DNA of 64,000 nt from assembly GCA_021324755.1 (NCBI GenBank), contig JAJPIL010000009.1, positions 1-64,000 of the forward strand, read 5' to 3'. The notes under the pieces are model-generated. The model searched no databases, was not told the origin of the DNA, and saw only the letters and a program-made list of their open reading frames with translations. The first letter of the stretch is position 1. Each line of letters begins with the position of its first letter. This document shows positions 1-64,000 of this stretch, piece by piece. The position numbers and the translations under genes are program-made. The stretch comes from Pseudomonadota bacterium. GTDB lineage: Bacteria > Desulfobacterota > Binatia > Binatales > Binataceae.

Positions 1-463
1 CCGCAAAAGATTCAGATTACATACGCAAGCTAACCCCTCCCCGCTTTTGACGCTTACCGCCTGAGCTCAGCTCGGTCTTAAAGGGCTTTCCTGCCGGCTC
101 AGGCGGTCAAAGCGCGCCCGCGCCTACGGCATAGGCCGATACGAGCCATATATTTGTGCGCGAAAAGCTTGAAAGTTGGCTAAATCGCTCGAAAACGCGA
201 AATTTTTATGCTACCTAATATCTCGAGCTACGTCCTACCGCTAAGCTCGAACTTCTGTTAGCTCGCCGTTTGCAACAAGCGCCCTCAGGAGGAAGCGCGG
301 AAGCTTACGCATTTGAAGCTCACCCTAGAAAAGTCTGCTTTGTGCGCCCAGGAAGCTGCGGATATTCCAAAGCTGCCTTCCGTATCGCCGCATACCGCTG
401 AACGAAGGCAAGTGCAAAAAGCTATCGGGTAACCCTAAAATAGATATGGAGTAAAAATAAAAG
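1..463. other. Non-coding left edge with one strong inverted repeat
   Basis: No convincing reading frame is present. The one structure I see is an 11-bp perfect inverted repeat (56-66 and 97-107, core ccgcctgagc / gctcaggcgg) separated by 30 nt, with further imperfect pairing on the outer side. It could be the terminator of a gene left of the window or an mRNA leader element. A GGAG about 14 nt before position 464 serves as the ribosome site of the next gene. I recognise no tRNA or known riboswitch here. Confidence 0.4.
56..107. repeat. Inverted repeat / possible stem-loop
   Basis: Two perfectly complementary 11-nt arms (56-66, 97-107) flank a 30-nt loop. No T-run follows on either strand, so a classical rho-independent terminator is not proven. 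It may be a protein-binding palindrome or a structured RNA. Confidence 0.4.
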
Positions 464-1048
464 ATGAGTCCTTCAACCATCATCCTGATTATTCTTCTCG
501 TTCCAGCTTTTTACATCTCGATCGCCTACAACGTGCTGGTGCGACTGCGCAACGAGATCGAGGCCGCCTGGCGCCAGATCGAGGTTCAGCTCAAGCGCCG
601 CCATGACTTAATCCCCAACTTGGTCGAAGCGGTCAAAGGCTACATGCAGTTCGAGCGCGATACTTTGACCCAGGTGGTGGAGGCGCGCAACAGGGCTCTC
701 GCGGCTACGAGCCAGGCGCAAAAAGTAACGGCCGAAAACGAGCTTAGCGCGGGTCTGGGACGGCTGCTGGCGGTGATGGAGCGCTATCCGGAGCTCAAGG
801 CTGACCAAAACGTGCTTCGCCTTCAGGAGGAACTTACGACCACGGAAAACCAGATCGCTTTTGCCCGTCAGGCATACAACGACCTTGTCGCGCAGTACAA
901 TACCCGTATCCAAAGCTTTCCCATGAATTTCATCGCTCCGCGTTTTGGCTTTACGACCGCCGAGTACTTCAAGGTAGCGCCCGAGCAAGAAGCTGTGCCT
1001 CGCGTAGATCTATCCATCGATACCGGCAGCGCTTCTGGTAACAGTTAA
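464..1048 (+). CDS. lemA: LemA family membrane-anchored protein
   Basis: A 194-residue protein with one N-terminal membrane helix (about residues 5-25) followed by the conserved LemA core NEIEAAWRQIEVQLKRRHDL and a helical bundle. Length and layout match the family. LemA proteins are membrane-attached four-helix proteins of uncertain biochemical role, often encoded next to HtpX-type proteases as here (44 nt upstream of htpX). The start is supported by GGAG at about 448-451. The pair probably forms one transcript and works in envelope stress or protein quality control; the last point is inferred from context. Confidence 0.88.
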   Translation: MSPSTIILIILLVPAFYISIAYNVLVRLRNEIEAAWRQIEVQLKRRHDLIPNLVEAVKGYMQFERDTLTQVVEARNRALAATSQAQKVTAENELSAGLGRLLAVMERYPELKADQNVLRLQEELTTTENQIAFARQAYNDLVAQYNTRIQSFPMNFIAPRFGFTTAEYFKVAPEQEAVPRVDLSIDTGSASGNS

Positions 1049-1092
1049 AGCCGAAACCGCGCCAGTCAAGGTCGGGCGAGGGCAGTTGACCT

Positions 1093-2118
1093 ATGGCGAT
1101 CGGAGCAAGCGACTTCCGCAGGCTCGAGCGAAGCAACCGTAGGCGCAGCGCCGCCCTGATAATTCTGTTTGCCTTGCTAGTTACGGGACTTGGACTCTGC
1201 CTGGACCTTATGCTTGGCAATCTTGCGTGGCAAGAGGATGGAGAGATCGTCGGTTTTCCCACCTTAAGCCTGGCGGCGCTTATTATCGCGAGCGTTCAAG
1301 CCGCGATTTCTTACTATGGCGGAAGCAGTTTGATTCTCGCGGCGATGCACGCGCGGCCGCTTGAAGCTGACTCGCCGAAAAACCTGATGGCGCTCGACGT
1401 GGTGCGTGAAATGGCGATCGCCGCGCGCGTGCCAACGCCGAAAGTCTACGTTATCGACGATCCCGCGCCGAACGCTTTTGCCACCGGGCGCGACCCAGCA
1501 CATGCCGCGATCTGCTTGACGCAAGGGCTTATCGACACCATGGACCGGGAGCAACTACAAGGCGTCGTCGGTCACGAGATGGCCCACATTCGCAACTACG
1601 ATACGCGCCTTATGACGATGGTCGCGGTAATGGTGGGCGCAGTAGCCCTGCTAGCCGACTTCTTACACCGATGGATCTGGTTCGGCGGTTTCGGCAGGAA
1701 TAATAGCGAAAGAAAGGATGCCGCAGGCGGCGGTTTCGCCCCAGCGCTGGTAGTAATTGTAGGCATCCTATCTCCACTAATTTCGCGCCTGATAGCTATG
1801 GCTATTTCGCGTCAGCGCGAGTATTTGGCAGACGCCGCTTCGGTCGAATTTACGCGCAACCCAAGGGGGCTTCTCCGCGCCCTCGAACAGATTGCGGCTC
1901 AAAGCTCTCCGCTTAAGCACGCTTTCCGAGCCACTGCGCATCTTTTTATCGTCAACCCAATGACCGACAATGACTCCGAGGATGGCGAAGGAATTTTCGA
2001 CCGCCTGTTCTCCACCCATCCCCCGCTCAAAGAGCGAATCGCGCGGCTACGGGCGATGCTGGGCGAAAGCGGCAGTTCCGTAGCAGTACGAGCAAATCCC
2101 ACCTCAATTTCCACGTGA
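1093..2118 (+). CDS. htpX: HtpX-like M48 zinc metalloprotease
   Basis: A 341-residue integral membrane protease of family M48. Two N-terminal membrane helices (about 25-45 and 58-85) precede the catalytic motif HEMAH at residues 161-165 (zinc ligands H161 and H165, catalytic E162). The third ligand is the glutamate of the REYLAD motif (E243). More hydrophobic segments lie between them. HtpX enzymes degrade misfolded inner-membrane proteins with the active site facing the cytoplasm. It is somewhat longer than the E. coli enzyme (about 290 residues) because of a glycine-rich loop near residues 205-220. It follows lemA directly, the common arrangement. Confidence 0.88.
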   Translation: MAIGASDFRRLERSNRRRSAALIILFALLVTGLGLCLDLMLGNLAWQEDGEIVGFPTLSLAALIIASVQAAISYYGGSSLILAAMHARPLEADSPKNLMALDVVREMAIAARVPTPKVYVIDDPAPNAFATGRDPAHAAICLTQGLIDTMDREQLQGVVGHEMAHIRNYDTRLMTMVAVMVGAVALLADFLHRWIWFGGFGRNNSERKDAAGGGFAPALVVIVGILSPLISRLIAMAISRQREYLADAASVEFTRNPRGLLRALEQIAAQSSPLKHAFRATAHLFIVNPMTDNDSEDGEGIFDRLFSTHPPLKERIARLRAMLGESGSSVAVRANPTSIST

Positions 2119-2436
2119 ACAAACGAAGCCGCCCAAACCTCGGCCACTAGCAAAATAAACGAAGCTGCGCCTCAAAAGCCTAGCCCCGCCTCGGCCACTC
2201 AAAAGCTCGCGAGCGTCTTAGCCTACCGGGCTCGAAGCCTTCCCCTTCCATTTTTACCGCCCGTCTTTCGATATCGCTTGAGAGTTAGGTTCTGCCCGCC
2301 TTGTGAGCGTTCAATCGGATCTACATGAAAGCCGTAGATCCGCTAGCTCAGCGTCGTTTACTCGGTTTGCCGGACTTGTTGCTAGTTTTGGCAGATTTGT
2401 CAGAATCTTAATTGTTTTACTTGGGGAGGGAAACAG
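2119..2436 (+). other. Intergenic region with direct repeats and a hairpin
   Basis: This 318-nt spacer lies between htpX and the XoxJ-cytochrome c gene. The 9-mer aaacgaagc (2121, 2157) and the 11-mer cctcggccact (2138, 2189) each occur twice in the same order, suggesting an old duplicated segment. Further downstream there is a perfect 9-bp hairpin (2316-2342). A purine-rich ribosome site (ggggaggg) lies just before 2437. No clear sigma-70 promoter is visible by eye. Confidence 0.45.
2316..2342 (+). repeat. Perfect 9-bp stem, 9-nt loop upstream of xoxJ-cytochrome gene
   Basis: Arms cggatctac (2316-2324) and gtagatccg (2334-2342) are exact reverse complements around a 9-nt loop, about 95 nt before the start of the next gene. 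It lacks a following T-run, so it is more likely an operator or leader hairpin than a terminator. The function is unknown. Confidence 0.45.
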
Positions 2437-3726
2437 ATGACGAAGCTGTCCCCTATCGCTGTATTACCGGCCTTTTGTCTGTTGCTAACTGCTGTAGCCG
2501 ATGCTTCCGTTTTGCGTGTGTGTGCAAATCCCGACAACCTGCCTCTCAGCCAAGAGGCTCGTCCGCCTAAGGGTCTTTACGTCGATATCGCCCACGCCCT
2601 GGGCAAGAAGCTCGGAATGGACGTAGAATACGTTTGGGTCGGCGATTACTCGGAGAAGTCGGTCAAATTCGCCTTCGAACGCGATCTTTGCGACGTATAC
2701 CCTGGACTCCCGCTTCTGGGAAGATGGGATGATAGCCTCGTGCGGCTTACCAGACCCTACATGAGACAAAGCTATGCGCTGGTAGTGCCCAAAGGTCGGC
2801 ATGAGCACAGCTTGGCGGATTTGAAAGGACGGCGCGTAGCGGTTCAATTCAGAACTCCGCCTCAGAACTTTTTAGCTGCTCACGACGATATCACGGCTGT
2901 AACGTATACCACTGCTAAGGAGGCGATGGAGGGATTGGCCAAGGGCGAGGCTGACGCGGCATTCGTCTGGGGCCCTGTCGCTGGATACTACAACAAGTTC
3001 GTCCTGCACGACGCCTACCGCGTCATCCCGACCCGCGGGCCTGGGCTGGATTGGGCGGTTGCGATGGGGGTGCGAGCGGACGCGCAAGGCCTTTACAGGG
3101 CTATCGAGCAGGCGTTACCCAAACTCAATTTTCAGCTGCTTGCTCTGGCTCGTCGGTACGGAATCTCCCAAGAACCACCCCTGACCCTTCACGTGTATCA
3201 AGAGAATCTCCGATGGCCTGGAGACGGGTATCGATACTCGGAGTTCCGGCCTTGGTTTAGGCCGGCCCACTTGGTGCTGGTCGCCGACGCCTCAGGTGCG
3301 GAGCCGTACGAAGCCCCAGCCAGCAAAGGCGAAGAGCGCAATAGTTCTGCGAGCAGTGGAAATAGCGCTTCAGCCATGACCAGACAGGGCGACCCGCCGA
3401 CCGGAAAATCCGAGGCCCAACTAGTAGAGGAGGGACGCGCCTTATTTAACTCCAACTGCGGTCATTGCCACGGCCCCAATGCCGTCACGGGCGACTCCTT
3501 TATGGATCTGCCAGCGCTTCTGCGCGAGCAGGGGAAGAACATGGATGAGTTCTTCTACCGCACCGTTACCACGGGGATTCCGTCGGTCGGAATGCCTACC
3601 TGGGGAGGCGTACTCAGCCGCGAGCAAATGACCAAAATCTTGCTATTCTTGCACGCCGTGCAAAAAGAACGCTTCGGCGACGTTATCGAAACATCCGACC
3701 CCTCCGAGCAAAAACCGGGTCAATAG
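2437..3726 (+). CDS. XoxJ-like periplasmic binding protein fused to cytochrome c (cGJ type)
   Basis: A 429-residue secreted protein. An N-terminal signal peptide (about 1-23) is followed by a bacterial extracellular solute-binding domain (about 25-280) of the MoxJ/XoxJ type, starting with LRVCANPDNLPLS. A low-complexity linker (about 285-325) leads to a C-terminal class I cytochrome c domain with haem motif CGHCH at 341-345 and a likely axial Met386. Fusions of XoxG (cytochrome electron acceptor) and XoxJ (methanol dehydrogenase partner) are known from verrucomicrobial methanotrophs as cytochrome cGJ. The likely role is to accept electrons from a lanthanide XoxF-type alcohol dehydrogenase in the periplasm. 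No such dehydrogenase is in the window, so this is inferred. Another PQQ-enzyme partner is possible. Confidence 0.75.
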   Translation: MTKLSPIAVLPAFCLLLTAVADASVLRVCANPDNLPLSQEARPPKGLYVDIAHALGKKLGMDVEYVWVGDYSEKSVKFAFERDLCDVYPGLPLLGRWDDSLVRLTRPYMRQSYALVVPKGRHEHSLADLKGRRVAVQFRTPPQNFLAAHDDITAVTYTTAKEAMEGLAKGEADAAFVWGPVAGYYNKFVLHDAYRVIPTRGPGLDWAVAMGVRADAQGLYRAIEQALPKLNFQLLALARRYGISQEPPLTLHVYQENLRWPGDGYRYSEFRPWFRPAHLVLVADASGAEPYEAPASKGEERNSSASSGNSASAMTRQGDPPTGKSEAQLVEEGRALFNSNCGHCHGPNAVTGDSFMDLPALLREQGKNMDEFFYRTVTTGIPSVGMPTWGGVLSREQMTKILLFLHAVQKERFGDVIETSDPSEQKPGQ

Positions 3727-3889
3727 GTGATATCGCTGGCTTTCGAGGCGTGCGGTTCTCAGCAAGACCTTGGCCGAACATCGTTGCCGAATCTGAGCGG
3801 ACTTAACTTTGAAGAAAGCCTCGTCCGATGGGCCGTGGCGCCTCGAGAGTCTTGGCGGCTCTGTTTTGCCGCCGATGGAGAAACGCGTG

Positions 3890-4594
3890 ATGCCTTCGAG
3901 AACGAGCTTTAAAATAATCGCCTTTGATCTTTACGGAACATTAGCCAACTTGGGAGCGGTAGCCGACCGGTGTCGTGAAATTACGCCCGATGGCGACGCG
4001 TTCTTCGCCTCATGGCGTGCAAAACAGCTCGAGTACACGTTCCTTGCCACTCTTATGGGACGTTACAAAGATTTTCGTGAAATTACCGAGCGCTCCCTCG
4101 ACCACACGCTCGAACGATACTCGGTCAAGGTCGACGCCAACCAACGCAAAAGTTTGATGGACGCCTGGCTCAAGCTTGCAGCATATCCCGAGGTCGCGGC
4201 GGCGTTAAACGTCTTGGGCCAGAAGTATGAGCTTGCGATTCTATCTAACGGCAGCCCTTCGATGCTGGAGAGGGGTCTTAAGGCCGCTGGCATAAGGCCG
4301 TATTTTCGGTGGGTGCTAAGTGCCCACTCGGTCAAAGCCTACAAACCCTCGCCTCGCGTCTACGACATTGCCGTTAAAAAGACCAAGCAGGCAAAAACAA
4401 AAATTCTTTTTGTTTCGTCCAACAGTTGGGATGCGGTAGGAGCCAAAAATTTTGGTCTTAAAGTCTGCTGGGTCAACCGCGCTGGAACTAACTTCGACAC
4501 GCTCGGGCCGAAACCCGACATCGTGGCCAAAGACCTGCTGGAACTAATAAACCAACTGGGCTTAAAAGCGCCGGGAGAGCTGCGACTAAGTTAA
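3890..4594 (+). CDS. L-2-haloacid dehalogenase, type II (HAD superfamily)
   Basis: A 234-residue HAD hydrolase of the (S)-2-haloacid dehalogenase family, which converts 2-haloacids such as chloroacetate to 2-hydroxyacids such as glycolate with inversion. Family residues are all present: nucleophile D13 in FDLYGTL, the Arg of WRAKQLEYTFL, Ser-Asn in LSNGSPSM, Lys/Tyr in SVKAYKPSPRVYD and the final SSNSWD cluster. I place the start at the ATG at 3890, preceded by GGAG at 3877-3880 with 9-nt spacing. An upstream ATG at 3809 would add 27 unrelated residues. It lies on the same strand ahead of glcDEF, which would oxidise its product if haloacetate is the substrate. Confidence 0.82.
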   Translation: MPSRTSFKIIAFDLYGTLANLGAVADRCREITPDGDAFFASWRAKQLEYTFLATLMGRYKDFREITERSLDHTLERYSVKVDANQRKSLMDAWLKLAAYPEVAAALNVLGQKYELAILSNGSPSMLERGLKAAGIRPYFRWVLSAHSVKAYKPSPRVYDIAVKKTKQAKTKILFVSSNSWDAVGAKNFGLKVCWVNRAGTNFDTLGPKPDIVAKDLLELINQLGLKAPGELRLS

Positions 4595-4888
4595 TCACTT
4601 GCGCAGAATAAACGAGCTCGCTTGCACCGCCGCCTGGCAAAACCTCTGGACCCTGCACGGTTAACCGCGCAAAGACCTTCGAAGAACAATTAGTTCTTGT
4701 AATCTTCGCTGTCCGGACTTTTTCACCTAGCTTCTTATCCGAACGCATCTGCAATCCCAACTTTTTAGCGGCAACCAGGACAACCTGCCGTGGCCGGATG
4801 CCTTTGTCTTTTCTCGTCCCGGGTCGCTTACGCTTGGTTTTTGACGCGACGTGGTTCGTGCTAAACTTTGCAAGCGGGGATTACGCAA
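4595..4888 (+). other. Spacer between dehalogenase and glcD
   Basis: These 294 nt contain no gene I can support. A GGGGA at 4876-4880 positioned 8 nt before ATG 4889 acts as the glcD ribosome site. A short palindromic stretch (agaac-aatta-gttct, near 4683-4697) is present. A promoter for the glc genes probably lies here, but I cannot assign -35/-10 boxes with confidence. Confidence 0.35.
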
Positions 4889-6358
4889 ATGGGGAATCAT
4901 CTGGGCAACGGCGGGTCATATCACTTTCGCTCGCTCAACCCCGGCCTAATCGACAGACTTCGCTCAATAGTGGGCGAAGAAGGTCTCATCTACCGAGCTA
5001 GCGAGCTCAAAGTTTACGAGTGCGACGGATGGACGATCGAAAAAAACACGCCCGAGTTACTGGTTCTTCCGAAAAACACGGCGGAGGTTAGCGCCGTCCT
5101 AAGAACGTTGTACGCCGAAGGCATCGCGTTTGTGCCAAGGGGGGCCGGCACGGGTCTTTCCGGAGGGTCGCTGCCGCTGAACGCGCCGGTGATGGTCTGC
5201 ACGTCGCGGATGAACCGGATTCTTTCGATCGACTATGCAAACCGTCGAGTTGAGGTTGAAAGCGGCGTAGTCAACCTTCATGTCTCGAATGCCGTCAAGG
5301 CCGCCGGTTTTTTCTATGCTCCCGATCCTTCTTCGCAAGCCGCCTGCACGATCGGCGGGAACATTTCGGAGAACTCAGGAGGTCCACATACGCTTAAGTA
5401 CGGCGTCACAACCAACCACGTGCTGGGTCTCGAGCTGGTGCTGCCCGATGGGGAGGTTGTCGAGCTCGGCAGCGCCGTCGAAGAGACGTGCGGCTACGAC
5501 CTTGTCGGCGCGGTCGTCGGTGCGGAGGGTACGGTTGGGATCGTCACGCGAGCCACGCTCAAGCTCACCCGCCAGCCTGAGGCGTGCCGAACTTTCCTTG
5601 CAATCTTTGCCGATGTCGATAGCGCGACGCGCGCGGTCTCCGCGATCATCGCTGCCGGCGTTATTCCGGCCGCGATTGAGATGATGGATCAGTTGATTAT
5701 TCAGGCGGTCGAAGAGGCGTTCCACGTCGGATTGCCTAAAGAGGCTGGCGCGGTGGTGATAATCGAAATCGACGGTCTGGCTGCTGGGATCGATGAGCGG
5801 GCCGAGCAGGTGCGCTCGCTCGTCCTAGCCAATGGGGCCAAGGAGATACGGCTTGCCCGCGACGAGACCGAGCGCGCGGCGCTTTGGAAAGCCCGCAAGC
5901 GCGCTTTTGGGGCTGTGGGGCGGCTTGCGCCCAACTACGCCACCCAGGACGGCGTAGTGCCACGCACGCGGCTGCCGGAGATACTGCGCGAGATTACCAA
6001 CGTCAGCCGTCGCTACAACCTCAGAATCGGTAATGTATTTCACGCCGGTGACGGCAACATCCATCCCATAATCCTGTACGACGAGCGCGACCCCGATCAG
6101 GTACGGCGCGCGATCGAAGCCGGACGCGACATCCTGAAGGCATGCGTCGAGATGGGCGGCAGTTTGTCCGGCGAGCATGGTATCGGGGCCGAAAAAATGA
6201 ACGAGATGCCGCTTTTGTTTTCGCCAGATGACCTGATAGTTATGGCCGAGCTTCGGAGAGTTTTCGATCCGCTGGAGCGCTCGAATCCTAACAAGGTTAT
6301 TCCCCAGCCAGGTGCTTGCGTCGAGGTTGCCGCGCCGCGCCGACAGGTGGCGGTATGA
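4889..6358 (+). CDS. glcD: Glycolate oxidase FAD-binding subunit GlcD
   Basis: A 489-residue FAD-linked oxidase. The PCMH-type FAD-binding domain (about 40-220) contains RGAGTGLSGGSLP and the ISENSGGPHTLKYG segment. The C-terminal FAD-linked oxidase domain ends with SGEHGIGAEK, typical of GlcD/D-lactate dehydrogenases. It oxidises glycolate to glyoxylate and passes electrons on through the GlcF iron-sulfur subunit. The ATG at 4889 is preferred over TTG 4868 because of the GGGGA at 8-nt spacing. Its TGA overlaps the glcE ATG (ATGA), indicating translational coupling. Substrate identity (glycolate rather than D-lactate) rests on the neighbouring malate synthase. Confidence 0.9.
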   Translation: MGNHLGNGGSYHFRSLNPGLIDRLRSIVGEEGLIYRASELKVYECDGWTIEKNTPELLVLPKNTAEVSAVLRTLYAEGIAFVPRGAGTGLSGGSLPLNAPVMVCTSRMNRILSIDYANRRVEVESGVVNLHVSNAVKAAGFFYAPDPSSQAACTIGGNISENSGGPHTLKYGVTTNHVLGLELVLPDGEVVELGSAVEETCGYDLVGAVVGAEGTVGIVTRATLKLTRQPEACRTFLAIFADVDSATRAVSAIIAAGVIPAAIEMMDQLIIQAVEEAFHVGLPKEAGAVVIIEIDGLAAGIDERAEQVRSLVLANGAKEIRLARDETERAALWKARKRAFGAVGRLAPNYATQDGVVPRTRLPEILREITNVSRRYNLRIGNVFHAGDGNIHPIILYDERDPDQVRRAIEAGRDILKACVEMGGSLSGEHGIGAEKMNEMPLLFSPDDLIVMAELRRVFDPLERSNPNKVIPQPGACVEVAAPRRQVAV

Positions 6359-7647
6359 CAGAAGCGTTAATCAAGAGCAACCATCTTTCGCTTGAACGGC
6401 TTGCGGCCGCTTTTGAGTCGCTTTTGTCAGATTCCGGGCGCGTGCGAATCGCCCAAGGACCGGATGCCGAGGTTGCTTCGCTGGTGGTCGAGCCTACCAC
6501 GGTTGCCGAGCTCGGTGAAATTGTTCGGAAATGCGAGAGCGACTCGCTTGCGCTTGTCCCACTGGCAGGCGGCAACACGCTTCGTCAAATTCGCCGACAT
6601 CCGGCGATAGTAGGGGTGTCGCTCTCGCGGATGGACCGAATCGTTAACTACGAGCCGCACGATATGACCGTGGTAGCGCAAGCAGGTATTACGCTTGGCA
6701 AGTTAAACCAGGCGATGGCAGAGTACCGGCAACATCTCCCGCTCGACCCTCCCCATCCCGAAAAAGTCACACTGGGTTCGCTCGTCGCTTGCGCCAAAGC
6801 CGGCCCTTTGCGGCTCTCTGAAGGGCGTGTACGCGACCTGCTTATCGGAATCGAGTTCATCGGCCATCAGGGACGCGCAGTACGCGCTGGGGGGCGAGTG
6901 GTGAAAAACGTGGCTGGCTACGATCTTATGAAGGTCATGACTGGGTCGTACGGCACGCTCGGGATCATCACCGAAACCGTCTTTAAGGTGCGACCCGTGC
7001 CGGAAAAGTGGGAACTTCTGCTCGCGCCGTTCGAAAACGCTTCCGACGCATTCGAGGCGGCAGACGGGCTCTATCAGCAGCTTCCGTTGCTCCATCTCGA
7101 AGTTCTAAGCCCGGTTGTAAGCTCGCAAATCAGTGGCACGAGGAAAAGCCTGGTGGTCGCCGCAATAGGGGGCAACGACGCCGAAGTCGAGTACCAGCGA
7201 GGTCTGGCCCGCGACAGGCTCAAAGGAGCGCTCTCGACGCTTACCGATGTCGCGGCTTTCGAGACGTACGTTCGCCTTCGCGATGTCGAATTTGAAGACG
7301 CGGCTATCGAGGCCCAAATAGCGGTGTTGCCAGCTAAGCTTGCCTCTTGCTTGAACGCGCTGCAGTGCGAGTACGTGGCGTACGCAGGAAGTGGAGTGGC
7401 GCGGCTATTCGCCAGGGAGGTAAAAGATGCGAAGCAAGCGCTCGAGCTTGTCTCCGAATGGCGTGCAAAAGCTCGTGCCTCAGGCGGCCATCTACGGGTC
7501 GTGTCGCTAGCCAAGGAGCTGCGAAGTGCTGGGATCGCGATGTTCGACACCGTCAACGAAGGAGCGATGAAGCTTATGGCCGAGCTCAAGCGGCGCTTCG
7601 ACCCCGCAGGCATCTTCAATCCAGGATGTTTTATCGGTGGATTATGA
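6355..7647 (+). CDS. glcE: Glycolate oxidase subunit GlcE (FAD-binding)
   Basis: A 430-residue second FAD-binding subunit of the GlcDEF complex. It carries the PCMH FAD fold with PLAGGNTLR near residue 70 and the NVAGYDLMKVMTGSYGTLG segment near 185-203, the standard flavin-contact region of GlcE. It is slightly longer than the E. coli subunit (about 350 residues). The ATG at 6355 overlaps the glcD stop by 4 nt, and its own stop overlaps the glcF start in the same way, so D, E and F are made from one message in coupled fashion. Confidence 0.88.
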   Translation: MTEALIKSNHLSLERLAAAFESLLSDSGRVRIAQGPDAEVASLVVEPTTVAELGEIVRKCESDSLALVPLAGGNTLRQIRRHPAIVGVSLSRMDRIVNYEPHDMTVVAQAGITLGKLNQAMAEYRQHLPLDPPHPEKVTLGSLVACAKAGPLRLSEGRVRDLLIGIEFIGHQGRAVRAGGRVVKNVAGYDLMKVMTGSYGTLGIITETVFKVRPVPEKWELLLAPFENASDAFEAADGLYQQLPLLHLEVLSPVVSSQISGTRKSLVVAAIGGNDAEVEYQRGLARDRLKGALSTLTDVAAFETYVRLRDVEFEDAAIEAQIAVLPAKLASCLNALQCEYVAYAGSGVARLFAREVKDAKQALELVSEWRAKARASGGHLRVVSLAKELRSAGIAMFDTVNEGAMKLMAELKRRFDPAGIFNPGCFIGGL

Positions 7648-8969
7648 ACGCAACGCAGATGGCCACAGCTCCAAAGCAGCCTGTGCGCGACATAGTGGAC
7701 TATGAGCTCTTGTTCGATTGCGTCCATTGTGGCTTGTGCCTAGAAGCTTGTCCAACCTACGTGGCAACGCGCAAGGAGATGGACTCGCCGCGGGGTCGAA
7801 TATATCTGATGAAGTCGCTGGCCGAAGGACGGCTCGAGCTCGAGCCCGACGTCGTACGCCATCTAGACCTTTGTCTTGAGTGTCGCGGATGCGAAACCGC
7901 ATGCCCTTCGGGGGTCCGATACGGAAGACTTATCGAAAAGGCACGCTTCTATATCGCGGCGCATTACCCACGCAGCAAAGCCGAACATTTGTTACGCTGG
8001 GTCATCAGTTCGCTATTTCCTCATCCAACGCGCCTTCGACCGCTGCTCTGGCCGATTAAAGCAGTGGAAACGCTTGGGCTACGCAGCGTTGTCGAGCAGA
8101 TACTACCCGGAAAGCTCGGCGGATGGCTGTCGCTGCTGCCGCCTTTGGTTCAGACCAATCATACTGAGCATCAGCCCTGGCCGACAGCGCGGCAAACGAT
8201 TGATGGACCCACTGTGACGGTGCATCAAGGATGTGTGGCGCAGCTCTTTTTTAGTCGAACGAACCAAAACGCAGCGCGCTTGCTTAAAGCCGCTGGCTAC
8301 CGCGTGGTGCCGATGGCGCGGACGCCGTGTTGTGGTGCCCTCGATTGGCATCTGGCTTACGTCGAAAAAGCCAAGCGCTTTGCCCGAGCCAATATCCGCG
8401 AGATACAACGTATTCAAGCCGACGTGATAGTAAGTACCGGCTCGGGATGTTCGGCAGCCATTGCCGAATACGGCGAGCTCTTGCATGACGATCCCCATTT
8501 CAGAGACCAGGCGCAAGCGATCTCTGGCAAGGTTCGTGACTTGAGCTCCCTGCTGCTGGAAGCAAGACTTTCCTTTCCCAAGTTCCCGTGCACCGTGACT
8601 TATCACGACTCCTGCCACCTGACTCACGTTTTGGGCGTGCGAGAGGCACCGCGTAAGCTTCTGCGCTCTATTCCGGGCCTGCGGCTAGTTGAAATGAAGG
8701 ATTCAGACCTGTGTTGCGGGTCGGCGGGCAGCTACAATTTGCTCGAACCAGAAATGGCGCGCGAGTTAGTGCGGCGTAAAGTGGACAACATTCTGGCTAC
8801 CGGTGCCGATTATGTCGTACAATCGAATCCCGGCTGCGAGCTGCACATCGCCGCAGAGCTACGCCGTCGCCGCGCCAAGACCCAGGTGATTCATTTGGCG
8901 GACTTTCTTGCGCTTGCGATGGACGCACAGACAGGCGCTCGAAGTGAACTTTCGGTCTCCGCCCAGTAA
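7644..8969 (+). CDS. glcF: Glycolate oxidase iron-sulfur subunit GlcF
   Basis: A 441-residue protein with two ferredoxin-type 4Fe-4S motifs near the N-terminus (CVHCGLCLEACP and CLECRGCETACP) and two C-terminal cysteine-rich CCG domains (CCGALDWH and CCGSAGSYN). This is the GlcF architecture. It carries electrons from the GlcD/GlcE flavins toward the respiratory chain at the membrane. The start at 7644 is an ATGA overlap with glcE; an open frame further upstream is only the shadow of glcE. Last of the tightly coupled glcDEF set, about 130 nt before malate synthase. Confidence 0.9.
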   Translation: MNATQMATAPKQPVRDIVDYELLFDCVHCGLCLEACPTYVATRKEMDSPRGRIYLMKSLAEGRLELEPDVVRHLDLCLECRGCETACPSGVRYGRLIEKARFYIAAHYPRSKAEHLLRWVISSLFPHPTRLRPLLWPIKAVETLGLRSVVEQILPGKLGGWLSLLPPLVQTNHTEHQPWPTARQTIDGPTVTVHQGCVAQLFFSRTNQNAARLLKAAGYRVVPMARTPCCGALDWHLAYVEKAKRFARANIREIQRIQADVIVSTGSGCSAAIAEYGELLHDDPHFRDQAQAISGKVRDLSSLLLEARLSFPKFPCTVTYHDSCHLTHVLGVREAPRKLLRSIPGLRLVEMKDSDLCCGSAGSYNLLEPEMARELVRRKVDNILATGADYVVQSNPGCELHIAAELRRRRAKTQVIHLADFLALAMDAQTGARSELSVSAQ

Positions 8970-9098
8970 GGTATCTTGCTAAACCAACACCTAGTCGGTC
9001 TACCTGGCCGCGGAAGTGAAAAGGGTCGAAAGCTAAAGTTTACCCATTCAAAAATCATCCACGGTTAACTAACTCAACGATTGGAGAGCGAGGCTGTC

Positions 9099-10676
9099 AT
9101 GGACACCGCGAGCATCCATAAAGACGTCACCATAAAAGCACCCGTCGAGCCACAATGGCAGACGATTCTTTCAACCGATGCCTTGGATTTCCTGTGCGAG
9201 CTGCATCGACGATTCGACGACCGAAGGCTAGAACTTCTGCGAATGCGCCAGGAACGGCAACAGCGCTTGGATCGCGGGGAGCTGCCGGATTTTCTGAGCG
9301 AAACCGCTCACATCCGCAACAGCGCGTGGACCGTCGCACCACCTCCTGCCGATCTTCAGGAACGCAAAGTGGAAATTACCGGTCCTACTGAGCGCAAAAT
9401 GATGATCAACGCGCTCAATAGCGGCGCAAGCGTCTTTATGGCGGACTTCGAAGACGCGCTGTCACCCACCTGGTCGAACATCGTGCAGGGTCAGCTTAAC
9501 TTGTGGGACACGGTGCGCCGAAAAATAGAATTTCACTCAGAGGACGGCCGCATCTACAAATTGAACGAGAAAACAGCCGTTCTGTTCGTGCGCCCGCGCG
9601 GATGGCATCTGGTCGAAAAACACGTGCTTATCGACGGCAAACCGGTCTCCGGCAGCCTGTTCGATTTCGGCCTCTACTTTTATCACAACGCTCAAGCACT
9701 GCGCGCCAATGGCACGGGGGCGTATTTCTATTTGCCCAAGCTCGAGAGCCATCTGGAGGCACGGCTGTGGAGCGATGTCTTCAAGTTTGCGGAAGATCGC
9801 CTCAATGTTCCGCGTGGAACGATTCGCGCCACGGTCCTAATCGAGACGATCCTTGCGACCTTCGAAATGGAAGAAATCCTCTACGAACTAAGAGAGCATA
9901 TTACCGGGCTTAATGCGGGTCGCTGGGACTACATTTTTAGCGTCATCAAGAAGTTTCGCAAACGGGAAGGCTTTTACTTGCCAGACCGTGCCCAGGTAAC
10001 GATGACAGTGCCGTTTATGCGCGCCTACACCGAGCTGTTGGTCAAGACATGCCACAAGCGCGGCGCTCACGCCATGGGTGGAATGGCACAGTACATTCCC
10101 AATCGGCGAAATCCTGAGGCCAACCGAATCGCACTGGACAAAGTTAGAGAGGACAAGGAGCGAGAGGTGCGCGACGGATTTGACGGAACCTGGGTGGCGC
10201 ACCCCGACTTGGTGCCGATAGCGAAGGAAGTTTTCGACCGCCATTTTGGCAGCAAACCCAACCAGAAAGAGCGGATGCGCGAAGACGTCAGCGTTACCGC
10301 CAAGGACCTCTTGAACTTCCACATACCAGGAGGCCAGGTCACTGAGGGTGGATTGCGCAACAACGTCAGCGTGGCGATCCAGTACATGGGCAACTGGCTC
10401 AAAGGCCGCGGTGCGGTGGGAATTTTTGACTTGATGGAAGACGCAGCTACGGCTGAAATTTCCCGCTCCCAGTTGTGGCAATGGCTCAAATGGGGCGCCA
10501 AGATGGCCGATGGCCGGACGGTCGACCGGCAACTCTTCGAGCGCACGGTGCAAGAAGAGCTCGCCAAGCTGGACGGCTCAGCTGAATTCAAAGATGCCGC
10601 GAGGTTACTGACCGAGCTGGTCGAAGGCGAATTCGTCGAGTTTTTGACCCTGGTGGCCTACGAACTATTGCCCTGA
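9099..10676 (+). CDS. aceB: Malate synthase A
   Basis: A 525-residue malate synthase condensing glyoxylate with acetyl-CoA to malate. Family features include [13 protein letters not shown] near residue 120, the [16 protein letters not shown] signature and [11 protein letters not shown]. Length matches the A-type (about 530 residues). I take ATG 9099, preceded by a GGAGAGCGAGG-type ribosome site, over TTG 9081. Directly downstream of glcDEF it disposes of the glyoxylate that GlcDEF makes. No isocitrate lyase is seen in the window, which favours a glycolate-assimilation role over the classical glyoxylate bypass. Confidence 0.93.
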
Positions 10677-10683
10677 AGTCGTT

Positions 10684-10722
10684 CGGGCGCCCGTATCGCT
10701 TAAGCTCAGCGCGGGCGCCCGC
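10684..10722. terminator. Possible bidirectional terminator between aceB and lctP
   Basis: The 10-nt palindrome cgggcgcccg occurs at 10684-10693 and again at 10712-10721, so the two copies can pair into a GC-rich stem with an 18-nt loop between two convergent genes. It has no T-run, so factor-independent termination is uncertain. Confidence 0.45.
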
Positions 10723-10842
10723 TATTATCCAAGCCAAGGTTACCCCACGCCGGGAACGTCGGATGCCGTTGTCAAATTGCCCTCTGCACGCTCGCGCCTT
10801 GCTGCTTGAAAGTGCCTGCGGTGCGGCCCACGAGCGTCGCAT

Positions 10843-12456
10843 TCAGGTACTCATCGCCTGAGGCAGAACGAAATAAAACAGCAGAGCGATTAGGATCAAA
10901 TAGCCGAGCAGCACGAACGTCCAGCCCATATTGTGCCGGATCACTTCTCCCTCGTTGCGCACGAAGCGGCTGGTCGAAACTCCGACGCTTGCGGTCTGAG
11001 GCGCGATCGGCTTGCCGATCTCTGCGCCTACCGAATTTAGGCTGGGTAGAAGCAAATTGGGGAAATGCAACAAGCTTCCCACCAGAACCTGAAAATACCC
11101 GAACATCGCGTTGGTCGACGTGTTACTGCCCGAAAGGGCAACGCCAATCCATCCAAGCAGCGGCGCGACTATCAGATAGCCCGTCCCAAGCCGAGAAAAT
11201 GCATAGGCAAGCGAGGTCGCCATCCCCGAAAAGTTAAAAGTGAAGGCGAGCCCGAAAATGAACGCGCCCACAAGAAGCGCTCCCCACATCTGGTGAAACG
11301 TTCGCCGTACGACTTCACCTAGCTGGCTCGCCGTTGGACGGACGAAAAGTAAAATAACGACCCAGGAAACCAAAATTGCCGTACCGCTGATGAAAGGGTT
11401 AAACATAAAAGCCGCCGCCACAGGCTTATTAGTTACTGGCGACATCGCCGTCACCTTGACCGAAAAAATAGTCTCGCGCGTGAGCGGCGACCACGGACCG
11501 GTCCATAACACGACAACCACGATCAATACGATGAACGGGAGCCACGCTCTGAACACCTCGGCACCCGAAAGCCCATGCTCTTGCGCCGGGTTCGCGGTTG
11601 CCTGCTCTTGTTCGACCACGCGACCTCCGTATCCCATCATAGGCGACGGCCGCCAAAACCTGAGCAGCATGAAAACCGCGGCGAACGAGACTATAGCGCC
11701 CGCAATATCCGGCAGATATGGACCCAGCCACTGCGACACCGGAAACTGGCCCGCAATGTACGAAAGCGAACCCACGATCGCCAAGGGCCATCCGCCCCGC
11801 AACCCTCTGCTCCCAGTGACCAGGTAGATTAGGATCCATGGAGGAAGCAAAGCCAGTACCGCCACGATTCGCCCCACCGAAGCCGACAAGGCCATCAGCG
11901 GTATTCCCGTCACGGCCGCGAGCGCGATAATCGGAACGCCCAGCGCTCCGTAAGACACCGGCGCATTATTCGCTATCGCGGCCACGCGAAGAGCGTCTAG
12001 GTCTGGAATGCCCGAGGCGATCAAGATAGGCGCTACCACCGCCCACGGATAGCCGAACCCTACCAACCCTTCCAACAGGGCGCCAAACGCCCATGCCAGC
12101 AGGATCGCTTGCACGCGTACATCGGCGGTAGCATGTGCCAGCAGCCATCGGCGAAACCGCTCGAAGTCACCCGTAACCTGGAGCGTGTTGAATATCATCA
12201 CACCCCACAACGTGATCCAGTCGACCGCCCAAATGCCCGTAGCTGCCCCGTACAGATAAGCAAGCGCCCCATCTCGCGTCGGCATTCCCCAGATCCACAC
12301 TGCCAGAAGAAACGTGACTACCGAAGCTATTAGTGTCGCGAGCCAAGCTGACATACGATACCCTGCCAACAAGGCTAGCAACAGCGCCAGCGGCACCAGC
12401 GCAACCAAAGCCGTAAGCCCCAGGTTGTGCAGCGGGTCTACGATTTGCGTAAACAT
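10843..12456 (-). CDS. L-lactate/glycolate permease, LctP (GlcA) family
   Basis: A 537-residue polytopic inner-membrane permease with about 12-14 hydrophobic segments. The family signature region EGLVGFGYPWAVVAPILIA and the SGSNTSTNAMFGYFQ segment are recognisable. LctP/GlcA proteins are proton symporters for lactate and glycolate. Convergent with the glcDEF-aceB series, it is the obvious uptake system for the pathway. The same family can accept other short 2-hydroxy acids, so the exact substrate is unproven. Confidence 0.85.
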   Translation of the reverse strand: MFTQIVDPLHNLGLTALVALVPLALLLALLAGYRMSAWLATLIASVVTFLLAVWIWGMPTRDGALAYLYGAATGIWAVDWITLWGVMIFNTLQVTGDFERFRRWLLAHATADVRVQAILLAWAFGALLEGLVGFGYPWAVVAPILIASGIPDLDALRVAAIANNAPVSYGALGVPIIALAAVTGIPLMALSASVGRIVAVLALLPPWILIYLVTGSRGLRGGWPLAIVGSLSYIAGQFPVSQWLGPYLPDIAGAIVSFAAVFMLLRFWRPSPMMGYGGRVVEQEQATANPAQEHGLSGAEVFRAWLPFIVLIVVVVLWTGPWSPLTRETIFSVKVTAMSPVTNKPVAAAFMFNPFISGTAILVSWVVILLFVRPTASQLGEVVRRTFHQMWGALLVGAFIFGLAFTFNFSGMATSLAYAFSRLGTGYLIVAPLLGWIGVALSGSNTSTNAMFGYFQVLVGSLLHFPNLLLPSLNSVGAEIGKPIAPQTASVGVSTSRFVRNEGEVIRHNMGWTFVLLGYLILIALLFYFVLPQAMST

Positions 12457-12916
12457 GGCTCCTCGCCCCCCACAAGTATTGAGTACTTATTCAGCTTGGT
12501 GAGCTTGACCACGATCACCTACCACGGCGCGATCCCCTCGGCAATCGTGCCATCTCGGTAACCCATCCAGCAAACGCCATTTTCGCCTGTTGTTTACCAG
12601 CCACGAAGGCCCCCACACCAGAGAGCTTAGCCTGCACGCCGCCAACCGACGAGCGCACTCGTGAAAGCTCGCTCCATACGGCAGACCCCGGGTCGCCGCG
12701 CAGCCCGAGTGCCGAACTAAAAGCGCTGCTTTCTTGGACCATCCAAAAACAGTTTCATGGCGGATAGCCCGACTGCTAAAGGATAGTGCGCCCAAATTAA
12801 CTCGGTAAAGTGAGAACGGCCCCCGGCATCGCTTTAGAAGCTCGCTCAGAATTCATCCTTGTCTGGACAGGTCAAACGGGAAGATAATCTCAGTAGGAGG
12901 AGCTTTTAATAAGACC
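12457..12916. other. Divergent promoter region between lctP and a FAD oxidoreductase
   Basis: A 460-nt non-coding stretch between two divergently transcribed genes. Near the lctP start there is a short palindrome (aagta-ttgag-tactt, about 12473-12487) that could be an operator. An AGGAGG at about 12895-12900 lies 16 nt before the TTG chosen for the next gene. Several short frames occur on the minus strand but none has a convincing ribosome site or recognisable family. Confidence 0.35.
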
Positions 12917-14146
12917 TTGAGTGCGCCATTACCGAGTTCGGCGCGGTACGACGTAGTCGTCGTCGGAGCCGGAATCATCGGAAGCTCAGTTGCGATGGCG
13001 CTTGCCGAGCGTCGGGTAAAGCCTGTGGTGATCGATCCCGATTTGTCGGGCCGACTAAGCTCCAGCGAAAAAAACGCAGGCGGAGTTCGCGCAACCTGGT
13101 GGCAAGCCGTCAACATCAGACTATGCTTGGCTTCCATTCGTTATTACGAAACGATTCGTGACGAGGTCGGCTTTCGACAAAAAGGTTACCTGTGGCTTTA
13201 TGGACCTGACACCTGGGAAGAAGCATTGAGCCATCTTGCGCTGCAGCGCCAACTGGGTCATGAAATCGAGGCGTTAAGCCCCAAGCAAATCAGCGAGCGG
13301 GTGCCCGAAATCGACAAGCTCGAGGGAGTTGCGGGAGCTACGTTCTCGCCGCGCGACGGTTTGATTAATTCGAACCTTCTAAAGGTTCACTATCGTGCGA
13401 AGGCATCTTCGCTGGGTGCAAATTTCGTTGACCGCGTCTTCGTTTTCGGAATTCACGAAGAGCACGACGAAGTACGCCTTGAATGCTGGCAGGCCGACGA
13501 GCCGTTGTCCGACGCGGCGCTCAACCGAATACTTAGCCAAGACGACACGGGGGCGGCGCAGAGCGGGCGCACGTTTGAGCTTCGGTGTTCGACGCTGGTT
13601 ATCTGCGCTGGCGCCTGGTCACCGAATCTTTTGAAGCTTATGGGGCTCGATTCGCCGACCGAGGCCGTGCGGCGGCAGGTCTGTCTTGTACACAACCGGC
13701 AGACCAATTTCGAAGCGTATGGGATGATCGTGGACTCAAGCGGCCTTTACTTTCACAATGAAGGCCCGTACATCCTGGCAGGCTACTCTCCGCTCGAAGA
13801 GCCACCCGGTTACTCTTTCCGTTACGACGGCGAGGAGTTTTTTCAGCGCGAGATTTGGCCACGGATGTTTGCGAGAATGAGCTGTTGCGAGCGGCTACGA
13901 CATATAGGCGGATGGGCCGGACTGTACGCGGTGACGCCCGACCGAAGCGCGATCGTGGGACAAGTCACCGCTCGCGTCTTCGAGGCCCATTCCTTCAGCG
14001 GTCGGGGCGTGATGCAGTCGTATGCCGCCGGACAAGAGCTCGCTACGCTCATCACTACTGGCCGTGAAGGACCGCTCGACGCGCGCCCGCTGAGCCGCCA
14101 ACGTTTCGTTACCAAAAACCTCATAGTTGAAGCGCTGCACATCTAG
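12917..14146 (+). CDS. FAD-dependent oxidoreductase, DAO family (sarcosine/glycine oxidase-like)
   Basis: A 409-residue flavoprotein. The N-terminal Rossmann motif VVVGAGIIGSSVAMALAE (about 14-31) binds FAD. The DAO fold continues with GGVRATWW, LVICAGAWSP (about 232-241) and the C-terminal GLYAVTPDRSAIVG and FSGRGVMQSYAAG segments. Such enzymes oxidise secondary or primary amines such as sarcosine, glycine or D-amino acids. The substrate cannot be told from sequence. Since glycine oxidation would yield glyoxylate, a link to the nearby malate synthase is possible but speculative. The only fitting start is TTG, with AGGAGG unusually far (16 nt) upstream. Confidence 0.75.
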   Translation: MSAPLPSSARYDVVVVGAGIIGSSVAMALAERRVKPVVIDPDLSGRLSSSEKNAGGVRATWWQAVNIRLCLASIRYYETIRDEVGFRQKGYLWLYGPDTWEEALSHLALQRQLGHEIEALSPKQISERVPEIDKLEGVAGATFSPRDGLINSNLLKVHYRAKASSLGANFVDRVFVFGIHEEHDEVRLECWQADEPLSDAALNRILSQDDTGAAQSGRTFELRCSTLVICAGAWSPNLLKLMGLDSPTEAVRRQVCLVHNRQTNFEAYGMIVDSSGLYFHNEGPYILAGYSPLEEPPGYSFRYDGEEFFQREIWPRMFARMSCCERLRHIGGWAGLYAVTPDRSAIVGQVTARVFEAHSFSGRGVMQSYAAGQELATLITTGREGPLDARPLSRQRFVTKNLIVEALHI

Positions 14147-14376
14147 CCACCCATAGGTCCAACGAGGCCTTGCCGCGTCGAAATACTGTCTTTCATCGCT
14201 CGGCCCGCCCCGAAAGACTATACCAACCACGACTGTGTTTGGGCCTGAGCTCGCCGGATGCGTCAAAGTTCGGTTGACGGCAAGCATGCTTTTCGTCAAA
14301 AATCGAAGTTGAACCAACAGTCGAATCGAGCGGTCTGAAAGTGCCGAGAGATAATCTCTACGAGCGGTAGTTTTAT

Positions 14377-14910
14377 ATGAGTGGGTTTAAAGACGATTTC
14401 ATTCAGATGTCGGTGGGCGCCTTGACGCTCGACCCCACCACCAAGACGCCTATTGTTGTGCTCCGGGACGCTGACAACAAACTAAATCTGCCGATTTGGA
14501 TAGGTCTGCTCGAAGCAGCCTCGATGGCGACCGAGCTCGAAGGCGTCAAGCCTCAACGACCGATGACCCACGATCTGATGCGCAATCTTATGACGGAACT
14601 AGGTGGGAAGGTCGAGGCGGTGGCCGTCACCGAGTTGAGAGATAACACTTACTACGCGCTTATCGAGATTAAGACCCAGGACGGGAAAACGATCTACGTC
14701 GATTCTCGCCCGAGCGACGCCATCTCGCTAGCGTTGCGCACCAAGTCGCCGATCTACGTGGCTAAAAAGGTTCTAGAAGCTTCAAGCGAGCTGCAGCAGG
14801 TTGCCTCCGAACCGACTACGAGCGAGCAGAACTTGGCAAGCGTATCGCGCGACAAATGGGCGGAAATCTTGGAAAAGATGTCTCCCGAAGACTTCAAGTA
14901 CAAGATGTAA
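14377..14910 (+). CDS. Bifunctional nuclease (BFN/DUF151) domain protein
   Basis: A 177-residue protein whose first about 135 residues match the BFN domain: VGALTLDPTTKTPIVVLRD, LPIWIGLLEAASMA and the conserved VDSRPSDAISLALRTKSPIY segment. BFN proteins have been described with DNase/RNase activity, but in most bacteria the role is unknown. The C-terminal 40 residues are a charged, probably helical tail ending WAEILEKMSPEDFKYKM, typical of the family. It stands alone, about 90 nt upstream of a TPR gene. Confidence 0.85.
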   Translation: MSGFKDDFIQMSVGALTLDPTTKTPIVVLRDADNKLNLPIWIGLLEAASMATELEGVKPQRPMTHDLMRNLMTELGGKVEAVAVTELRDNTYYALIEIKTQDGKTIYVDSRPSDAISLALRTKSPIYVAKKVLEASSELQQVASEPTTSEQNLASVSRDKWAEILEKMSPEDFKYKM

Positions 14911-14996
14911 CGACGTTTATCGCGCAACGTGTAAATGCCCTAGATTGACGCCTTACCGCGAGAATTCGACGAGCCTCGATTTTAGCACCTAACCAA

Positions 14997-15731
14997 ATGC
15001 GACGTCGCCCCTTAAAGCTAAGTCGGCGCGACCTCACCGAGCCAAAGCACTTCCTTACTTTAGCTGATAGGGCGAACGAGTTCTTGAAAGCTTACGGCCG
15101 TGCGATCGCGCTCGGAATTGCCTGCGCCGTGACGGTCTTCGTAGTGGCTTTGGCTATTTATCAGTACGAAGCCCGACTCGACAGAATCGCCGCTGAACAG
15201 TTTTACGAGGCGTTTAGCGCCCTTGAGAAGAACCAACTGGCTACGGCCGAAAGAGGTTTTGAAAAGCTATCCCGCCAATATCCGAATCGAACGGCAGGAA
15301 GGCTTGCCAGTTTTTATCTTGCCTCTTGCTACTTGCAAGAAGGTCGCCTAGCGCAGGCCCGCGATAGGCTTTTGCGCGCAATTCCGACCATTCGCGACCC
15401 ACAATTCCAGGGGATGGCGCTTGTCGAGCTAGGCTCGGTGTACGAACAGCAAGGCGACTTGAAGCGCGCGCTTGACGCCTACCGCAAAGCCAGCGAGCTC
15501 GACTCTCCCGAAAAGCTCCGAGCCCAACTAGCTGTGGCGCGTCTCATGGCGAAGCTCGGCGAGAAAAATGGCGCGATAGAGGCTTACCGCCAATTTCTTA
15601 AACAACATCCCTACGCCAGCGAAAGGCAGGAAGCTCTCGAAGAACTTGCAAGCTTAGGCGCCACTGCTTTATCCGAACCTCCCGCCACCCAGCAGCCACC
15701 CTCTCCACCCGAAAAGCGGCAGGTGCGGTGA
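14997..15731 (+). CDS. Membrane-anchored TPR protein (YfgM/TPR_21-like)
   Basis: A 244-residue protein with a basic N-terminus, one membrane helix at about residues 37-57 (AIALGIACAVTVFVVALAIY) and about four tetratricopeptide repeats (about 65-215), so most of it should lie outside the cytoplasm. A proline-rich tail ends the protein. This layout resembles YfgM, a periplasmic chaperone-like partner of the Sec translocon, although many tol-pal or cell-envelope TPR proteins look similar. No specific function can be assigned. It is convergent with the DsbA-like gene, 52 nt away. Confidence 0.65.
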   Translation: MRRRPLKLSRRDLTEPKHFLTLADRANEFLKAYGRAIALGIACAVTVFVVALAIYQYEARLDRIAAEQFYEAFSALEKNQLATAERGFEKLSRQYPNRTAGRLASFYLASCYLQEGRLAQARDRLLRAIPTIRDPQFQGMALVELGSVYEQQGDLKRALDAYRKASELDSPEKLRAQLAVARLMAKLGEKNGAIEAYRQFLKQHPYASERQEALEELASLGATALSEPPATQQPPSPPEKRQVR

Positions 15732-15783
15732 GCCTAGAGCTTTTCGGATAACTCGGGTTACTCGAAGCTGCTGCTGCCCTAAA

Positions 15784-16722
15784 TTACTGCTCCCGCGCTG
15801 CTTTGGCCTGTAGCTGAGAACTTACGACAAAGTCGAGAGTTTTTTGGTCGGGCACACCCGCCATAGGAACTCCGTTGATTATCAGCGTCGGAGTGGAATT
15901 GACGTGTACTTTTAGCCCGTCGCGAATATCCTGGTCGATTAACTTTTCAGGTTCGGGGCTCATCATGCAAGCGCTCAGGGCCTTGGTATCGAGCTTGAGC
16001 TGGTCGGCGAATCGGTCTACGTAATGGCGCAGATTCTCCACGTTGATCTCGGGCTGGGCCGCGTATACGTCGCTTGCAAACGTCCAGAACGCGTCCGGAT
16101 TCTGCATAAACACGCATTCAGCCGCAACCGCCGCGCCTCGTGCCCAGGGATGACCACGCAAGGGAAAGTTTTTGAAGACAAGCCTCACTTGGTCTCGGTA
16201 CGTGTTGCGTGCGGCTGCTTCAATAATGCCGAAGGCACGTGCGCAGAATGGACACTCGAAATCGACAAATTCGATAATCGTCACCGGCGCGTTAGGTGGC
16301 CCCAGAGTTGGCCGATCGTCGAGAGCTAACCCACTTGTATCGACCTTAGCCCAAGGGTCCTCCTCGAGATTCAGTACTTGTCCCAAAATGATTTTGTTGC
16401 TTCGTCCGTCAGTGAACAGTGTAACCTTTGCAACCGCCCCCTGCTCGCCCGTAACCGTTACCGTTCGGCTGACCAGGCCAGAAAACCCTGACGGCTCTGG
16501 GGGGCCAAATTTGATACTACTACTCTCGGGGATCTTGTACCGCTTCTGCAAGAAAGCGCGCACTCTAGCTTCCCAGTTCGCTTCATTGGCCGGCGAGTTG
16601 GAAGCGCTGGTCTGCGCTCTCGCTCCTGAAACCAAAACTAAAATCAACAAAGCCAGCAGGGGTAAGCCGATTAACTGGGCCTTTAGAGAGGCTTTGGCCA
16701 CCTTTAGTTTCCCTGTCAACAT
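15784..16722 (-). CDS. DsbA-family thiol:disulfide oxidoreductase
   Basis: A 312-residue exported protein. An N-terminal hydrophobic segment (about 17-35, ALLILVLVSGARA) is a signal peptide or anchor. A small N-terminal domain (about 45-120) precedes a thioredoxin-like DsbA domain beginning near 130 with the active-site CPFC in FECPFCARAFG. The cis-proline loop is STPTLIING near the end. Members of this group oxidise or isomerise disulfides in the periplasm. This may serve cysteine-containing envelope proteins, but no substrate is indicated. An inverted repeat lies in its upstream region. Confidence 0.82.
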   Translation of the reverse strand: MLTGKLKVAKASLKAQLIGLPLLALLILVLVSGARAQTSASNSPANEANWEARVRAFLQKRYKIPESSSIKFGPPEPSGFSGLVSRTVTVTGEQGAVAKVTLFTDGRSNKIILGQVLNLEEDPWAKVDTSGLALDDRPTLGPPNAPVTIIEFVDFECPFCARAFGIIEAAARNTYRDQVRLVFKNFPLRGHPWARGAAVAAECVFMQNPDAFWTFASDVYAAQPEINVENLRHYVDRFADQLKLDTKALSACMMSPEPEKLIDQDIRDGLKVHVNSTPTLIINGVPMAGVPDQKTLDFVVSSQLQAKAAREQ

Positions 16723-17254
16723 TTGATTAGGAAGTTCCCGAAAGATTTTGCGTTGCGCTTAGGGCTCCTTAAAAGTGAAAAAGCGCAAGGTAAAAGCTGC
16801 CTTGTCCTAAGCGCAAATCTCCCGCATCATCTTTTGAATTTAGCTTTCCAATCACCAAAACAGAAGTCATGGGAGTCCGAACTCAATTAGAACATAGCCC
16901 TTCTCTAGCTTGCGTAGGCGTAGGGTAAAAGCGTAAACCGAGCTCAATCGAATTGTAGTTTTTAAAAGTTCGAAACCGATGGCCACAGCTTAGAGCAAAG
17001 ACAAAAGCAGCGAAAGGCTCAACCCGGGGCAGGTAAGCGCCCAATAAAAGGTGGGAAGCGCAAGCGGCCGCGCGTCTATGCAGAACCGGGAGAGGCGCGA
17101 CGGTTGTTTGAGGTAATTTACCTCGCGCGTTCAGCGTCGCAACGCTCCAATCGTTAAGACCGTAAGCTTGCCAGTCAGCCAAATAAATGGAGGGAACGTA
17201 AGCTTCGGTCAGCCTTCAAATCGCGCGCCAAGTGCGATAGCGGGCAAGCCAGCC
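16723..17254. other. Non-coding spacer with an 11-bp inverted repeat
   Basis: About 530 nt separate dsbA from the end of the flagellar operon. An exact 11-bp inverted repeat lies upstream of dsbA (16753-16763 and 16806-16816). The rest shows no gene I can support; one 99-codon minus-strand frame at 16883-17182 has no recognisable family or ribosome site. It probably holds the dsbA promoter and the end of the long flagellar transcript. Confidence 0.4.
16753..16816. repeat. 11-bp inverted repeat upstream of dsbA-like gene
   Basis: Arms ttgcgcttagg (16753-16763) and cctaagcgcaa (16806-16816) are exact reverse complements, 42 nt apart, and start 31 nt before the dsbA start. It may be a leader stem in the dsbA mRNA or a looped operator pair. 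No function is known. Confidence 0.45.
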
Positions 17255-17917
17255 TTACGCCAAGACATTGATTACGGGCAGACGCCCAAGACTAGAGGCG
17301 ATCCCGACCAGCGCCTCGAGCTGCGCATTGTCCAGTGCCATCTGTTCGGAAGCCGTGGCCATATTCGTACCCACCAGTTTGGCCACATCGTTTTGGAGCA
17401 AAGTAGCCACCGAGTTACTGTTCGAGGCTTGGTTGGAAGCAGCGCTTAGCTCCTCTCCGAGCGTTGCCTGCGCCTGGGCGATCGTCTCTAACCCCGCGTT
17501 TAGAGCAGGTAGCGTGCTCGCAACCGCTGACTGATTGCCGCTTTGAAGCGCGCTAATCAGTGACAGCAACGCCCCGATAGCACCGCTGGTTTGATCGCCG
17601 AAAATCGCCTGCCCGTTAAACGTCACTTGAAGCGACAAGCCGTTGCTGAACACCACCGAATTGGTGCTAGTGGTCCCCTGATAAGCGCCAGCGCTGCTGA
17701 AAGGCTCGGTCAACACGGAGTCGCCACCAAAGAGATATTGCCCGGCGTAACTAAAGTTCGCCTGGGCGATAAGCTGACTCAATTGTCCCTGCACTGCTTG
17801 GGCGATATCGGCCATCTGCGCCTGACTTAACGTGCCGTTGGCTCCTTCGGTCGCGTAACTGATCGCTCCATTCATTATCTGCGCTGCCTGCTGCAAGGCG
17901 CCGCTCGCTGCTTGCAA
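17255..17917 (-). CDS. flgL: FlgL (hook-filament junction), C-terminal part, frameshifted
   Basis: This frame carries the distal 220 residues of FlgL/HAP3: the helical segment LQAASGALQQAAQIMNGAIS, the YLFGGDSVLTEPF signature of the central domain and the C-terminal helix in which VGTNMATASEQMALDNAQLE can be recognised. It ends the operon. The N-terminal 70 residues lie in another frame immediately upstream. The junction is at about 17918-17930, and a single inserted base would join both parts into a normal protein of about 292 residues. FlgL connects hook and filament, so loss would normally block filament assembly. The flanking flagellar genes are intact, so a sequencing or assembly error is a real alternative. 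Confidence 0.8.
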   Translation of the reverse strand: MQAASGALQQAAQIMNGAISYATEGANGTLSQAQMADIAQAVQGQLSQLIAQANFSYAGQYLFGGDSVLTEPFSSAGAYQGTTSTNSVVFSNGLSLQVTFNGQAIFGDQTSGAIGALLSLISALQSGNQSAVASTLPALNAGLETIAQAQATLGEELSAASNQASNSNSVATLLQNDVAKLVGTNMATASEQMALDNAQLEALVGIASSLGRLPVINVLA

Positions 17918-18132
17918 GCGGTCTGCACCTGTGTGGCAAGCGCGGCGTCGTTGGCGACTGCGGACTCCGAAGTGTTGAGCAACTCCGCCTCGTTAAACGC
18001 AGCCGGATTATCTGACGGTTCGACTACGTCTTTGCCCGTAGCCACTGCCTGCTCGACCTGTTGCAGGCCAGCATAAGACGCATCAAGACCGCTTGCTACA
18101 GCCGAAAACAGCGAAAGATCCGAAACGACCAT
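17875..18132 (-). CDS. flgL: FlgL, N-terminal part (frameshifted)
   Basis: The first about 70 residues of this frame read as a flagellin-like HAP3 N-terminus: a helical stretch followed by GKDVVEPSDNPAAFNEAELL, matching the conserved psDnP motif of FlgL and flagellin. After ALATQVQT the frame runs into unrelated, arginine-rich residues and stops, whereas the expected continuation (RLQAASGALQQA) is in the frame of the overlapping downstream piece. Together they are one gene with a one-base deletion relative to the intact form. It lies 29 nt after flgK, the usual order. Confidence 0.75.
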   Translation of the reverse strand: MVVSDLSLFSAVASGLDASYAGLQQVEQAVATGKDVVEPSDNPAAFNEAELLNTSESAVANDAALATQVQTACKQRAAPCSRQRR

Positions 18133-18161
18133 ATCGCGTAAAACCCCCTTGCCTGAACACT

Positions 18162-19514
18162 TCAGAGATTAGCCAACAGAAAGGAGACTACGTCGGTGGC
18201 AACCTGGACCGCCCGTCCTGCAGCTTCGAGAGCGTTTTGGTACTCGACAAGATTTGCAAGCTGATCATTCAACGAAACCCCGGTAACGGACTGTTTAAGC
18301 TGCGTCAGGGAGGTTAGAGAAGCTTGCGCCTCTTGTTGGCTTTGGGTTGCGTTTTGAATAGACGCGCCAAAGTCTGTGGCGATACTGCTAAAAGCTTGCG
18401 AAGCGGTCTGTGACGGCTGGCTTGGGTCGATCCCATCGAGCTGCGCCAAGGCAGCCAAGGCGGCTGCGTTAGAGCCATCTCCAGGCAAACCTGCGGCGCT
18501 CGAAGCAGCAGGCACATTGTTCACGTTAGCAGCGGGATTAAGCTCGATCGGTCCCGACCCTCCTGGGATTAGGAAAAGCGTATTGCCGGTCGAGCCGTCT
18601 AGGCCGTAGCCTTTTGCGTATTGGGAGTTAATCGCCTGGGCTACCGACACGACCCAGGAGTCAACCGTGGTACGAAGTTGCGAGACGCTTGCTGCACCTG
18701 CAAGGATGCCTCCAATCTGGCCTTTCAGTTCATTCGACGGAATCGGTATGTCTCCCTGAGGCAGGGAAACTTCGAGCTCTACGCCAGTACCTGACCCGGC
18801 CACAATAAGCTTCAAAGCTTGCGTACCTGATACCAACGGAACGCCCCCGACCGCGACGTCCCCATTGGCATCGGCTGTGGCACCGACAAGCGCAGCCAAC
18901 TGATTCTCCAGCGCATCGCGCTCGTCCTGTAGCGCAGCCGCAGGTGAACCTGAGGCCTGTAGCGAGGCTATCTGGGAATTCAGCGCGGCAATTTGCGCGC
19001 TTGTGCTGTTTACTTGCGTGACCAGATCGTTGAGCGGACTTAACACGTTGTTCACCGTCTGCCCCAAATTGAGCGAAAGCTGCTGGGCTGCCGAGGCGAA
19101 ACTGCTTGCGGCGTTCAACAGGGCATTGCGCAACGACGGATCCTGGGGAGACGACGACAAGTTGGTGAACGCATTGAACAAGTTTTGAAGCAAATCCGAG
19201 AGATCGCTACCAGAGCTCGGTTCGAGATAAGTTTGCGCAACCTGGAGCGCCTGGGTAAAACTCGCATAATAGCTCTGGGAAGCCGTGGCCTGGTTGATGT
19301 CCGCGCTTAAAAAGGGAACCGAGGAGCGCTGCACTGCGTCCACTTGTACACCCGCCCCTGCGCCGTCGAGGCCGTTGACCAGAGTACTCAGGGCGACCGA
19401 CTCGGCCGAGTAGTTAGGATTGCTGTCGTTGGCAATATTCGAAGAAGCGGTCGCGATCTCGGCTTCTGCGGCGTTGATGCCGCTGATTCCGATCCCGATT
19501 AATCCCGCGCCCAT
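18162..19514 (-). CDS. flgK: Flagellar hook-associated protein 1 FlgK
   Basis: A 450-residue HAP1. The N-terminal rod/hook-type motif appears as GISGINAAEAEIATASSNIAN. The C-terminus NLVEYQNALEAAGRAVQVAT is the usual axial-family helix. Between them lies a long helical segment and a variable domain. FlgK forms the first ring of the hook-filament junction below FlgL. It is shorter than the E. coli protein (547), through reduction of the outer domain. It starts 2 nt after the flgN-like gene ends, so the genes are transcribed together. Confidence 0.9.
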   Translation of the reverse strand: MGAGLIGIGISGINAAEAEIATASSNIANDSNPNYSAESVALSTLVNGLDGAGAGVQVDAVQRSSVPFLSADINQATASQSYYASFTQALQVAQTYLEPSSGSDLSDLLQNLFNAFTNLSSSPQDPSLRNALLNAASSFASAAQQLSLNLGQTVNNVLSPLNDLVTQVNSTSAQIAALNSQIASLQASGSPAAALQDERDALENQLAALVGATADANGDVAVGGVPLVSGTQALKLIVAGSGTGVELEVSLPQGDIPIPSNELKGQIGGILAGAASVSQLRTTVDSWVVSVAQAINSQYAKGYGLDGSTGNTLFLIPGGSGPIELNPAANVNNVPAASSAAGLPGDGSNAAALAALAQLDGIDPSQPSQTASQAFSSIATDFGASIQNATQSQQEAQASLTSLTQLKQSVTGVSLNDQLANLVEYQNALEAAGRAVQVATDVVSFLLANL

Positions 19515-19516
19515 CT

Positions 19517-19819
19517 CTACCTTCTCCCTTCTCGGCGTCCTCGCAAGGCTTCAAGCCGCGCCATCTGCGCGCCCACTTGTCGGCGCAAGCCGGCGATGAT
19601 CTCGCCGAGCGATTTCAGTTCGCTCCCAAGGCCTTCTAATTGCTGCCGCGACCAACCGAAGCCTTGCTTCTCTTTTAGCGCCTGCGCAAACTGGTTCAAT
19701 TTCGCCGTTGCTGCCGAAAGCTTAGTAACGCTTCCCAGACTTTCGACCACGTAATCGACATAGCGCTGCGCAGGTCTCTGCTTTGTCGATGACTCGTCAA
19801 GTCCCATATCTACCCGCAT
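19517..19819 (-). CDS. FlgN-like export chaperone (by position)
   Basis: A 100-residue, largely helical, charged protein without signal peptide or membrane segment. Sequence similarity to known FlgN proteins is too weak for me to claim directly. Size, helical character (LKSLGEIIAGLRRQVGAQMA) and position between flgM and flgK match FlgN, the cytoplasmic chaperone that escorts FlgK and FlgL to the export gate. It could be another small coiled-coil flagellar protein. Confidence 0.5.
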   Translation of the reverse strand: MRVDMGLDESSTKQRPAQRYVDYVVESLGSVTKLSAATAKLNQFAQALKEKQGFGWSRQQLEGLGSELKSLGEIIAGLRRQVGAQMARLEALRGRREGRR

Positions 19820-19858
19820 TGTCTCTAACCAATGATTCTTTGGGCGACCGTCACGCGA

Positions 19859-20194
19859 TTATGTGCTTTTGAGCGCCTTGGCCACTGCCGCGGCAACTTC
19901 GTTGATATCCGGACTGTAGCTACCATTTTCGAGTGCAGAGCGAATCTTAGCCACCAATTCGGGCCGAAACGACGTAACATTTCGGAGCGTTGTTACAGCT
20001 CGCCCAAGCCAGACCGCCTCAGTAGAAAGGCTCGCTTGGTCAGTGGCACCCGCTTCTTGCCAGACGTTGTTTTGAGGCTCGTTCTGTATCGACGACGGCG
20101 GTCTTGCCTGGTCGACTCTCGCAGTTGCCTGGCCGGTTTCGGTTGTAACCAGTGGTCTACCTTGCAAAATTATGTCGAGGATCGTGTTAGACAT
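19859..20194 (-). CDS. flgM: Anti-sigma-28 factor FlgM
   Basis: A 111-residue protein. The C-terminal half FRPELVAKIRSALENGSY then SPDINEVAAAVAKAL fits the FlgM consensus for sigma-28 binding (Arg-x-x-Lys-Ile...GxY...A..A..L). The N-terminal half is polar and probably disordered, as expected for an exported anti-sigma factor. FlgM holds FliA inactive until the hook is complete and FlgM is secreted. Its partner fliA is in the same operon at 25696-26334. Confidence 0.8.
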   Translation of the reverse strand: MSNTILDIILQGRPLVTTETGQATARVDQARPPSSIQNEPQNNVWQEAGATDQASLSTEAVWLGRAVTTLRNVTSFRPELVAKIRSALENGSYSPDINEVAAAVAKALKST

Positions 20195-20288
20195 CTTTTC
20201 TACTCGCCCCAGCGCCTACATCGCTCTTACGTTTTTAGCGCGCTTCACCACGTAAAGGCGGCTGCGAATTTGTTATCGCTAAAGCCCC

Positions 20289-20876
20289 CTAGTCGGCAGT
20301 TTGCGGAGGAGGCAAGAAGTATTTGCCACTTGGCGGTGGAGGAAGCAGAAGAGGGCCCCGCGAATCGGCTTTGGCCTCATTGGCTGATACCTTCACCCCT
20401 GAAGACACCATTTGGCTTGTCGCAGCATAATTCGTGCCGACTACACTCGGGACACCATAACGTGCAGCGGCAACTCGACTAAAAAAAGCGATATTTCCAT
20501 TGTGCCCATCTCCAGTTTGATGGGCGCGCTTCGAGTCGGCGCTCTTCGCCTTGGAGGTGTTCGAATTAGCTTTCGCCGTCGAAGCGCTGCCTTCAAGAAC
20601 TTTCTCCAGCATCTGATTGAGCGGTTTCATCGCACCCGAACCGGCGATCACGGCGCTGACCGCCTGGTCGAGGAAAGTGCCGTAAATATCGGCTGGACCG
20701 CCACCTAGACCTAAACTTCCACCCTCTTCGGGAGCCAGCGAATGGCGCATCGCTGCGGTAAGCTTGGCCGCAAAGATTCGGGTAAAACCCTTAGCTGCTT
20801 CGGAAGCGCTTGGAGGCGTGCGTCCTGAAACGGCGAACAACTGGCGGTTAAAGATCGAACCCATCTCGATCGTCAT
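20289..20876 (-). CDS. flgJ: Rod-binding protein FlgJ, N-terminal domain only
   Basis: A 195-residue protein with the rod-binding domain (about 20-110): AAKGFTRIFAAKLTAAMRHS, then the IYGTFLDQAVSAVIAGSG segment. It lacks the C-terminal muramidase domain of enterobacterial FlgJ, the common situation outside gammaproteobacteria. A separate lytic transglycosylase is encoded at 41101-41667. I choose ATG 20876 because a GAGGGAG ribosome site lies 6 nt upstream. An earlier ATG at 20957 would add 27 arginine-rich residues. The C-terminal third is low-complexity and probably unstructured. Confidence 0.78.
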   Translation of the reverse strand: MTIEMGSIFNRQLFAVSGRTPPSASEAAKGFTRIFAAKLTAAMRHSLAPEEGGSLGLGGGPADIYGTFLDQAVSAVIAGSGAMKPLNQMLEKVLEGSASTAKANSNTSKAKSADSKRAHQTGDGHNGNIAFFSRVAAARYGVPSVVGTNYAATSQMVSSGVKVSANEAKADSRGPLLLPPPPSGKYFLPPPQTAD

Positions 20877-20982
20877 AGAACTCCCTCGTCGTCGGTACCA
20901 TTCGCTTAAGTTCGCTTTCGTTGTTCTGTAATCAATCGCTTTACCTTTTCGTATCATCCATCAGTCAGTTCGAAAGGCCACG

Positions 20983-22257
20983 TCATCGGATAATCAGGCG
21001 TCCATGGAGTGCACCCGCAGCATTTAAAGCTTCGAAGATCGCGATAACGTCGCCAGGTTTGGTCCCTACCGCATTTAGCGTTTCGGCTATTTGTGCCACG
21101 CTAGCCTGTCGCGGCATCATGAAGAACTGCCCCTGATCCTCGGAAACCTGGATTTGTGCGGTGCGCATTGCAACGGTCCTGCCCGGGCTGAATGCCCCAG
21201 GTTGAGACACCCTGAGTTCCGGCTTTATCACCACCGTCAGGTTACCGTGGCTTATAGCAGCTTCACCGACGGTTACCATGCCTCCGACCACAACGGTACC
21301 GGTCCGCTCGTCGATCACGACTTTGTCCGACTCGGTGGTCTCAACCCGTATGTTTTCGAGCGCGGCTGCGAACTGGGTGGGCGTCATCCACGGCGGCAGC
21401 TCGATCGCCAGAGCTCCTGGGTCCTCCACCCGCACTTGCGCGTCGCGAAAGGCTGCTCCAATCGCTCTGGCAGCGCGCATCGCCATCGCCGGGTCCGGCG
21501 TGTCAAGGTCGAGTTCCACCGTTCTTCTTTGGCTGAACTCGTTCGGCACCTCTCTCTCAACTGTCGCGCCACCAGGGATTTGGCCGACGGTCTGGAAGTT
21601 TTTCCGCACCGACGCACCGGCAGGGGCTCCCGCGAAGTAACCTTCGATGCTTACCGGGCCTGCCGCCAGGGCATAAACTTTACGGTCAGCTCCCTGCAGA
21701 GGGGTCAGTATCAGCGTTCCTCCTTGAAGCGACCGGGCATCGCCCATCGCTGACACTAGAACATCGATTCGCGAGCCCACGCGCGCAAATGGCGGCAGTT
21801 CGGCCGTAACTACTACGGTGGCTACGTCGCGCGTTTGCACTTCGAGCTCGGGGTTCAAGATCGAGGGCAGGTTTACTCCAAAATTCTTGAGCAGATTAAG
21901 TTCGAACTGAGTCGAAAAGAGCGTCTCGATCGTATCGCCCGTGCCCTGAAGGCCTGTTACCAATCCTACGCCCATCAGGTGATTCATGCGCCCACCGCGA
22001 ACATGTGCGATGGTAGACAGGGCTACCGTATCGGGACCTCCCCCCTGGCGAAAACCGAAGATTCCGCCTGGCGGCGTTATGAAGACAGGCCGCTGCGAAC
22101 GCTCGAGCGACAATTCGCGACTCTCTGCCGACTGAGGTTCAAAAGTCGCCCTCAACTCGTCAGACGTCGACTGTGCGAAACTCAGCGAGCCGCCAATCAA
22201 AATCGTAAACAAGATTCCAAAAGCGAGTCGAAATCGAGCTAAAACGGCCATAGCCAA
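20983..22257 (-). CDS. flgI: Flagellar P-ring protein FlgI
   Basis: A 424-residue periplasmic protein with a signal peptide (about 1-28). Conserved FlgI segments are visible: GVGLVTGLQGTGD, TRDVATVVVTAELPPFARVG, GGTLILTPLQGADRKVYALA and the C-terminal AIFEALNAAGALHGRLIIR. It forms the P ring in the peptidoglycan layer that bushes the rod. It is longer than the E. coli protein by an insert after the signal peptide (about 30-70). The start overlaps the flgH end by 19 nt. Confidence 0.92.
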   Translation of the reverse strand: MAMAVLARFRLAFGILFTILIGGSLSFAQSTSDELRATFEPQSAESRELSLERSQRPVFITPPGGIFGFRQGGGPDTVALSTIAHVRGGRMNHLMGVGLVTGLQGTGDTIETLFSTQFELNLLKNFGVNLPSILNPELEVQTRDVATVVVTAELPPFARVGSRIDVLVSAMGDARSLQGGTLILTPLQGADRKVYALAAGPVSIEGYFAGAPAGASVRKNFQTVGQIPGGATVEREVPNEFSQRRTVELDLDTPDPAMAMRAARAIGAAFRDAQVRVEDPGALAIELPPWMTPTQFAAALENIRVETTESDKVVIDERTGTVVVGGMVTVGEAAISHGNLTVVIKPELRVSQPGAFSPGRTVAMRTAQIQVSEDQGQFFMMPRQASVAQIAETLNAVGTKPGDVIAIFEALNAAGALHGRLIIR

Positions 22258-23216
22258 TCCAATAGACGGCTTCCCGCGCCAGCGCGCTGTTGGTCGTGAA
22301 CGTGACCCTTTCCGCTGAAAGTCAAATGAAGGTTAGCGACCAAGTTCGACGGCACCGTGTTGTTCGAGTCTAAATCCTGTGGACGGACGATTCCGCTTAG
22401 GTGAATTACGTCGTACTCGCCATGGATTAGGACTCGGCGATCACCTTTTATGTAGAGATTCCCAGACGGCGTCAGCGCCACCACTACGGCGCTCACGTTG
22501 GCCGTGAACGTATCGCTCGCGGTCATCGCTCCACCGCCCTGGGTCGACTGGTTGTATGTCGCGTTGACCAAATTCTGAGTGTCCAAAAATGGGTTGTGGG
22601 AGGCCAAAGCCGCAGTGGCGCCGAAAAATCCCGGCAGTCCGCTTTTCGTGGTGCGAGCGTTGCTCAAGTTCGTGTTCGCTTGGGCCTGACCGTTGATCGC
22701 CTCCGAGATATTTACAGTTACGATGTCGCCTACCTGGTGGGCTTTTACGTCGCTCACCGCGCTGATTGTCGCAAGCTTTATCGGAATCGTACCGTCGCTA
22801 GGCAGCCCTTCCGCTGTCTGATGGGGCGTGATCGTTATTCCGCTGGACATTGCCAGTTCCTGGTGACGATAGAATTCTTCGGCTCGCCGCCTGCTAGCGG
22901 AATCAGTAGGGGGAGGGTCCGCCGCTTTGGATGCTACCTTCACGACGTTGCCGGACGGTGGATCCAACCTGGATGAAGGCTGCGCTTCGGGCGTCACGGT
23001 TTGACTTTCGAGCGGGAAGTCATCGGGTTTAATGAGGCCTGGAGGCTCGTCCTTATCGCCCCCGAGTGAAGGATCCTGTTCGTCGCGGGCAACGACTTTA
23101 TGTCCTGGGTCGAAAACGTCGGCCACCATCCCTGGAAGCGAAGAGACCACAGGAATTGCCGAACAACCGCAAAATGGCGCTACTAACAACAAAACGAAAA
23201 TGGTCAGCCTTTTCAT
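22239..23216 (-). CDS. flgH: Flagellar L-ring lipoprotein FlgH
   Basis: A 325-residue outer-membrane L-ring lipoprotein. The N-terminal signal ends in a cysteine-rich lipobox-like stretch (PFCGC, probable lipidated Cys18). Residues about 30-130 form a polar, proline-rich extension not found in E. coli FlgH (232 aa). The conserved ring domain follows with HQVGDIVTVNISEA and GNLYIKGDRRVLIHGEYDVI. FlgH shows that the cell has an outer membrane. Its ATG overlaps the flgA stop by 4 nt, and its 3' end overlaps flgI. Confidence 0.9.
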   Translation of the reverse strand: MKRLTIFVLLLVAPFCGCSAIPVVSSLPGMVADVFDPGHKVVARDEQDPSLGGDKDEPPGLIKPDDFPLESQTVTPEAQPSSRLDPPSGNVVKVASKAADPPPTDSASRRRAEEFYRHQELAMSSGITITPHQTAEGLPSDGTIPIKLATISAVSDVKAHQVGDIVTVNISEAINGQAQANTNLSNARTTKSGLPGFFGATAALASHNPFLDTQNLVNATYNQSTQGGGAMTASDTFTANVSAVVVALTPSGNLYIKGDRRVLIHGEYDVIHLSGIVRPQDLDSNNTVPSNLVANLHLTFSGKGHVHDQQRAGAGSRLLDWLWPF

Positions 23217-24139
23217 TGCTCCATCACCATTTCAGCGGTGCGCACACCGGTCACTTTCACCACGACGGGGACGCCCGTCTGAGGATTGACTACGATTGCC
23301 GTATCGCCGACCGACGCGGTCGAACGCGACTGAAGCATCGCTCGGACTCGCACCGCACCGTTTTTGACGTAAACAGCGACCATGTCACCTGGTCGAACCG
23401 CGGTGGGACGGCGCAACGAAGTGGAATAAAGGGGCTGATTCGCCTGGATCGGCATTGCCGCGACCGCGCCATGAAGATCCGGCAATCGGTCCAAGGCACC
23501 GGGTGCGCCGAAAAACGCGTCAACCCATCGCGGTGCGAAATCCTTCGCACTGACCGGTTCGCCTAATTGAACGTTTCTTACGGCGAACAGTACTTCCCTT
23601 TCAGCCTGGACGCTAGCCGTGCAAAGTTTTTGTTGGCCCCCATCGTCAAGCTCCACCAGAAAGTTAGGAGAAACCAAGCGCGTTATGCCGGGAGCCAAGC
23701 TCTTGAACTTGGTCTGTTTGGTTATTTCACATTGAAGCTTGACGTCTTTAATTCTTGTTCCGGCGGGCAAAAGCCCGGCCAAATGTGCGATTATTTCCTT
23801 GCGCAGCGCGTCTTGAACCTGGGGGCTTTCCGCCGACTTGCCTGCGGCTTTTTCTGCCGAGTTTTTCTTCGCCGGCCTTGCGTGCGCCACATGGTGTCGC
23901 GCCGCAGGCGCGTTGTTCTCAGCAGAACACGGCCGACTCCCACTCAAAACCAGTAAAAGCGGTATCGCGAGCGGCACGGCGCGATGCGACCAATTCCTTC
24001 TCGCACGGTCAGGCGCGACCGGCTTGCCTGGGTCGATCCATTCGCGCCAGTTGAACGTTCCATCGAACGCCGCACGATCGCTAATTTTTCCGAAGCCAAA
24101 CCCTTGCGCGTGCGGCTTATCGAAGCTCAGACCTTTCAT
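23213..24139 (-). CDS. flgA: Flagella basal body P-ring formation protein FlgA
   Basis: A 308-residue periplasmic chaperone for P-ring assembly. The C-terminal SAF/FlgA domain includes REVLFAVRNVQLGEPVSAKD, the RPTAVRPGDMVAVYVKNGAV stretch and SVGDTAIVVNPQTG. The hydrophobic export segment (AVPLAIPLLLVLSG) lies unusually deep, at about residues 54-68, behind a 50-residue soluble extension. The ATG at 24139 has a GGGAGG about 11 nt upstream and follows flgG by 17 nt, so I keep it, although a downstream non-ATG start giving a normal signal peptide cannot be excluded. Confidence 0.82.
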   Translation of the reverse strand: MKGLSFDKPHAQGFGFGKISDRAAFDGTFNWREWIDPGKPVAPDRARRNWSHRAVPLAIPLLLVLSGSRPCSAENNAPAARHHVAHARPAKKNSAEKAAGKSAESPQVQDALRKEIIAHLAGLLPAGTRIKDVKLQCEITKQTKFKSLAPGITRLVSPNFLVELDDGGQQKLCTASVQAEREVLFAVRNVQLGEPVSAKDFAPRWVDAFFGAPGALDRLPDLHGAVAAMPIQANQPLYSTSLRRPTAVRPGDMVAVYVKNGAVRVRAMLQSRSTASVGDTAIVVNPQTGVPVVVKVTGVRTAEMVMEQ

Positions 24140-24156
24140 ATCCCGCGTAACCTCCC

Positions 24157-24960
24157 TCAGCGGACGAGATTGTTCGCCGTGCTATACATCTGGTCGCTCA
24201 TCTGAACCGCCTTCGAGCCGGCCTCGTACGCCTGCTGCGCCTCGATCAAGCCAACCATTTCCTGCACCACGCTCTCGTTAGGCATCTCGAGATACCCCTG
24301 GAGGATCGTGCCGAAGCCATTTTCCCCCGCGATTCCAATTTGGGGCGGCCCCGAAGTTTCGCTTTGTTGGTATAAATTCTGCCCCAGAGGCTGCAAGCCC
24401 GAGGGGTTCAGAAACCGTACGAGTTGGATTTGCCCCACCTGGGTCGGAACCGGCTGATTGTTGAGCTGCACCGACACCTGTCCGCCCGGCGCGATCGTCA
24501 CCCCGCTGTTGGCGAGCGTGCTTGTGCCCTGGGGTATCGTTATAGCCGGCGTGAGCAAGTAGCCGTCGAGGGTTACGAGTTGCCCGTTTTGGTTCAGGCG
24601 CAGACTGCCGTCCCGAGTGTAAGCCAACGTCCCGTTGGGGAGAAGGATTTGCAGAAAGCCATCGCCCTGAATTGCCACGTCGAGCGGATTGTTTGTCTGC
24701 TCCAGATTGCCCTCGGTCATAATTTTGTCCACCGACGCCGTACGAGTACCGAGGCCGATCGACGTACCGGTAGGCACAAAGCTAATCTGCGAAGACTGTG
24801 AACCCGGCAGTCGTTCCTCAACATAGAGCAAGTCCTGAAAGCGAGCCCTCGAGACTTTGAAACCCGGTGTGTCGGCGTTGGCCAAGTTGTTTGCCAACAC
24901 CTGGATTCGGGTTTCCTGCGCTTGCATACCAGTAGCTGCAACGTGCATCGCCTCAAGCAT
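24157..24960 (-). CDS. flgG: Distal rod protein FlgG
   Basis: A 267-residue distal rod protein. It shows the N-terminal axial motif LANNLANADTPGFKVSRARF, the FlgG core LDVAIQGDGFLQI and the C-terminal VQEMVGLIEAQQAYEAGSKA. Length is near the usual 260. It forms the rod section that crosses the P and L rings. It lies between flgF and flgA, the usual arrangement in flgF-G-A-H-I units. Confidence 0.92.
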   Translation of the reverse strand: MLEAMHVAATGMQAQETRIQVLANNLANADTPGFKVSRARFQDLLYVEERLPGSQSSQISFVPTGTSIGLGTRTASVDKIMTEGNLEQTNNPLDVAIQGDGFLQILLPNGTLAYTRDGSLRLNQNGQLVTLDGYLLTPAITIPQGTSTLANSGVTIAPGGQVSVQLNNQPVPTQVGQIQLVRFLNPSGLQPLGQNLYQQSETSGPPQIGIAGENGFGTILQGYLEMPNESVVQEMVGLIEAQQAYEAGSKAVQMSDQMYSTANNLVR

Positions 24961-24985
24961 CGTATCCTCCTTGCGTTACAATTGC

Positions 24986-25696
24986 TCAGACGTTCAACGT
25001 AAAAACTTGCGTCGCTTTCTGCAGTTCTGCGTCGATCGTGTATATCGCCCGCATCGCCGCCTCGTAAGTGCGGTTGGTGTTGATTATCCCCACCATCGCG
25101 GCTACGGGACTCCCCTCCGGCATCTCTAAGTACATCTGCTCGACTGCACTTCCCGAGGATGCCTGTGGCAGAACGCTGCCGTCGGAGGGCTGGTACAAGG
25201 AATCTCCGATCGGTTTCATCGCGACATCCCCAGGATCGGCAAGCTTCATTCTCGCCTGGGGAATACCGTTGACGCTAATCCACCCGTCGCGCGATATCGT
25301 AATCGGACCTGGTGGCAGCTTGATAGGTCCGCCATTGATCTGGAGCAACGGTTTGCCCGCCGCCAATAGCGTGCCGTCGGCATCGAGGGCAAGCTCACCG
25401 TCGCGTGTGTAAACCTCTGCTCCAGAGTCGTCCTCCACCGCCAAAAACGCGGGCCCGATTATGGCGATGTCGAGCGGATTGTCCGTGCGCTCGAGCCGGC
25501 CTTGCAAGGCGCTCACCAAAGGGGCGTCCGAGGTTGTTGCGTACACGTACGGCGAACCAGCGGCGGTTGCGCTCCCGATCGGCAACTCTCGACGCCGGTA
25601 ACCGGGTGTACTCAGGTTGGCCAGATTATGAGTGCTCATGGTTAGCGTAAGAAGCTGACTTGCCGCTCCCGAGGCGGCCAAGTAAAGCCCGTACAT
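24986..25696 (-). CDS. flgF: Proximal rod protein FlgF
   Basis: A 236-residue rod protein: MSTHNLANLSTPGYRRREL near the N-terminus, the LDIAIIGPAFLAVEDDSG core and a C-terminal MVGIINTNRTYEAAMRAI helix. The start at ATG 25696 shares one base with the fliA TGA (TGATG) and has AAGGAG 6-7 nt upstream, inside the fliA coding end. The GTG one codon earlier is possible. Confidence 0.88.
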   Translation of the reverse strand: MYGLYLAASGAASQLLTLTMSTHNLANLSTPGYRRRELPIGSATAAGSPYVYATTSDAPLVSALQGRLERTDNPLDIAIIGPAFLAVEDDSGAEVYTRDGELALDADGTLLAAGKPLLQINGGPIKLPPGPITISRDGWISVNGIPQARMKLADPGDVAMKPIGDSLYQPSDGSVLPQASSGSAVEQMYLEMPEGSPVAAMVGIINTNRTYEAAMRAIYTIDAELQKATQVFTLNV

Positions 25697-26334
25697 CACC
25701 TTCTCCTTTCCACCATCTCGGCTTTGAGCTTTTCCAGCGCGACTTTGATCCGGCGGGCCACCGCGTGCGGCGGTTCGTCCACCACCGCGGCGATCTCGTT
25801 GAGCGTGAGCTCTTCGTAAAAATAAAGCGCAAGCGCAAGCCGCTCCTCCGGCGTAAGTAAGTACTCCATCAGCTCGCGGACCTCTGAGATCTGAGCCGCG
25901 TCGACTTGAGTCTGCGCCCCACGGTCAGGCAACATGTCTGGCTCCACGCTTTCGTCGACCAAGGCGATCATCTCGTCTGGGGCGAACCCGAGCGCCTGCT
26001 TTGCCTGGTTGATTTCGCGCAAAATGGCGCCCTGGATATGGGAGCGCGCGAACACGCCGAAGGCGATCCCTCTGGTCGGGTCAAACCGCCGCGCGGCCAG
26101 CAGCAAGCCGTAAGCACCAGCCGACAGCAGATCGTCGCGCGTAAGCCCAAGTCGCGGCGACACCCAAACGCGATCGACCATACTGGCAACCAACGGAAGG
26201 TGGCTTTCCACCAAAGCCGTCGCGTCCTGGCTCGCGCCAGGGTTCCTGCGATGCGACGAATCATCGCGCGAGAACGGCCTAGGATCGGAAATCTTCGTGC
26301 CGCTTTGACCAAGTGCCGCCGCGGATGGCTTCAT
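25696..26334 (-). CDS. fliA: Flagellar sigma-28 factor FliA/WhiG-type, lacking region 3
   Basis: A 212-residue sigma-70 family factor. Region 2 (about 45-115) includes SPRLGLTRDDLLSAGAYGLL and FGVFARSHIQGAILREI, typical of FliA. Region 4 (about 155-210) has LTPEERLALALYFYEELTLN then EIAAVVDEPPHAVARRI. The stretch between them is only about 40 residues and acidic, with no recognisable sigma-3 domain; standard FliA is about 240 residues with regions 2, 3 and 4. It should direct late flagellar transcription under FlgM control. It sits between flhA and flgF, sharing one base with each. Confidence 0.82.
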   Translation of the reverse strand: MKPSAAALGQSGTKISDPRPFSRDDSSHRRNPGASQDATALVESHLPLVASMVDRVWVSPRLGLTRDDLLSAGAYGLLLAARRFDPTRGIAFGVFARSHIQGAILREINQAKQALGFAPDEMIALVDESVEPDMLPDRGAQTQVDAAQISEVRELMEYLLTPEERLALALYFYEELTLNEIAAVVDEPPHAVARRIKVALEKLKAEMVERRR

Positions 26335-28373
26335 CACTTGACTCTCCCAACCACAAGAAGTGGTACGCTGCTTGGAATGTCGTTGGCGCCCAGCACCACC
26401 GCGTGCTTGACCGTGCGGCGCGCCACTCGCTCAAACATCCGCCGAATTTGCGGCGACACTACAATTGGGGGATTTTCGCCTTTTGCGGCAGCCTCGCCCA
26501 TTGCCTTGGCCAGAGCCTCGCTCAGGCGCCGCAGGAAAGCCGGATCGGTCGGCATCGGCTGTTCCGCACCGGCGGCCGCGAAAAAAGGCGCTTCTAGCTC
26601 CGGATCCACCACTATTACGACCAACGCTCCGTCGGGGCGGCGCAAAGGTTCGCAGATGATTCGAGCAATTCGGGGTCGAATTCGCTCCGCCAACTCGGCC
26701 GGATCCTTAGCGACCGCACCCTCTGCCGCGATAGCCTCTAGAATCGCGGGAAGGTCGGCCACTGGGATGCGCTCCGAAAGCAGAAGCTGCAGTGTGCGAT
26801 AGACTGTGCCTAGATGAATTCCTAGGCCCGAAAGCTCCTCGACGATCCGGGGTGTGAGTTTTTGAGCCTGCTCTAGCATGCTCTCCACGTCTTTGCGAGT
26901 GATGATTTCGGATGCATTGGCCCGAACTACCTCCGAAAAATGGGTCACGAGCACGGTCAAGGCGTCCGCCACGGTGTAGCCGCTCTGACGCGCAAGATTG
27001 AGCTGGTCGTTGGCGATCCAAAGAGCGGGCAACCCAAAGGCCGGCTCGACCGTCTCAATCCCCTTGAGGGCGGGGTTGGCGCCGCGTGGGCCGGGAATTG
27101 CCAGATGCATGCTTGGCCTCAAAGTACCGCGCGCAACTTCGGCACCGCGAAGAACGATCCGATACACGTTCGGCTCAAGCGAAAGATTGTCTACGATTCG
27201 CACTGCAGGCATCACGATCCCGAGCTCGCTGCGCAGCTTTGGGCGCAACGCCTTGATTCGTTCGGTCAGGCGCCACGGCTCGTTGACGAAAGGCACCAGG
27301 GCGGCGCCCAGTTCAAGCCGCAGAATGTCGGGCCACAAGTCGGACGCACCCTTTTCAGCCTCCGGCTTGACCGCAGGTGCAAGAGGCTCGGTCGCCGCCG
27401 CAAGCGTGCGCGCGCGATACGCAAGCCCGGCAATCAAAAGCGCCATGAACCAGAATGGAACGTGGGGCAAGCCCGGCAACACGCCCACCAGGCCGAGCAA
27501 AGCGCTGGCACCGAACAAAGCCCCAGGGTTGCGAAAAAACTCTTGGCCGATCGTGTTGGGCAGGTCAGCTTCCCCAGCCGAGCTAGACACGATCAGCCCC
27601 GCTGCCGTCGACGTCAACAGAGCCGGAATTTGGGCCGCAAGCCCGTCGCCGATCGTCAGGATGGTGTAAGTGTGAACCGCATCATCGAATGACAGACCCT
27701 TTTCGAAAATCCCGATGAAGAGGCCTGCCACCAAGTTGATAACCATTATAAGTATCGCCGCTACGGCGTCGCCTCGAACGAACTTACCCACACCGTCCAT
27801 CGCGGCGTAAAAATCGCCCTCGCGGCCAAGCTCGCGCCGACGTCTGCGCGCCTCTTCCTCGCCGATTATGCCCGCGTTCAGGTCGGCATCGATAGCCATC
27901 TGCTTGCCCGGCATCGCATCCAACGTAAAGCGGGCAGCGACTTCAGCCACGCGGCTTGCTCCTTTCGTCACCACCGCGAAGTTGATGATTGCCAGCGCCA
28001 CGAACACGACGATTCCGACCGCGTAGTTTCCGCCAACTAAAACGCGGCCGAATGACTCGATAACCGTGCCCGCAGCACTGGGTCCACGGTCGCCGTGAAG
28101 CAAGATAAGACGCGTTGAAGCGATGTTGAGCGACAGCCGCAGAAGCGTGGCGACCAGTAGCACGGTGGGAAACGCCGAAAAGTCGAGCGAGCGCCTGCTC
28201 GAGGCCGCTACCACCACCACTGTCAGCGACAAAGCAATCGAAAAAGACAACAAGATGTCGAGCAAAGTCGGCCCTACCGGAGCCAACATTCCCGCCAAGA
28301 TTAAAAGCGCAGCGGCCGGCAGCGCGAGCTCGGAGGGCGTCATCCAGGAAACTGTTTTTTGGGTCGCGGCCAT
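26334..28373 (-). CDS. flhA: Flagellar type III export gate protein FlhA
   Basis: A 679-residue export gate protein. Eight membrane helices fill about residues 15-315. The cytoplasmic loop has the family FHIPEP-like region DAMPGKQMAIDADLNAG and EARRRRRELGREGDFYAAMD. A cytoplasmic C-terminal domain (about 345-679) contains INTRKDV-like EIITRKDVESMLEQ. FlhA forms the nonameric docking ring and converts proton motive force into export. The end overlaps the fliA start. Confidence 0.95.
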   Translation of the reverse strand: MAATQKTVSWMTPSELALPAAALLILAGMLAPVGPTLLDILLSFSIALSLTVVVVAASSRRSLDFSAFPTVLLVATLLRLSLNIASTRLILLHGDRGPSAAGTVIESFGRVLVGGNYAVGIVVFVALAIINFAVVTKGASRVAEVAARFTLDAMPGKQMAIDADLNAGIIGEEEARRRRRELGREGDFYAAMDGVGKFVRGDAVAAILIMVINLVAGLFIGIFEKGLSFDDAVHTYTILTIGDGLAAQIPALLTSTAAGLIVSSSAGEADLPNTIGQEFFRNPGALFGASALLGLVGVLPGLPHVPFWFMALLIAGLAYRARTLAAATEPLAPAVKPEAEKGASDLWPDILRLELGAALVPFVNEPWRLTERIKALRPKLRSELGIVMPAVRIVDNLSLEPNVYRIVLRGAEVARGTLRPSMHLAIPGPRGANPALKGIETVEPAFGLPALWIANDQLNLARQSGYTVADALTVLVTHFSEVVRANASEIITRKDVESMLEQAQKLTPRIVEELSGLGIHLGTVYRTLQLLLSERIPVADLPAILEAIAAEGAVAKDPAELAERIRPRIARIICEPLRRPDGALVVIVVDPELEAPFFAAAGAEQPMPTDPAFLRRLSEALAKAMGEAAAKGENPPIVVSPQIRRMFERVARRTVKHAVVLGANDIPSSVPLLVVGRVK

Positions 28374-28388
28374 CGAGCAAAACTCCCC

Positions 28389-29564
28389 CTAATCGACTCC
28401 CAGGCCTTTGTCGCCGTCGTCGCCGAGACCGAAATCAGCAGCTGACTCTAAGCCGTCGTGGTTATTCGATCGAGACTCGTCTTTTTGCGCACCATATGTC
28501 GAGCTCGCCGAACCCGGCTTACCCTGGCCTTGTGCTGTCGAACGAATCACGAATGCCAGAACCTCGGCGACCGCTCGGTAAAACTGCTGGGGAATAAAGT
28601 CGCCGACCTCCACGCTGCGGTAAAGCGCGCGCGCCAGCGGCCGGTTCGTTACCACAGGTACAGCAGCGAGCCTAGCGATCAAAACGATTCGGCTTGCTCC
28701 CTCGCCCGCCCCTTTCGCAACTACGAGCGGCGCCTTGTCGAATCCCCGACGATAACGCAGAGCCACGGCGATATGCGTGGGGTTAACCAGAACTACCGTC
28801 GCGGTCGCCGCCTGAGAGACTCCGCGCATCCGCTTGTGCGCGCGCTGCTGGGCGCGGCGTATTGCTCGTCTCACGCGTGGGTCTCCCAGTTCCTGTTTCA
28901 GCTCGTCCATGAACTCCTGGCGCGTCATCCTTAGTTCCCGCTCGTACTCATACCTTCGATAGAGGTAATCGAAAGCCGCGACGGCCAGAGCGACCGCTCC
29001 GCTGAGCAACAGAAAGTGACGCGCGCAGTAGCTTAAAGTAAGCAGAGCGCTGGCGAGGCTTGCTTGAGCGAAGTCGAGCCCCAACGCCTGGCGCGCGGTA
29101 GACCATCCGAGGTACGCGATCGCGGCAACTCGGATCAGCGTCTTTGCCAGGTCGAGCAGCGAAGCTGGGGAAAAGACGCGGCTCAAATAGCGAGCTGGAC
29201 TCGCGCGACCCAAATCAGGCAGCGCGCGCATCGGCGCGAAAACGACTCCTCCCTGGGAAATCGCGGCCAAAGTTCCGACCGTCGCGTTTACCGCCAGTGC
29301 TGCTAGCAACGCGACCGTCGCATACACTAACGACCGCTCTACGCCGCTTGTTGCGTTGGGACTTGCCCACGAGCCTATCGCGGCGCGAAAAACGTACACC
29401 GTAAAATTTGCGATCGTGGACGTCGCCGCCGAAAACCCCAACGCGATTATCAGAAACGTGATCGCACCGGTCATTTCGGGACTTCGAGCAATTTCGCCCT
29501 GCTCGCGTGCGCGTTGTCTGCGCCGCGGCAACGGAGCGTACGTTTTGTCGTCTCTGTCAGCCAT
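28389..29564 (-). CDS. flhB: Flagellar export switch protein FlhB
   Basis: A 391-residue protein with four membrane helices (about 30-215) and a cytoplasmic domain carrying the self-cleavage motif NPTH within VLVNPTHIAVALRY. Cleavage between N and P switches export from rod/hook to filament substrates. The N-terminus RRRQRAREQGEIARSPEM matches the family. The last about 40 residues are an acidic, polar tail not conserved in other FlhB proteins. It overlaps fliR by 8 nt. Confidence 0.93.
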   Translation of the reverse strand: MADRDDKTYAPLPRRRQRAREQGEIARSPEMTGAITFLIIALGFSAATSTIANFTVYVFRAAIGSWASPNATSGVERSLVYATVALLAALAVNATVGTLAAISQGGVVFAPMRALPDLGRASPARYLSRVFSPASLLDLAKTLIRVAAIAYLGWSTARQALGLDFAQASLASALLTLSYCARHFLLLSGAVALAVAAFDYLYRRYEYERELRMTRQEFMDELKQELGDPRVRRAIRRAQQRAHKRMRGVSQAATATVVLVNPTHIAVALRYRRGFDKAPLVVAKGAGEGASRIVLIARLAAVPVVTNRPLARALYRSVEVGDFIPQQFYRAVAEVLAFVIRSTAQGQGKPGSASSTYGAQKDESRSNNHDGLESAADFGLGDDGDKGLGVD

Positions 29565-30336
29565 GAACCAACGCTAACACCAAGCCGACCGCGCGCTCCC
29601 AGACTTGCATCAGCCCGACGCCGAGCTTGCCCGAATACAGCAACATAAGCTCAAGACCCGCCAGGATCATCGCGGACGGACCCGCCATCAAAAGGTTCAT
29701 TTGAGGTGCGAACCGTGACAGTACGCCTTGCGTAAGCCCCAGAAGTAGCAACGGCACGAGCAGTGGCAGGGCGATGTTCAGCGCCAGAGAAAACATTTCT
29801 GCACTTGCTCTCAACAGCAGCGCTTTGCTTGGCGAGGCTAAAGCTCCGAGAGGAGTGACTTCCACGCTTGCTCCCAAGGCAAAGATAAGTGCTCGATGAA
29901 GTCCCGCCACGAAAAAAAGCATCACTGCCAAGGCGTTGATTCCGTCCGCAAGCGGACTGGGAAGCGTCGCCAAACCGCCGAGCGGGCTCAGTTGGCGCAA
30001 AATCGGACCCGAGGAAAGCTCCATCGCGCCCGCGATCGTTTCCGCTGCGACAAGGACGGCACCTCCAATCAAGGATGCGAAAAACGCGAGCAACGCCCCT
30101 GTGACGAGCTCCGCTCCCATCGTTAGCCCGATTATCTCTGTCGAGGTGCGATAGGCTGGCTTCGCGACCCGCGCGATAGGCATCAAGGCGCTCGCTAACA
30201 AAGCGGCAAGCAGAAGCCGCATCCGCACCGGCACCTTCACGCCGAGCATCGATGGCAACGCCATCGTCATTCCACTCGCTCGCGCAAAAAGCAGGGCGAA
30301 CGCTAAAGCGGCGTCATCGGCGAACGAGAGCGTCAT
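29557..30336 (-). CDS. fliR: Flagellar export apparatus protein FliR
   Basis: A 259-residue membrane protein with about six hydrophobic helices; ASGMTMALPSMLGVKVPVRM near the N-terminus is the conserved FliR region. It is part of the FliP5Q4R1 export gate core. The start is ATG 30336, which overlaps the fliQ stop as ATGA. The open frame continues upstream to 30675, but that part is the shadow of fliQ. Confidence 0.9.
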   Translation of the reverse strand: MTLSFADDAALAFALLFARASGMTMALPSMLGVKVPVRMRLLLAALLASALMPIARVAKPAYRTSTEIIGLTMGAELVTGALLAFFASLIGGAVLVAAETIAGAMELSSGPILRQLSPLGGLATLPSPLADGINALAVMLFFVAGLHRALIFALGASVEVTPLGALASPSKALLLRASAEMFSLALNIALPLLVPLLLLGLTQGVLSRFAPQMNLLMAGPSAMILAGLELMLLYSGKLGVGLMQVWERAVGLVLALVHG

Positions 30337-30605
30337 CTTGTCACTATCCACGGAATCGCGCTCAAAGCCCGATGCATAAAACTCTCGAGCTGGCGCAAAA
30401 CCCAGTGCGATCCAAGCCACAAGCCAATTACTGCGGCGAACAGTTTTGGCGTAAAAGATACGCTCACATCCTGCACCTGCGTGGCCGCTTGCAGCACGCC
30501 GATCAGCACCGCGGTCACGGTCATCAGGCACAGCAGAGGCCCTGCCGTTTCGAGCACGACCGTCAATGCAGCATGAAACAAGTCGGTTGCCAGCGTCTCT
30601 GTCAT
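30333..30605 (-). CDS. fliQ: Flagellar export apparatus protein FliQ
   Basis: A 90-residue protein, the usual FliQ size, with two membrane hairpin helices (about 15-40 and 50-75) and the family pattern GVLQAATQVQDVSVSFTPKL. ATG 30605 is chosen because GGGAG precedes it at 7-nt spacing; an upstream start at 30623 would add six residues. It lies between fliP (27 nt upstream) and fliR (4-nt overlap). Confidence 0.9.
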   Translation of the reverse strand: MTETLATDLFHAALTVVLETAGPLLCLMTVTAVLIGVLQAATQVQDVSVSFTPKLFAAVIGLWLGSHWVLRQLESFMHRALSAIPWIVTR

Positions 30606-30632
30606 CGAACTTCTCCCACGCAACCCTCGCGC

Positions 30633-31379
30633 TTAAGTAAAGCTTGCGGCAAGATTTCCCAGTAACGTGGGCCATCCCGACGCCATCACGAAGATGAGCA
30701 ATTTGAGCGGCACGGAGATGATACCGGGCGGCAGCATAAACATGCCGAGCGCCATAAGTACCGAGGAAATGACGAGGTCGATCGCTAAGAAAGGCAGATA
30801 AACTAGAAAGCCAACGCGAAAGGCCGCGGTAAGCTCGCTCGACACGAAGGCGATCACCAGCGCGTAAAACGGTAAAGTCTCGGGCGACTCTTTAGCTGCG
30901 TCGATTTTTGCTTTCGCCAGCAGCCCTCGAACCATCTCCACATCTTCCCGTCTGGTCTGCCGCAACATAAACGCTCTAAGCGGAGCCTGGGCGCGCTCGA
31001 TCGCTACCGCTGGCTCGAGCTTTCCTGCCAGGTATGGATCTAGCGCGTCGCTCTTTATCTTCTGGCACGTGGGCGCCATGACTAGAACGCTCAGGAACAA
31101 CGCAAGACCCGTCAGCACCACATTTGGCGGCGTCTGCTGGAGACCAAGCGCTTGGCGCAGAAGCGACAGAACGATCACGATCCGGGTAAACGAGGTGAGC
31201 ATCACCACAAGCGCGGGGGCAATGGCGACAAGAGTCAGTAGCGCCGCCACCTCGAGCGGCTCCGCCGCCCGTGCTCCAGTGTCGATACTTACCGTAAAAG
31301 CGCGGGCTTCGGAGCCGAGCGCTACGATCGGCGCCAAAACTCCAAATCCGATAAGCGTTCGCTTTGCTGAAAGCTTCAT
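30633..31379 (-). CDS. fliP: Flagellar export apparatus protein FliP
   Basis: A 248-residue protein with a cleavable N-terminal signal (about 1-27) and four membrane helices. Conserved FliP segments include MLTSFTRIVIVLSLLRQALG, PPNVVLTGLALFLSVLVMAP and FLPFLAIDLV-like YLPFLAIDLVISSVLMALGM. It forms the five-fold core of the export channel. The start overlaps fliL by 4 nt; no fliO lies before it, where it is often found. Confidence 0.94.
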   Translation of the reverse strand: MKLSAKRTLIGFGVLAPIVALGSEARAFTVSIDTGARAAEPLEVAALLTLVAIAPALVVMLTSFTRIVIVLSLLRQALGLQQTPPNVVLTGLALFLSVLVMAPTCQKIKSDALDPYLAGKLEPAVAIERAQAPLRAFMLRQTRREDVEMVRGLLAKAKIDAAKESPETLPFYALVIAFVSSELTAAFRVGFLVYLPFLAIDLVISSVLMALGMFMLPPGIISVPLKLLIFVMASGWPTLLGNLAASFT

Positions 31380-31786
31380 TCGACCAAGTAGTCGCTGAAA
31401 TAAACCGCAACGACGCCGTCATGAAACGAACGATCGAGCGCCTCTACCAGCTCCTTTTTAAGCCCCGCATTGCCTTGCGGCGTCATCAACTCGGACGACT
31501 GCTTTGCGCTTATCACGGTAACCATCAAGTCGCGCACCACCGGCAGCCGGTCTTTGATCAGCTGCTCGCTACCCTTCTTGACAGCGAGCACTGGCGTGAC
31601 CTTGATGTAATGCTCGGTGCCCGTATCTGCCAGCCGCACGCTTAGGCTCGGAATTTCTACGTACACGGGAGGCGTAGGCGCCCCATTACCCTTGGCGTGA
31701 GTGTCGGCGAAGTAATATTCGTAGCCAAAGAAGGCCGCCAGGATCGTCGCGACCAAGGCGACTGCGTATCCGATCTTGCCCGTCAC
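31376..31786 (-). CDS. fliL: Flagellar basal body-associated protein FliL
   Basis: A 136-residue protein with one N-terminal membrane helix (about 5-22) and a periplasmic FliL domain: VEIPSLSVRLADTG, HYIKVTPVLAV and the C-terminal VYFSDYLVE. FliL forms rings around the stator units and supports torque at high load. Sequence match is moderate, but topology, size and position between flgE and fliP agree. Confidence 0.8.
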   Translation of the reverse strand: MTGKIGYAVALVATILAAFFGYEYYFADTHAKGNGAPTPPVYVEIPSLSVRLADTGTEHYIKVTPVLAVKKGSEQLIKDRLPVVRDLMVTVISAKQSSELMTPQGNAGLKKELVEALDRSFHDGVVAVYFSDYLVE

Positions 31787-31819
31787 CCTTGCCTTCTCCC
31801 TACTCGAGGTTAATTTCGC

Positions 31820-33067
31820 TTAGACCGGAGGAATCTGGATGCCTAAAATGCTGGCGAGTACGCTCGCTTCGGTCTGTAGCGCTTTGGCATTCGCTTCGTA
31901 ATCGTTTTGCAAAACCACTAAATTGACGAGCTGGGCCGAGAGCGAGACGTTTGAGCTGTTGACTGCGCTCGCTTCGATCAACCCCGCACCACCCGCACCT
32001 GGGGTGGCTATCGTCGGTGTTCCGGAACTAGCGGTGGCCTCGTACATTCCGCCTTGGGTCAATGCCAACCCCTGCGTACCGGTGAATGTAGCCAGCGCCA
32101 CCTGCGCAACCTCCACTTTCTGGCCGTTCGAATAGGATACGGAGATAACGCCATTGTTGCTTATCTCTATTTGCTGCGGAGTTCCTGCAGGCGCACCATT
32201 AGCGGAACCCGACAGGGCGTCGCCACTGGCGAACTGGGTAAGCGCGTTGAAGTTGAGGCTCAAAGAGAGAGGAGCGGCACCCGCTGGAGTCGCAGTGAGC
32301 GGGTTTGCTGGCACGCCACCTGAGCTAATCGTCCCCGTACTGGTGTTGAACGTGAAGGAGCCTGTGTTATTGCTCAAACCAGCAGTAGACCCGTCGAGAG
32401 TCGCCAACCAATTCCATTGTTCTGTGCCAGGGGAGGCTCCTGCTCCGGCGTTTTGGAAATAAAACGTGACCACATGGCTCGTGCCCACGCTATCGTAGAC
32501 GGTTACACTAACCGAAGCGTCATAAGTGGTGGGATCGCTCGGGTTAATCGCCGTGCCGGTGATCACCGGATCGGACGCGTTTAGATTGCCGCTAAGCGTG
32601 ATCGACGTCGACGCTTGTGGCGCCGAAAGCCCCTGCGGAATCTTGATGGGGCTCAAGGTACCAGCGCGTGTGCCATTGGGACTCAGCGCATAACCCAAAA
32701 GCTTGTAGCCGTTAGCCGCCTCGAGCGTACCATCCGCGGCAACGTTCACGCCGCCGTTCTGCGAGTAAACTTGCAGACCCGCCGGCGTCTGGTAGATGAA
32801 GAAGCCGTTGCCCTGAACCGCCATGTTAGTTGGGTCGCTCGTCTGCACGATAGCTCCAGGGCTAAAGTCTCGCGCCACGCCGAGCGCTTGAACTCCGCCG
32901 CCGATCTCGTTGCCGTTTACGTATGAGCCAAGGATCGTCCCGAACTCTACGGTCTCGGAGTTAAACCCATCCGTGTTCACGTTCGCCACATTGTCCGAAA
33001 CCGCCTGGAGCGCGGTATCGACACCTTGAAGCCCGGTCCCGGTAATTGAAAGAGAACCTTCCGACAT
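31820..33067 (-). CDS. flgE: Flagellar hook protein FlgE
   Basis: A 415-residue hook protein with N-terminal axial motif ALQAVSDNVANVNTDGFNSE, the core TNMAVQGNGFFIY and the C-terminal helix NLVVLQNDYEANAKALQTEA. The central domains are rich in Ser, Thr and Gly, as usual for hooks. It is preceded by flgD, whose product caps the growing hook. The two are separated by 31 nt. Confidence 0.92.
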   Translation of the reverse strand: MSEGSLSITGTGLQGVDTALQAVSDNVANVNTDGFNSETVEFGTILGSYVNGNEIGGGVQALGVARDFSPGAIVQTSDPTNMAVQGNGFFIYQTPAGLQVYSQNGGVNVAADGTLEAANGYKLLGYALSPNGTRAGTLSPIKIPQGLSAPQASTSITLSGNLNASDPVITGTAINPSDPTTYDASVSVTVYDSVGTSHVVTFYFQNAGAGASPGTEQWNWLATLDGSTAGLSNNTGSFTFNTSTGTISSGGVPANPLTATPAGAAPLSLSLNFNALTQFASGDALSGSANGAPAGTPQQIEISNNGVISVSYSNGQKVEVAQVALATFTGTQGLALTQGGMYEATASSGTPTIATPGAGGAGLIEASAVNSSNVSLSAQLVNLVVLQNDYEANAKALQTEASVLASILGIQIPPV

Positions 33068-33098
33068 GATGCTTTCTCCCTTCCTTGAAAACTCAAAA

Positions 33099-33770
33099 CT
33101 ATTGCGCCGCGCTCACTTGTCCTATCGCGGTCACGGCGCTTGCTGGAATAACCAACCCTCCCAGATTGAGCACCACGCTGCCTTGCGAGGTCGACACGGT
33201 CTGAACTACTCCCATCTCCTGCAAACCTGTGACCGGCGCCCCGTTAGCGCCGACGATCGACACGGTATAGGTACCAGAGGGTGTTGACGAGGGAGGGTTC
33301 CATGTAAACGTCTGCAACTGACCCGCCTGCAGATTCTTGAGTGTAACACTGGCTACGGGAGTGCCGCTTGCGTTGGCGATGATCGCGGTGTAGTTGCCGG
33401 CAACAGGGGGAGTGAAAAGAATCGAAGTCGCTTTACCGCTTGCCACACCTATCTGGTTACCGGACGCCACGACGGAACGTCCCACGTATGCCGCTGCGCT
33501 TTGCGCAAGCGTCGGTTGGGGCGGATTTTGCAAGGTGTTATTGATGCTTTGCAGCTCTCCGAAATCTGCAAACTGAACGAGCTGGCTCGCAAACTGGGTA
33601 GGATCCACTGGAGTGGTCGGATCCTGGTTCTGAACCTCTGCGGTCAAAATCCGCAAAAAGTCGGCTTCGCTGAGCGTTGGAGCAGAGCTCGAAGTCGCGC
33701 TTGCGCCACCGATGGCAGAAGAAAGTGCTCCTCCCGCCGCACCCATTAAACTTGCGATGCCTGTCGTCAT
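33099..33770 (-). CDS. flgD: Hook cap / hook assembly protein FlgD
   Basis: A 223-residue protein: N-terminal export region, then the FlgD signature FLRILTAEVQNQDPTTPVDP followed by TQFASQLVQFADFGELQSIN, and a C-terminal FLN-type beta domain with TVSIVGANGAPV. FlgD caps the hook during polymerisation. Its ATG overlaps the fliK stop by 4 nt. Confidence 0.92.
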   Translation of the reverse strand: MTTGIASLMGAAGGALSSAIGGASATSSSAPTLSEADFLRILTAEVQNQDPTTPVDPTQFASQLVQFADFGELQSINNTLQNPPQPTLAQSAAAYVGRSVVASGNQIGVASGKATSILFTPPVAGNYTAIIANASGTPVASVTLKNLQAGQLQTFTWNPPSSTPSGTYTVSIVGANGAPVTGLQEMGVVQTVSTSQGSVVLNLGGLVIPASAVTAIGQVSAAQ

Positions 33771-35437
33771 CTTTGACTCTCCTTGATCAAAAAAACTTCT
33801 TCACTCGAAAGATCGCGCAAATTGCCCTTCGATCGTTCGTTCATCCAATTCCCACTGCGCCTTTCAGCCTCTGCGTCTTTGCCTTCACTGTAAACCTGTG
33901 CGCTTTTAAGCCTCACGCCCGTGGCGTCCAAAGCTTTTTGCAAAGTTGGAAGCTCGCTCGTTATTGCGTCTGCGCTTGTTGTGCTGGAAGTCACCACGCG
34001 AACGTCGACCGCTCCCGCTTGTTCGCGCACGACGGCGCGCGTACTCGACTCTCCCGTCTCCACTACAAGATGAGCCACATGAACTCCGCCTTCCGCAGCC
34101 GTAAACCGAGCATAAGCTTCAAGCGATTGAACCACGCGCGATTCATTCGCCGGCGCTAACTCCCCATAACTCGTCGAAGACATCATCGGCGGCTTGCCGA
34201 CCCGCCCAAGTAATTCACCGCCAGCTGACGTGCTGTAGCGCAGCAAGTCAGCGTACGAGCCTCGCGTCTCAGGCAGGTTTTTAAACACCATTTCGCCAAT
34301 CGAGCTCGGGTTGATCGCCTTATCGTTTTCCCGTGTTGCCGCGCCTGCCGCTTTTTCAGGGGTCGCGCTAGCCGACAAGGCCGTTCTCGACTCGGAGATA
34401 TGGGGTGCGCTTGCGCCTTTCTTAGGTTCTTCCCCTGAGTCAACTTGCAAGATACCTTTATCGCTAAAAACTTGTGTCCCAATTTCTTTTTGCACGGGGT
34501 CGGTTTGCCCGTCTCCGCGCTTGCTTGCGTTTTGCAAGTCTGCTGTCTGCGCCACAGCGCGATACGTACCTTGTGGCCTAGCGCTTTCAGCATTCGCGCT
34601 CACCGGCGCATCCTGCTCGGGGCCTGACGGCTGCGAAACCTTTTTTATCGAAAAACGCGAACCGTCATTCGGCATCCCACTGCTCGGCGTGACAACGCCG
34701 CCTTTGTCTGAGCCACCGTTGACAACAGCGGTACTGTCGGCCGCGTCTTTGCTCGGGCTTCGCGCCTCGGAGCCTTGCTGCTGCGCGCCCTGCCCCTGCG
34801 AATTTTGTTGCTGGGAAGCGTTTTGCTGAGGTTTTTTTTGAAAATTGGACGAATCCTTCTGAGCCTGCGATGGACTCTTTTCGGATTGAAACTGTCTACG
34901 TTGGGAGAAAACGTTTTTTTCGCCATCCTTCCCAATCGGACTCCCGCTCCGTTTGGCACCTCCAGCGGGTGAACCAGAAACAAAATCCGATCCCTTTGAT
35001 GACTCGCTCGATCCGGAAGGCTGTCCGTTACCGTTTGCACGGTCAGGCTGATCCGTGTTCGCCCTTTTCGTTGCCGACTTTGCTGAGTGGACTTCTTGTG
35101 TATCAGATGAGCTTCCAGTCACTGTTTTCGGCGCGTTCGTGGATCGACCAGTTCGCTCCCCGCCCGATTTTTGGCCGCGGCTTGGCGACGCCATGCTCGT
35201 CTCTGAAGGCAAAAGGTCTTTGCGCGCGCCCTGATGGACCGTGGAAGCAGGCTCACGGCTGGTTTGGCTTACGGCCGCGGGTCTGAAAGGTTCGTGCGTC
35301 GCGCCTGGCCTTAGCGCACCCCCCAGCATCGTCCCGAAATCGTCGCTGTCTACCTGGACCGACTGACGTGGGGTCAGGCTCGAGCGAGGCTCAGATAACC
35401 CGAGATGCGTTGCCACGACGCTAATTAGATGCTCCAT
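33767..35437 (-). CDS. fliK: Hook-length control protein FliK
   Basis: A 556-residue, mostly low-complexity protein rich in Ser, Gln, Lys and Gly (about 60-350), as expected for the extended molecular ruler. A more ordered C-terminal region (about 420-520) resembles the FliK switch domain: VHVAHLVVETGESSTRAVVR, then LPTLQKALDATGVRLKSAQV. It stops hook growth and triggers the FlhB specificity switch. Identification depends partly on its place between fliJ and flgD. Its ATG follows the fliJ stop without any gap. Confidence 0.78.
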   Translation of the reverse strand: MEHLISVVATHLGLSEPRSSLTPRQSVQVDSDDFGTMLGGALRPGATHEPFRPAAVSQTSREPASTVHQGARKDLLPSETSMASPSRGQKSGGERTGRSTNAPKTVTGSSSDTQEVHSAKSATKRANTDQPDRANGNGQPSGSSESSKGSDFVSGSPAGGAKRSGSPIGKDGEKNVFSQRRQFQSEKSPSQAQKDSSNFQKKPQQNASQQQNSQGQGAQQQGSEARSPSKDAADSTAVVNGGSDKGGVVTPSSGMPNDGSRFSIKKVSQPSGPEQDAPVSANAESARPQGTYRAVAQTADLQNASKRGDGQTDPVQKEIGTQVFSDKGILQVDSGEEPKKGASAPHISESRTALSASATPEKAAGAATRENDKAINPSSIGEMVFKNLPETRGSYADLLRYSTSAGGELLGRVGKPPMMSSTSYGELAPANESRVVQSLEAYARFTAAEGGVHVAHLVVETGESSTRAVVREQAGAVDVRVVTSSTTSADAITSELPTLQKALDATGVRLKSAQVYSEGKDAEAERRSGNWMNERSKGNLRDLSSEEVFLIKESQR

Positions 35438-35845
35438 TTAGTGACTCTCCCGGCAACGTGTGCGTCGCCATCCCAAAAACTGTTCGCTCTCTCGGTCGAG
35501 CTTGTCTTCACGAGCCCGGTCTTCTCGCAGCGCCAACGCTCGCTGGAGCTTCTGGGCGGCGACGTAACGGTAATAAATTTGTTTTACGCGTTGACTCGTG
35601 CTGGCTATTTCGCGGCTAAGGATACTGGCGCAGCGCGCGTTTTTTATGCGTGCCTCCCCCAAGATGGCTAGATCCGAAAGGACTTTTGCCTCTTCCAACA
35701 CCTGCCGCGCGATTGTCTGCGCCGAGTTTTCCGCTCGCTCAAGCGAGCATCGCGCATCGACCTTCGACCTAAGACGATAGGTTTCGCGCTCGAGGTGGAT
35801 TCCTCGTATTTTCACCAGACGATCTATCAGGCTTTTGGCACCCAT
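35438..35845 (-). CDS. fliJ: Flagellar export ATPase stalk protein FliJ
   Basis: A 135-residue, highly charged helical protein that should form a two-stranded coiled coil, matching FliJ in size. FliJ sits in the pore of the FliI hexamer and couples it to FlhA. Direct similarity is weak (as usual for FliJ), so the call rests on its coiled-coil nature and its position between fliI and fliK. Its ATG shares a base with the fliI TGA. Confidence 0.75.
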   Translation of the reverse strand: MGAKSLIDRLVKIRGIHLERETYRLRSKVDARCSLERAENSAQTIARQVLEEAKVLSDLAILGEARIKNARCASILSREIASTSQRVKQIYYRYVAAQKLQRALALREDRAREDKLDRESEQFLGWRRTRCRESH

Positions 35846-37140
35846 CAGCTGACCGCTTCCTCCAGCTCTCGCACGCTCTCTTCTAGAGTCACTCGTTGGT
35901 TCATGTCTTGTCTGAGAAAAGTTTCAAGTTTTTCATGCGCGGCCACGGCCTCGTCCATTCGCCGGTCCGTACCAGGGTTGTAGGAGCCTAGTGCTATCAA
36001 CTCAGCCGCTTCTCGCCATCGCGCATAAAGGTCCAGAAAGCGCATCCTAGCGCGGTTGTGTTCCGGTGAGCTCACGCGATGGGCCACGCGCGAGACCGAG
36101 CTCAACGGATCGATAGCTGGGTAATGTCCTCGGGATGCAAGCTCACGGCTGAGCACGATATGGCCGTCGAGCGTCGACTTGGCGAGCTCTCCGATCGGGT
36201 CGTTTTCTTCGTGGAGCAGCACGGTATATATGCTGGTGATGCTGCCCGAGCCGTTAGCGCCGCCCGTTTGTTCGACTAAACGAGGAATCAAGGCGAAAAC
36301 TGAGGGAGGATAGCCGCGGGCGGTCGGCGGTTCGCCGCTTGCGAGTCCCACTTCGCGTTGAGCCATCGCGACTCGCGTCAAGCTGTCCATGAGCAGCAAC
36401 ACGCGCTTGCCGTTTTTGCGCAAAAACGAGGCTATCGCTGTGGCCAGTGCTGCCCCTTTTATCCACATCGGCGCCGGCATATCGCCAGTGACGGCGATCA
36501 CCACCGAGCGGCGAAGCCCGTCGGGACCCAGAATATCTTCGATAAATTCGCGCGCCTCTCGTCCCCGTTCGCCTATCAGCGCGATTACGTTAGCGTCGGC
36601 GTCCGTTCCGCGCGCCATCATTCCAAGCAGGATACTTTTGCCCACGCCGGGCATCGAAAACACGCCGATCTTCTGCCCCTCGCCTAGCGTAAGCAGGCCA
36701 TTGATGGCGCGCACCCCGACGTCGAGCGGCTTCGACACCACGGCCCGGTCCATCGGGTTCAGCACGGGCGGATCGAGCTCGATTTCCTCCCCATCCAAAG
36801 GATCGGGTTCCGGCCCTCCGTCGAGCGGCTGCCCCAGCCCGTCGAGCACTCGTCCCATCATCCAGGGACCAGCCCTAAACGTAAGATGGAGCGGCGCAAC
36901 GGTCGCGCCCGGCGACAGCTTGACTGCACGGCTCAGGGCAAGCAGGAATAGACGGTTCGAATGAAAACCCACAACTTCACAGATGATTTTGGTGCTTCCT
37001 TCTTGAACAGTCGCCAGGGCGCCGACAGGCAAATCTGGTCCGGTCGCTTCTAGCAAAAGCCCCACCGAGCGAGTCAGTCTTCCCTTCGTTGGGAACGACA
37101 CCTTGGGGAGCGCGGCAATGTACTCGGCGGCTTGCGTCAT
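35845..37140 (-). CDS. fliI: Flagellum-specific export ATPase FliI
   Basis: A 431-residue F1-beta-like ATPase with the P-loop FSMPGVGKSILLGMMARG near residue 162, the segment VIALIGERGREAREFIED and the Walker B-type RVLLLMDSLTRVAMAQREVG, then SGEPPTARGYPPSVFALIPR. It hydrolyses ATP to help unfold and deliver export substrates. It overlaps fliH by 4 nt and fliJ by 1 nt. Confidence 0.95.
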   Translation of the reverse strand: MTQAAEYIAALPKVSFPTKGRLTRSVGLLLEATGPDLPVGALATVQEGSTKIICEVVGFHSNRLFLLALSRAVKLSPGATVAPLHLTFRAGPWMMGRVLDGLGQPLDGGPEPDPLDGEEIELDPPVLNPMDRAVVSKPLDVGVRAINGLLTLGEGQKIGVFSMPGVGKSILLGMMARGTDADANVIALIGERGREAREFIEDILGPDGLRRSVVIAVTGDMPAPMWIKGAALATAIASFLRKNGKRVLLLMDSLTRVAMAQREVGLASGEPPTARGYPPSVFALIPRLVEQTGGANGSGSITSIYTVLLHEENDPIGELAKSTLDGHIVLSRELASRGHYPAIDPLSSVSRVAHRVSSPEHNRARMRFLDLYARWREAAELIALGSYNPGTDRRMDEAVAAHEKLETFLRQDMNQRVTLEESVRELEEAVS

Positions 37141-37796
37141 CGCTGTCGTCCGCCCTTGTTTCTACGCGCCCGCGTTTTGAGAATCGAAGCTCTAATTTGC
37201 TCGAAGGCTTGATCAATCCCGCCCTCGACAAATAGCTCCGCCGCTTCCACGCGCGCGTGTCCCGGGGCAACGCTTTCGTCGGCCTCGACGGGCAAAGCGG
37301 CTAGACGAGCACCCAGAATCGAGATGTCCGCGGGGTTAAGGCTAATCCTGACCGGTTTATGCGGCGCCAAAGCTTCGACGCCATAGCGGACCAAAGTGTT
37401 TACGAACTCTGCCCTCACCACCTCTTCCTCGATTAGTCGGCTTACGATCGCCAAGGTAAGATCGACGCAGAATGTCTCTAGCGTTTTGGCGAGACCGTTT
37501 CGCATTTCGTCAACCTCTGCGATCGCACGTTTGAGCGCGTCAATCACTTGTGTTGCGCGCTCGAGCCCTCTCGCCAGCCCCTCTTCGAAACCGCGCTGAC
37601 GCGCCGCTTTTAATGCTGCCAGCGCCTCTTGTTTAACTGCTTGGCGGGCTTCGATTAGAGCCCGCTCGTATGCTTGCTCCACAGCAACGCGTAAAGCTTT
37701 CGATTCCCGGTCTGCGTGGCGATGCGCCGGTTCGGATGCTCGACCCACCAACTGTGCGAGCTTCGGAAAATGGTATTCTTGCAACATTTCCTTCAT
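37137..37796 (-). CDS. fliH: Flagellar export ATPase regulator FliH
   Basis: A 219-residue protein. An N-terminal coiled-coil region rich in Ala, Arg and Glu (about 30-110), including the AARQRGFEEGLARGLERATQ stretch, is followed by a V-ATPase E-subunit-like C-terminal domain (about 115-215). FliH dimers bind FliI and anchor it to the C-ring. Start and stop overlap fliF and fliI by 4 nt each. Confidence 0.85.
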   Translation of the reverse strand: MKEMLQEYHFPKLAQLVGRASEPAHRHADRESKALRVAVEQAYERALIEARQAVKQEALAALKAARQRGFEEGLARGLERATQVIDALKRAIAEVDEMRNGLAKTLETFCVDLTLAIVSRLIEEEVVRAEFVNTLVRYGVEALAPHKPVRISLNPADISILGARLAALPVEADESVAPGHARVEAAELFVEGGIDQAFEQIRASILKTRARRNKGGRQR

Positions 37797-39487
37797 GCCG
37801 CCTTCTCGGTCGGTATCGACTCAGCGGAGCGCTCTTCCGAAGCGATATGAACCTGCTCCATCCAAGACCGCAGAATCGCCGCCGCAGCTTCTGGGTCGTT
37901 TTCTGCCTCCTGGTTCATCTCCTGACGCAACCGGTTGTAGTCCTGAATATCGTCGATCGACGTCAACGAGGGTGTAGCGCCAGCGGGCTCGCGCGCCGCT
38001 TGTTTGATTAAGTCCGCGTCGCTTGTTGCAATCGTGTAAGCGCCTTTGCGCCGCCGTTTAACTCTTCGCGCGATTAGCCAAAGTATGCCAAGAACGAGGG
38101 CCGCGCTTATGCCTAACGACCCATAGAGGTAGAGCGGATTGTTCAGAAGAAGCCGCACCTGGGTGGCAGGGCTTGGCGGAGGAGGCACGTACGGACGAGA
38201 AAGCTCCGCGCTTTCGACGTCGACGACGTCGCCTCGATCGACCTGCGCACCAACTGCGGCTGCCACCAAATTTTTGATCGCCTCGAGGCGCTTGGGCGGA
38301 AGCGGCGCGAAAACGCCTCCTTCATAAGTTCCGTCGAGAACCACGGCCACCGAAATCTGCAGGATTCTCATCGGACCTGAAACGGTGCTAATTTCGCGCT
38401 TCGAGGGCTGGTAATTGATAATGTCCTTGCGCGCAAGCTCCGTCGTCTGAGCCTGAGGGAGCACCACGGTCGACGAATTCGGAGCCCCACTCGGTGGCGA
38501 TGTCGCTGCTCCAGGTGCTGGCGTGGGAGTCGCGGCGGGCGTAGGCCGCGGCAAATTCGTGGTAAGCCCAGGTATTCCACCGACCGCCGTCGGCGGTGGC
38601 TCGCTGCTGTGCTGCTCGCTCAGGATCGCGCGGCCGTTGCCATCGCCGAATATCTCCTCCTTACTGGTAGCGTGCGAGGTATCGAGAGTAACCGCGACCT
38701 CTACCGCAAATCTGCTCGCGCCCATGATTTTTTGCAGAAGGCTCGAGACCTTGTTCTTTAGCCGGGTCTCCGTTTCGTCGCGCACCCGAATGACATCCGA
38801 GAGCTCTCCTCGGTCCGGTGGAGGATAAAGCACCAAGCCGTCGTTCACGGTCACGGTAACCGCCTCTGGGCGCAAACCATGAACGGAAGAAGCCACCAGA
38901 TGGGCAATAGCGCCCGCAACAGCCGTGTCGATCATGGCCCCGGGCGCTGTCGTAAGAAGAACCGACGCACGCGCGGCCTCTGGGGCGCCCAGCGCGAAAG
39001 GCGACGGATGCGGCATCGCCAGCATCACGCGAGCACTTTCGATGCCCCTGATGTCCATGATGGTGCGCTCAAGTTCGCCCTGAAGCGACCGTTGATAAGC
39101 CACCTGCTCTTCGAAGTCGCTTCGGCCAAACCCGCCTTGATCGAAAAGCGCAAAGCCTGTAGTGCCTCCTCCAAAAGTCGGTCCGCCTTCCAAAAGTGCC
39201 TGCGCACGGGCCAGATCACGCTCTGGAACGCTGATCGAGTCCTGACCCAGAACAAATTTGATTCCGTTTCTTCTAAGGCGCAGAGCCAGCGCTGTACGAT
39301 CGGCATCGGAAAGGTTAGACGCAAGCACTGTCATCGCCCCCGGATTGAATTCATAGAAGGCCAGGCACACTGCTAGCGTTATCAGCGCCGCGACGATCGA
39401 AAGATCGAAGTACAGCCGGTTGCGTTCTCTGAGTTTTTTTATTCGCGGCCATAGGGAAGCTAGCTTTGCGCGCATCCACTCAACCAT
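37793..39487 (-). CDS. fliF: Flagellar MS-ring protein FliF
   Basis: A 564-residue protein with membrane helices at about 28-48 and 455-475. It has the ring-building YscJ/FliF domain (FVLGQDSISVPERDLARAQA, VAYQRSLQGELERTIMDIRG) and a long periplasmic region. A low-complexity Pro/Thr/Ala insert lies around residues 300-340. The C-terminal cytoplasmic tail should bind FliG. FliF forms the MS ring on which the basal body is built. Confidence 0.93.
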   Translation of the reverse strand: MVEWMRAKLASLWPRIKKLRERNRLYFDLSIVAALITLAVCLAFYEFNPGAMTVLASNLSDADRTALALRLRRNGIKFVLGQDSISVPERDLARAQALLEGGPTFGGGTTGFALFDQGGFGRSDFEEQVAYQRSLQGELERTIMDIRGIESARVMLAMPHPSPFALGAPEAARASVLLTTAPGAMIDTAVAGAIAHLVASSVHGLRPEAVTVTVNDGLVLYPPPDRGELSDVIRVRDETETRLKNKVSSLLQKIMGASRFAVEVAVTLDTSHATSKEEIFGDGNGRAILSEQHSSEPPPTAVGGIPGLTTNLPRPTPAATPTPAPGAATSPPSGAPNSSTVVLPQAQTTELARKDIINYQPSKREISTVSGPMRILQISVAVVLDGTYEGGVFAPLPPKRLEAIKNLVAAAVGAQVDRGDVVDVESAELSRPYVPPPPSPATQVRLLLNNPLYLYGSLGISAALVLGILWLIARRVKRRRKGAYTIATSDADLIKQAAREPAGATPSLTSIDDIQDYNRLRQEMNQEAENDPEAAAAILRSWMEQVHIASEERSAESIPTEKAA

Positions 39488-39494
39488 CGCGCGA

Positions 39495-39779
39495 TCACAC
39501 CTGCATGTTCATGATTTCCTGGTATGCCGCAAGCGCTCGGTTCCGAAGCGCCATCGCAAGGCTGAACGTGACGTCAGCGCGCGTGGCAGCGAGCACCGCG
39601 TCGGTGAGACCGACCTCACCGGTTGCATAGCCCGATGCCATCCGGTCGGCTTCTTTGAGCACCTCGTTAACCTTGGCAAGAGCCTTGCTAAAGCCGCTTT
39701 CAGAGGCCGCGTGGGAGCTTTCGGTCGTTGCAAGCGGCGTTACATCTGGTAGATCCTGAATTGCAAGCGTCACACTCAT
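39495..39779 (-). CDS. fliE: Flagellar hook-basal body complex protein FliE
   Basis: A 94-residue protein whose C-terminal half TRADVTFSLAMALRNRALAA then YQEIMNMQV matches the FliE consensus. FliE joins the MS ring to the proximal rod. It is located after flgC (4-nt overlap) and 7 nt before fliF, the usual flgB-flgC-fliE-fliF order. Confidence 0.9.
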   Translation of the reverse strand: MSVTLAIQDLPDVTPLATTESSHAASESGFSKALAKVNEVLKEADRMASGYATGEVGLTDAVLAATRADVTFSLAMALRNRALAAYQEIMNMQV

Positions 39780-40183
39780 TGCAGAAGGTCTATCGTTTTA
39801 AGCGCCATCGATTTAGCGCTTTCGATCACCGACAGATTCGCCTCGTACGAGCGCGAAGCCTCGATCAGATCGACCATCTCCAGGACAGGATTGATCGCCG
39901 GACGCCGTACATTGCCTTTTTCGTCAGCCAGAGGATTGGACGGGTCGTGAACGATCTGGGGTGGGCTTTCGTCACGCAAAACCGCCACCATCTTAACGCC
40001 CAATTCTGATGAATCTTGCCGAAGCGGGCTCGCAACGAACACCGGCAACCGCCGCTGATATGGGCCACCCTCCGGCGAGGAAACTGAGTCGGCGTTGGCA
40101 AGGTTCTGGGAAACCAGGTTTATTCTGTGAGACTGCGCTACAAGACCGCTTGACGCTATTTCGAGGACGCTCTCAATCGACAT
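39776..40183 (-). CDS. flgC: Proximal rod protein FlgC
   Basis: A 135-residue rod protein with INLVSQNLANADSVSSPEGG at the N-terminus (SQNLANA axial motif) and the C-terminal MVDLIEASRSYEANLSVIES helix. Size is standard. It lies 26 nt after flgB and overlaps fliE. Confidence 0.92.
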   Translation of the reverse strand: MSIESVLEIASSGLVAQSHRINLVSQNLANADSVSSPEGGPYQRRLPVFVASPLRQDSSELGVKMVAVLRDESPPQIVHDPSNPLADEKGNVRRPAINPVLEMVDLIEASRSYEANLSVIESAKSMALKTIDLLQ

Positions 40184-40209
40184 TTAAGCCTCCATGCAAA
40201 GCCTCGGGC

Positions 40210-40581
40210 TCAGCTCGCTGCCATCTTGATCCGGTTGAGCGAGTCACGATAGAGCCGCAACGTTCCGTAAAAGTTCAAAGCGTTCTCGTAAACGCGCGTT
40301 AGAGCCTGCGTCAGGTCGACGTCATTACCGTCTGCCCGAAGGTTTTCGGCGGCAATCGTCAGCTGTTGGGTCTTGTCGACGTCGCCTTCTTCTTGTACCA
40401 GCTTCCTAACCATGTCCTCGAACTTGAGATCGCGACTGACATAATTAGGTGTGTCGGCGTTTGCCACATTTTGCGCTAGTACGTCTGCTCGAGCGCTACG
40501 CGCCCTGAGCGCTGACTCCATCACGATCTGGTAAGGACTCAGTACTTGCACGCCCGTGCTTTGGAGCAAGAGGCGCGCCAA
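40210..40581 (-). CDS. flgB: Proximal rod protein FlgB
   Basis: A rod protein of up to 123 residues. VLAQNVANADTPNYVSRDLK is the axial-family signature, and the C-terminal TRVYENALNFYGTLRLYRDS then LNRIKMA is typical. The start is uncertain: TTG 40581 lacks a clear ribosome site, GTG 40551 would give a spacing to the signature close to E. coli FlgB, and ATG 40521 would be short. It is the first gene after the gap within the flagellar locus. Confidence 0.85.
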   Translation of the reverse strand: MARLLLQSTGVQVLSPYQIVMESALRARSARADVLAQNVANADTPNYVSRDLKFEDMVRKLVQEEGDVDKTQQLTIAAENLRADGNDVDLTQALTRVYENALNFYGTLRLYRDSLNRIKMAAS

Positions 40582-41100
40582 GAGAGTTGTAAAACTTAAT
40601 CGATTGCGCCACCAGTTGAGGTTTTCAGATTTTTAAGAAAAAGCTTTTCCGTCCGGTTTCCATCCAAAGTGCAAAAAACGAAGAAGGTTTTCGTTCTCCA
40701 CAAACGGCACGAGCCGGTCCGTCGTTTTTCCGTAAGCGCCGCTATCGGTTCGCTTCGGCCGTCAGACACGTGATACGTCTCGATAGGAAACGATTGGAGG
40801 ATCGAAGACGCAACCAACTGTTTCAGAACGTTACAACGCTGCAAGTAAAGCGCGGTTTGTTTTTTCGGCCTCGTTTTGTAGCGGTCAGAAACTGACGAAG
40901 AAAAGCTCTTCGAGAAATTTCGCGTATACCGCAAACGGACATTTCGAAAATCGTTGGGCCTTTTAGGCTTGAGATGCGAAAGCAACACTCGCGGCTTTGT
41001 TTGCCCGCAAAGGCAAAATAAAGCTGCAGCCTAAGCAGTTTGTGGCTTGATTTCGGCTAATCAGAATTTAGGATATCGACGAGCGAGCTGGATGGGATGT
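40582..41100 (-). other. Non-coding gap inside the flagellar locus, probable flgB operon leader
   Basis: About 520 nt between the lytic transglycosylase and flgB, more A/T-rich than its neighbours. A 130-codon frame (40596-40988) is open, but it is Lys/Arg/Ser-rich, has no known family and no ribosome site, so I do not call it. Small hairpins are visible: aacgaa/ttcgtt (40677-40694), gtcag-aaa-ctgac (about 40884-40896) and gcct-ttt-aggc (about 40959-40969). I searched by eye for sigma-54 and sigma-28 promoters on the minus strand and found no good match. Confidence 0.45.
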
Positions 41101-41667
41101 TTAGCGTGAAGCGGGAAGAAGTTCGCCGCGCATGTAGCGCAGGTAGGCGGCGTAGACTTCCTGGTTGTAACGCGAGCGCTCGGCGGGGCGGGCAGAATGG
41201 TAGGAACCGATACGGTCCCAGAGAGCTCCCTGCCGTTCGAGACAAAGCTTGAGAATGCGGGCCCCCACCAGGAGATTGACGACGGGCTCGAGCAACTCGC
41301 GCTTGCTAAGACCAAATTTTTTGCCCCACCGACGCCAGTTGACTTGCATAAGCCCAATGTCCACGTCATCACCCGACGCATCCAAAAGCGCCTGCGCCTC
41401 GGCCCGCGAGCGACAGTACACTTGCTTGCCAGCAATGTTGAGCGCCCACGGATGGTAGCCGCTCTCTGCCCCCGCAACTGCTGCTAAGAGATCCACCGGT
41501 ACACCAGTGGCCGCCGAAGCTGCCGTATAGGGGTCACCCGAGAGCGTCGCTGACACGAAGTTTCCCTCGAGCCCCCACGCCGGAACCCTAGACCAGACCA
41601 GCGCTACCGCCAAAAAGCTGCACAGCAAATACCTGGCGGCTATTAACTTCGACAGCCACATTACCAA
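41101..41667 (-). CDS. Exported lytic transglycosylase (SLT domain)
   Basis: A 188-residue protein with a signal peptide (about 1-32) and a single SLT domain: DLLAAVAGAESGYHPWALNI contains the catalytic Glu in AESGY, GLMQVNW is the second motif, and the C-terminal YNQEVYAAYLRYM the last. It cuts peptidoglycan and probably opens the wall for rod passage, because FlgJ in this organism lacks the muramidase domain and this gene sits inside the flagellar cluster, 34 nt after fliG. A role in general wall turnover is also possible. Confidence 0.82.
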   Translation of the reverse strand: MVMWLSKLIAARYLLCSFLAVALVWSRVPAWGLEGNFVSATLSGDPYTAASAATGVPVDLLAAVAGAESGYHPWALNIAGKQVYCRSRAEAQALLDASGDDVDIGLMQVNWRRWGKKFGLSKRELLEPVVNLLVGARILKLCLERQGALWDRIGSYHSARPAERSRYNQEVYAAYLRYMRGELLPASR

Positions 41668-41701
41668 ATACCGCGCTTCGTTGCCGGCAGCACGAACCGA
41701 G

Positions 41702-42697
41702 TTACGTCACGAGCTGGTCTCGCACCCGAACGTAGACCTTGCCTTCGCGCTCGAGCTGGAGCGCGTAATTGATTAATTCTCTGCGCGCCGCCTGAACTTC
41801 GCGAAGCGGCACTGGCCCAATAGCCTCCATCTCCTCTTTCACGACCTGGGCAGCCTGCTCCGACAAAGCTCCAAATACGGTTGCTGTTTTGTCTGGCGAC
41901 AAACCCTTGAGGGCCACCGCCAGACGCGCTGGCTCGCAGCTACCCAGTACGAGCTGAAGGCTCCTGTTGTCCAGCCGCAGCAGGTCCTCAAAATGGAACA
42001 TTTCCTGTTCGATGGCGGCAGCGCAGTCAGGATCCGCCTGGCGAATTGCGGCGACAATTTCGTTTGCCTTCTCCGAGTCGAGTTGGTTGAGAACTCCGGC
42101 AGCCCGCTGAACCCCTTCGCCTTTACCGGTTGCGCCAACTTGCACCTGCCCGCCGAGATTGTCCTCGATCGCCTGGAATATGGCATCGAGCGTCGCGCCG
42201 CTGACCCCCTCAGCGTAAGCCAGCCGTTCGATCGCCTTTGCGGCAAGCTCCTTGGGGAGCTCAGCTACAACATCGGCGGCATAGCGTGCCGGCAGCTGGC
42301 CGAGCACGATAGCAACCGTCTGCGGTCGCTCGTTCGCAAGCAACGAGGCAAGCGCCCCTGGTTTGATCCGGTCGGCGATAGCGCGCCAACTGTCCCAGCG
42401 CACGATTTGGTCGAACGCATGGTCGCCGAAGGCCAAAGCAATCGCCTCCTTGAGGTGATTCGATGAGTCGCGGCGGGCAAGTTTCAAAAACTCACGTGCT
42501 ACGGCCATAAAATGGTTTTGAGTAAACTGGCGCTCGGAAAACTCCGTTTCGAAGTGGCGGAAGATGTGTGCAACTTCACCGGCGCTCAAACGCTTGAAGA
42601 CCTTGGCTAGCACGGGGCGTTCAAGGTTGAGCATCACGATTACCGCTTTGTCCAATCCACTCAGCTTTCGTGGTGTCTTTCCTTGTTCAGACGCCAT
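41702..42697 (-). CDS. fliG: Flagellar motor switch protein FliG
   Basis: A 331-residue rotor protein with the N, middle and C domains of FliG. IVLGQLPARYAADVVAELPK and the C-terminal FEDLLRLDNRSLQLVLGSCE, LAVALKGLSPD and GPVPLREVQAARRELINYAL match the family; the charged torque helix lies in the C domain. It links the MS ring to the C-ring and touches the MotA stator. Its start overlaps fliN1 by 37 nt. Confidence 0.92.
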   Translation of the reverse strand: MASEQGKTPRKLSGLDKAVIVMLNLERPVLAKVFKRLSAGEVAHIFRHFETEFSERQFTQNHFMAVAREFLKLARRDSSNHLKEAIALAFGDHAFDQIVRWDSWRAIADRIKPGALASLLANERPQTVAIVLGQLPARYAADVVAELPKELAAKAIERLAYAEGVSGATLDAIFQAIEDNLGGQVQVGATGKGEGVQRAAGVLNQLDSEKANEIVAAIRQADPDCAAAIEQEMFHFEDLLRLDNRSLQLVLGSCEPARLAVALKGLSPDKTATVFGALSEQAAQVVKEEMEAIGPVPLREVQAARRELINYALQLEREGKVYVRVRDQLVT

Positions 42698-42963
42698 TTT
42701 GAAAACACAGCCACCTTTTCCAAAGGATGAGCCGTGGCGGTCACCACGGCCACGTGCTCGGACTCGCGACGCTCGAGCGTTGCGTGGGCGAACGGCTTAT
42801 CGTTCACCACAAACGTTACCTTTACTGGAGCGTCGGTGACCCGCTCGATTTCCACGCAATCGCCCTCCTTGAGCGAGGCGAGCGCGCTCACCGGAAGCCT
42901 GAGCCGCCCCAGCACGGCTCTGACCTCGACTGCAACTTCTTCCACGCTTTTAGCACTCGCCAT
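42661..42963 (-). CDS. fliN: FliN-like C-ring protein (first copy)
   Basis: A 100-residue SpoA-domain protein: VEVRAVLGRLRLPVSALASL then KEGDCVEIERVTDAPVKVTF fits the FliN core. The C-terminal 20 residues are an extra basic tail. FliN forms the bottom of the C-ring with FliM. It overlaps fliM1 by 14 nt and fliG by 37 nt. A second FliN/FliM pair lies at 46894-48208, so this could have a specialised function. Confidence 0.78.
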   Translation of the reverse strand: MASAKSVEEVAVEVRAVLGRLRLPVSALASLKEGDCVEIERVTDAPVKVTFVVNDKPFAHATLERRESEHVAVVTATAHPLEKVAVFSKWRLNKERHHES

Positions 42964-43795
42964 AAGGGCTAATCCGACGCTCTACCTTCAAAACCAGTCG
43001 ACGCTCCTCCACCGTCATGTGCAAACCGTGCAAACGCTGTTTCCCCACCCAGAATGCGACCTCGCTTGGGCCCGGAAGCAAAATCTCCCGGCCTGGCTGC
43101 AAGCCACTTAGTTCTTTTAGTGGCACACGCCAGACGCCCAAGACGACGTCGACCTCGACCGGAAGTTCGACCACACGCGCCGTCGTGTGGACCGTCTTGG
43201 TCGGAGCTTGTTTTTCGAGCGAGATCGTCGGGCGCAAGGCGTTGACCAACGTGCTTTGAACCGCGAGCAGAATTTTGTTCTCCCCCGGACGATCGCTGAC
43301 CGTGAAGTGACAGACCACTAGATGGTCGGTCGGGCTGAACGCGGCCGCATCGATCAGCCGTCGCACGCGCTTCGCTCCACCGACCGGGCCGAGCCCTGCC
43401 GAGGTGTACACCTGGTCGATGCATTGGATCGCTACCGAAGCTATCTGCTCGAGAAGCGCTTCTTCGATCGGAGTAAACCCCTCTCGACCTTCTCGCTCAC
43501 CATCGGTCGCTCCTCCAAGGCGAAGTTCCAAAATCTCCCGCGCCAAGGAGCCGCTTAGGGCCAGCATCGCCTTGCTTCTTGTCGCCCCGACCGTAAATGT
43601 GGTGTAGTAGCCGGCGCCCAGTTCCAGCTCGCACAGACGGCCAAACGTCTCTAAACTCAGCCGCTCGAATTCGACCGGCATCCCCACTCCAAGATGGCGG
43701 CGCCAAAACGACGCGAGACTGTCGTGAAGGCTTTCCCAGACCAGCCGCTGTTCGGCGTTTACAGCCTGATGCCAAAACTCGAAGCGTTGAGTCAT
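42950..43795 (-). CDS. fliM: FliM-like motor switch protein (first copy)
   Basis: A 281-residue protein with a CheC-like middle domain (about 30-190; GFTPIEEALLEQIASVAIQC is the usual conserved helix) and a C-terminal SpoA domain (about 205-275; VVELPVEVDVVLGVWRVPLK). It begins directly with the middle domain and lacks the N-terminal LSQxEIDALL peptide that binds phosphorylated CheY in typical FliM (about 330 residues). It sits 1 nt after motB and overlaps fliN1. Confidence 0.8.
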   Translation of the reverse strand: MTQRFEFWHQAVNAEQRLVWESLHDSLASFWRRHLGVGMPVEFERLSLETFGRLCELELGAGYYTTFTVGATRSKAMLALSGSLAREILELRLGGATDGEREGREGFTPIEEALLEQIASVAIQCIDQVYTSAGLGPVGGAKRVRRLIDAAAFSPTDHLVVCHFTVSDRPGENKILLAVQSTLVNALRPTISLEKQAPTKTVHTTARVVELPVEVDVVLGVWRVPLKELSGLQPGREILLPGPSEVAFWVGKQRLHGLHMTVEERRLVLKVERRISPYGEC

Positions 43796-43796
43796 A

Positions 43797-44546
43797 TCAA
43801 TGGGACAATGGCGGCTGGCGCGTTTTCGCTACGAGGCTCATTCTCGGAATAAAGATATCCACCCGCCGGTTGAGGGCTCTGCCCTCTTCGGTGTCGTTGC
43901 TGGCGATCGGATGGTAAGGCCCGTAGCCAGCCAGCGACAACTGCTCCGGGGGCAACTTCGATTGCTCGAGAATATAGCGTAGTACGTGAGCCGCCCTAGC
44001 CGCCGACAGATCCCAGTTGTCCTCGAAGTGCTCGTTGTGAATCGGGATCGAATCGGTGAAACCCTCGACCAGAATTGGGTTTTTAAGTTTCGAAATAGCC
44101 GCAACCACGGCATTCAAGACCGGTTTTTGGCTGGGATTGATTTCGGCGCTGCCGCTTTCGAAGAACCGCGCGGCCGCAAGACTGATCGTGAGCCCGCTTT
44201 CGTCAAGCTTAACTGTGACGCCCGAGTTTTCGTGTGCCTGAAGGCTATGTTCGATCGCCCGGCGCGCGACGGCCAGCGCTTGGTCGGCCAGCTCCTCGGC
44301 TGGCGGCTGGTCGCCCTTGATGCTTGCTCCCATGTCGGGCCGCCCGCCTCCCATATAAGGCCGATGACCCAAAGCCGTGACGACCGCGTGCCACACCTTG
44401 TTCCGGTCCGCCTCGCTCGCCATCGACACCGCATACAGCAACACGAACAGAGCAAACAGCAGCGTTATGAAGTCGGCGTACGAAATCAACCATCGCTCGC
44501 TCGATTCGTGTCCGCCGCGCTCTTCTGGTTCTTCGGCCTCGATCAT
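43797..44546 (-). CDS. motB: Flagellar stator protein MotB
   Basis: A 249-residue protein with one membrane helix (about 22-42) containing the proton-carrying Asp25 in SYADFITLLFALFVLL, and a C-terminal OmpA-like peptidoglycan-binding domain (about 120-235) with VEGFTDSIPIHNEHFEDNWD, LSAARAAHVLRYIL and SNDTEEGRALNRRVDI. MotB with MotA forms the proton-driven stator. The retained membrane Asp and MotB-like plug region suggest H+ rather than Na+ use, though this cannot be decided from sequence alone. Confidence 0.92.
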   Translation of the reverse strand: MIEAEEPEERGGHESSERWLISYADFITLLFALFVLLYAVSMASEADRNKVWHAVVTALGHRPYMGGGRPDMGASIKGDQPPAEELADQALAVARRAIEHSLQAHENSGVTVKLDESGLTISLAAARFFESGSAEINPSQKPVLNAVVAAISKLKNPILVEGFTDSIPIHNEHFEDNWDLSAARAAHVLRYILEQSKLPPEQLSLAGYGPYHPIASNDTEEGRALNRRVDIFIPRMSLVAKTRQPPLSH

Positions 44547-44586
44547 GAAATTTGCCCTCGCTCGACTGTCGCGTGCCTACGCCCTA

Positions 44587-45429
44587 TCAAGCTGCTGCCT
44601 GGGATTTAGTTGATTGCTCGCTCTTGACCAGAATCGGTGGCCGGGCACCGCCGATCTCGATCGAGCCTTCGGTCAGCACTTGACGCAGCGCGGTACCAAT
44701 CAAACCAGACTTTATGCCCTTTATTCCGGTCAGTACGATCTTATCCAACTGTTTTTCTCGCTGCGCGCGAGCCCGCATCTTCCTGGCGACCGGAAAAGCA
44801 ACCAAATTCGCAAGGCCTACTCCATAAACGGTAGCGACAAAAGCTGTGGCGATGCCGATGCCGACCTTTGATGGGTCGGCCAGGCTGTGCATCGTATGTA
44901 TTAGCCCCAGAACGGCGCCCAAAATTCCAAAAGTCGGCAAATACCCGCCAGCGGCTTCGAACACTTCGGCACCGGCATTATTCATTCGCATCCGTTCATG
45001 GTACGCGCGTTCCATCACGAGCGTCAGTGTTTCTTCGGAAACGTTGCTGGCCAGCAAGTTGAGCCCTGTCGCCAGCAGCGGGTAGGGTTCGGCCGCGCTG
45101 CGTTTTTGCAAAGCCACAGGTCCTTCTTTGCGAAAGACCATACTGTAAGCCAGTATGCGCTCGATGAGGTCATATGGATTGGGTGCGTCCTCGCCCACGA
45201 CTTTGACGAGATCGCGTACCGCGGCAAAAAGGTAACTCGGAGTGAAAGATAAAAAACACGCTGCAATGGTTGAACCGATCACGATCAGAGCCGCTGTGCT
45301 CTGCAAAAGAGAAAGCGGATCTCCTCCCTCCAAGTACTGACCCAAAAGGATGCAAGTAGGCCCCAAAGCTGCGCCGACTAGACTTGCTATGTCAAGGCGC
45401 CACGCGCGAACAGGTCGCTCATTCTCCAT
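44587..45429 (-). CDS. motA: Flagellar stator protein MotA
   Basis: A 280-residue MotA/TolQ/ExbB-type protein with four membrane helices. The cytoplasmic loop between helices 2 and 3 contains the charged AYHERMRMNNAGAEVFEAAG. The conserved helix 3-4 region reads TFGILGAVLGLIHTMHSLAD and GIATAFVATVYGVGLANLVA. It forms the pentamer around MotB and pushes on FliG. It lies 40 nt upstream of motB and downstream of the regulator gene. Confidence 0.93.
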   Translation of the reverse strand: MENERPVRAWRLDIASLVGAALGPTCILLGQYLEGGDPLSLLQSTAALIVIGSTIAACFLSFTPSYLFAAVRDLVKVVGEDAPNPYDLIERILAYSMVFRKEGPVALQKRSAAEPYPLLATGLNLLASNVSEETLTLVMERAYHERMRMNNAGAEVFEAAGGYLPTFGILGAVLGLIHTMHSLADPSKVGIGIATAFVATVYGVGLANLVAFPVARKMRARAQREKQLDKIVLTGIKGIKSGLIGTALRQVLTEGSIEIGGARPPILVKSEQSTKSQAAA

Positions 45430-45453
45430 AATTACTGCTCGCCAGCTTACCTT

Positions 45454-46878
45454 TCAGACCGTGGAAAATTGCGTGCGGCCGCGGCCTGTCGTCTCGGTCA
45501 GTCGGTAGTCCAACAGCTGCTCGTCCATTTCAAGTGGCGAACCGTCAGCTCCGACCGCGTCTTCGATCGCTGGCAGTTGCTGAGTCTTTAAGCTTTGCTC
45601 GGGCGCCACTGGTGACGTCGCCGCAAGCGCTTCAGTTACTCTGCGCCTGGGTTTTGAAAGCCCTGCCTTGGTGATGTGATACTGGAGCGCCCGCAGGCTG
45701 ATTCCCAGACGTCTTGCCGCCTCGGCTCTGTTTCCTCCGCAACTCGCTATCGTTCTTAACACCATTTCGCGGCGCGCTTGTTCGCGGCGCGCCTTCCAGG
45801 CCGAGCTTTCCTCGTCTTCCTTGGTTTCCAAGGCGGCAAGGCCCAAGTGACGGCGCACATCGGGCGTGTCGACGAGATGCCCACCGGCCTCCAAGGGCGC
45901 AATCGCCAGTCGCGCCATCAAATTTTTGAGCTCACGTACGTTGCCAGGAAACGGATAGTGACTGAGCATCCGCAAAGCGGACAAACTGATTCGCCGTTTC
46001 GGATTAGCTCGAAGCAAGAAATAATTAGCCAAAATCGGGATGTCGGCTTGACGACGGCGCAGGGCTGGTATCTCGAGGGTAAAAGCGTTGATTCGCCAGT
46101 AAAGGTCCTGACGAAACTCGCCACGTTCCACCAAAGAGCTTAAGCGAACACTGGTTGCCGCAACAGGCCTAAGCTGGGAAACGCGGCCAGGCGCGTCGAT
46201 GTACGCCTCCCCTGCAACAAGGGCCTGCAACAGTATCAGCTGATTCGCCTTGGAGAGCTCTCCCACGTCGTCGATGAAAAGGGTGCCTGGGGAACCATCC
46301 CCGTAAACCAACCGCGAGAAGTCAAGACCGCCTTGCGATGGTGCTTGCGGTTCTGACCGCGACTCGTGGCCGATCGCCGCCGCTGACCCTGCTGAGTCGA
46401 GCGCCGCACAGCTCACAATGTAAAATTTGCCGGCGCGTCCGCTGGCGTGATGAATGAGACGCGCCATCATTTCCTTGCCCGAGCCAACTTCGCCTTCGAT
46501 CAGCACGGGCACCGGACTGGCCGCAACGCAAATCGCCGCCCGCACGCAAAAGAACATGTCTGGGTCGCCGGTCAGAAAAGGAGGCGCGAGTTTCAACGCG
46601 TGTGAAAACACAAAAGTAGCGGCCGCTAACAAGTTATCGCTTGCAAAGTCAGCCCCACGACGCGGCTCTGAGCCGCTGCGCGCGGTTAGATCGAGGCTTA
46701 CCGTCGGCACTCCTGCCGGCCTTGCGCCGATAAAATCCACGTACAAATCGGCGTGTTGTCTCTGCGCAAAACTCACAACTTCAAGGCCAAGACGCGTCAG
46801 GTATCCGCTAAACTCGCTGGGCGCCCCATTCCCAAGACACACTCGAATGGGGCGCGAACTCACCGTTTCGTCGCTCAT
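45454..46878 (-). CDS. NtrC/FleQ-type AAA+ regulator without GAFTGA motif
   Basis: A 474-residue regulator. Residues 1-115 form a small N-terminal domain that may be a degenerate FleQ-type receiver. The AAA+ domain follows: Walker A GEVGSGKE (129-136), Walker B TLFIDDVGEL (199-208), the RQDLYWRINAFTLEIPALRR and FPGNVRELKNL segments. The C-terminal Fis-type helix-turn-helix reads CGGNRAEAARRLGISLRALQ. After GHE (170-172), where sigma-54 activators carry GAFTGA, it has SRSEPQAPSQGG. Without that loop, sigma-54 contact is unlikely; it may repress or act with another sigma factor. Its position in the locus suggests a master flagellar regulator. Confidence 0.8.
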   Translation of the reverse strand: MSDETVSSRPIRVCLGNGAPSEFSGYLTRLGLEVVSFAQRQHADLYVDFIGARPAGVPTVSLDLTARSGSEPRRGADFASDNLLAAATFVFSHALKLAPPFLTGDPDMFFCVRAAICVAASPVPVLIEGEVGSGKEMMARLIHHASGRAGKFYIVSCAALDSAGSAAAIGHESRSEPQAPSQGGLDFSRLVYGDGSPGTLFIDDVGELSKANQLILLQALVAGEAYIDAPGRVSQLRPVAATSVRLSSLVERGEFRQDLYWRINAFTLEIPALRRRQADIPILANYFLLRANPKRRISLSALRMLSHYPFPGNVRELKNLMARLAIAPLEAGGHLVDTPDVRRHLGLAALETKEDEESSAWKARREQARREMVLRTIASCGGNRAEAARRLGISLRALQYHITKAGLSKPRRRVTEALAATSPVAPEQSLKTQQLPAIEDAVGADGSPLEMDEQLLDYRLTETTGRGRTQFSTV

Positions 46879-46893
46879 CGCTTTTCTAAACAG

Positions 46894-47298
46894 TCAACGA
46901 AGTCCCGAAGGCCGTTGATCGCGAGCACCGTCGACGATTTCGATTATCTTAGCCGCGATCTGGTCCTGCACAACCACCACTTCGGCTCGCGCAAAAAGCG
47001 TTCCGTTGACATAAACTTCAACTGGATCGCCGGCGCGCCGGTCAAGTTTGATGCTTGTTCCCACGTCGACGTTTGACAGGATCTCGCCAAGCGTCAAGGT
47101 GGCGCGTCCCACTTCCACCTGGACCGTCATCGGCACCTGAGCCAAGAGCGCTAGCTCACTACCGTCGAGACCGAGCTGAAACGGTAGACGTTCGCTCGGC
47201 TCTCCGTTGGAGTTTGCCGACGGAGAGTTTGTCTTAGGTGAGCCGTCAGTCTGAGCTGACTTGTTAAGCGACGAAAGCATGCGACTCTGGTTGTCCAT
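46894..47298 (-). CDS. fliN: Flagellar motor switch protein FliN (second copy)
   Basis: A 134-residue protein with a polar N-terminal 45 residues and a clear SpoA/FliN domain: LALLAQVPMTVQVEVGRATL, LGEILSNVDVGTSIKLDRRA, DPVEVYVNGTLFARAEVVVV. This is closer to classical FliN than the copy at 42661. It overlaps fliM2 by 35 nt and precedes the regulator gene by 15 nt. Confidence 0.87.
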   Translation of the reverse strand: MDNQSRMLSSLNKSAQTDGSPKTNSPSANSNGEPSERLPFQLGLDGSELALLAQVPMTVQVEVGRATLTLGEILSNVDVGTSIKLDRRAGDPVEVYVNGTLFARAEVVVVQDQIAAKIIEIVDGARDQRPSGLR

Positions 47299-48208
47299 TC
47301 TCCCGTCCTTTCATTCGAATCAAAACTTTGCGCCATCCGAGATCCTCCACCACCATCCCTTGGAAAATCGGAACGTTGGCGCACCGTAGATCCACATGCG
47401 CCGCGCTATCGAGACGTTTTCCCAGGTTGATTACGCTTCCCTCGCGCCAACTGCGCACAGTCGCGAGCGGCACTATTATATCGGCAAATATTGCGCGCAC
47501 TTCGAGTTCGGTTCCGAACAGCGCTCGCAAAAGCGCCGGACGCCTGGAAGATGCCGTGCGGGCTCGAGATTGGTCACTGCGCAAGTTCGCTCGCACGGGT
47601 ATAAGCGCGGCCAGCGGCAAGACAAAAGCTGTTTGGCCTCGAATGGAACCCACCGAAGTTTGAATCAATGCCACTGCAAGTTGTTCGTCGCGCCCCAGCA
47701 TGTACACGGCCAGTCGCCTACGGTCGGCCATATTCAACGGGACCACGCGAATCTCGCTGCCGAACAGTCGCGAGAAGGTTTCGGCAAAAGCGTCTTCGAG
47801 AGACCGACCAATCAGCGCGGAGAGAACTTTCGTTTCCACTGGAGTAAGCGGCGCTTGCTCAATAGCAGCGTTACTGGCAGGTTGCGCCTCGGCCGATTTT
47901 AAGTCTTCGCCCACAGCCACTGCGCTCAAGGCCCACGCGACCGGGCCCGACAAAACCAGCGCGCCTCTCAGTTGATTTTCGGATTCGATCGCCAACAGAA
48001 AGCTCGCTGTTCCCAGTTCGCTTTCTAATTGCCCAAATGTTTCGAAACGAAGGCTAGGAGCTGAAAAGACTATTGGAGTCGAACTTAGCGCAACTAAGTT
48101 CGAGCGCAGCCTCTCGAGCGCTTGCTCGATTAGAAGCCGAAGCTCGGCCGCTTCAGCCGGCTCGAGCCCGTGCATTTTCACTAGGGCTGTCAAACCTGTT
48201 TTTGTCAT
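47264..48208 (-). CDS. fliM: FliM-like motor switch protein (second copy)
   Basis: A 314-residue protein. The middle domain (about 35-210) and a C-terminal SpoA domain (about 225-295; FGTELEVRAIFADIIVPLAT) make it FliM-like. The N-terminus (TGLTALVKMHGLEPAEAAEL) is helical but has no LSQxEIDALL CheY-binding peptide. ATG 48208 is preferred over TTG 48220; neither has a strong ribosome site. It is the first gene of the long minus-strand flagellar series, divergent from fliC. Confidence 0.75.
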   Translation of the reverse strand: MTKTGLTALVKMHGLEPAEAAELRLLIEQALERLRSNLVALSSTPIVFSAPSLRFETFGQLESELGTASFLLAIESENQLRGALVLSGPVAWALSAVAVGEDLKSAEAQPASNAAIEQAPLTPVETKVLSALIGRSLEDAFAETFSRLFGSEIRVVPLNMADRRRLAVYMLGRDEQLAVALIQTSVGSIRGQTAFVLPLAALIPVRANLRSDQSRARTASSRRPALLRALFGTELEVRAIFADIIVPLATVRSWREGSVINLGKRLDSAAHVDLRCANVPIFQGMVVEDLGWRKVLIRMKGRENGQPESHAFVA

Positions 48209-48220
48209 CAGCAGTAGCAA

Positions 48221-48569
48221 GGAAAAGCAAAATCGATGCCCCGACGATCCGGATAGCTCAAAAGTGAGCGGTAAATGGAGCAGCCAGAGCCGTAAAAATG
48301 CGCGATTTCAACCAACTTATGCCGCTTAGCTGCCAGCCTATTTTGACTCGAGCGGCCTACGAATACCGAAAGTGGCAGACGAGGGTCGTTTTCTCAGTTG
48401 TTACGGAAGCGCGACATGAATGGACAGCTCTGGGACAACTTTTTGTCTCATACGAAACTTCCTTTCCTTGCCTCGCCAAACACCTCTCGCGGCTAGCGCT
48501 CAGGCTAAGCTTACTGAGTGGAAGCACAAAGCTTCCAAAGAACGATCCACCGCACAGGAGGATTAGCAG
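48221..48569 (+). promoter_or_regulatory. Divergent fliM2/fliC control region
   Basis: These 349 nt separate the minus-strand operon from flagellin and must hold promoters for both. A weak sigma-28-like element is TAAA at 48272-48275 followed 13 nt later by GCCGTAAA (48289-48296; consensus GCCGATAA with about 15-nt spacing). I do not consider it proven. A 7-bp hairpin (48519-48537) lies just before the fliC ribosome site AGGAGG (48556-48561), which is 8 nt from the ATG, implying strong translation. Confidence 0.45.
48519..48537 (+). repeat. Hairpin in the flagellin mRNA leader
   Basis: TGGAAGC (48519-48525) and GCTTCCA (48531-48537) are exact reverse complements around a 5-nt ACAAA loop, 18 nt before the AGGAGG of fliC. 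It may stabilise the flagellin message or be a binding site for a post-transcriptional regulator such as CsrA, but the GGA lies in the stem, not in the loop. Confidence 0.5.
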
Positions 48570-49826
48570 ATGGCACTCAGCCTTATCACCAATATGGGGG
48601 CGAACATCGCCGCCAATGCACTGGCCAACAACCAGACCGAGATGAATCAGACGGTCTCTCAGCTAGCGACAGGTCAGCGAATCGTCAACGCCGCGATCGA
48701 CCCGGCGGGCTTGGCGATTTCTCTTGAGATGTCAGGCCTGTTGGGCTCGCTCAACCAAGACAGCACGAACGCAGCCAATGCGCAGGGGATGTTGCAAACT
48801 GCGGACGGCGCCCTGGCCAACATCGGAAACGCTCTGGTGACGATGCAACAGATCGCCAACGAGTCGGCCGACGGCACCGTCAACAACACGCAGCGCCAAT
48901 CGTTGGACGCGCAGTTCCAACAGCTCTATACCGAGATCAACAACATCGCTCAAAGCACCGAGTTCAACGGTATCAGCCTGCTTCAAGGGCAACAGGTCAC
49001 ATTCCAGGTCGGACCCAGCAACAGCGCGCAAGATCAGCTCGTGGTCTCCTTGCCGAACGTCTCCGCGGGGGGTCTGCTGAGCTTCAATGTGCCTTCAACC
49101 GGGCTAAAGTTAAGCAGTGATAACTATTACGGAGTAACGTTCAACTACAATAATGAATCCGGAGCGAGTACTGGAGGAGTAAGTCCGGTCGTGTCCTACG
49201 GAACAGGCACGACATTGGACACCGGCACGGCTAATCTCGCTGCCAGCAGCGGCACGTCCGGCGTCATCGGGCCAAATAGCCCAAACTGGGTGATGCTCAC
49301 CGTACAAAGTATCAGCAGCAGCGGTACGGCCGAGACGACCGGGTCTTTGAGCTCCGACACGATCACGTTTTCGATCACCACCGCCAACGGTCAGAACGAG
49401 GGCACCGTCACGCTCAGCTCCGGCGCCAACTGGATCAACAATTTGGGTGGCAGTGGCGCTGACTTTTCGATTTCGACCTCGAGCAGCGTCACCTTCGCAG
49501 TCGGCCAAGAAATTCTAATTTCGCTGGGGCCCAACTTGATGACGCAGGGGTCGTCGCAAACCCAGATCTCGTCTGTAAGCACGGCTCTCTCGACCCTGGC
49601 CGGCTACCGCGGCAGTATAGGCGCGTATGAGCAACAGCTTTCAACTATTTCCTCTAACCTCCAATCGGAAAGCCAGAACCTGACCGCCGCGCTTTCGAAC
49701 ATTCAGGATGCCAACGTGGCCACGACCTTCGCGCAGTTCACCAAGCAACTAGTGCTGGAGCAGTCGGGCGTGGCGGTGCTCAAAAACGCCGAGCAAATAC
49801 CGCAACAGCTGGCCCAGTTGATCTAG
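48570..49826 (+). CDS. fliC: Flagellin FliC
   Basis: A 418-residue flagellin. The N-terminal D0/D1 region includes GANIAANALANNQTEMNQTV, RIVNAAIDPAGLAISLEMSG and STEFNGISLLQG. The C-terminal D1/D0 includes TLAGYRGSIGAYEQQLSTIS and ANVATTFAQFTKQLVLEQSG, then VLKNAEQIPQQLAQLI. The central variable domain (about 170-330) is rich in Ser, Thr, Gly and Asn, giving many possible O-glycosylation sites, in keeping with the downstream GT41 gene. This is the only flagellin in the window. The start has a strong AGGAGG. Confidence 0.95.
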   Translation: MALSLITNMGANIAANALANNQTEMNQTVSQLATGQRIVNAAIDPAGLAISLEMSGLLGSLNQDSTNAANAQGMLQTADGALANIGNALVTMQQIANESADGTVNNTQRQSLDAQFQQLYTEINNIAQSTEFNGISLLQGQQVTFQVGPSNSAQDQLVVSLPNVSAGGLLSFNVPSTGLKLSSDNYYGVTFNYNNESGASTGGVSPVVSYGTGTTLDTGTANLAASSGTSGVIGPNSPNWVMLTVQSISSSGTAETTGSLSSDTITFSITTANGQNEGTVTLSSGANWINNLGGSGADFSISTSSSVTFAVGQEILISLGPNLMTQGSSQTQISSVSTALSTLAGYRGSIGAYEQQLSTISSNLQSESQNLTAALSNIQDANVATTFAQFTKQLVLEQSGVAVLKNAEQIPQQLAQLI

Positions 49827-49831
49827 TTCAG

Positions 49832-49887
49832 CCCGAGAGCTCGGGCGTTTAGGTGCGGCGCTGACGGCTTTACCGGCCGTCAGCGCC
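49832..49887 (+). terminator. Double hairpin after fliC
   Basis: Two stems follow the fliC stop: a small one (cccga-gagc-tcggg, 49832-49845) and a perfect 12-bp one, ggcgctgacggc (49857-49868) with gccgtcagcgcc (49876-49887) around a 7-nt loop. There is no T-run directly after, so it may attenuate rather than stop transcription and may protect the flagellin message from 3' decay, lowering expression of the modification genes behind it. Confidence 0.6.
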
Positions 49888-49922
49888 ATCCCAGCAAAGG
49901 GTAATTTCTTAAGGTAATTGCT

Positions 49923-52025
49923 ATGGGTGTATCGGCAATCTCGGTTCGAGACAAAGCGCAGACGGTGGGTTACTGCGCGAGCGTGGATGAAATCTTCGGA
50001 CTTGCTCTGAATTGTATCGCCGCAGAGCGCCACGAAGAAGCCAAGCGCTATCTGCGACTGGTTCTCGAGCTCGATCCCTCTCACGTTGACGCACTCACCA
50101 ATCTTGCTGCGTTGCACATCAACGACCGCGAGTACAACGAGGCCAAGCTCCTGTGCAGACGAGCGCTGGCTTGCGCTCCAGGCTCCGTAAATGCGCTGGT
50201 CAATTTAGCCTGTGCTTTGCTCAAGGAGGACCCTGAAGACGGCGCAGCAGAAGCCGCCGGTCTGCTCAGAACAGCTACCGGCCTGGATCCCACGTGCGCC
50301 AACGCCTGGCTCGGGCTTGCCGAAGCTTACATCGCCCTGTGCCATCATCGCGCGGCCCTTGATGCTGCGCGCAACTCGATAGTCCTCAGCCCAAAGGATC
50401 CGAGGATGTTCGCTGCGGCCGGGCGGGCCGCGCTCGGCAATGAGGCCGCCGGTCCGGACCATGCTGAAACGGCTGCTTACTACTTTACGTGCGCCCTCGC
50501 TCTTGCTCCCAAAAGCGCCGACTACTGGTTCGGACTCGCAAGCGCATTAGATAAGCAAGACAAGACGATGGCGTCGGCGGCAGCCTACCGTACGGCTCTG
50601 GCACTGAATCCTACGATGCACAACGTCAGAATGCGTCTTGCTGTGCTCTGCCCCGCTATCCCAGAATCAGTTTCCGACATAAAGTACTGGTCTGACCAGA
50701 TCTCAATTGAATGCAAACAGCTTCTCGAAACGCGAACGCTTCGTTTTGACGATCCCTATCGCGAATGCAACTTCGTAAGCTCTCGCCACGCTTACTACGA
50801 TATTGCGGAACGTCAAGTGAGCGAGACGATCGCTCAAATCCATCTTAACGCATGCCCTCGCCTCCAATGGGTTGCGCCACATTGTAAGAAACCTGGGAGT
50901 GCAAATCGACGCCTGCGAGTCGCGATCGCGACTGTCTTTTCCCGCAATCACATCGTCGCGCATCTCGCGATGGGGATCGTCAGGCATCTGGATCGGTCGC
51001 AGTTCGAGGTGATCGCCGTGATACCGCCGCGCTCTCCCGCCTCGCGAGCGCATCTGCGCAAAGACGTACTGGCTGGAGCGGACTATATCGTCGAGCTACC
51101 CAAGCAGCTAATTTCCGCCCAAGAAGCTTTGGCCGCGCTCAAGCCTGACGTCTTCTTTCCGTTGGACGTCATGATGGACCCGATGATTTACTTTTTGTCG
51201 TTTGCGCGACTTGCTCCAGTGCAGTTAACCACATGGGGACATCCACTGACGACCGGAATTCCCAACATGGACTACTTCCTTTCAGCGAACGAGTGGGAAG
51301 AGTCAGGCTCTGACGCTTTCTATTCCGAGCGGCTTATTAGAATGCGACATCTGCCGATGTATGTGTTACCACCAGAGGCGACGCCTGAACTGACGAGATC
51401 CGATCTGGGGCTGCCCGAAGACAAGCGACTGTATGTTTGCCCTCAAAGCTTGTTCAAACTCCATCCGGACTTCGACGCCGCCTTGGGGCGAATTCTCGAA
51501 AGAGATCCAAAAGGTGTGCTCGTGCTCGTCGAGGGCAACAGCGTTCATTGGCGCAGAAAGTTCTTGCTGCGCTTGTCTCAAAAATTTCGCCATGTACTCG
51601 ATCGCGTAATCTTCCTGCCGCGTCAATCGGTAAGCCGCTTCGTCAACATCTACCGGCTTGCCGACGCCGTGCTCGACCCCTGGTACTGGTCGGGAGGCAA
51701 CACCACGATCGAGGCGCTCGCCGTCGATCAGCCCGCGGTCACGCTCCCAGGAAGGTTCATGAGAGGCAAACTGTCGCTGGGCTTTTACCGTCGGATGGGA
51801 TGCGACGAGCTTGTAGTCAATACCGGCGACGAATACGTCGAACTAAACTTGCGAATTGCGCGCGACGAAGATTTTCGCCGCGCGCTCAGGGCAAAAGTCG
51901 CCGAGCGACGTCAGGTGCTCTACGAACAAATAAAGCCGATAAGGGAGTTGGAACGATTTTTTGTGGCAGCCGTAGAAAACGCAAGATGCGGCAAGAAAAT
52001 CGACGAGTGGAGCGGAGATTGTTAG
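49923..52025 (+). CDS. TPR-containing O-GlcNAc transferase-like glycosyltransferase (GT41)
   Basis: A 700-residue protein. The N-terminal half (about 20-235) has at least five TPR repeats (such as ALNCIAAERHEEAKRYLRLV and LELDPSHVDALTNLAALHIN). The C-terminal half (about 320-690) is a SPINDLY/OGT-type GT41 catalytic region with VFSRNHIVAHLAMGIVRHLD, LAPVQLTTWGHPLTTGIPNM and the nucleotide-sugar motif YWSGGNTTIEALAVDQPAVT. GT41 enzymes transfer GlcNAc or related sugars to Ser/Thr. Placed between fliC and fliD it probably glycosylates flagellin in the cytoplasm before export. Donor sugar and target are inferred. Confidence 0.82.
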   Translation: MGVSAISVRDKAQTVGYCASVDEIFGLALNCIAAERHEEAKRYLRLVLELDPSHVDALTNLAALHINDREYNEAKLLCRRALACAPGSVNALVNLACALLKEDPEDGAAEAAGLLRTATGLDPTCANAWLGLAEAYIALCHHRAALDAARNSIVLSPKDPRMFAAAGRAALGNEAAGPDHAETAAYYFTCALALAPKSADYWFGLASALDKQDKTMASAAAYRTALALNPTMHNVRMRLAVLCPAIPESVSDIKYWSDQISIECKQLLETRTLRFDDPYRECNFVSSRHAYYDIAERQVSETIAQIHLNACPRLQWVAPHCKKPGSANRRLRVAIATVFSRNHIVAHLAMGIVRHLDRSQFEVIAVIPPRSPASRAHLRKDVLAGADYIVELPKQLISAQEALAALKPDVFFPLDVMMDPMIYFLSFARLAPVQLTTWGHPLTTGIPNMDYFLSANEWEESGSDAFYSERLIRMRHLPMYVLPPEATPELTRSDLGLPEDKRLYVCPQSLFKLHPDFDAALGRILERDPKGVLVLVEGNSVHWRRKFLLRLSQKFRHVLDRVIFLPRQSVSRFVNIYRLADAVLDPWYWSGGNTTIEALAVDQPAVTLPGRFMRGKLSLGFYRRMGCDELVVNTGDEYVELNLRIARDEDFRRALRAKVAERRQVLYEQIKPIRELERFFVAAVENARCGKKIDEWSGDC

Positions 52026-52081
52026 ATGCGTCGAGGCCGGCGAGCCAACACTAACGCCTGTCACCTTTAAGGAGGATTGTC

Positions 52082-52831
52082 TTGCAACCGAGCGACTTTG
52101 AAGCAGCAGCCGCGCTTGTTCGCGCTCGAATCAACGCTATCTTTGCCCATGGCAAGATTCGCGGGGAGCATCAGCTTCACGATATATTTCCGATTTCGCT
52201 CACGCCCGAGCGCTGCCGAGTGCTTTCACTGGTATGCGGCATGCGCCTATGCCAGGCGACGCTGGAGATTGGGATGGGATGGGGAATTTCTACGCTCGTA
52301 ATCCTCGAGGCGATGCTACGGCAGGGAAGACCATTCGCCCCACATGTCGTTATCGATCCGTTCCAGCGCTCGTCGTTTGACAATGCAGCGATTAATGCGG
52401 TTCGAGAAATGGGACTTGCTGATTTCGTGACACTGTACGAGGAACCTTCCGAGTTGGTGCTCCCCCAACTTGTCCGCGCGGGAAGTCGTTTCGACTTTGT
52501 GTTTGTAGACGGCGATCATCGGTTCGACGCGACATTCGTTGACTTTGTGTATGCAGGGAAACTTTGCAATCCAGGAGCGATATTACTGTTCGACGATACC
52601 TGGCTCGAGAGCGTCAATTTGACGGTTCAATACGCGCTGACAAATCTTAATTATGCGGAGGTTTCGCTGGCTGGGGTAGTTCCTTTTTATCGAGGCCGTC
52701 CGATGCTTCGGGCGTTAGTGAAACCGGCAGAAGAACCGCCCCGAAATGGGTTATGGACGGAGGAGCTTATTCCATTTTGGACGAACGGTCTTGGCCTGGA
52801 CATGTCAGACGCACAAGCTCCCGGAAAGTAA
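52082..52831 (+). CDS. Class I SAM-dependent methyltransferase
   Basis: A 249-residue protein with a Rossmann methyltransferase core: motif I LEIGMGWGISTLVILEA (about 60-76), and FDFVFVDGDHRFDATFVDFV then GAILLFDDTW for motifs post-II/III, typical of Methyltransf_24-type small-molecule or sugar methylases. The start is TTG 52082, with AAGGAGG 6 nt upstream. Between the GT41 gene and fliD, it may methylate the flagellin glycan or lysines of flagellin. The substrate cannot be read from the sequence. Confidence 0.75.
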   Translation: MQPSDFEAAAALVRARINAIFAHGKIRGEHQLHDIFPISLTPERCRVLSLVCGMRLCQATLEIGMGWGISTLVILEAMLRQGRPFAPHVVIDPFQRSSFDNAAINAVREMGLADFVTLYEEPSELVLPQLVRAGSRFDFVFVDGDHRFDATFVDFVYAGKLCNPGAILLFDDTWLESVNLTVQYALTNLNYAEVSLAGVVPFYRGRPMLRALVKPAEEPPRNGLWTEELIPFWTNGLGLDMSDAQAPGK

Positions 52832-52878
52832 TCTCAAATCGGCCGTTCAGCGGCTAGAAAAGAGCCAAGGAGGATCGA

Positions 52879-54243
52879 ATGGCAGGGGCGCCGACACCAA
52901 TCAGTCTTCCAAACTATGCGGGAATCAACTTCAACACGATTCTACAAGCGATCGTGGCTGCTGGGGAACAGCCGATCGCAAGTCTCGACCAGAAAATTCA
53001 AGGCGAGACCGCATCGATCAGCGCTCTGGGAACGATAAAAGGCGACCTCAGCGTGCTCAATACCAGCCTGCTTGCCCTTCAGTCGGACGGCGCAAACCTG
53101 CCATTGAACGCGACCACCAGTAGCGGAGCGCCTTTCAGCGTCCAGACCAGCGGCACGCCAATGGTCGGCACCTACTACGTAAACGTAACGCAGCTTGCTA
53201 CCAACCAGGTGACGGTTTCGCAGGGTTACGCCAGCGACACCAGTACCGTCGGCACCGGAACAGTAACGCTTACCGTGGGCGGTACGCAGTACACGATTAA
53301 CGTCACCAGCTCTAACGATACGCTTGACGGACTTGCACAAGCGATCAACGCCGCCAACACTGGCGTGACCGCGCAAGTTATCGACACTGGCGCGGCAACC
53401 AATCCATACGAGCTCGAACTGGTTGCAAACCAAACTGGAACCAACAGCGCGTTTTCCGTCTCGACCAGCTTAAGCGGCGGCACAGCTCCTACTTTTACTA
53501 CTATCCAAAGCGCCCAGAACGCCGCCCTGACGGTGGACAGCCAGCAATTCTATTCGCAGAGCAATACGGTAACCAACGCGATCCCAGGTTTGAGCATCAA
53601 CCTAAACGGAGTGGGAAGCGGCACTATAACGGTTTCTCAGGACGCACAGAAGCTGAGCTCGGACGTTCAATCGTTCGTTTCTGCCTACAATCAGCTTCTG
53701 TCGGACATTCGCAGCAACACCCAGGGTGAGCCGAACCAAGCATTGCCGCCGCTTTATGCCAACGGGGCGATCGAAGCCCTGGGGCTTGGGCTCCAGTTAG
53801 CCATCGGGAACGTTGAACTATCGAACCTCGGCGTCTCGGTAGATAACAACGTTGCTCAAGGCAACAACGGCCAACTGACATTTAGCCAGGCAACGCTTGA
53901 TTCTGCGCTGGCGTCGAACCCATCCGGCGTCCAAAATTCATTAACGCAGCTATATAACGCACTAAACGGGATCGTGACCGACGCGCTGGCCTCGAACTCG
54001 GGCGTAATCGACTCGGAAATAAGTTCGTACAACGACCTCATCAACCAACAGAACCAACAAATTTCACAACTTCAGCAGCAGCTTCAACAAACTGAGAGTC
54101 AGTTCGAGACTTTAGCAGGCCAGGTACAATCCGAAATCGCCTACTACGCCAACATCGCGCAGCTGTTCTTCAGCGGGAGCTCGGGGACGTCCGGATCTTC
54201 TGGCTCGGGTTTATCGGGCGGCAGTCTTAATTCAATCGCATAA
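52879..54243 (+). CDS. fliD: Flagellar filament cap protein FliD (HAP2)
   Basis: A 454-residue cap protein. N-terminal FliD region: YAGINFNTILQAIVAAGEQP then YYVNVTQLATNQVTVSQGYA. The middle contains a flagellin-hook-like IN domain (GTVTLTVGGTQYTINVTSSN). The C-terminal FliD domain has LSSDVQSFVSAYNQLLSDIR followed by coiled-coil QQNQQISQLQQQLQQTESQF. A Ser/Gly-rich tail ends the protein. FliD promotes flagellin folding at the filament tip. Transcribed with fliS directly behind. Confidence 0.92.
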   Translation: MAGAPTPISLPNYAGINFNTILQAIVAAGEQPIASLDQKIQGETASISALGTIKGDLSVLNTSLLALQSDGANLPLNATTSSGAPFSVQTSGTPMVGTYYVNVTQLATNQVTVSQGYASDTSTVGTGTVTLTVGGTQYTINVTSSNDTLDGLAQAINAANTGVTAQVIDTGAATNPYELELVANQTGTNSAFSVSTSLSGGTAPTFTTIQSAQNAALTVDSQQFYSQSNTVTNAIPGLSINLNGVGSGTITVSQDAQKLSSDVQSFVSAYNQLLSDIRSNTQGEPNQALPPLYANGAIEALGLGLQLAIGNVELSNLGVSVDNNVAQGNNGQLTFSQATLDSALASNPSGVQNSLTQLYNALNGIVTDALASNSGVIDSEISSYNDLINQQNQQISQLQQQLQQTESQFETLAGQVQSEIAYYANIAQLFFSGSSGTSGSSGSGLSGGSLNSIA

Positions 54244-54270
54244 ATCGCATAACACGTTGGAAAGGAGAAG

Positions 54271-54675
54271 TTGACCCAAGATATGAAAGCGCTAGCAGCA
54301 TATCAACAGTCGAAAACGCTAACCTTCGACACCGTCAAGCTTTTTGAAGAACTATATATGAAGCTTGCCCAGCAATGCGAAGAAATGCTTTCGTGTCGTG
54401 CCAAAGGGGATTTTGAGCGGCTGGGAGCGATAGTCGACAGGGCACTACTGACGCTTGGCCTAATGGATCAGCAAATCGACCTTTCTAAAAACGTCGAAAT
54501 CGGCGCCCGAATCCTCCACCTTCATCGGTTTCTTTTTCGCGCTTTAGTATCGGTAAAACTGGACCCGTCAGGACCCGCCTTGGATGGCCTCGGCAACGTA
54601 TTCGTCGAAATGGCAGGTATATTTGCCGCGATGGCCAATCCGGGTCCCGAGAAACCTGGGCAAAAACAGGCCTAA
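54271..54675 (+). CDS. fliS: Flagellin export chaperone FliS
   Basis: A helical protein of up to 134 residues. The pattern AAYQQSKTLTFDTVKLFEEL near the N-terminus, the four-helix layout and the position right after fliD point to FliS, which caps flagellin's C-terminus before export. Sequence match is moderate. Two starts compete: TTG 54271, with AAGGAG only 3 nt away, and ATG 54283, with the same site about 15 nt away. Confidence 0.75.
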   Translation: MTQDMKALAAYQQSKTLTFDTVKLFEELYMKLAQQCEEMLSCRAKGDFERLGAIVDRALLTLGLMDQQIDLSKNVEIGARILHLHRFLFRALVSVKLDPSGPALDGLGNVFVEMAGIFAAMANPGPEKPGQKQA

Positions 54676-54877
54676 CCCCATCCAACCGCAGCAGTCGGCA
54701 TCATGGGAAATTCGCCACAGTCCTTGACGAAGTCGCAGCGGGGCGGGCAGAGCGCTCGCGCGCCAGAAAATTTGCTCAAGGAGTGTGGGCTTACGTCTTA
54801 CGACCTTGATCGGTTAATACTAACTGGGCTTGCGTATTTCGTAGCCAAAATCGCGACCGGCGAGCCAGCCAGTTGGG

Positions 54878-55645
54878 TCAGGCTAGATACTGACCGAAAA
54901 ACTCCAACACGTCGCGCCAAAGTTCGAAGGCAGCCGCCTCGCGATAGGTCGGACGATAATCGGCGAAAAATGCGTGACCAGCGTTCTGGTAGATCTTGAC
55001 CTTAAAGGTTTTACCTGCCTTTTCGAGGCGAGCCCGCAACTCTTCAGCTTCGGCAGGCGACGGATTTTGGTCCTCTGCGCCGAAGGCAGCGAAAAGAGGG
55101 CAGCGAAGATGTTCAACCATTTCGATAACCGGCGTGGGGCGCTGCGCAGTGGTACGTTGTCCTGGGGCTGCGTAGCTGATAAAGCCTCCCCAACAGTCGA
55201 CTGCCGCATCAAGCTTGTCGCTTTTGCAGGCGAAAAGGAGCGTTTCGCGCCCACCAAAACAGAAGCCGATACATCCCACTTTGCCGGTTGCTCCTGGTTG
55301 AGTCCGCAAAAAACTCGCGGCAGCCTCCAGATCCCGCACCGCCTGCTCGTCCGGCAAATTGAAGGCTGCCGCGCGCCCCTTTTCCACATCGCTTAGGTCA
55401 ACGTCGCCCAGCCGCGAAAAAAGGTTTGGAGCAAGAGCGATGTAACCGACATTGGCAAACCGGCGAGTGACGTCGCGGATGTGCTCGTTTACGCCGAAAA
55501 TTTCATGCACCACAATAAGCCCGGGATAATTACCCGCAGCGCGTGGACGCGACAGGTAGCCTTTAATCTGGTCGCTTCCGCTTTGAAAAGTTACCTCCTG
55601 GGAAATGAGGGCTTGTAAGTCCTTTACCTCGCCCGCCAACGCCAT
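54878..55645 (-). CDS. Dienelactone hydrolase family protein
   Basis: A 255-residue alpha/beta hydrolase. The nucleophile Cys129 lies in GCIGFCFGGRETL; the acid is the Asp in AAFGAEDQNPSP; the catalytic His is in NAGHAFFADYRPTY. This Cys-Asp-His triad is that of carboxymethylenebutenolidase, which opens dienelactone in chloroaromatic breakdown, but most family members are of unknown substrate. No aromatic-degradation genes are nearby. It is convergent with the flagellar fliD-fliS unit. Confidence 0.83.
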   Translation of the reverse strand: MALAGEVKDLQALISQEVTFQSGSDQIKGYLSRPRAAGNYPGLIVVHEIFGVNEHIRDVTRRFANVGYIALAPNLFSRLGDVDLSDVEKGRAAAFNLPDEQAVRDLEAAASFLRTQPGATGKVGCIGFCFGGRETLLFACKSDKLDAAVDCWGGFISYAAPGQRTTAQRPTPVIEMVEHLRCPLFAAFGAEDQNPSPAEAEELRARLEKAGKTFKVKIYQNAGHAFFADYRPTYREAAAFELWRDVLEFFGQYLA

Positions 55646-55748
55646 CTTCCTTGCCCTTTCGACTTGTCAACACTCATTGTTTCTTTACGAGGCCGGCACT
55701 TGCTCTTTGCGGTCGAAACTTCGGCAAGCCATTCCGTGACCGGCCCTC

Positions 55749-55787
55749 CGGCGGCGAGGCTAGTTAGATAGCTCGTAAACGCCGCCG
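55749..55787 (-). terminator. GC-rich stem-loop after the bolA-glutaredoxin pair
   Basis: cggcggcg (55749-55756) and cgccgccg (55780-55787) are exact reverse complements with a 23-nt loop in the 155-nt spacer between the glutaredoxin stop and the dienelactone hydrolase start. On the minus strand no T-run follows; termination is plausible but not shown. Confidence 0.4.
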
Positions 55788-55800
55788 CAAAGCTAGCAAG

Positions 55801-56124
55801 CTATTTACTTGCCGAGCCTTTAACCAGCTCCTGCAACTCTCCCGACTCGTACAGCTCACGCACGATATCGCATCCGCCGACAAACTTCCCATCCACATAC
55901 ACCTGTGGGATCGTCGGCCAGTTGCTGAACTGTTTTATTGCCTCGCGCAGTTCAGGGTCGGCCAGAACGTCGACCGTGGTGAAAGGCACGCCCAGTTGCT
56001 CGAATACCTGAACCGTGGCGGCCGAAAAGCCGCACATGGGGAAATTACGAGTGCCTTTCATGAAGATGACGATACGATCGCTTGCGATCGCCGCCCTTAT
56101 TCTTTCGAAAACCTCGCTCTCCAC
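55801..56124 (-). CDS. grxD: Monothiol glutaredoxin, Grx4/GrxD type
   Basis: A 107-residue protein with the monothiol active site CGFS at residues 31-34 (FPMCGFS), the [14 protein letters not shown] segment with the cis-proline, and GGCDIVREL for glutathione binding. These proteins form 2Fe-2S bridged dimers or heterodimers with BolA, and carry or deliver clusters. It lies 8 nt after bolA, so the two partners are co-transcribed. Confidence 0.92.
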
Positions 56125-56132
56125 GGTTGAAG

Positions 56133-56387
56133 CTACCTCCGATCAGTCCGATTTTTGTATTGCGCGAAAGTAAGCGTCTTAAGCGTAAGCGCGTGGATAC
56201 TCTCGCGCATTGCATCTCCCAGGGCTTGGTAAACTAATTGATGACGCTCAACGAGCGAGCGTCCCTCGAACTGGTCAGAGACCACCAAAGCTTCGAAGTG
56301 GTCGCCGCCTCCGGTAAGGTCTCGCACTTCGACGTACGACCCGGGAAACGCGGCCTCGATTCGCGCTCGCAGTTGACTCGCGTCCAT
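56133..56387 (-). CDS. BolA family protein
   Basis: An 84-residue protein with the compact BolA fold: [40 protein letters not shown] and [20 protein letters not shown]. The conserved His in the DHFEALV stretch can bind a cluster with a Grx4 partner. In bacteria such pairs help Fe-S trafficking or stress regulation. Directly upstream of grxD. Confidence 0.9.
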
Positions 56388-56488
56388 ATTCTTAATTGTT
56401 ACTCAGCTCGAGACCTGCCGTCCATAGCGCGCAGGCAACAAGCGCAGCGGTAGTATGGAGGTCGAACAGGTTTCCTCTTCTTCTTAGT

Positions 56489-57706
56489 TTAGCGTTTGCG
56501 GGAACGACCGGCGCGCATCGCTTCGGCCGGAGTTAACACCAACCTTGGATTTTCGAGCTCAGTGCGAGCTTTATCCTCCAAAGCCGCAACCAACGCTTTT
56601 TCGACCCAGCGCCTGAAAAAGGCAACGCGGCGGACATCGGCATTTTGTCTAAGAAGCAAAGCAGCCGCGGCCGCCGATCGCGCGTACTCAGTTTGTCCAA
56701 TTCGCGCCATGTAATAAGCGGCATCTTCAAGATACCGGCGTGCCCTACTTGCGCGCGGACCTTCTAACAAGTGCACAAGCGCCTTGTCGACGACCTGCTC
56801 AAAACGTTCGAGCTGCTGGGCTCGGCTCAGGATAAGGGGGCTGTGCTCTATCGCCTCTGATTCGGCCACAAAGGCGCTAACCTCGTCCCGAGTGGGAAGA
56901 AAAGCCTCCATCAGCGGATGGTCCAGCAGCGAGGGCGACGGCTGTAGTTCCTCCGACACGTTTAGTTCGGCATAGACTGGATGAACAATTTCCTCCGGAA
57001 CCGGAGCAGCGAGGAGCTCAGCCCGACGCTCGAGAAAGTGTCCCACTTTAACGCGATCGGCTTCGGAAGTTTCGCGAAAGGCCTCGCACAAAATGAAATC
57101 CGTAAGCCTCCAGTCTGCTTCTACGAGACGAGTCTGTAAGCGAAGCTCGAGGTTTTGCCGCTCCTGGCGAATCTCGCGCCGGGACAGACGCTCTAAATAC
57201 GCCATGAGCATGCCAGACCGGTACGAAACCAATGCTGAAAGCCTGCGGACACCTCCCTGAAGAATCGGCTTTATCAACCACACGATACGGACGCCCACAG
57301 GGTCGAAGCCTGATATCAGCCCTTCAAGTTTTCCAGCTTCTGGATTCGCCTCAGAGCGTTTTTCAAGACGGTCGGTTGACGAAGTTTCTTCGGCAGCGCC
57401 CGTTTGCTCGGCAGCCGCAGACAAGCCCGCCTCTGCCGGCATACGCTGGCGAAGCCGGAAAAGCGCTTGCTTCGCTCTGCGGCGCGTCTGGCCATGGGCG
57501 GCCGACGCGATGCGTTCGAGAACCGGCACCGCGGCAGGTACCGCAAGCTGCTCTAACGCATCGACAAGCGCTAAATCGGAGAGCTCCCCTCGACCGCGCA
57601 TCTCTGTAAGACGCGCAACCGCAAGATGGGGCTCTTGCACTGGGTCTATTCCCTGCGCCTTGAGCTGAGATAGAATCTCCGTGTCTTCCTTGCTATGCAC
57701 CACCAA
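56489..57706 (-). CDS. Uncharacterised 405-residue protein with HEAT-like N-terminus
   Basis: I do not recognise this family. The N-terminal 100 residues look like HEAT-type helical repeats (LVDALEQLAVPAAVPVLERI, then AKQALFRLRQR). After a polar linker (about 105-135) a larger, Leu/Glu/Arg-rich helical domain follows with no membrane helix and no signal. No catalytic motif is evident. It precedes bolA-grxD on the same strand with a 101-nt gap, and is divergent from the LLM oxidoreductase gene. Probably a cytoplasmic adaptor or scaffold; nothing more can be claimed. Confidence 0.6.
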   Translation of the reverse strand: MVVHSKEDTEILSQLKAQGIDPVQEPHLAVARLTEMRGRGELSDLALVDALEQLAVPAAVPVLERIASAAHGQTRRRAKQALFRLRQRMPAEAGLSAAAEQTGAAEETSSTDRLEKRSEANPEAGKLEGLISGFDPVGVRIVWLIKPILQGGVRRLSALVSYRSGMLMAYLERLSRREIRQERQNLELRLQTRLVEADWRLTDFILCEAFRETSEADRVKVGHFLERRAELLAAPVPEEIVHPVYAELNVSEELQPSPSLLDHPLMEAFLPTRDEVSAFVAESEAIEHSPLILSRAQQLERFEQVVDKALVHLLEGPRASRARRYLEDAAYYMARIGQTEYARSAAAAALLLRQNADVRRVAFFRRWVEKALVAALEDKARTELENPRLVLTPAEAMRAGRSRKR

Positions 57707-58022
57707 CCTTGCCTCGATTCACCGCAGCAAAGGTACGCCGCATCTGCCCTGCAAAGCTCGGGCGTGGAGCGCCTTACAAAACGCTTGCTCTAAAAACCTG
57801 CAGCGCGGATGTTTTTGCGATAGTACGTGCGAACAAACTAGCATCCGCACCTTCGCATCTTAAGCGCGCCAAACGTTATCTAGCAAGCACTGAAAGGTCA
57901 GCTAAAACGAGCTTTCGCCCTGTATCGCTGCTGACTCGTGACTTGCTGAAAATTTGCTCATTTGTAAACATTGCCTAATAATCTTTTGCAACGTTCTACC
58001 ACTACCAAAGGGGGACAAAGCC
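57707..58022. other. Divergent spacer with the LLM gene promoter
   Basis: About 316 nt between the HEAT-like gene (minus) and the LLM oxidoreductase gene (plus). It holds a plausible sigma-70 promoter for the latter and a GGGGG ribosome site before ATG 58023. Short open frames in both directions have no support. Confidence 0.4.
57954..57982 (+). promoter_or_regulatory. Predicted sigma-70 promoter of the LLM oxidoreductase gene
   Basis: TTGCTC (57954-57959) and AATAAT (57977-57982) stand 17 nt apart, with the -10 box matching five of six consensus bases. Transcription would start near 57989, giving a leader of about 35 nt ahead of ATG 58023. Confidence 0.4.
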
Positions 58023-59429
58023 ATGATTGAGATAGGGGTTTTTCACAACGGGGCAAGCGACCTGAATGTTACGGTCACCGAGGACGGCGTGGCGATTAAC
58101 GACGGCACGCTCGAGGAGGTCCACGAATCGGCTCAGCGGATAATTTTGAACCAGGTTCGTCACGGAGTTTTGGCCGAACGCTTGGGATTCAATTTCTACC
58201 TGATGACGGAGCATCACTTCCAACCCGAAGGAGCCGAACTCAGCCCGAATCCGCTACTGACCGAGGCGGCGATCGCCTCGCAAACGAAATCGATCCGGCT
58301 GGGGCAGATGGCCAATATTCTGCCGTGGTGGCATCCGGTGCGTATCGCCGAGCAGGCGGCGATGCTGGACGTGATAAGCGGCGGGCGCCTCGACTTCGGC
58401 ATCGGACGTGGCTATCAGCCGCGAGAAGCCGAGGTGTTCGGATGGCCGTACGGATCGACTATTCAGGATCAAGAGCGAAACCGCTCATATTTCGAGGAAG
58501 CCTACGAGCTAATCCTCAAGTGCTGGACCGAGCCATCCTTTTCGTTTCACAAAGAGTTTTACTCGATCCCGCCGAGCTATACGCGATGGAACCACAAACA
58601 AACGATCGCCTATTTCAAGTCGCCGAAAGCGGGACGCAAGCTCGAAGACGTTTTGCGGCTAGGCGCACCTGACCTTTACTCAGTTGGTAGCCCTGTGCTA
58701 GCTGGCACGACCACGCTTAAGGAACTTTCGGTTTTTCCTCAGCCTCTACAGAAGCCGTACCCGCAAATATGGGAACCGATAACCAGCGAACGCTCCATCC
58801 GATGGGCGGCGCGTCACGGCGTCAACGCCTTTGCTATCGTCGAGCCGACCTCGCGCTTGAAGAAGAACATGGAAATTTACTACGAAGAGGCTGAGCGCAG
58901 CAATTGGCCAGACCGCCTCAACCGCGGCCGCTTCAAATTCGGCTGGGACGCGCAGAAGCGACGCGGTTTCGGCTCGTGCAGATACATCCATCTGGCGCTG
59001 CCGGGCAAGAACAAAGACCGCGAGCTTGAGCGGGTCAAAAAGGCGCTCGAGCTGCAATGGGACTACTACGGACCGTTCGGGTTTGCGGCCGTTTTGGCCG
59101 AGGCCGACGAGCCGATGTACGACCTGCGGATGAAAGTTACGGGCGACCTGCTACTTAAGAAAGAAGTGGCGATCTTTGGAACGCCGGCCGAAGTCTGCGA
59201 AGCGATAATGCGCGTTAAGGAGGGATGCGGGTACGAGGACTTCTTCTTTGGATGCTGGTTTGAGTTAGGTGGGTTTACCAACGAAGAGATCGAAGACCAG
59301 ATGTACTACTTCGCCGAAGAAGTCATGCCGCTTCTGCGTCGCGCTTGCGGCGGTCAGGTGGAGAATCCCGTGGTAGGTCACGACTTCAACTCGATCGGGC
59401 CAAACGGTCGCACTTCAAAGACGAGATAG
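58023..59429 (+). CDS. LLM class flavin-dependent oxidoreductase (luciferase-like)
   Basis: A 468-residue TIM-barrel protein of the bacterial luciferase family. N-terminal GVLAERLGFNFYLMTEHHFQ, RLGQMANILPWWHPVRIAEQ and GGRLDFGIGRGYQPREAEVF are diagnostic. These enzymes use reduced FMN or F420 to oxygenate or reduce substrates (alkanes, alkanesulfonates, terpenes and others). The substrate is not predictable here. It is about 100 residues longer than many members, through insertions near 215-245 and at the C-terminus. ATG 58023 is chosen for its GGGGG site; the frame is open upstream to 57954. Confidence 0.85.
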   Translation: MIEIGVFHNGASDLNVTVTEDGVAINDGTLEEVHESAQRIILNQVRHGVLAERLGFNFYLMTEHHFQPEGAELSPNPLLTEAAIASQTKSIRLGQMANILPWWHPVRIAEQAAMLDVISGGRLDFGIGRGYQPREAEVFGWPYGSTIQDQERNRSYFEEAYELILKCWTEPSFSFHKEFYSIPPSYTRWNHKQTIAYFKSPKAGRKLEDVLRLGAPDLYSVGSPVLAGTTTLKELSVFPQPLQKPYPQIWEPITSERSIRWAARHGVNAFAIVEPTSRLKKNMEIYYEEAERSNWPDRLNRGRFKFGWDAQKRRGFGSCRYIHLALPGKNKDRELERVKKALELQWDYYGPFGFAAVLAEADEPMYDLRMKVTGDLLLKKEVAIFGTPAEVCEAIMRVKEGCGYEDFFFGCWFELGGFTNEEIEDQMYYFAEEVMPLLRRACGGQVENPVVGHDFNSIGPNGRTSKTR

Positions 59430-59456
59430 CCCTTCGCCAAGCGGATCGACCGAATG

Positions 59457-59505
59457 GGGAATCGCTCCCTGGACCCCGAAACTACTCGGGGTCCAGGAGA
59501 TTCCC
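59457..59505. terminator. Bidirectional terminator between LLM and sod genes
   Basis: A 12-bp perfect stem (cctggaccccga, 59468-59479, with tcggggtccagg, 59486-59497) around a 6-nt loop is extended by an outer 7-bp stem (gggaatc, 59457-59463, with gattccc, 59499-59505). It stands between two convergent genes, the ideal place for a shared terminator. T-runs are lacking. Confidence 0.72.
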
Positions 59506-59526
59506 TCAAGCCCGTTCAAAGGCTAG

Positions 59527-60108
59527 TTAGGCGAGTCGATTGGCGACCACGTCCCAGTTGACGTTTTCAAAGTAGTCGTCGACGTACTTCTTGCGCTCGG
59601 TAAACGGGAGATACTTGCCATAAGCGTGTTCGAACACGTCTAGGATGAAGATCAGTTGAAGTCCAGCCAGGTGACCCTGATCGTGTTCGTTGACCCAGAC
59701 GTTGATGACCTGGCCACTGACCTTGTCTAGATAGCTTGCGACCCAGCCGATCCCGGGTATGACCGCAGCGCTCTTTAGCTCTTTCACCCAGTCGTCAAAG
59801 CTCTTGAAAACCGGCGACAAAGCGGATGCGATCTTTTGCTTTGAGTCGTTCGAACCCGGCCCCTTGACGATCTGGTCAAAGTATACCTCGTGCAAACGCA
59901 TGCCGTTGAATTCCCATCCAAGTCTCCGGCGCTCTTCCTGCCAAGCCTGACTGGTGGGGTCGAGCTCCTGCAACGTTTTCAACATGCTGTTGCAGCGTCG
60001 GACGTACCCGCGATACAGGTCGAGGTGCGCCTGAATTTGCTCGTCGGTTATACCTATCAACCCTTTGAGCTGAGAATAATCCTTAGGCGTAAACTCCTTG
60101 TATGCCAT
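59527..60108 (-). CDS. Divergent Fe/Mn-type superoxide dismutase
   Basis: A 193-residue protein of the Fe/Mn SOD family. The four metal ligands align with E. coli SodB: His28, His73 (LHEVYF), Asp157 and His161 (DVFEHAYGKYL). It departs from typical SODs: the His-His pair of the KHHxxY substrate gateway is replaced (LDLYRGY), the Trp of DVWEHAY is Phe, and the NxGTP-type loop reads EHDQGHLAG. It should convert superoxide to O2 and H2O2, but activity is not certain. ATG 60108 is preceded by GGAGG; an ATG at 60204 would add 32 atypical residues. Confidence 0.75.
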   Translation of the reverse strand: MAYKEFTPKDYSQLKGLIGITDEQIQAHLDLYRGYVRRCNSMLKTLQELDPTSQAWQEERRRLGWEFNGMRLHEVYFDQIVKGPGSNDSKQKIASALSPVFKSFDDWVKELKSAAVIPGIGWVASYLDKVSGQVINVWVNEHDQGHLAGLQLIFILDVFEHAYGKYLPFTERKKYVDDYFENVNWDVVANRLA

Positions 60109-60184
60109 TGCCTTTCCTCCCTTAGCCGTTTGATTGCCGCAACGATCAACGCGCCTGCTCAGGCGACAGCGTGCCGTTTGTTCT

Positions 60185-60214
60185 ATACTACTCGCTACAG
60201 CCAAATCGCGGCAA
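60185..60214 (-). promoter_or_regulatory. Possible sigma-70 promoter of the sod gene
   Basis: On the minus strand TTGCCG (60214-60209) and TAGTAT (60190-60185) are 18 nt apart, each matching four of six consensus bases. Between it and the start codon lies a small perfect palindrome (cgcctg-ct-caggcg, 60152-60165) that could be an operator. Confidence 0.3.
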
Positions 60215-60488
60215 CGCTAAGCTACCGACACAGCGAGGCGCAGCGCAAGTACTGGCCTCGATACGCCCTCGACGCGATACCCGGTAGTTAAATTTCTAGT
60301 GATTCTGTATCTAAGGCCGCAGCAACAAAGCGTACGCGGCTCGCCGATGAAGTTTAGGAGTCTTCTGGGCAATTTGCCCGAAAAGAGGCGAAATACGGCG
60401 AAGCGCCGGCTAATCACTGTGGACGAGTCGCGTACCTATAGCAGCGAGCACCACGCTGATTCCACACAAGGACGATAAGGACACAAGC

Positions 60489-61040
60489 CTACTCGGTTTT
60501 GGTAGAAGGGCTCGGCGAGGCGCTGGTTGGCTTTATTAAGACTGGCGAATTTTTGCTCCCTGGCGAGCCAGTATCTGGAAGGCCAGCCTCGATAGCAATA
60601 ATTAGCATACCTTGCTCGTACCGGGACCCTCCAAGGAACAGAAGACCGTGATTTAAAAGCTTCACGTCAGTCGTCATGAGCGGCTTTTCGCCTTGAAACA
60701 ACACTACCTGCATTCGAATAGTGTCGTCTCTGACGTCCTGGGGTTCGACGTGAAGCACCCGGCCTCCCGGAAGGTCAAACGCCGTGCCTTGTCCGCAAAT
60801 CGCATGACCCTTGTGATAACTTACGAGGCGGTACGTGGAGTAACGAAAGAGGCGCTGAAGGCGCGAACCAATAGGCCGCAGACGTTCGTCAAGGCCAAGG
60901 TTGGTATCGGTGCCCAAAACACACTGAACTTTGACTTCGATCGGCCCGCCACAAGTCTGAGCAGCTATAAAAGCTGGAGTTACAATCGCAAGAAAAAACA
61001 CGATGGCCGCGGTGCGTGCCGTTGCAGTGACCTCAATCAT
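60489..61040 (-). CDS. Exported hypothetical protein linked to anti-sigma factor
   Basis: A 183-residue protein with a signal peptide (about 1-28, AAIVFFLAIVTPAFIAAQ). The mature part has three cysteines (in CGG, VQCV and AICGQG), a beta-rich central region and a Pro/Ser-rich C-terminal tail of about 25 residues. No known family is recognised. ATG 61040 overlaps the upstream anti-sigma gene's stop by 8 nt, so it is translated with it. It may be a periplasmic component of the stress-sensing circuit; this is inferred from position. Confidence 0.6.
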   Translation of the reverse strand: MIEVTATARTAAIVFFLAIVTPAFIAAQTCGGPIEVKVQCVLGTDTNLGLDERLRPIGSRLQRLFRYSTYRLVSYHKGHAICGQGTAFDLPGGRVLHVEPQDVRDDTIRMQVVLFQGEKPLMTTDVKLLNHGLLFLGGSRYEQGMLIIAIEAGLPDTGSPGSKNSPVLIKPTSASPSPSTKTE

Positions 61041-61611
61041 CGGTTTCGGCGTCCTCAGGCAACCATATGACGGTCGTATTAGCCTCGGGTTCGCTCCACA
61101 CAGCGACATGCCGCAAACTCGTCTCAAGGCGCGAGATAACGACCTGTCCCCTGCTACCTATTTCGCCTGCCTGCGGTAGTTGAAAGGCTCGTGGCTGCTC
61201 GGCGATGTCTTCCCCACGAACAAAAGTTGAAGAACTTGCAAACCTTAAGTCAACGGCAGGTCTGGTCAGAACCATAAACGCCGCGACGCTGGCAAGCGCT
61301 GCGGCGAGCGAAGCCGAGGTCACTGCCACGGGCAGACGCCAGTCGAAACTTGCTATCCGGCGCCAGAGACGTAGCCGAAGCGGAACGTAAGTATGCTCGA
61401 TGCGACTCATTACGCGCTCAACAAATCCCTCAAGGCACGGTTCACCAACAGCGGCACGCAACTCTTCGCCCAATCGACAAATTTCGCCCAGCGTCCTCTC
61501 GCATTGCGCGCAATGAGCCAGATGGCGAGCAACCAGCTCGACTTGTTCGGACTCGAGCTCGCCATCCCGAAAGGCTCCGAGCAATCTAACCACTTCAGCA
61601 CAATCGGCCAT
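61033..61611 (-). CDS. Zinc-finger anti-sigma factor (ZAS family)
   Basis: A 192-residue membrane protein. The N-terminal cytoplasmic anti-sigma domain has the zinc motif H30-x3-C34-x2-C37 (VARHLAHCAQC). A membrane helix (about 98-118, VAVTSASLAAALASVAAFMV) leads to a periplasmic region of about 70 residues. It should hold the ECF sigma factor encoded just upstream inactive until an envelope signal triggers release, the usual RseA-type scheme. It lies 26 nt after the sigma gene. Confidence 0.85.
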   Translation of the reverse strand: MADCAEVVRLLGAFRDGELESEQVELVARHLAHCAQCERTLGEICRLGEELRAAVGEPCLEGFVERVMSRIEHTYVPLRLRLWRRIASFDWRLPVAVTSASLAAALASVAAFMVLTRPAVDLRFASSSTFVRGEDIAEQPRAFQLPQAGEIGSRGQVVISRLETSLRHVAVWSEPEANTTVIWLPEDAETDD

Positions 61612-61637
61612 TTTTCGTCGTTATACTCCTAACTCTT

Positions 61638-62225
61638 TTATTCGTGGCGAAAATCCTTCAGCAGCTCCCGAAGCCGCATCCGGGCATAATGCAGCCGACT
61701 CATAACCGTACCTCGAGGACACCCCAAAACCTCGCTAATCTCTTCGTAAGAAAGTCCCTCCACCTCCCTCAGGAGTATCACCGTGCGATGTTCAGGCGTC
61801 AATTCATCCAGAGCGGCCAAAAGCTTCTCCTTGAGCTCGTTGCCAAAGGTTCTAGAAAACGCTGTGTCGCCACTGCCAGGCAGACGCCTTAATTCGTTTT
61901 CGGCCTCATCACCCCTTAACATTAGGTGACGGTTCTCCCGCCTTCGCAAATCGACCGCCAAATTGGCCATGATTCGGTAAAGCCATGTCGAGAAGCTCGA
62001 GCGCAGCTCGAATTGGTGCAAATTTTGATAAGCTCTGACAAATGCCTCTTGAGCCAATTCGGTCGCGTCATCTGGATTGTGCGTGAGAGCCAAAGCTATC
62101 CCTACCAGACGACGCTGATAACGACGTACCAACGTCTCGAACGCATCCCGATCGCCACTTTTGGCACGCTTGATAAGCTCCAGCTCGTCCGCGGATCTAC
62201 GCTCCTTACTTGGGTTAGACGACAA
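61638..62225 (-). CDS. ECF sigma factor (RpoE-like)
   Basis: A 195-residue ECF sigma factor. Region 2: LVRRYQRRLVGIALALTHNP, DDATELAQEAFVRAYQNLHQ, SSFSTWLYRIMANLAVDLRR. Region 4: ELTPEHRTVILLREVEGLSY then EEISEVLGCPRGTVMSRLHY. It is paired with the zinc-finger anti-sigma gene. The predicted start is TTG 62225 with only a weak ribosome site, 15 nt from the end of polA. It probably responds to envelope or oxidative stress. Confidence 0.92.
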   Translation of the reverse strand: MSSNPSKERRSADELELIKRAKSGDRDAFETLVRRYQRRLVGIALALTHNPDDATELAQEAFVRAYQNLHQFELRSSFSTWLYRIMANLAVDLRRRENRHLMLRGDEAENELRRLPGSGDTAFSRTFGNELKEKLLAALDELTPEHRTVILLREVEGLSYEEISEVLGCPRGTVMSRLHYARMRLRELLKDFRHE

Positions 62226-62240
62226 CTTAAAAAGCCTGAT

Positions 62241-64000
62241 TCATTCTATCGCCAAGTTTTCCAGATCCGCCCAGTTGAGCCCCGATTTGAGGTCGACACG
62301 TAGCGGTACCCGCAGCTCGGCTGCGCCCTCCATCGCTGTCTTGACCAATTCGGCTACTTGCATAATAGCCGGCTTGTTCGCCTCCACTTCCAGTAAAAGT
62401 TCGTCGTGAACCTGCAATAGAAGGCGAGCTTGAACGTCGCTTTGTCGCAGCAAACCGTCAAAGCGAACCATAGCCAGCTTGATAATCTCTGCCGCGCTGC
62501 CCTGAACAGGGGTATTGAGCGCAGCCCGTTCGGCTTGTGCGCGGCTTTCTGCCGCCTGAGAATTAAGCTCGGGCAGGTATCGGCGTCGCCCGAACATCGT
62601 GGTGACAAAACCGTTTTTCCGCGCCGCAGCTAGAGTCTGCTCAAAATACTCTTTTACGCCGCGCAAGCGCTCAAAGTAACGGTTGATGTAATCCGCGGCA
62701 ACTTTGTGCTCTACACCTAGCTCGCGCGCCAGGCGTTGCGGCCCCATCCCGTATAGAAGCCCGAAATTTATGACTTTGGCCAAGCGCCGGGTCTCGGGAC
62801 CCACATCTTCGGGTCGGATGCCTAAAATCTCGCTTGCAGTGCGAGCGTGAATGTCTTGGCCGCTACGAAAAGCGTCAATTAGCGTCGTATCGCCGGACAG
62901 ATGCGCCAGGACCCTGAGCTCTATTTGGGAGTAGTCTGCTGACAGCAGCGCAAATCCGGGCGTTGCCACAAACGCGCGCCTTATCGAAAGTCCTTCGGGG
63001 CCGCGAGCCGGAATGTTCTGCAAATTCGGGCCGCTCGAACTGAGCCTGCCGGTAGCGGTCACGGCCTGATGAAAGGTGGTATGCAGACGGCCGGTTTTCG
63101 GGTCGATCAATTGCGGGAGCGAGTCGACATAACTTGACTTGAGTTTTGCCAAAACGCGGTAGCGAAGAACTCGTTCAGGTAGAGGATGGTACTCGGCAAG
63201 CTTCGCTAGCGCCTCTGAGTCGGTGCTAAGACCAGTCTTAGTTCTTTTGATTCCCTTAGTTGGAAGCTTGAGCTCCTCGAACAGGACCTGGCGCAACTGA
63301 GTGGGTGAGTTCAAGTTAAAACTGCGGCCAGCCAGACGCTGACATTCTGCCTCGATCTCCTGCATTTCGCTGGCAAACTTGTCGGCGATATCGCGCAGGA
63401 CGTTGGTGTCCACCAAAACGCCTGTCTCCTCCATCTCGGCCAGAATGGAGGCAAGTGGTAACTCAACCGAATCAAAAAACGCTTTGACTCCGTCCTGCTC
63501 GAGCCGCTGTCCCAGCAAAGGCACCAGCGCCTCTACCATTTCAGGCTCGCTTCTCGCTCTGGGACGTTTGCCGTCGTCGCGAACATGCTCTTCGTAAAGG
63601 AGCTCAAGGGAGGGTTCCGGACGATCTGGGTTGATCAAAAAGCCCGCCAACATCGTATCAAAGCTGATTCCGCTGAGCTTAACTCCCAGGGTTTTGAGGC
63701 CGCGAATATGTGCTTTCGCGTCGTGACACGCTTTGGAAGGCTTTGGAGCTTCCAGCAACGGCGCAATTCGGTCGAGCGTGAGAGTTGTTACGATATACGC
63801 CGGATTATCCGCACCCTCGGCCTTGAGCTTGAGCGTCGGAGAACCGTTCCCGCGTTGGGAGAGATGGACAAAAAGTTGCGAACAGCCGGCTAGCCTCTCC
63901 CACGCACGGGCAAGCTCGGTCTCCGGCGTTGGCGTCTGGTCGTCTACCACCTTTGGCTCAGAATCGGGTAGCAACTCCCGCATCAGCGAATGAAATTCGA
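62241..64000 (-). CDS. polA: DNA polymerase I, C-terminal part (runs off window)
   Basis: At least 586 residues, with the frame open through the window end (the last codons read EFHSL before MRELL). The N-terminal 5'-3' nuclease is beyond the edge. The 3'-5' exonuclease-like domain has lost the DxE metal site, so proofreading is probably absent, as in Taq polymerase. The polymerase domain is complete: motif A DYSQIELRVLAHLSGD, motif B RRLAKVINFGLLYGMG and motif C LLLQVHDELLLEV. It fills gaps in repair and Okazaki fragment processing. Confidence 0.93.
   Translation of the reverse strand, partial: EFHSLMRELLPDSEPKVVDDQTPTPETELARAWERLAGCSQLFVHLSQRGNGSPTLKLKAEGADNPAYIVTTLTLDRIAPLLEAPKPSKACHDAKAHIRGLKTLGVKLSGISFDTMLAGFLINPDRPEPSLELLYEEHVRDDGKRPRARSEPEMVEALVPLLGQRLEQDGVKAFFDSVELPLASILAEMEETGVLVDTNVLRDIADKFASEMQEIEAECQRLAGRSFNLNSPTQLRQVLFEELKLPTKGIKRTKTGLSTDSEALAKLAEYHPLPERVLRYRVLAKLKSSYVDSLPQLIDPKTGRLHTTFHQAVTATGRLSSSGPNLQNIPARGPEGLSIRRAFVATPGFALLSADYSQIELRVLAHLSGDTTLIDAFRSGQDIHARTASEILGIRPEDVGPETRRLAKVINFGLLYGMGPQRLARELGVEHKVAADYINRYFERLRGVKEYFEQTLAAARKNGFVTTMFGRRRYLPELNSQAAESRAQAERAALNTPVQGSAAEIIKLAMVRFDGLLRQSDVQARLLLQVHDELLLEVEANKPAIMQVAELVKTAMEGAAELRVPLRVDLKSGLNWADLENLAIE

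Follow-up and report, generated by a model that had tools for sequence, protein, structure and literature searches.

A GT41 glycosyltransferase and a methyltransferase gene between fliC and fliD: a mobile accessory unit linked to flagellin and a probable flagellin modification cassette

Organization of the flagellin locus

The sequence analyzed here, referred to as the window, is a stretch of 64,000 nt (contig JAJPIL010000009.1 of assembly GCA_021324755.1, positions 1 to 64,000, forward strand). Its open reading frames include a run of five genes on the + strand in the order fliC – TPR/GT41 glycosyltransferase – SAM methyltransferase – fliD – fliS, and the domain matches of all five exceed the curated Pfam cut-offs. 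The locus contains the following features:

48570..49826, + strand: fliC, flagellin of 418 aa, the proposed acceptor protein (Pfam Flagellin_N, 1.1e-28; Flagellin_C, 2.1e-11)
49857..49887, + strand: 13-bp, G+C-rich hairpin without a U tract, between fliC and the glycosyltransferase gene (from folding)
49923..52025, + strand: TPR-GT41 glycosyltransferase of 700 aa (Pfam Glyco_transf_41, 2.3e-22, plus several TPR families)
52082..52831, + strand: SAM-dependent methyltransferase of 249 aa with a TTG start (Pfam Methyltransf_24, 9.5e-17; Methyltransf_3, 7.7e-7)
52879..54243, + strand: fliD, filament cap (Pfam FliD_N and FliD_C)
54271..54675, + strand: fliS, flagellin export chaperone (Pfam FliS, 6.1e-7)

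Strong Shine-Dalgarno sequences precede fliC (AGGAGG, 48556-48561), the methyltransferase gene (AAGGAGG, 52069-52075), and fliD (AAGGAGG, 52867-52873), and a weak one precedes the GT41 gene (AAGG, 49911-49914). The reading frames, Pfam matches, and Shine-Dalgarno sites thus bear out the first-pass annotation, which had described a TPR-OGT fusion and a SAM methyltransferase with their own ribosome sites between fliC and fliD. We also looked to base composition for signs of transfer, but GC and GC3 of both inserted genes are unremarkable. The flagellar cluster of the window further contains a gene for an NtrC/sigma-54-type activator (45454-46878, - strand); a pattern search for a sigma-54 promoter gave no match ahead of fliC.

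The region downstream of fliC folds strongly (49824-49925; MFE -45.2 kcal/mol, z -4.35, with none of 200 shuffles as stable). Strongly folding spacers also lie 3' of fliC in all six of the other flagellated relatives examined, so the hairpin at 49857-49887 probably belongs to the flagellin mRNA, as its 3' end or an attenuator, with the cassette located between the hairpin and fliD. Such an element could result in much flagellin and little enzyme. The fliC 3' hairpins of all flagellated family members examined are strong, G+C-rich, and without a U run; in two congeneric genomes of the family, G015 and G027, the fliC 3' spacers are conserved and long (177-179 nt), with folding energies of about -80 to -90 kcal/mol.

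The glycosyltransferase and the methyltransferase

The 700-aa protein comprises a TPR solenoid (about residues 20-240) followed by a GT41 domain (about residues 245-690), which scores 79.4 bits against the Glyco_transf_41 cut-off of 25 and places the protein in the GT41 family. In an AlphaFold2 model built from 11 input sequences (pLDDT 88.8, pTM 0.87), the solenoid leads into a GT-B catalytic domain with two lobes, and Foldseek matches the model to SPY, human OGT, TtOGT, and XcOGT, the target 5djs being a crystallized K341M mutant of the bacterial TtOGT. Sequence matches in the PDB comprise human and fly OGT, TtOGT, XcOGT, HMW1C-type enzymes, and SPINDLY. H343 aligns with the histidine of the NHP motif of human OGT, and K512, within LFKLHP, aligns with the lysine of LYKIDP in the same protein (a YKxxP-type motif); K512, H514, P515, and D516 are invariant in an 11-row family alignment. 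As modeled, the enzyme is therefore predicted to have the fold of GT41 protein glycosyltransferases: it shares with human OGT, TtOGT, XcOGT, and SPINDLY the TPR and GT41 architecture and the conserved catalytic-site lysine and histidine, although its identity to them is about 20%.

The fold does not indicate the sugar donor, because OGT uses UDP-GlcNAc and SPY uses GDP-fucose. NeuB (PF03102) was not found in the 95% complete genome, while a Caulobacter control was positive; de novo synthesis of pseudaminic, legionaminic, or sialic acid is thus unlikely, and we rejected a nonulosonic-acid donor on this basis. No sugar-nucleotide genes were recognized among the reading frames of the window, a part of which was run against Pfam, which makes a common nucleotide sugar the simplest donor. 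A Maf flagellin glycosyltransferase was likewise rejected, as the genome contains no match to the MptE-like domain PF01973, a search whose positive controls were archaeal only and thus weak for bacterial Maf.

Sequence and profile searches with the methyltransferase (METHYLTRANSFERASE) match small-molecule O-methyltransferases. Its Methyltransf_24 domain scores 62.2 bits against a cut-off of 26.3, the top matches in a PDB profile search are all O-methyltransferases, and most of its relatives of known structure are catechol-type enzymes that act on small molecules. Residues D143, D171, and D172 are invariant in a 12-row family alignment and probably form a metal site, which presumably corresponds to that of COMT-like O-methyltransferases. 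At the sequence level, the 249-aa protein resembles metal-dependent small-molecule O-methyltransferases; its structure model is weak (pLDDT 58) and was used only as support for an O-methyltransferase fold. Pfam detected no FliB match in this gene.

About ten genomes of the family encode methyltransferase relatives with 39-46% identity, located away from flagellin, and nearly all of these genomes have no flagellin gene. In at least four family genomes, a GT2 glycosyltransferase or sulfotransferase gene lies near such a relative, which points to glycans as their substrates; the remaining loci give no substrate hint. Viral relatives were limited to five weak partial matches. The methyltransferase of G015 (L040, 6553-7725) has an additional C-terminal segment of ~120 aa, without a Pfam match, that is missing from the window protein.

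Distribution and relatives of the gene pair

Among the 41 genomes of the family sample, this type of GT41 is present in three, one of them with a fragment on a 3.5-kb contig. In G015, a MAG labeled Deltaproteobacteria (JAKBMB010000011.1), the genes are arranged as fliC-fliD-fliS-methyltransferase-GT41 on one strand; the same pair is thus found in reversed order and at a different insertion point in the same flagellar cluster. The two genomes belong to different genera of the family, and the proteins of the pair are 40% and 52-55% identical between them. With the same two genes beside fliC-fliD-fliS in a second genus, and the GT41 type in 3 of 41 genomes, the cassette layout is more than chance.

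G027, the sister genome of G015 (fliC 86% and fliD 79% identical), lacks the pair in otherwise matching surroundings: after fliS, the genes shared with G015 resume without the methyltransferase-GT41 segment. The pair was also not found at the sequenced fliC-fliD loci of four other family genomes (G007, G009, G011, and G021), where fliC is followed directly by fliD, in G011 as far as the short contig reaches. Since the pair is kept beside fliC despite its new order and place, and is absent from relatives, it is a mobile accessory unit whose link to flagellin persists through rearrangement, and this linkage is the strongest evidence for flagellin as the substrate. The locus thereby shows the trait of flagellin glycosylation islands, a variable insertion of glycosyltransferase and modifying genes next to flagellin. 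Behind the pair, G015 carries a DksA/TraR-type zinc-finger ORF and a DndB-like ORF (PF14072; L040, JAKBMB010000011.1, 10497-12348). Both are also missing from G027 and may have moved as one insertion with the pair.

Scanning genome contigs with a two-sequence GT41 alignment yielded 21 loci, most of them away from flagellar genes and two beside them. In a Planctomycetota MAG (L051, VGZC01000009.1, 2652-11993), flagellin and fliD are followed by a single 1395-aa protein with TPR, GT41, and methyltransferase domains (PF13489 and PF08484), which, judged by its domains, appears to combine the two functions of the window cassette in fused form, in a comparable genomic setting. An alphaproteobacterial MAG (L052, JAKLKW010000156.1, 1398-9329) encodes flgK, flgL, two TPR proteins, and a TPR-GT41 that belongs to the GT41 branch of the window, with the series cut by the locus end. 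Of 144 alphaproteobacterial genomes sampled, at least 10 have a GT41 gene no more than about 10 kb from a flagellin gene, as in locus L173 (G089:C6, 2147-7662), where flagellin, TPR-GT41, NAD epimerase, and FkbM methyltransferase genes follow one another on one strand. Another locus, L169 (G180:C127, 1196-15045), holds an expanded glycosyltransferase array, with several tandem TPR-GT41 genes extending up to a flagellin gene.

GT41-type flagellin modification is known in some bacteria, as the first-pass annotation noted. FlmG of Caulobacter crescentus is a proven TPR + GT-B flagellin O-glycosyltransferase, whose TPR domain binds flagellin (PMC7591256). Like the window enzyme, FlmG combines an N-terminal TPR with a C-terminal GT41-like domain and is encoded near flagellin, and cytoplasmic modification before export is proposed for both. 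However, FlmG needs pseudaminic acid, and thus NeuB, which is absent from the window genome, making this donor type unlikely for the window GT41, to judge from gene content. In addition, the FlmG paper (PMC7591256) does not mention a methyltransferase, whereas the window cassette contains one.

The two may also differ in descent. A tree of 64 GT41 domains pairs the window GT41 with that of G015 (99%), both among mostly non-flagellar relatives, and a branch with 100% SH-aLRT support separates the window enzyme from the alphaproteobacterial flagellin-linked GT41s. Forcing the window and G015 pair into the FlmG-like flagellin-linked group, which was chosen after the tree had been seen, was rejected (p-AU 1.2e-6). 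A clade of 15 near relatives without the window pair was not rejected (AU test, p 0.187), so the data fit more than one branching order inside the window half of the tree. As sampled, the tree thus suggests a position of the window GT41 outside the alphaproteobacterial flagellin-linked enzymes, FlmG itself not being included by name.

Proposed modification of flagellin

The best explanation, and in our view a probable one, is that flagellin is glycosylated in the cytoplasm by the TPR-guided GT41 enzyme and that the sugar is then O-methylated. The TPR solenoid would bind newly made flagellin, and the GT41 domain would use a primary-metabolism nucleotide sugar, with UDP-GlcNAc as a first guess, to attach one sugar to Ser/Thr residues in the exposed central flagellin domain. 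The Methyltransf_24 enzyme would then O-methylate the protein-bound sugar, and the modified flagellin would be exported through the flagellar secretion system. O-glycosylation followed by methylation had been suggested in the first-pass annotation; the conserved linkage, the insertion polymorphism, and the Planctomycetota fusion lend good support to glycosylation plus methylation of flagellin, while the O-linkage and the methylation of the sugar are likely. The Ser/Thr-rich variable domain, cited there in favor of glycosylation, does exist (31% Ser+Thr in the central region) but is not diagnostic, with 23-29% in relatives without the enzymes, and we rejected it as proof. Also counting against the explanation are the poorly modeled structure and the mainly catechol-type solved relatives of the methyltransferase, and the lack of recognized dedicated sugar-nucleotide genes in the window.

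Instead of the protein-bound sugar, the methyltransferase may act on the flagellin polypeptide, for example on Lys or Gln in a FliB-like manner, or on the nucleotide sugar while it is still free. Lysine methylation of flagellin by FliB, encoded beside fliC, is well known (PMC4875605), and a methyltransferase gene adjoining fliC is shared with the window; moreover, Shewanella oneidensis has both glycan and lysine methylation (PMC3765264). FliB, however, is an unrelated lysine N-methylase, and the O-methyltransferase-like character of the window enzyme, the glycan genes adjoining its relatives in several genomes, and the single Lys in the central flagellin domain speak against the peptide as a target; the free nucleotide sugar may still be one. 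Taken together, these alternatives are rather unlikely compared with methylation of the protein-bound sugar.

A different substrate altogether, be it the cap protein FliD, some other protein of the cytoplasm, or a surface polysaccharide, is improbable; the pair would then reside beside fliC for co-expression or by chance. In favor of this scenario, methyltransferase relatives occur in polysaccharide-type loci, and the GT41s of the window branch are mostly found in non-flagellar contexts elsewhere, a point that also counts against our preferred explanation and implies that flagellin is not the universal substrate of the branch. Yet the linkage to fliC-fliD outlasts rearrangement between two genera and recurs in fused form in Planctomycetota, GT41s lie near flagellins in the alphaproteobacterial genomes described above, and, to our knowledge, the functionally characterized GT41 enzymes act on proteins rather than LPS. 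Least probable is N-linked glycosylation of flagellin as by HMW1C-type GT41 enzymes. In its favor, the window GT41 matches HMW1C/NGT (1e-15) almost as well as XcOGT (1e-16), and flagellin contains seven N-X-S/T sequons, including two in the central domain. However, these sequons are not enriched relative to the flagellins of relatives without the enzyme, the closest structures are those of the O-transferases SPY and OGT, OGT also leads the sequence matches, and the TPR domain is OGT-like.

Flagellin islands that combine GT41 and methyltransferase functions have been described before. In 198 enterobacterial strains, De Maayer and Cowan (2016) found eleven GT41 types in flagellin islands, nearly all with methyltransferase domains, and these islands are patchy and horizontally acquired (PMC4875605). 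Like the window cassette, they combine GT41 (SPINDLY/OGT-type) and methyltransferase functions at the flagellin locus (fliC-fliA/fliDC in their case) with a patchy distribution. In contrast, theirs mostly unite both functions in one protein and many contain further sugar genes, whereas the window, compared by description only, has two separate genes, a Methyltransf_24 domain, no sugar pathway, and a host outside the enterobacteria. In S. oneidensis, where the sfm cluster holds a methyltransferase, NMR has demonstrated O-methylation of a flagellin glycan (PMC3765264). The window cassette is of the same kind as these known systems, from which it is set apart by its two-gene form, the Methyltransf_24 domain, the missing sugar pathway, and the position of its GT41, in the tree as sampled, outside the alphaproteobacterial flagellin-linked group. 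The earlier suggestion that the two-enzyme layout may define a distinct glycan goes beyond the present evidence, and the combination of the two enzymes has precedents (PMC4875605, PMC7591256).

More tentatively, and with the odds somewhat against it, a GT41 branch apart from FlmG may have been recruited independently, using a primary-metabolism sugar and a partner methyltransferase, separate here and fused in Planctomycetota, in a minimal system of two enzymes that gives flagellin a methylated monosaccharide. If the proposed modification is correct, one glycosyltransferase and one methyltransferase, without sugar-synthesis genes, would suffice for a capped methyl sugar on flagellin, providing a compact system to study the selection of flagellin by TPRs and cytoplasmic protein O-glycosylation in E. 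coli. GT41 enzymes would then have been recruited to flagellin on at least two occasions, and such systems, known from Caulobacter and enterobacteria, would extend to an uncultured lineage labeled Deltaproteobacteria and to Planctomycetota.
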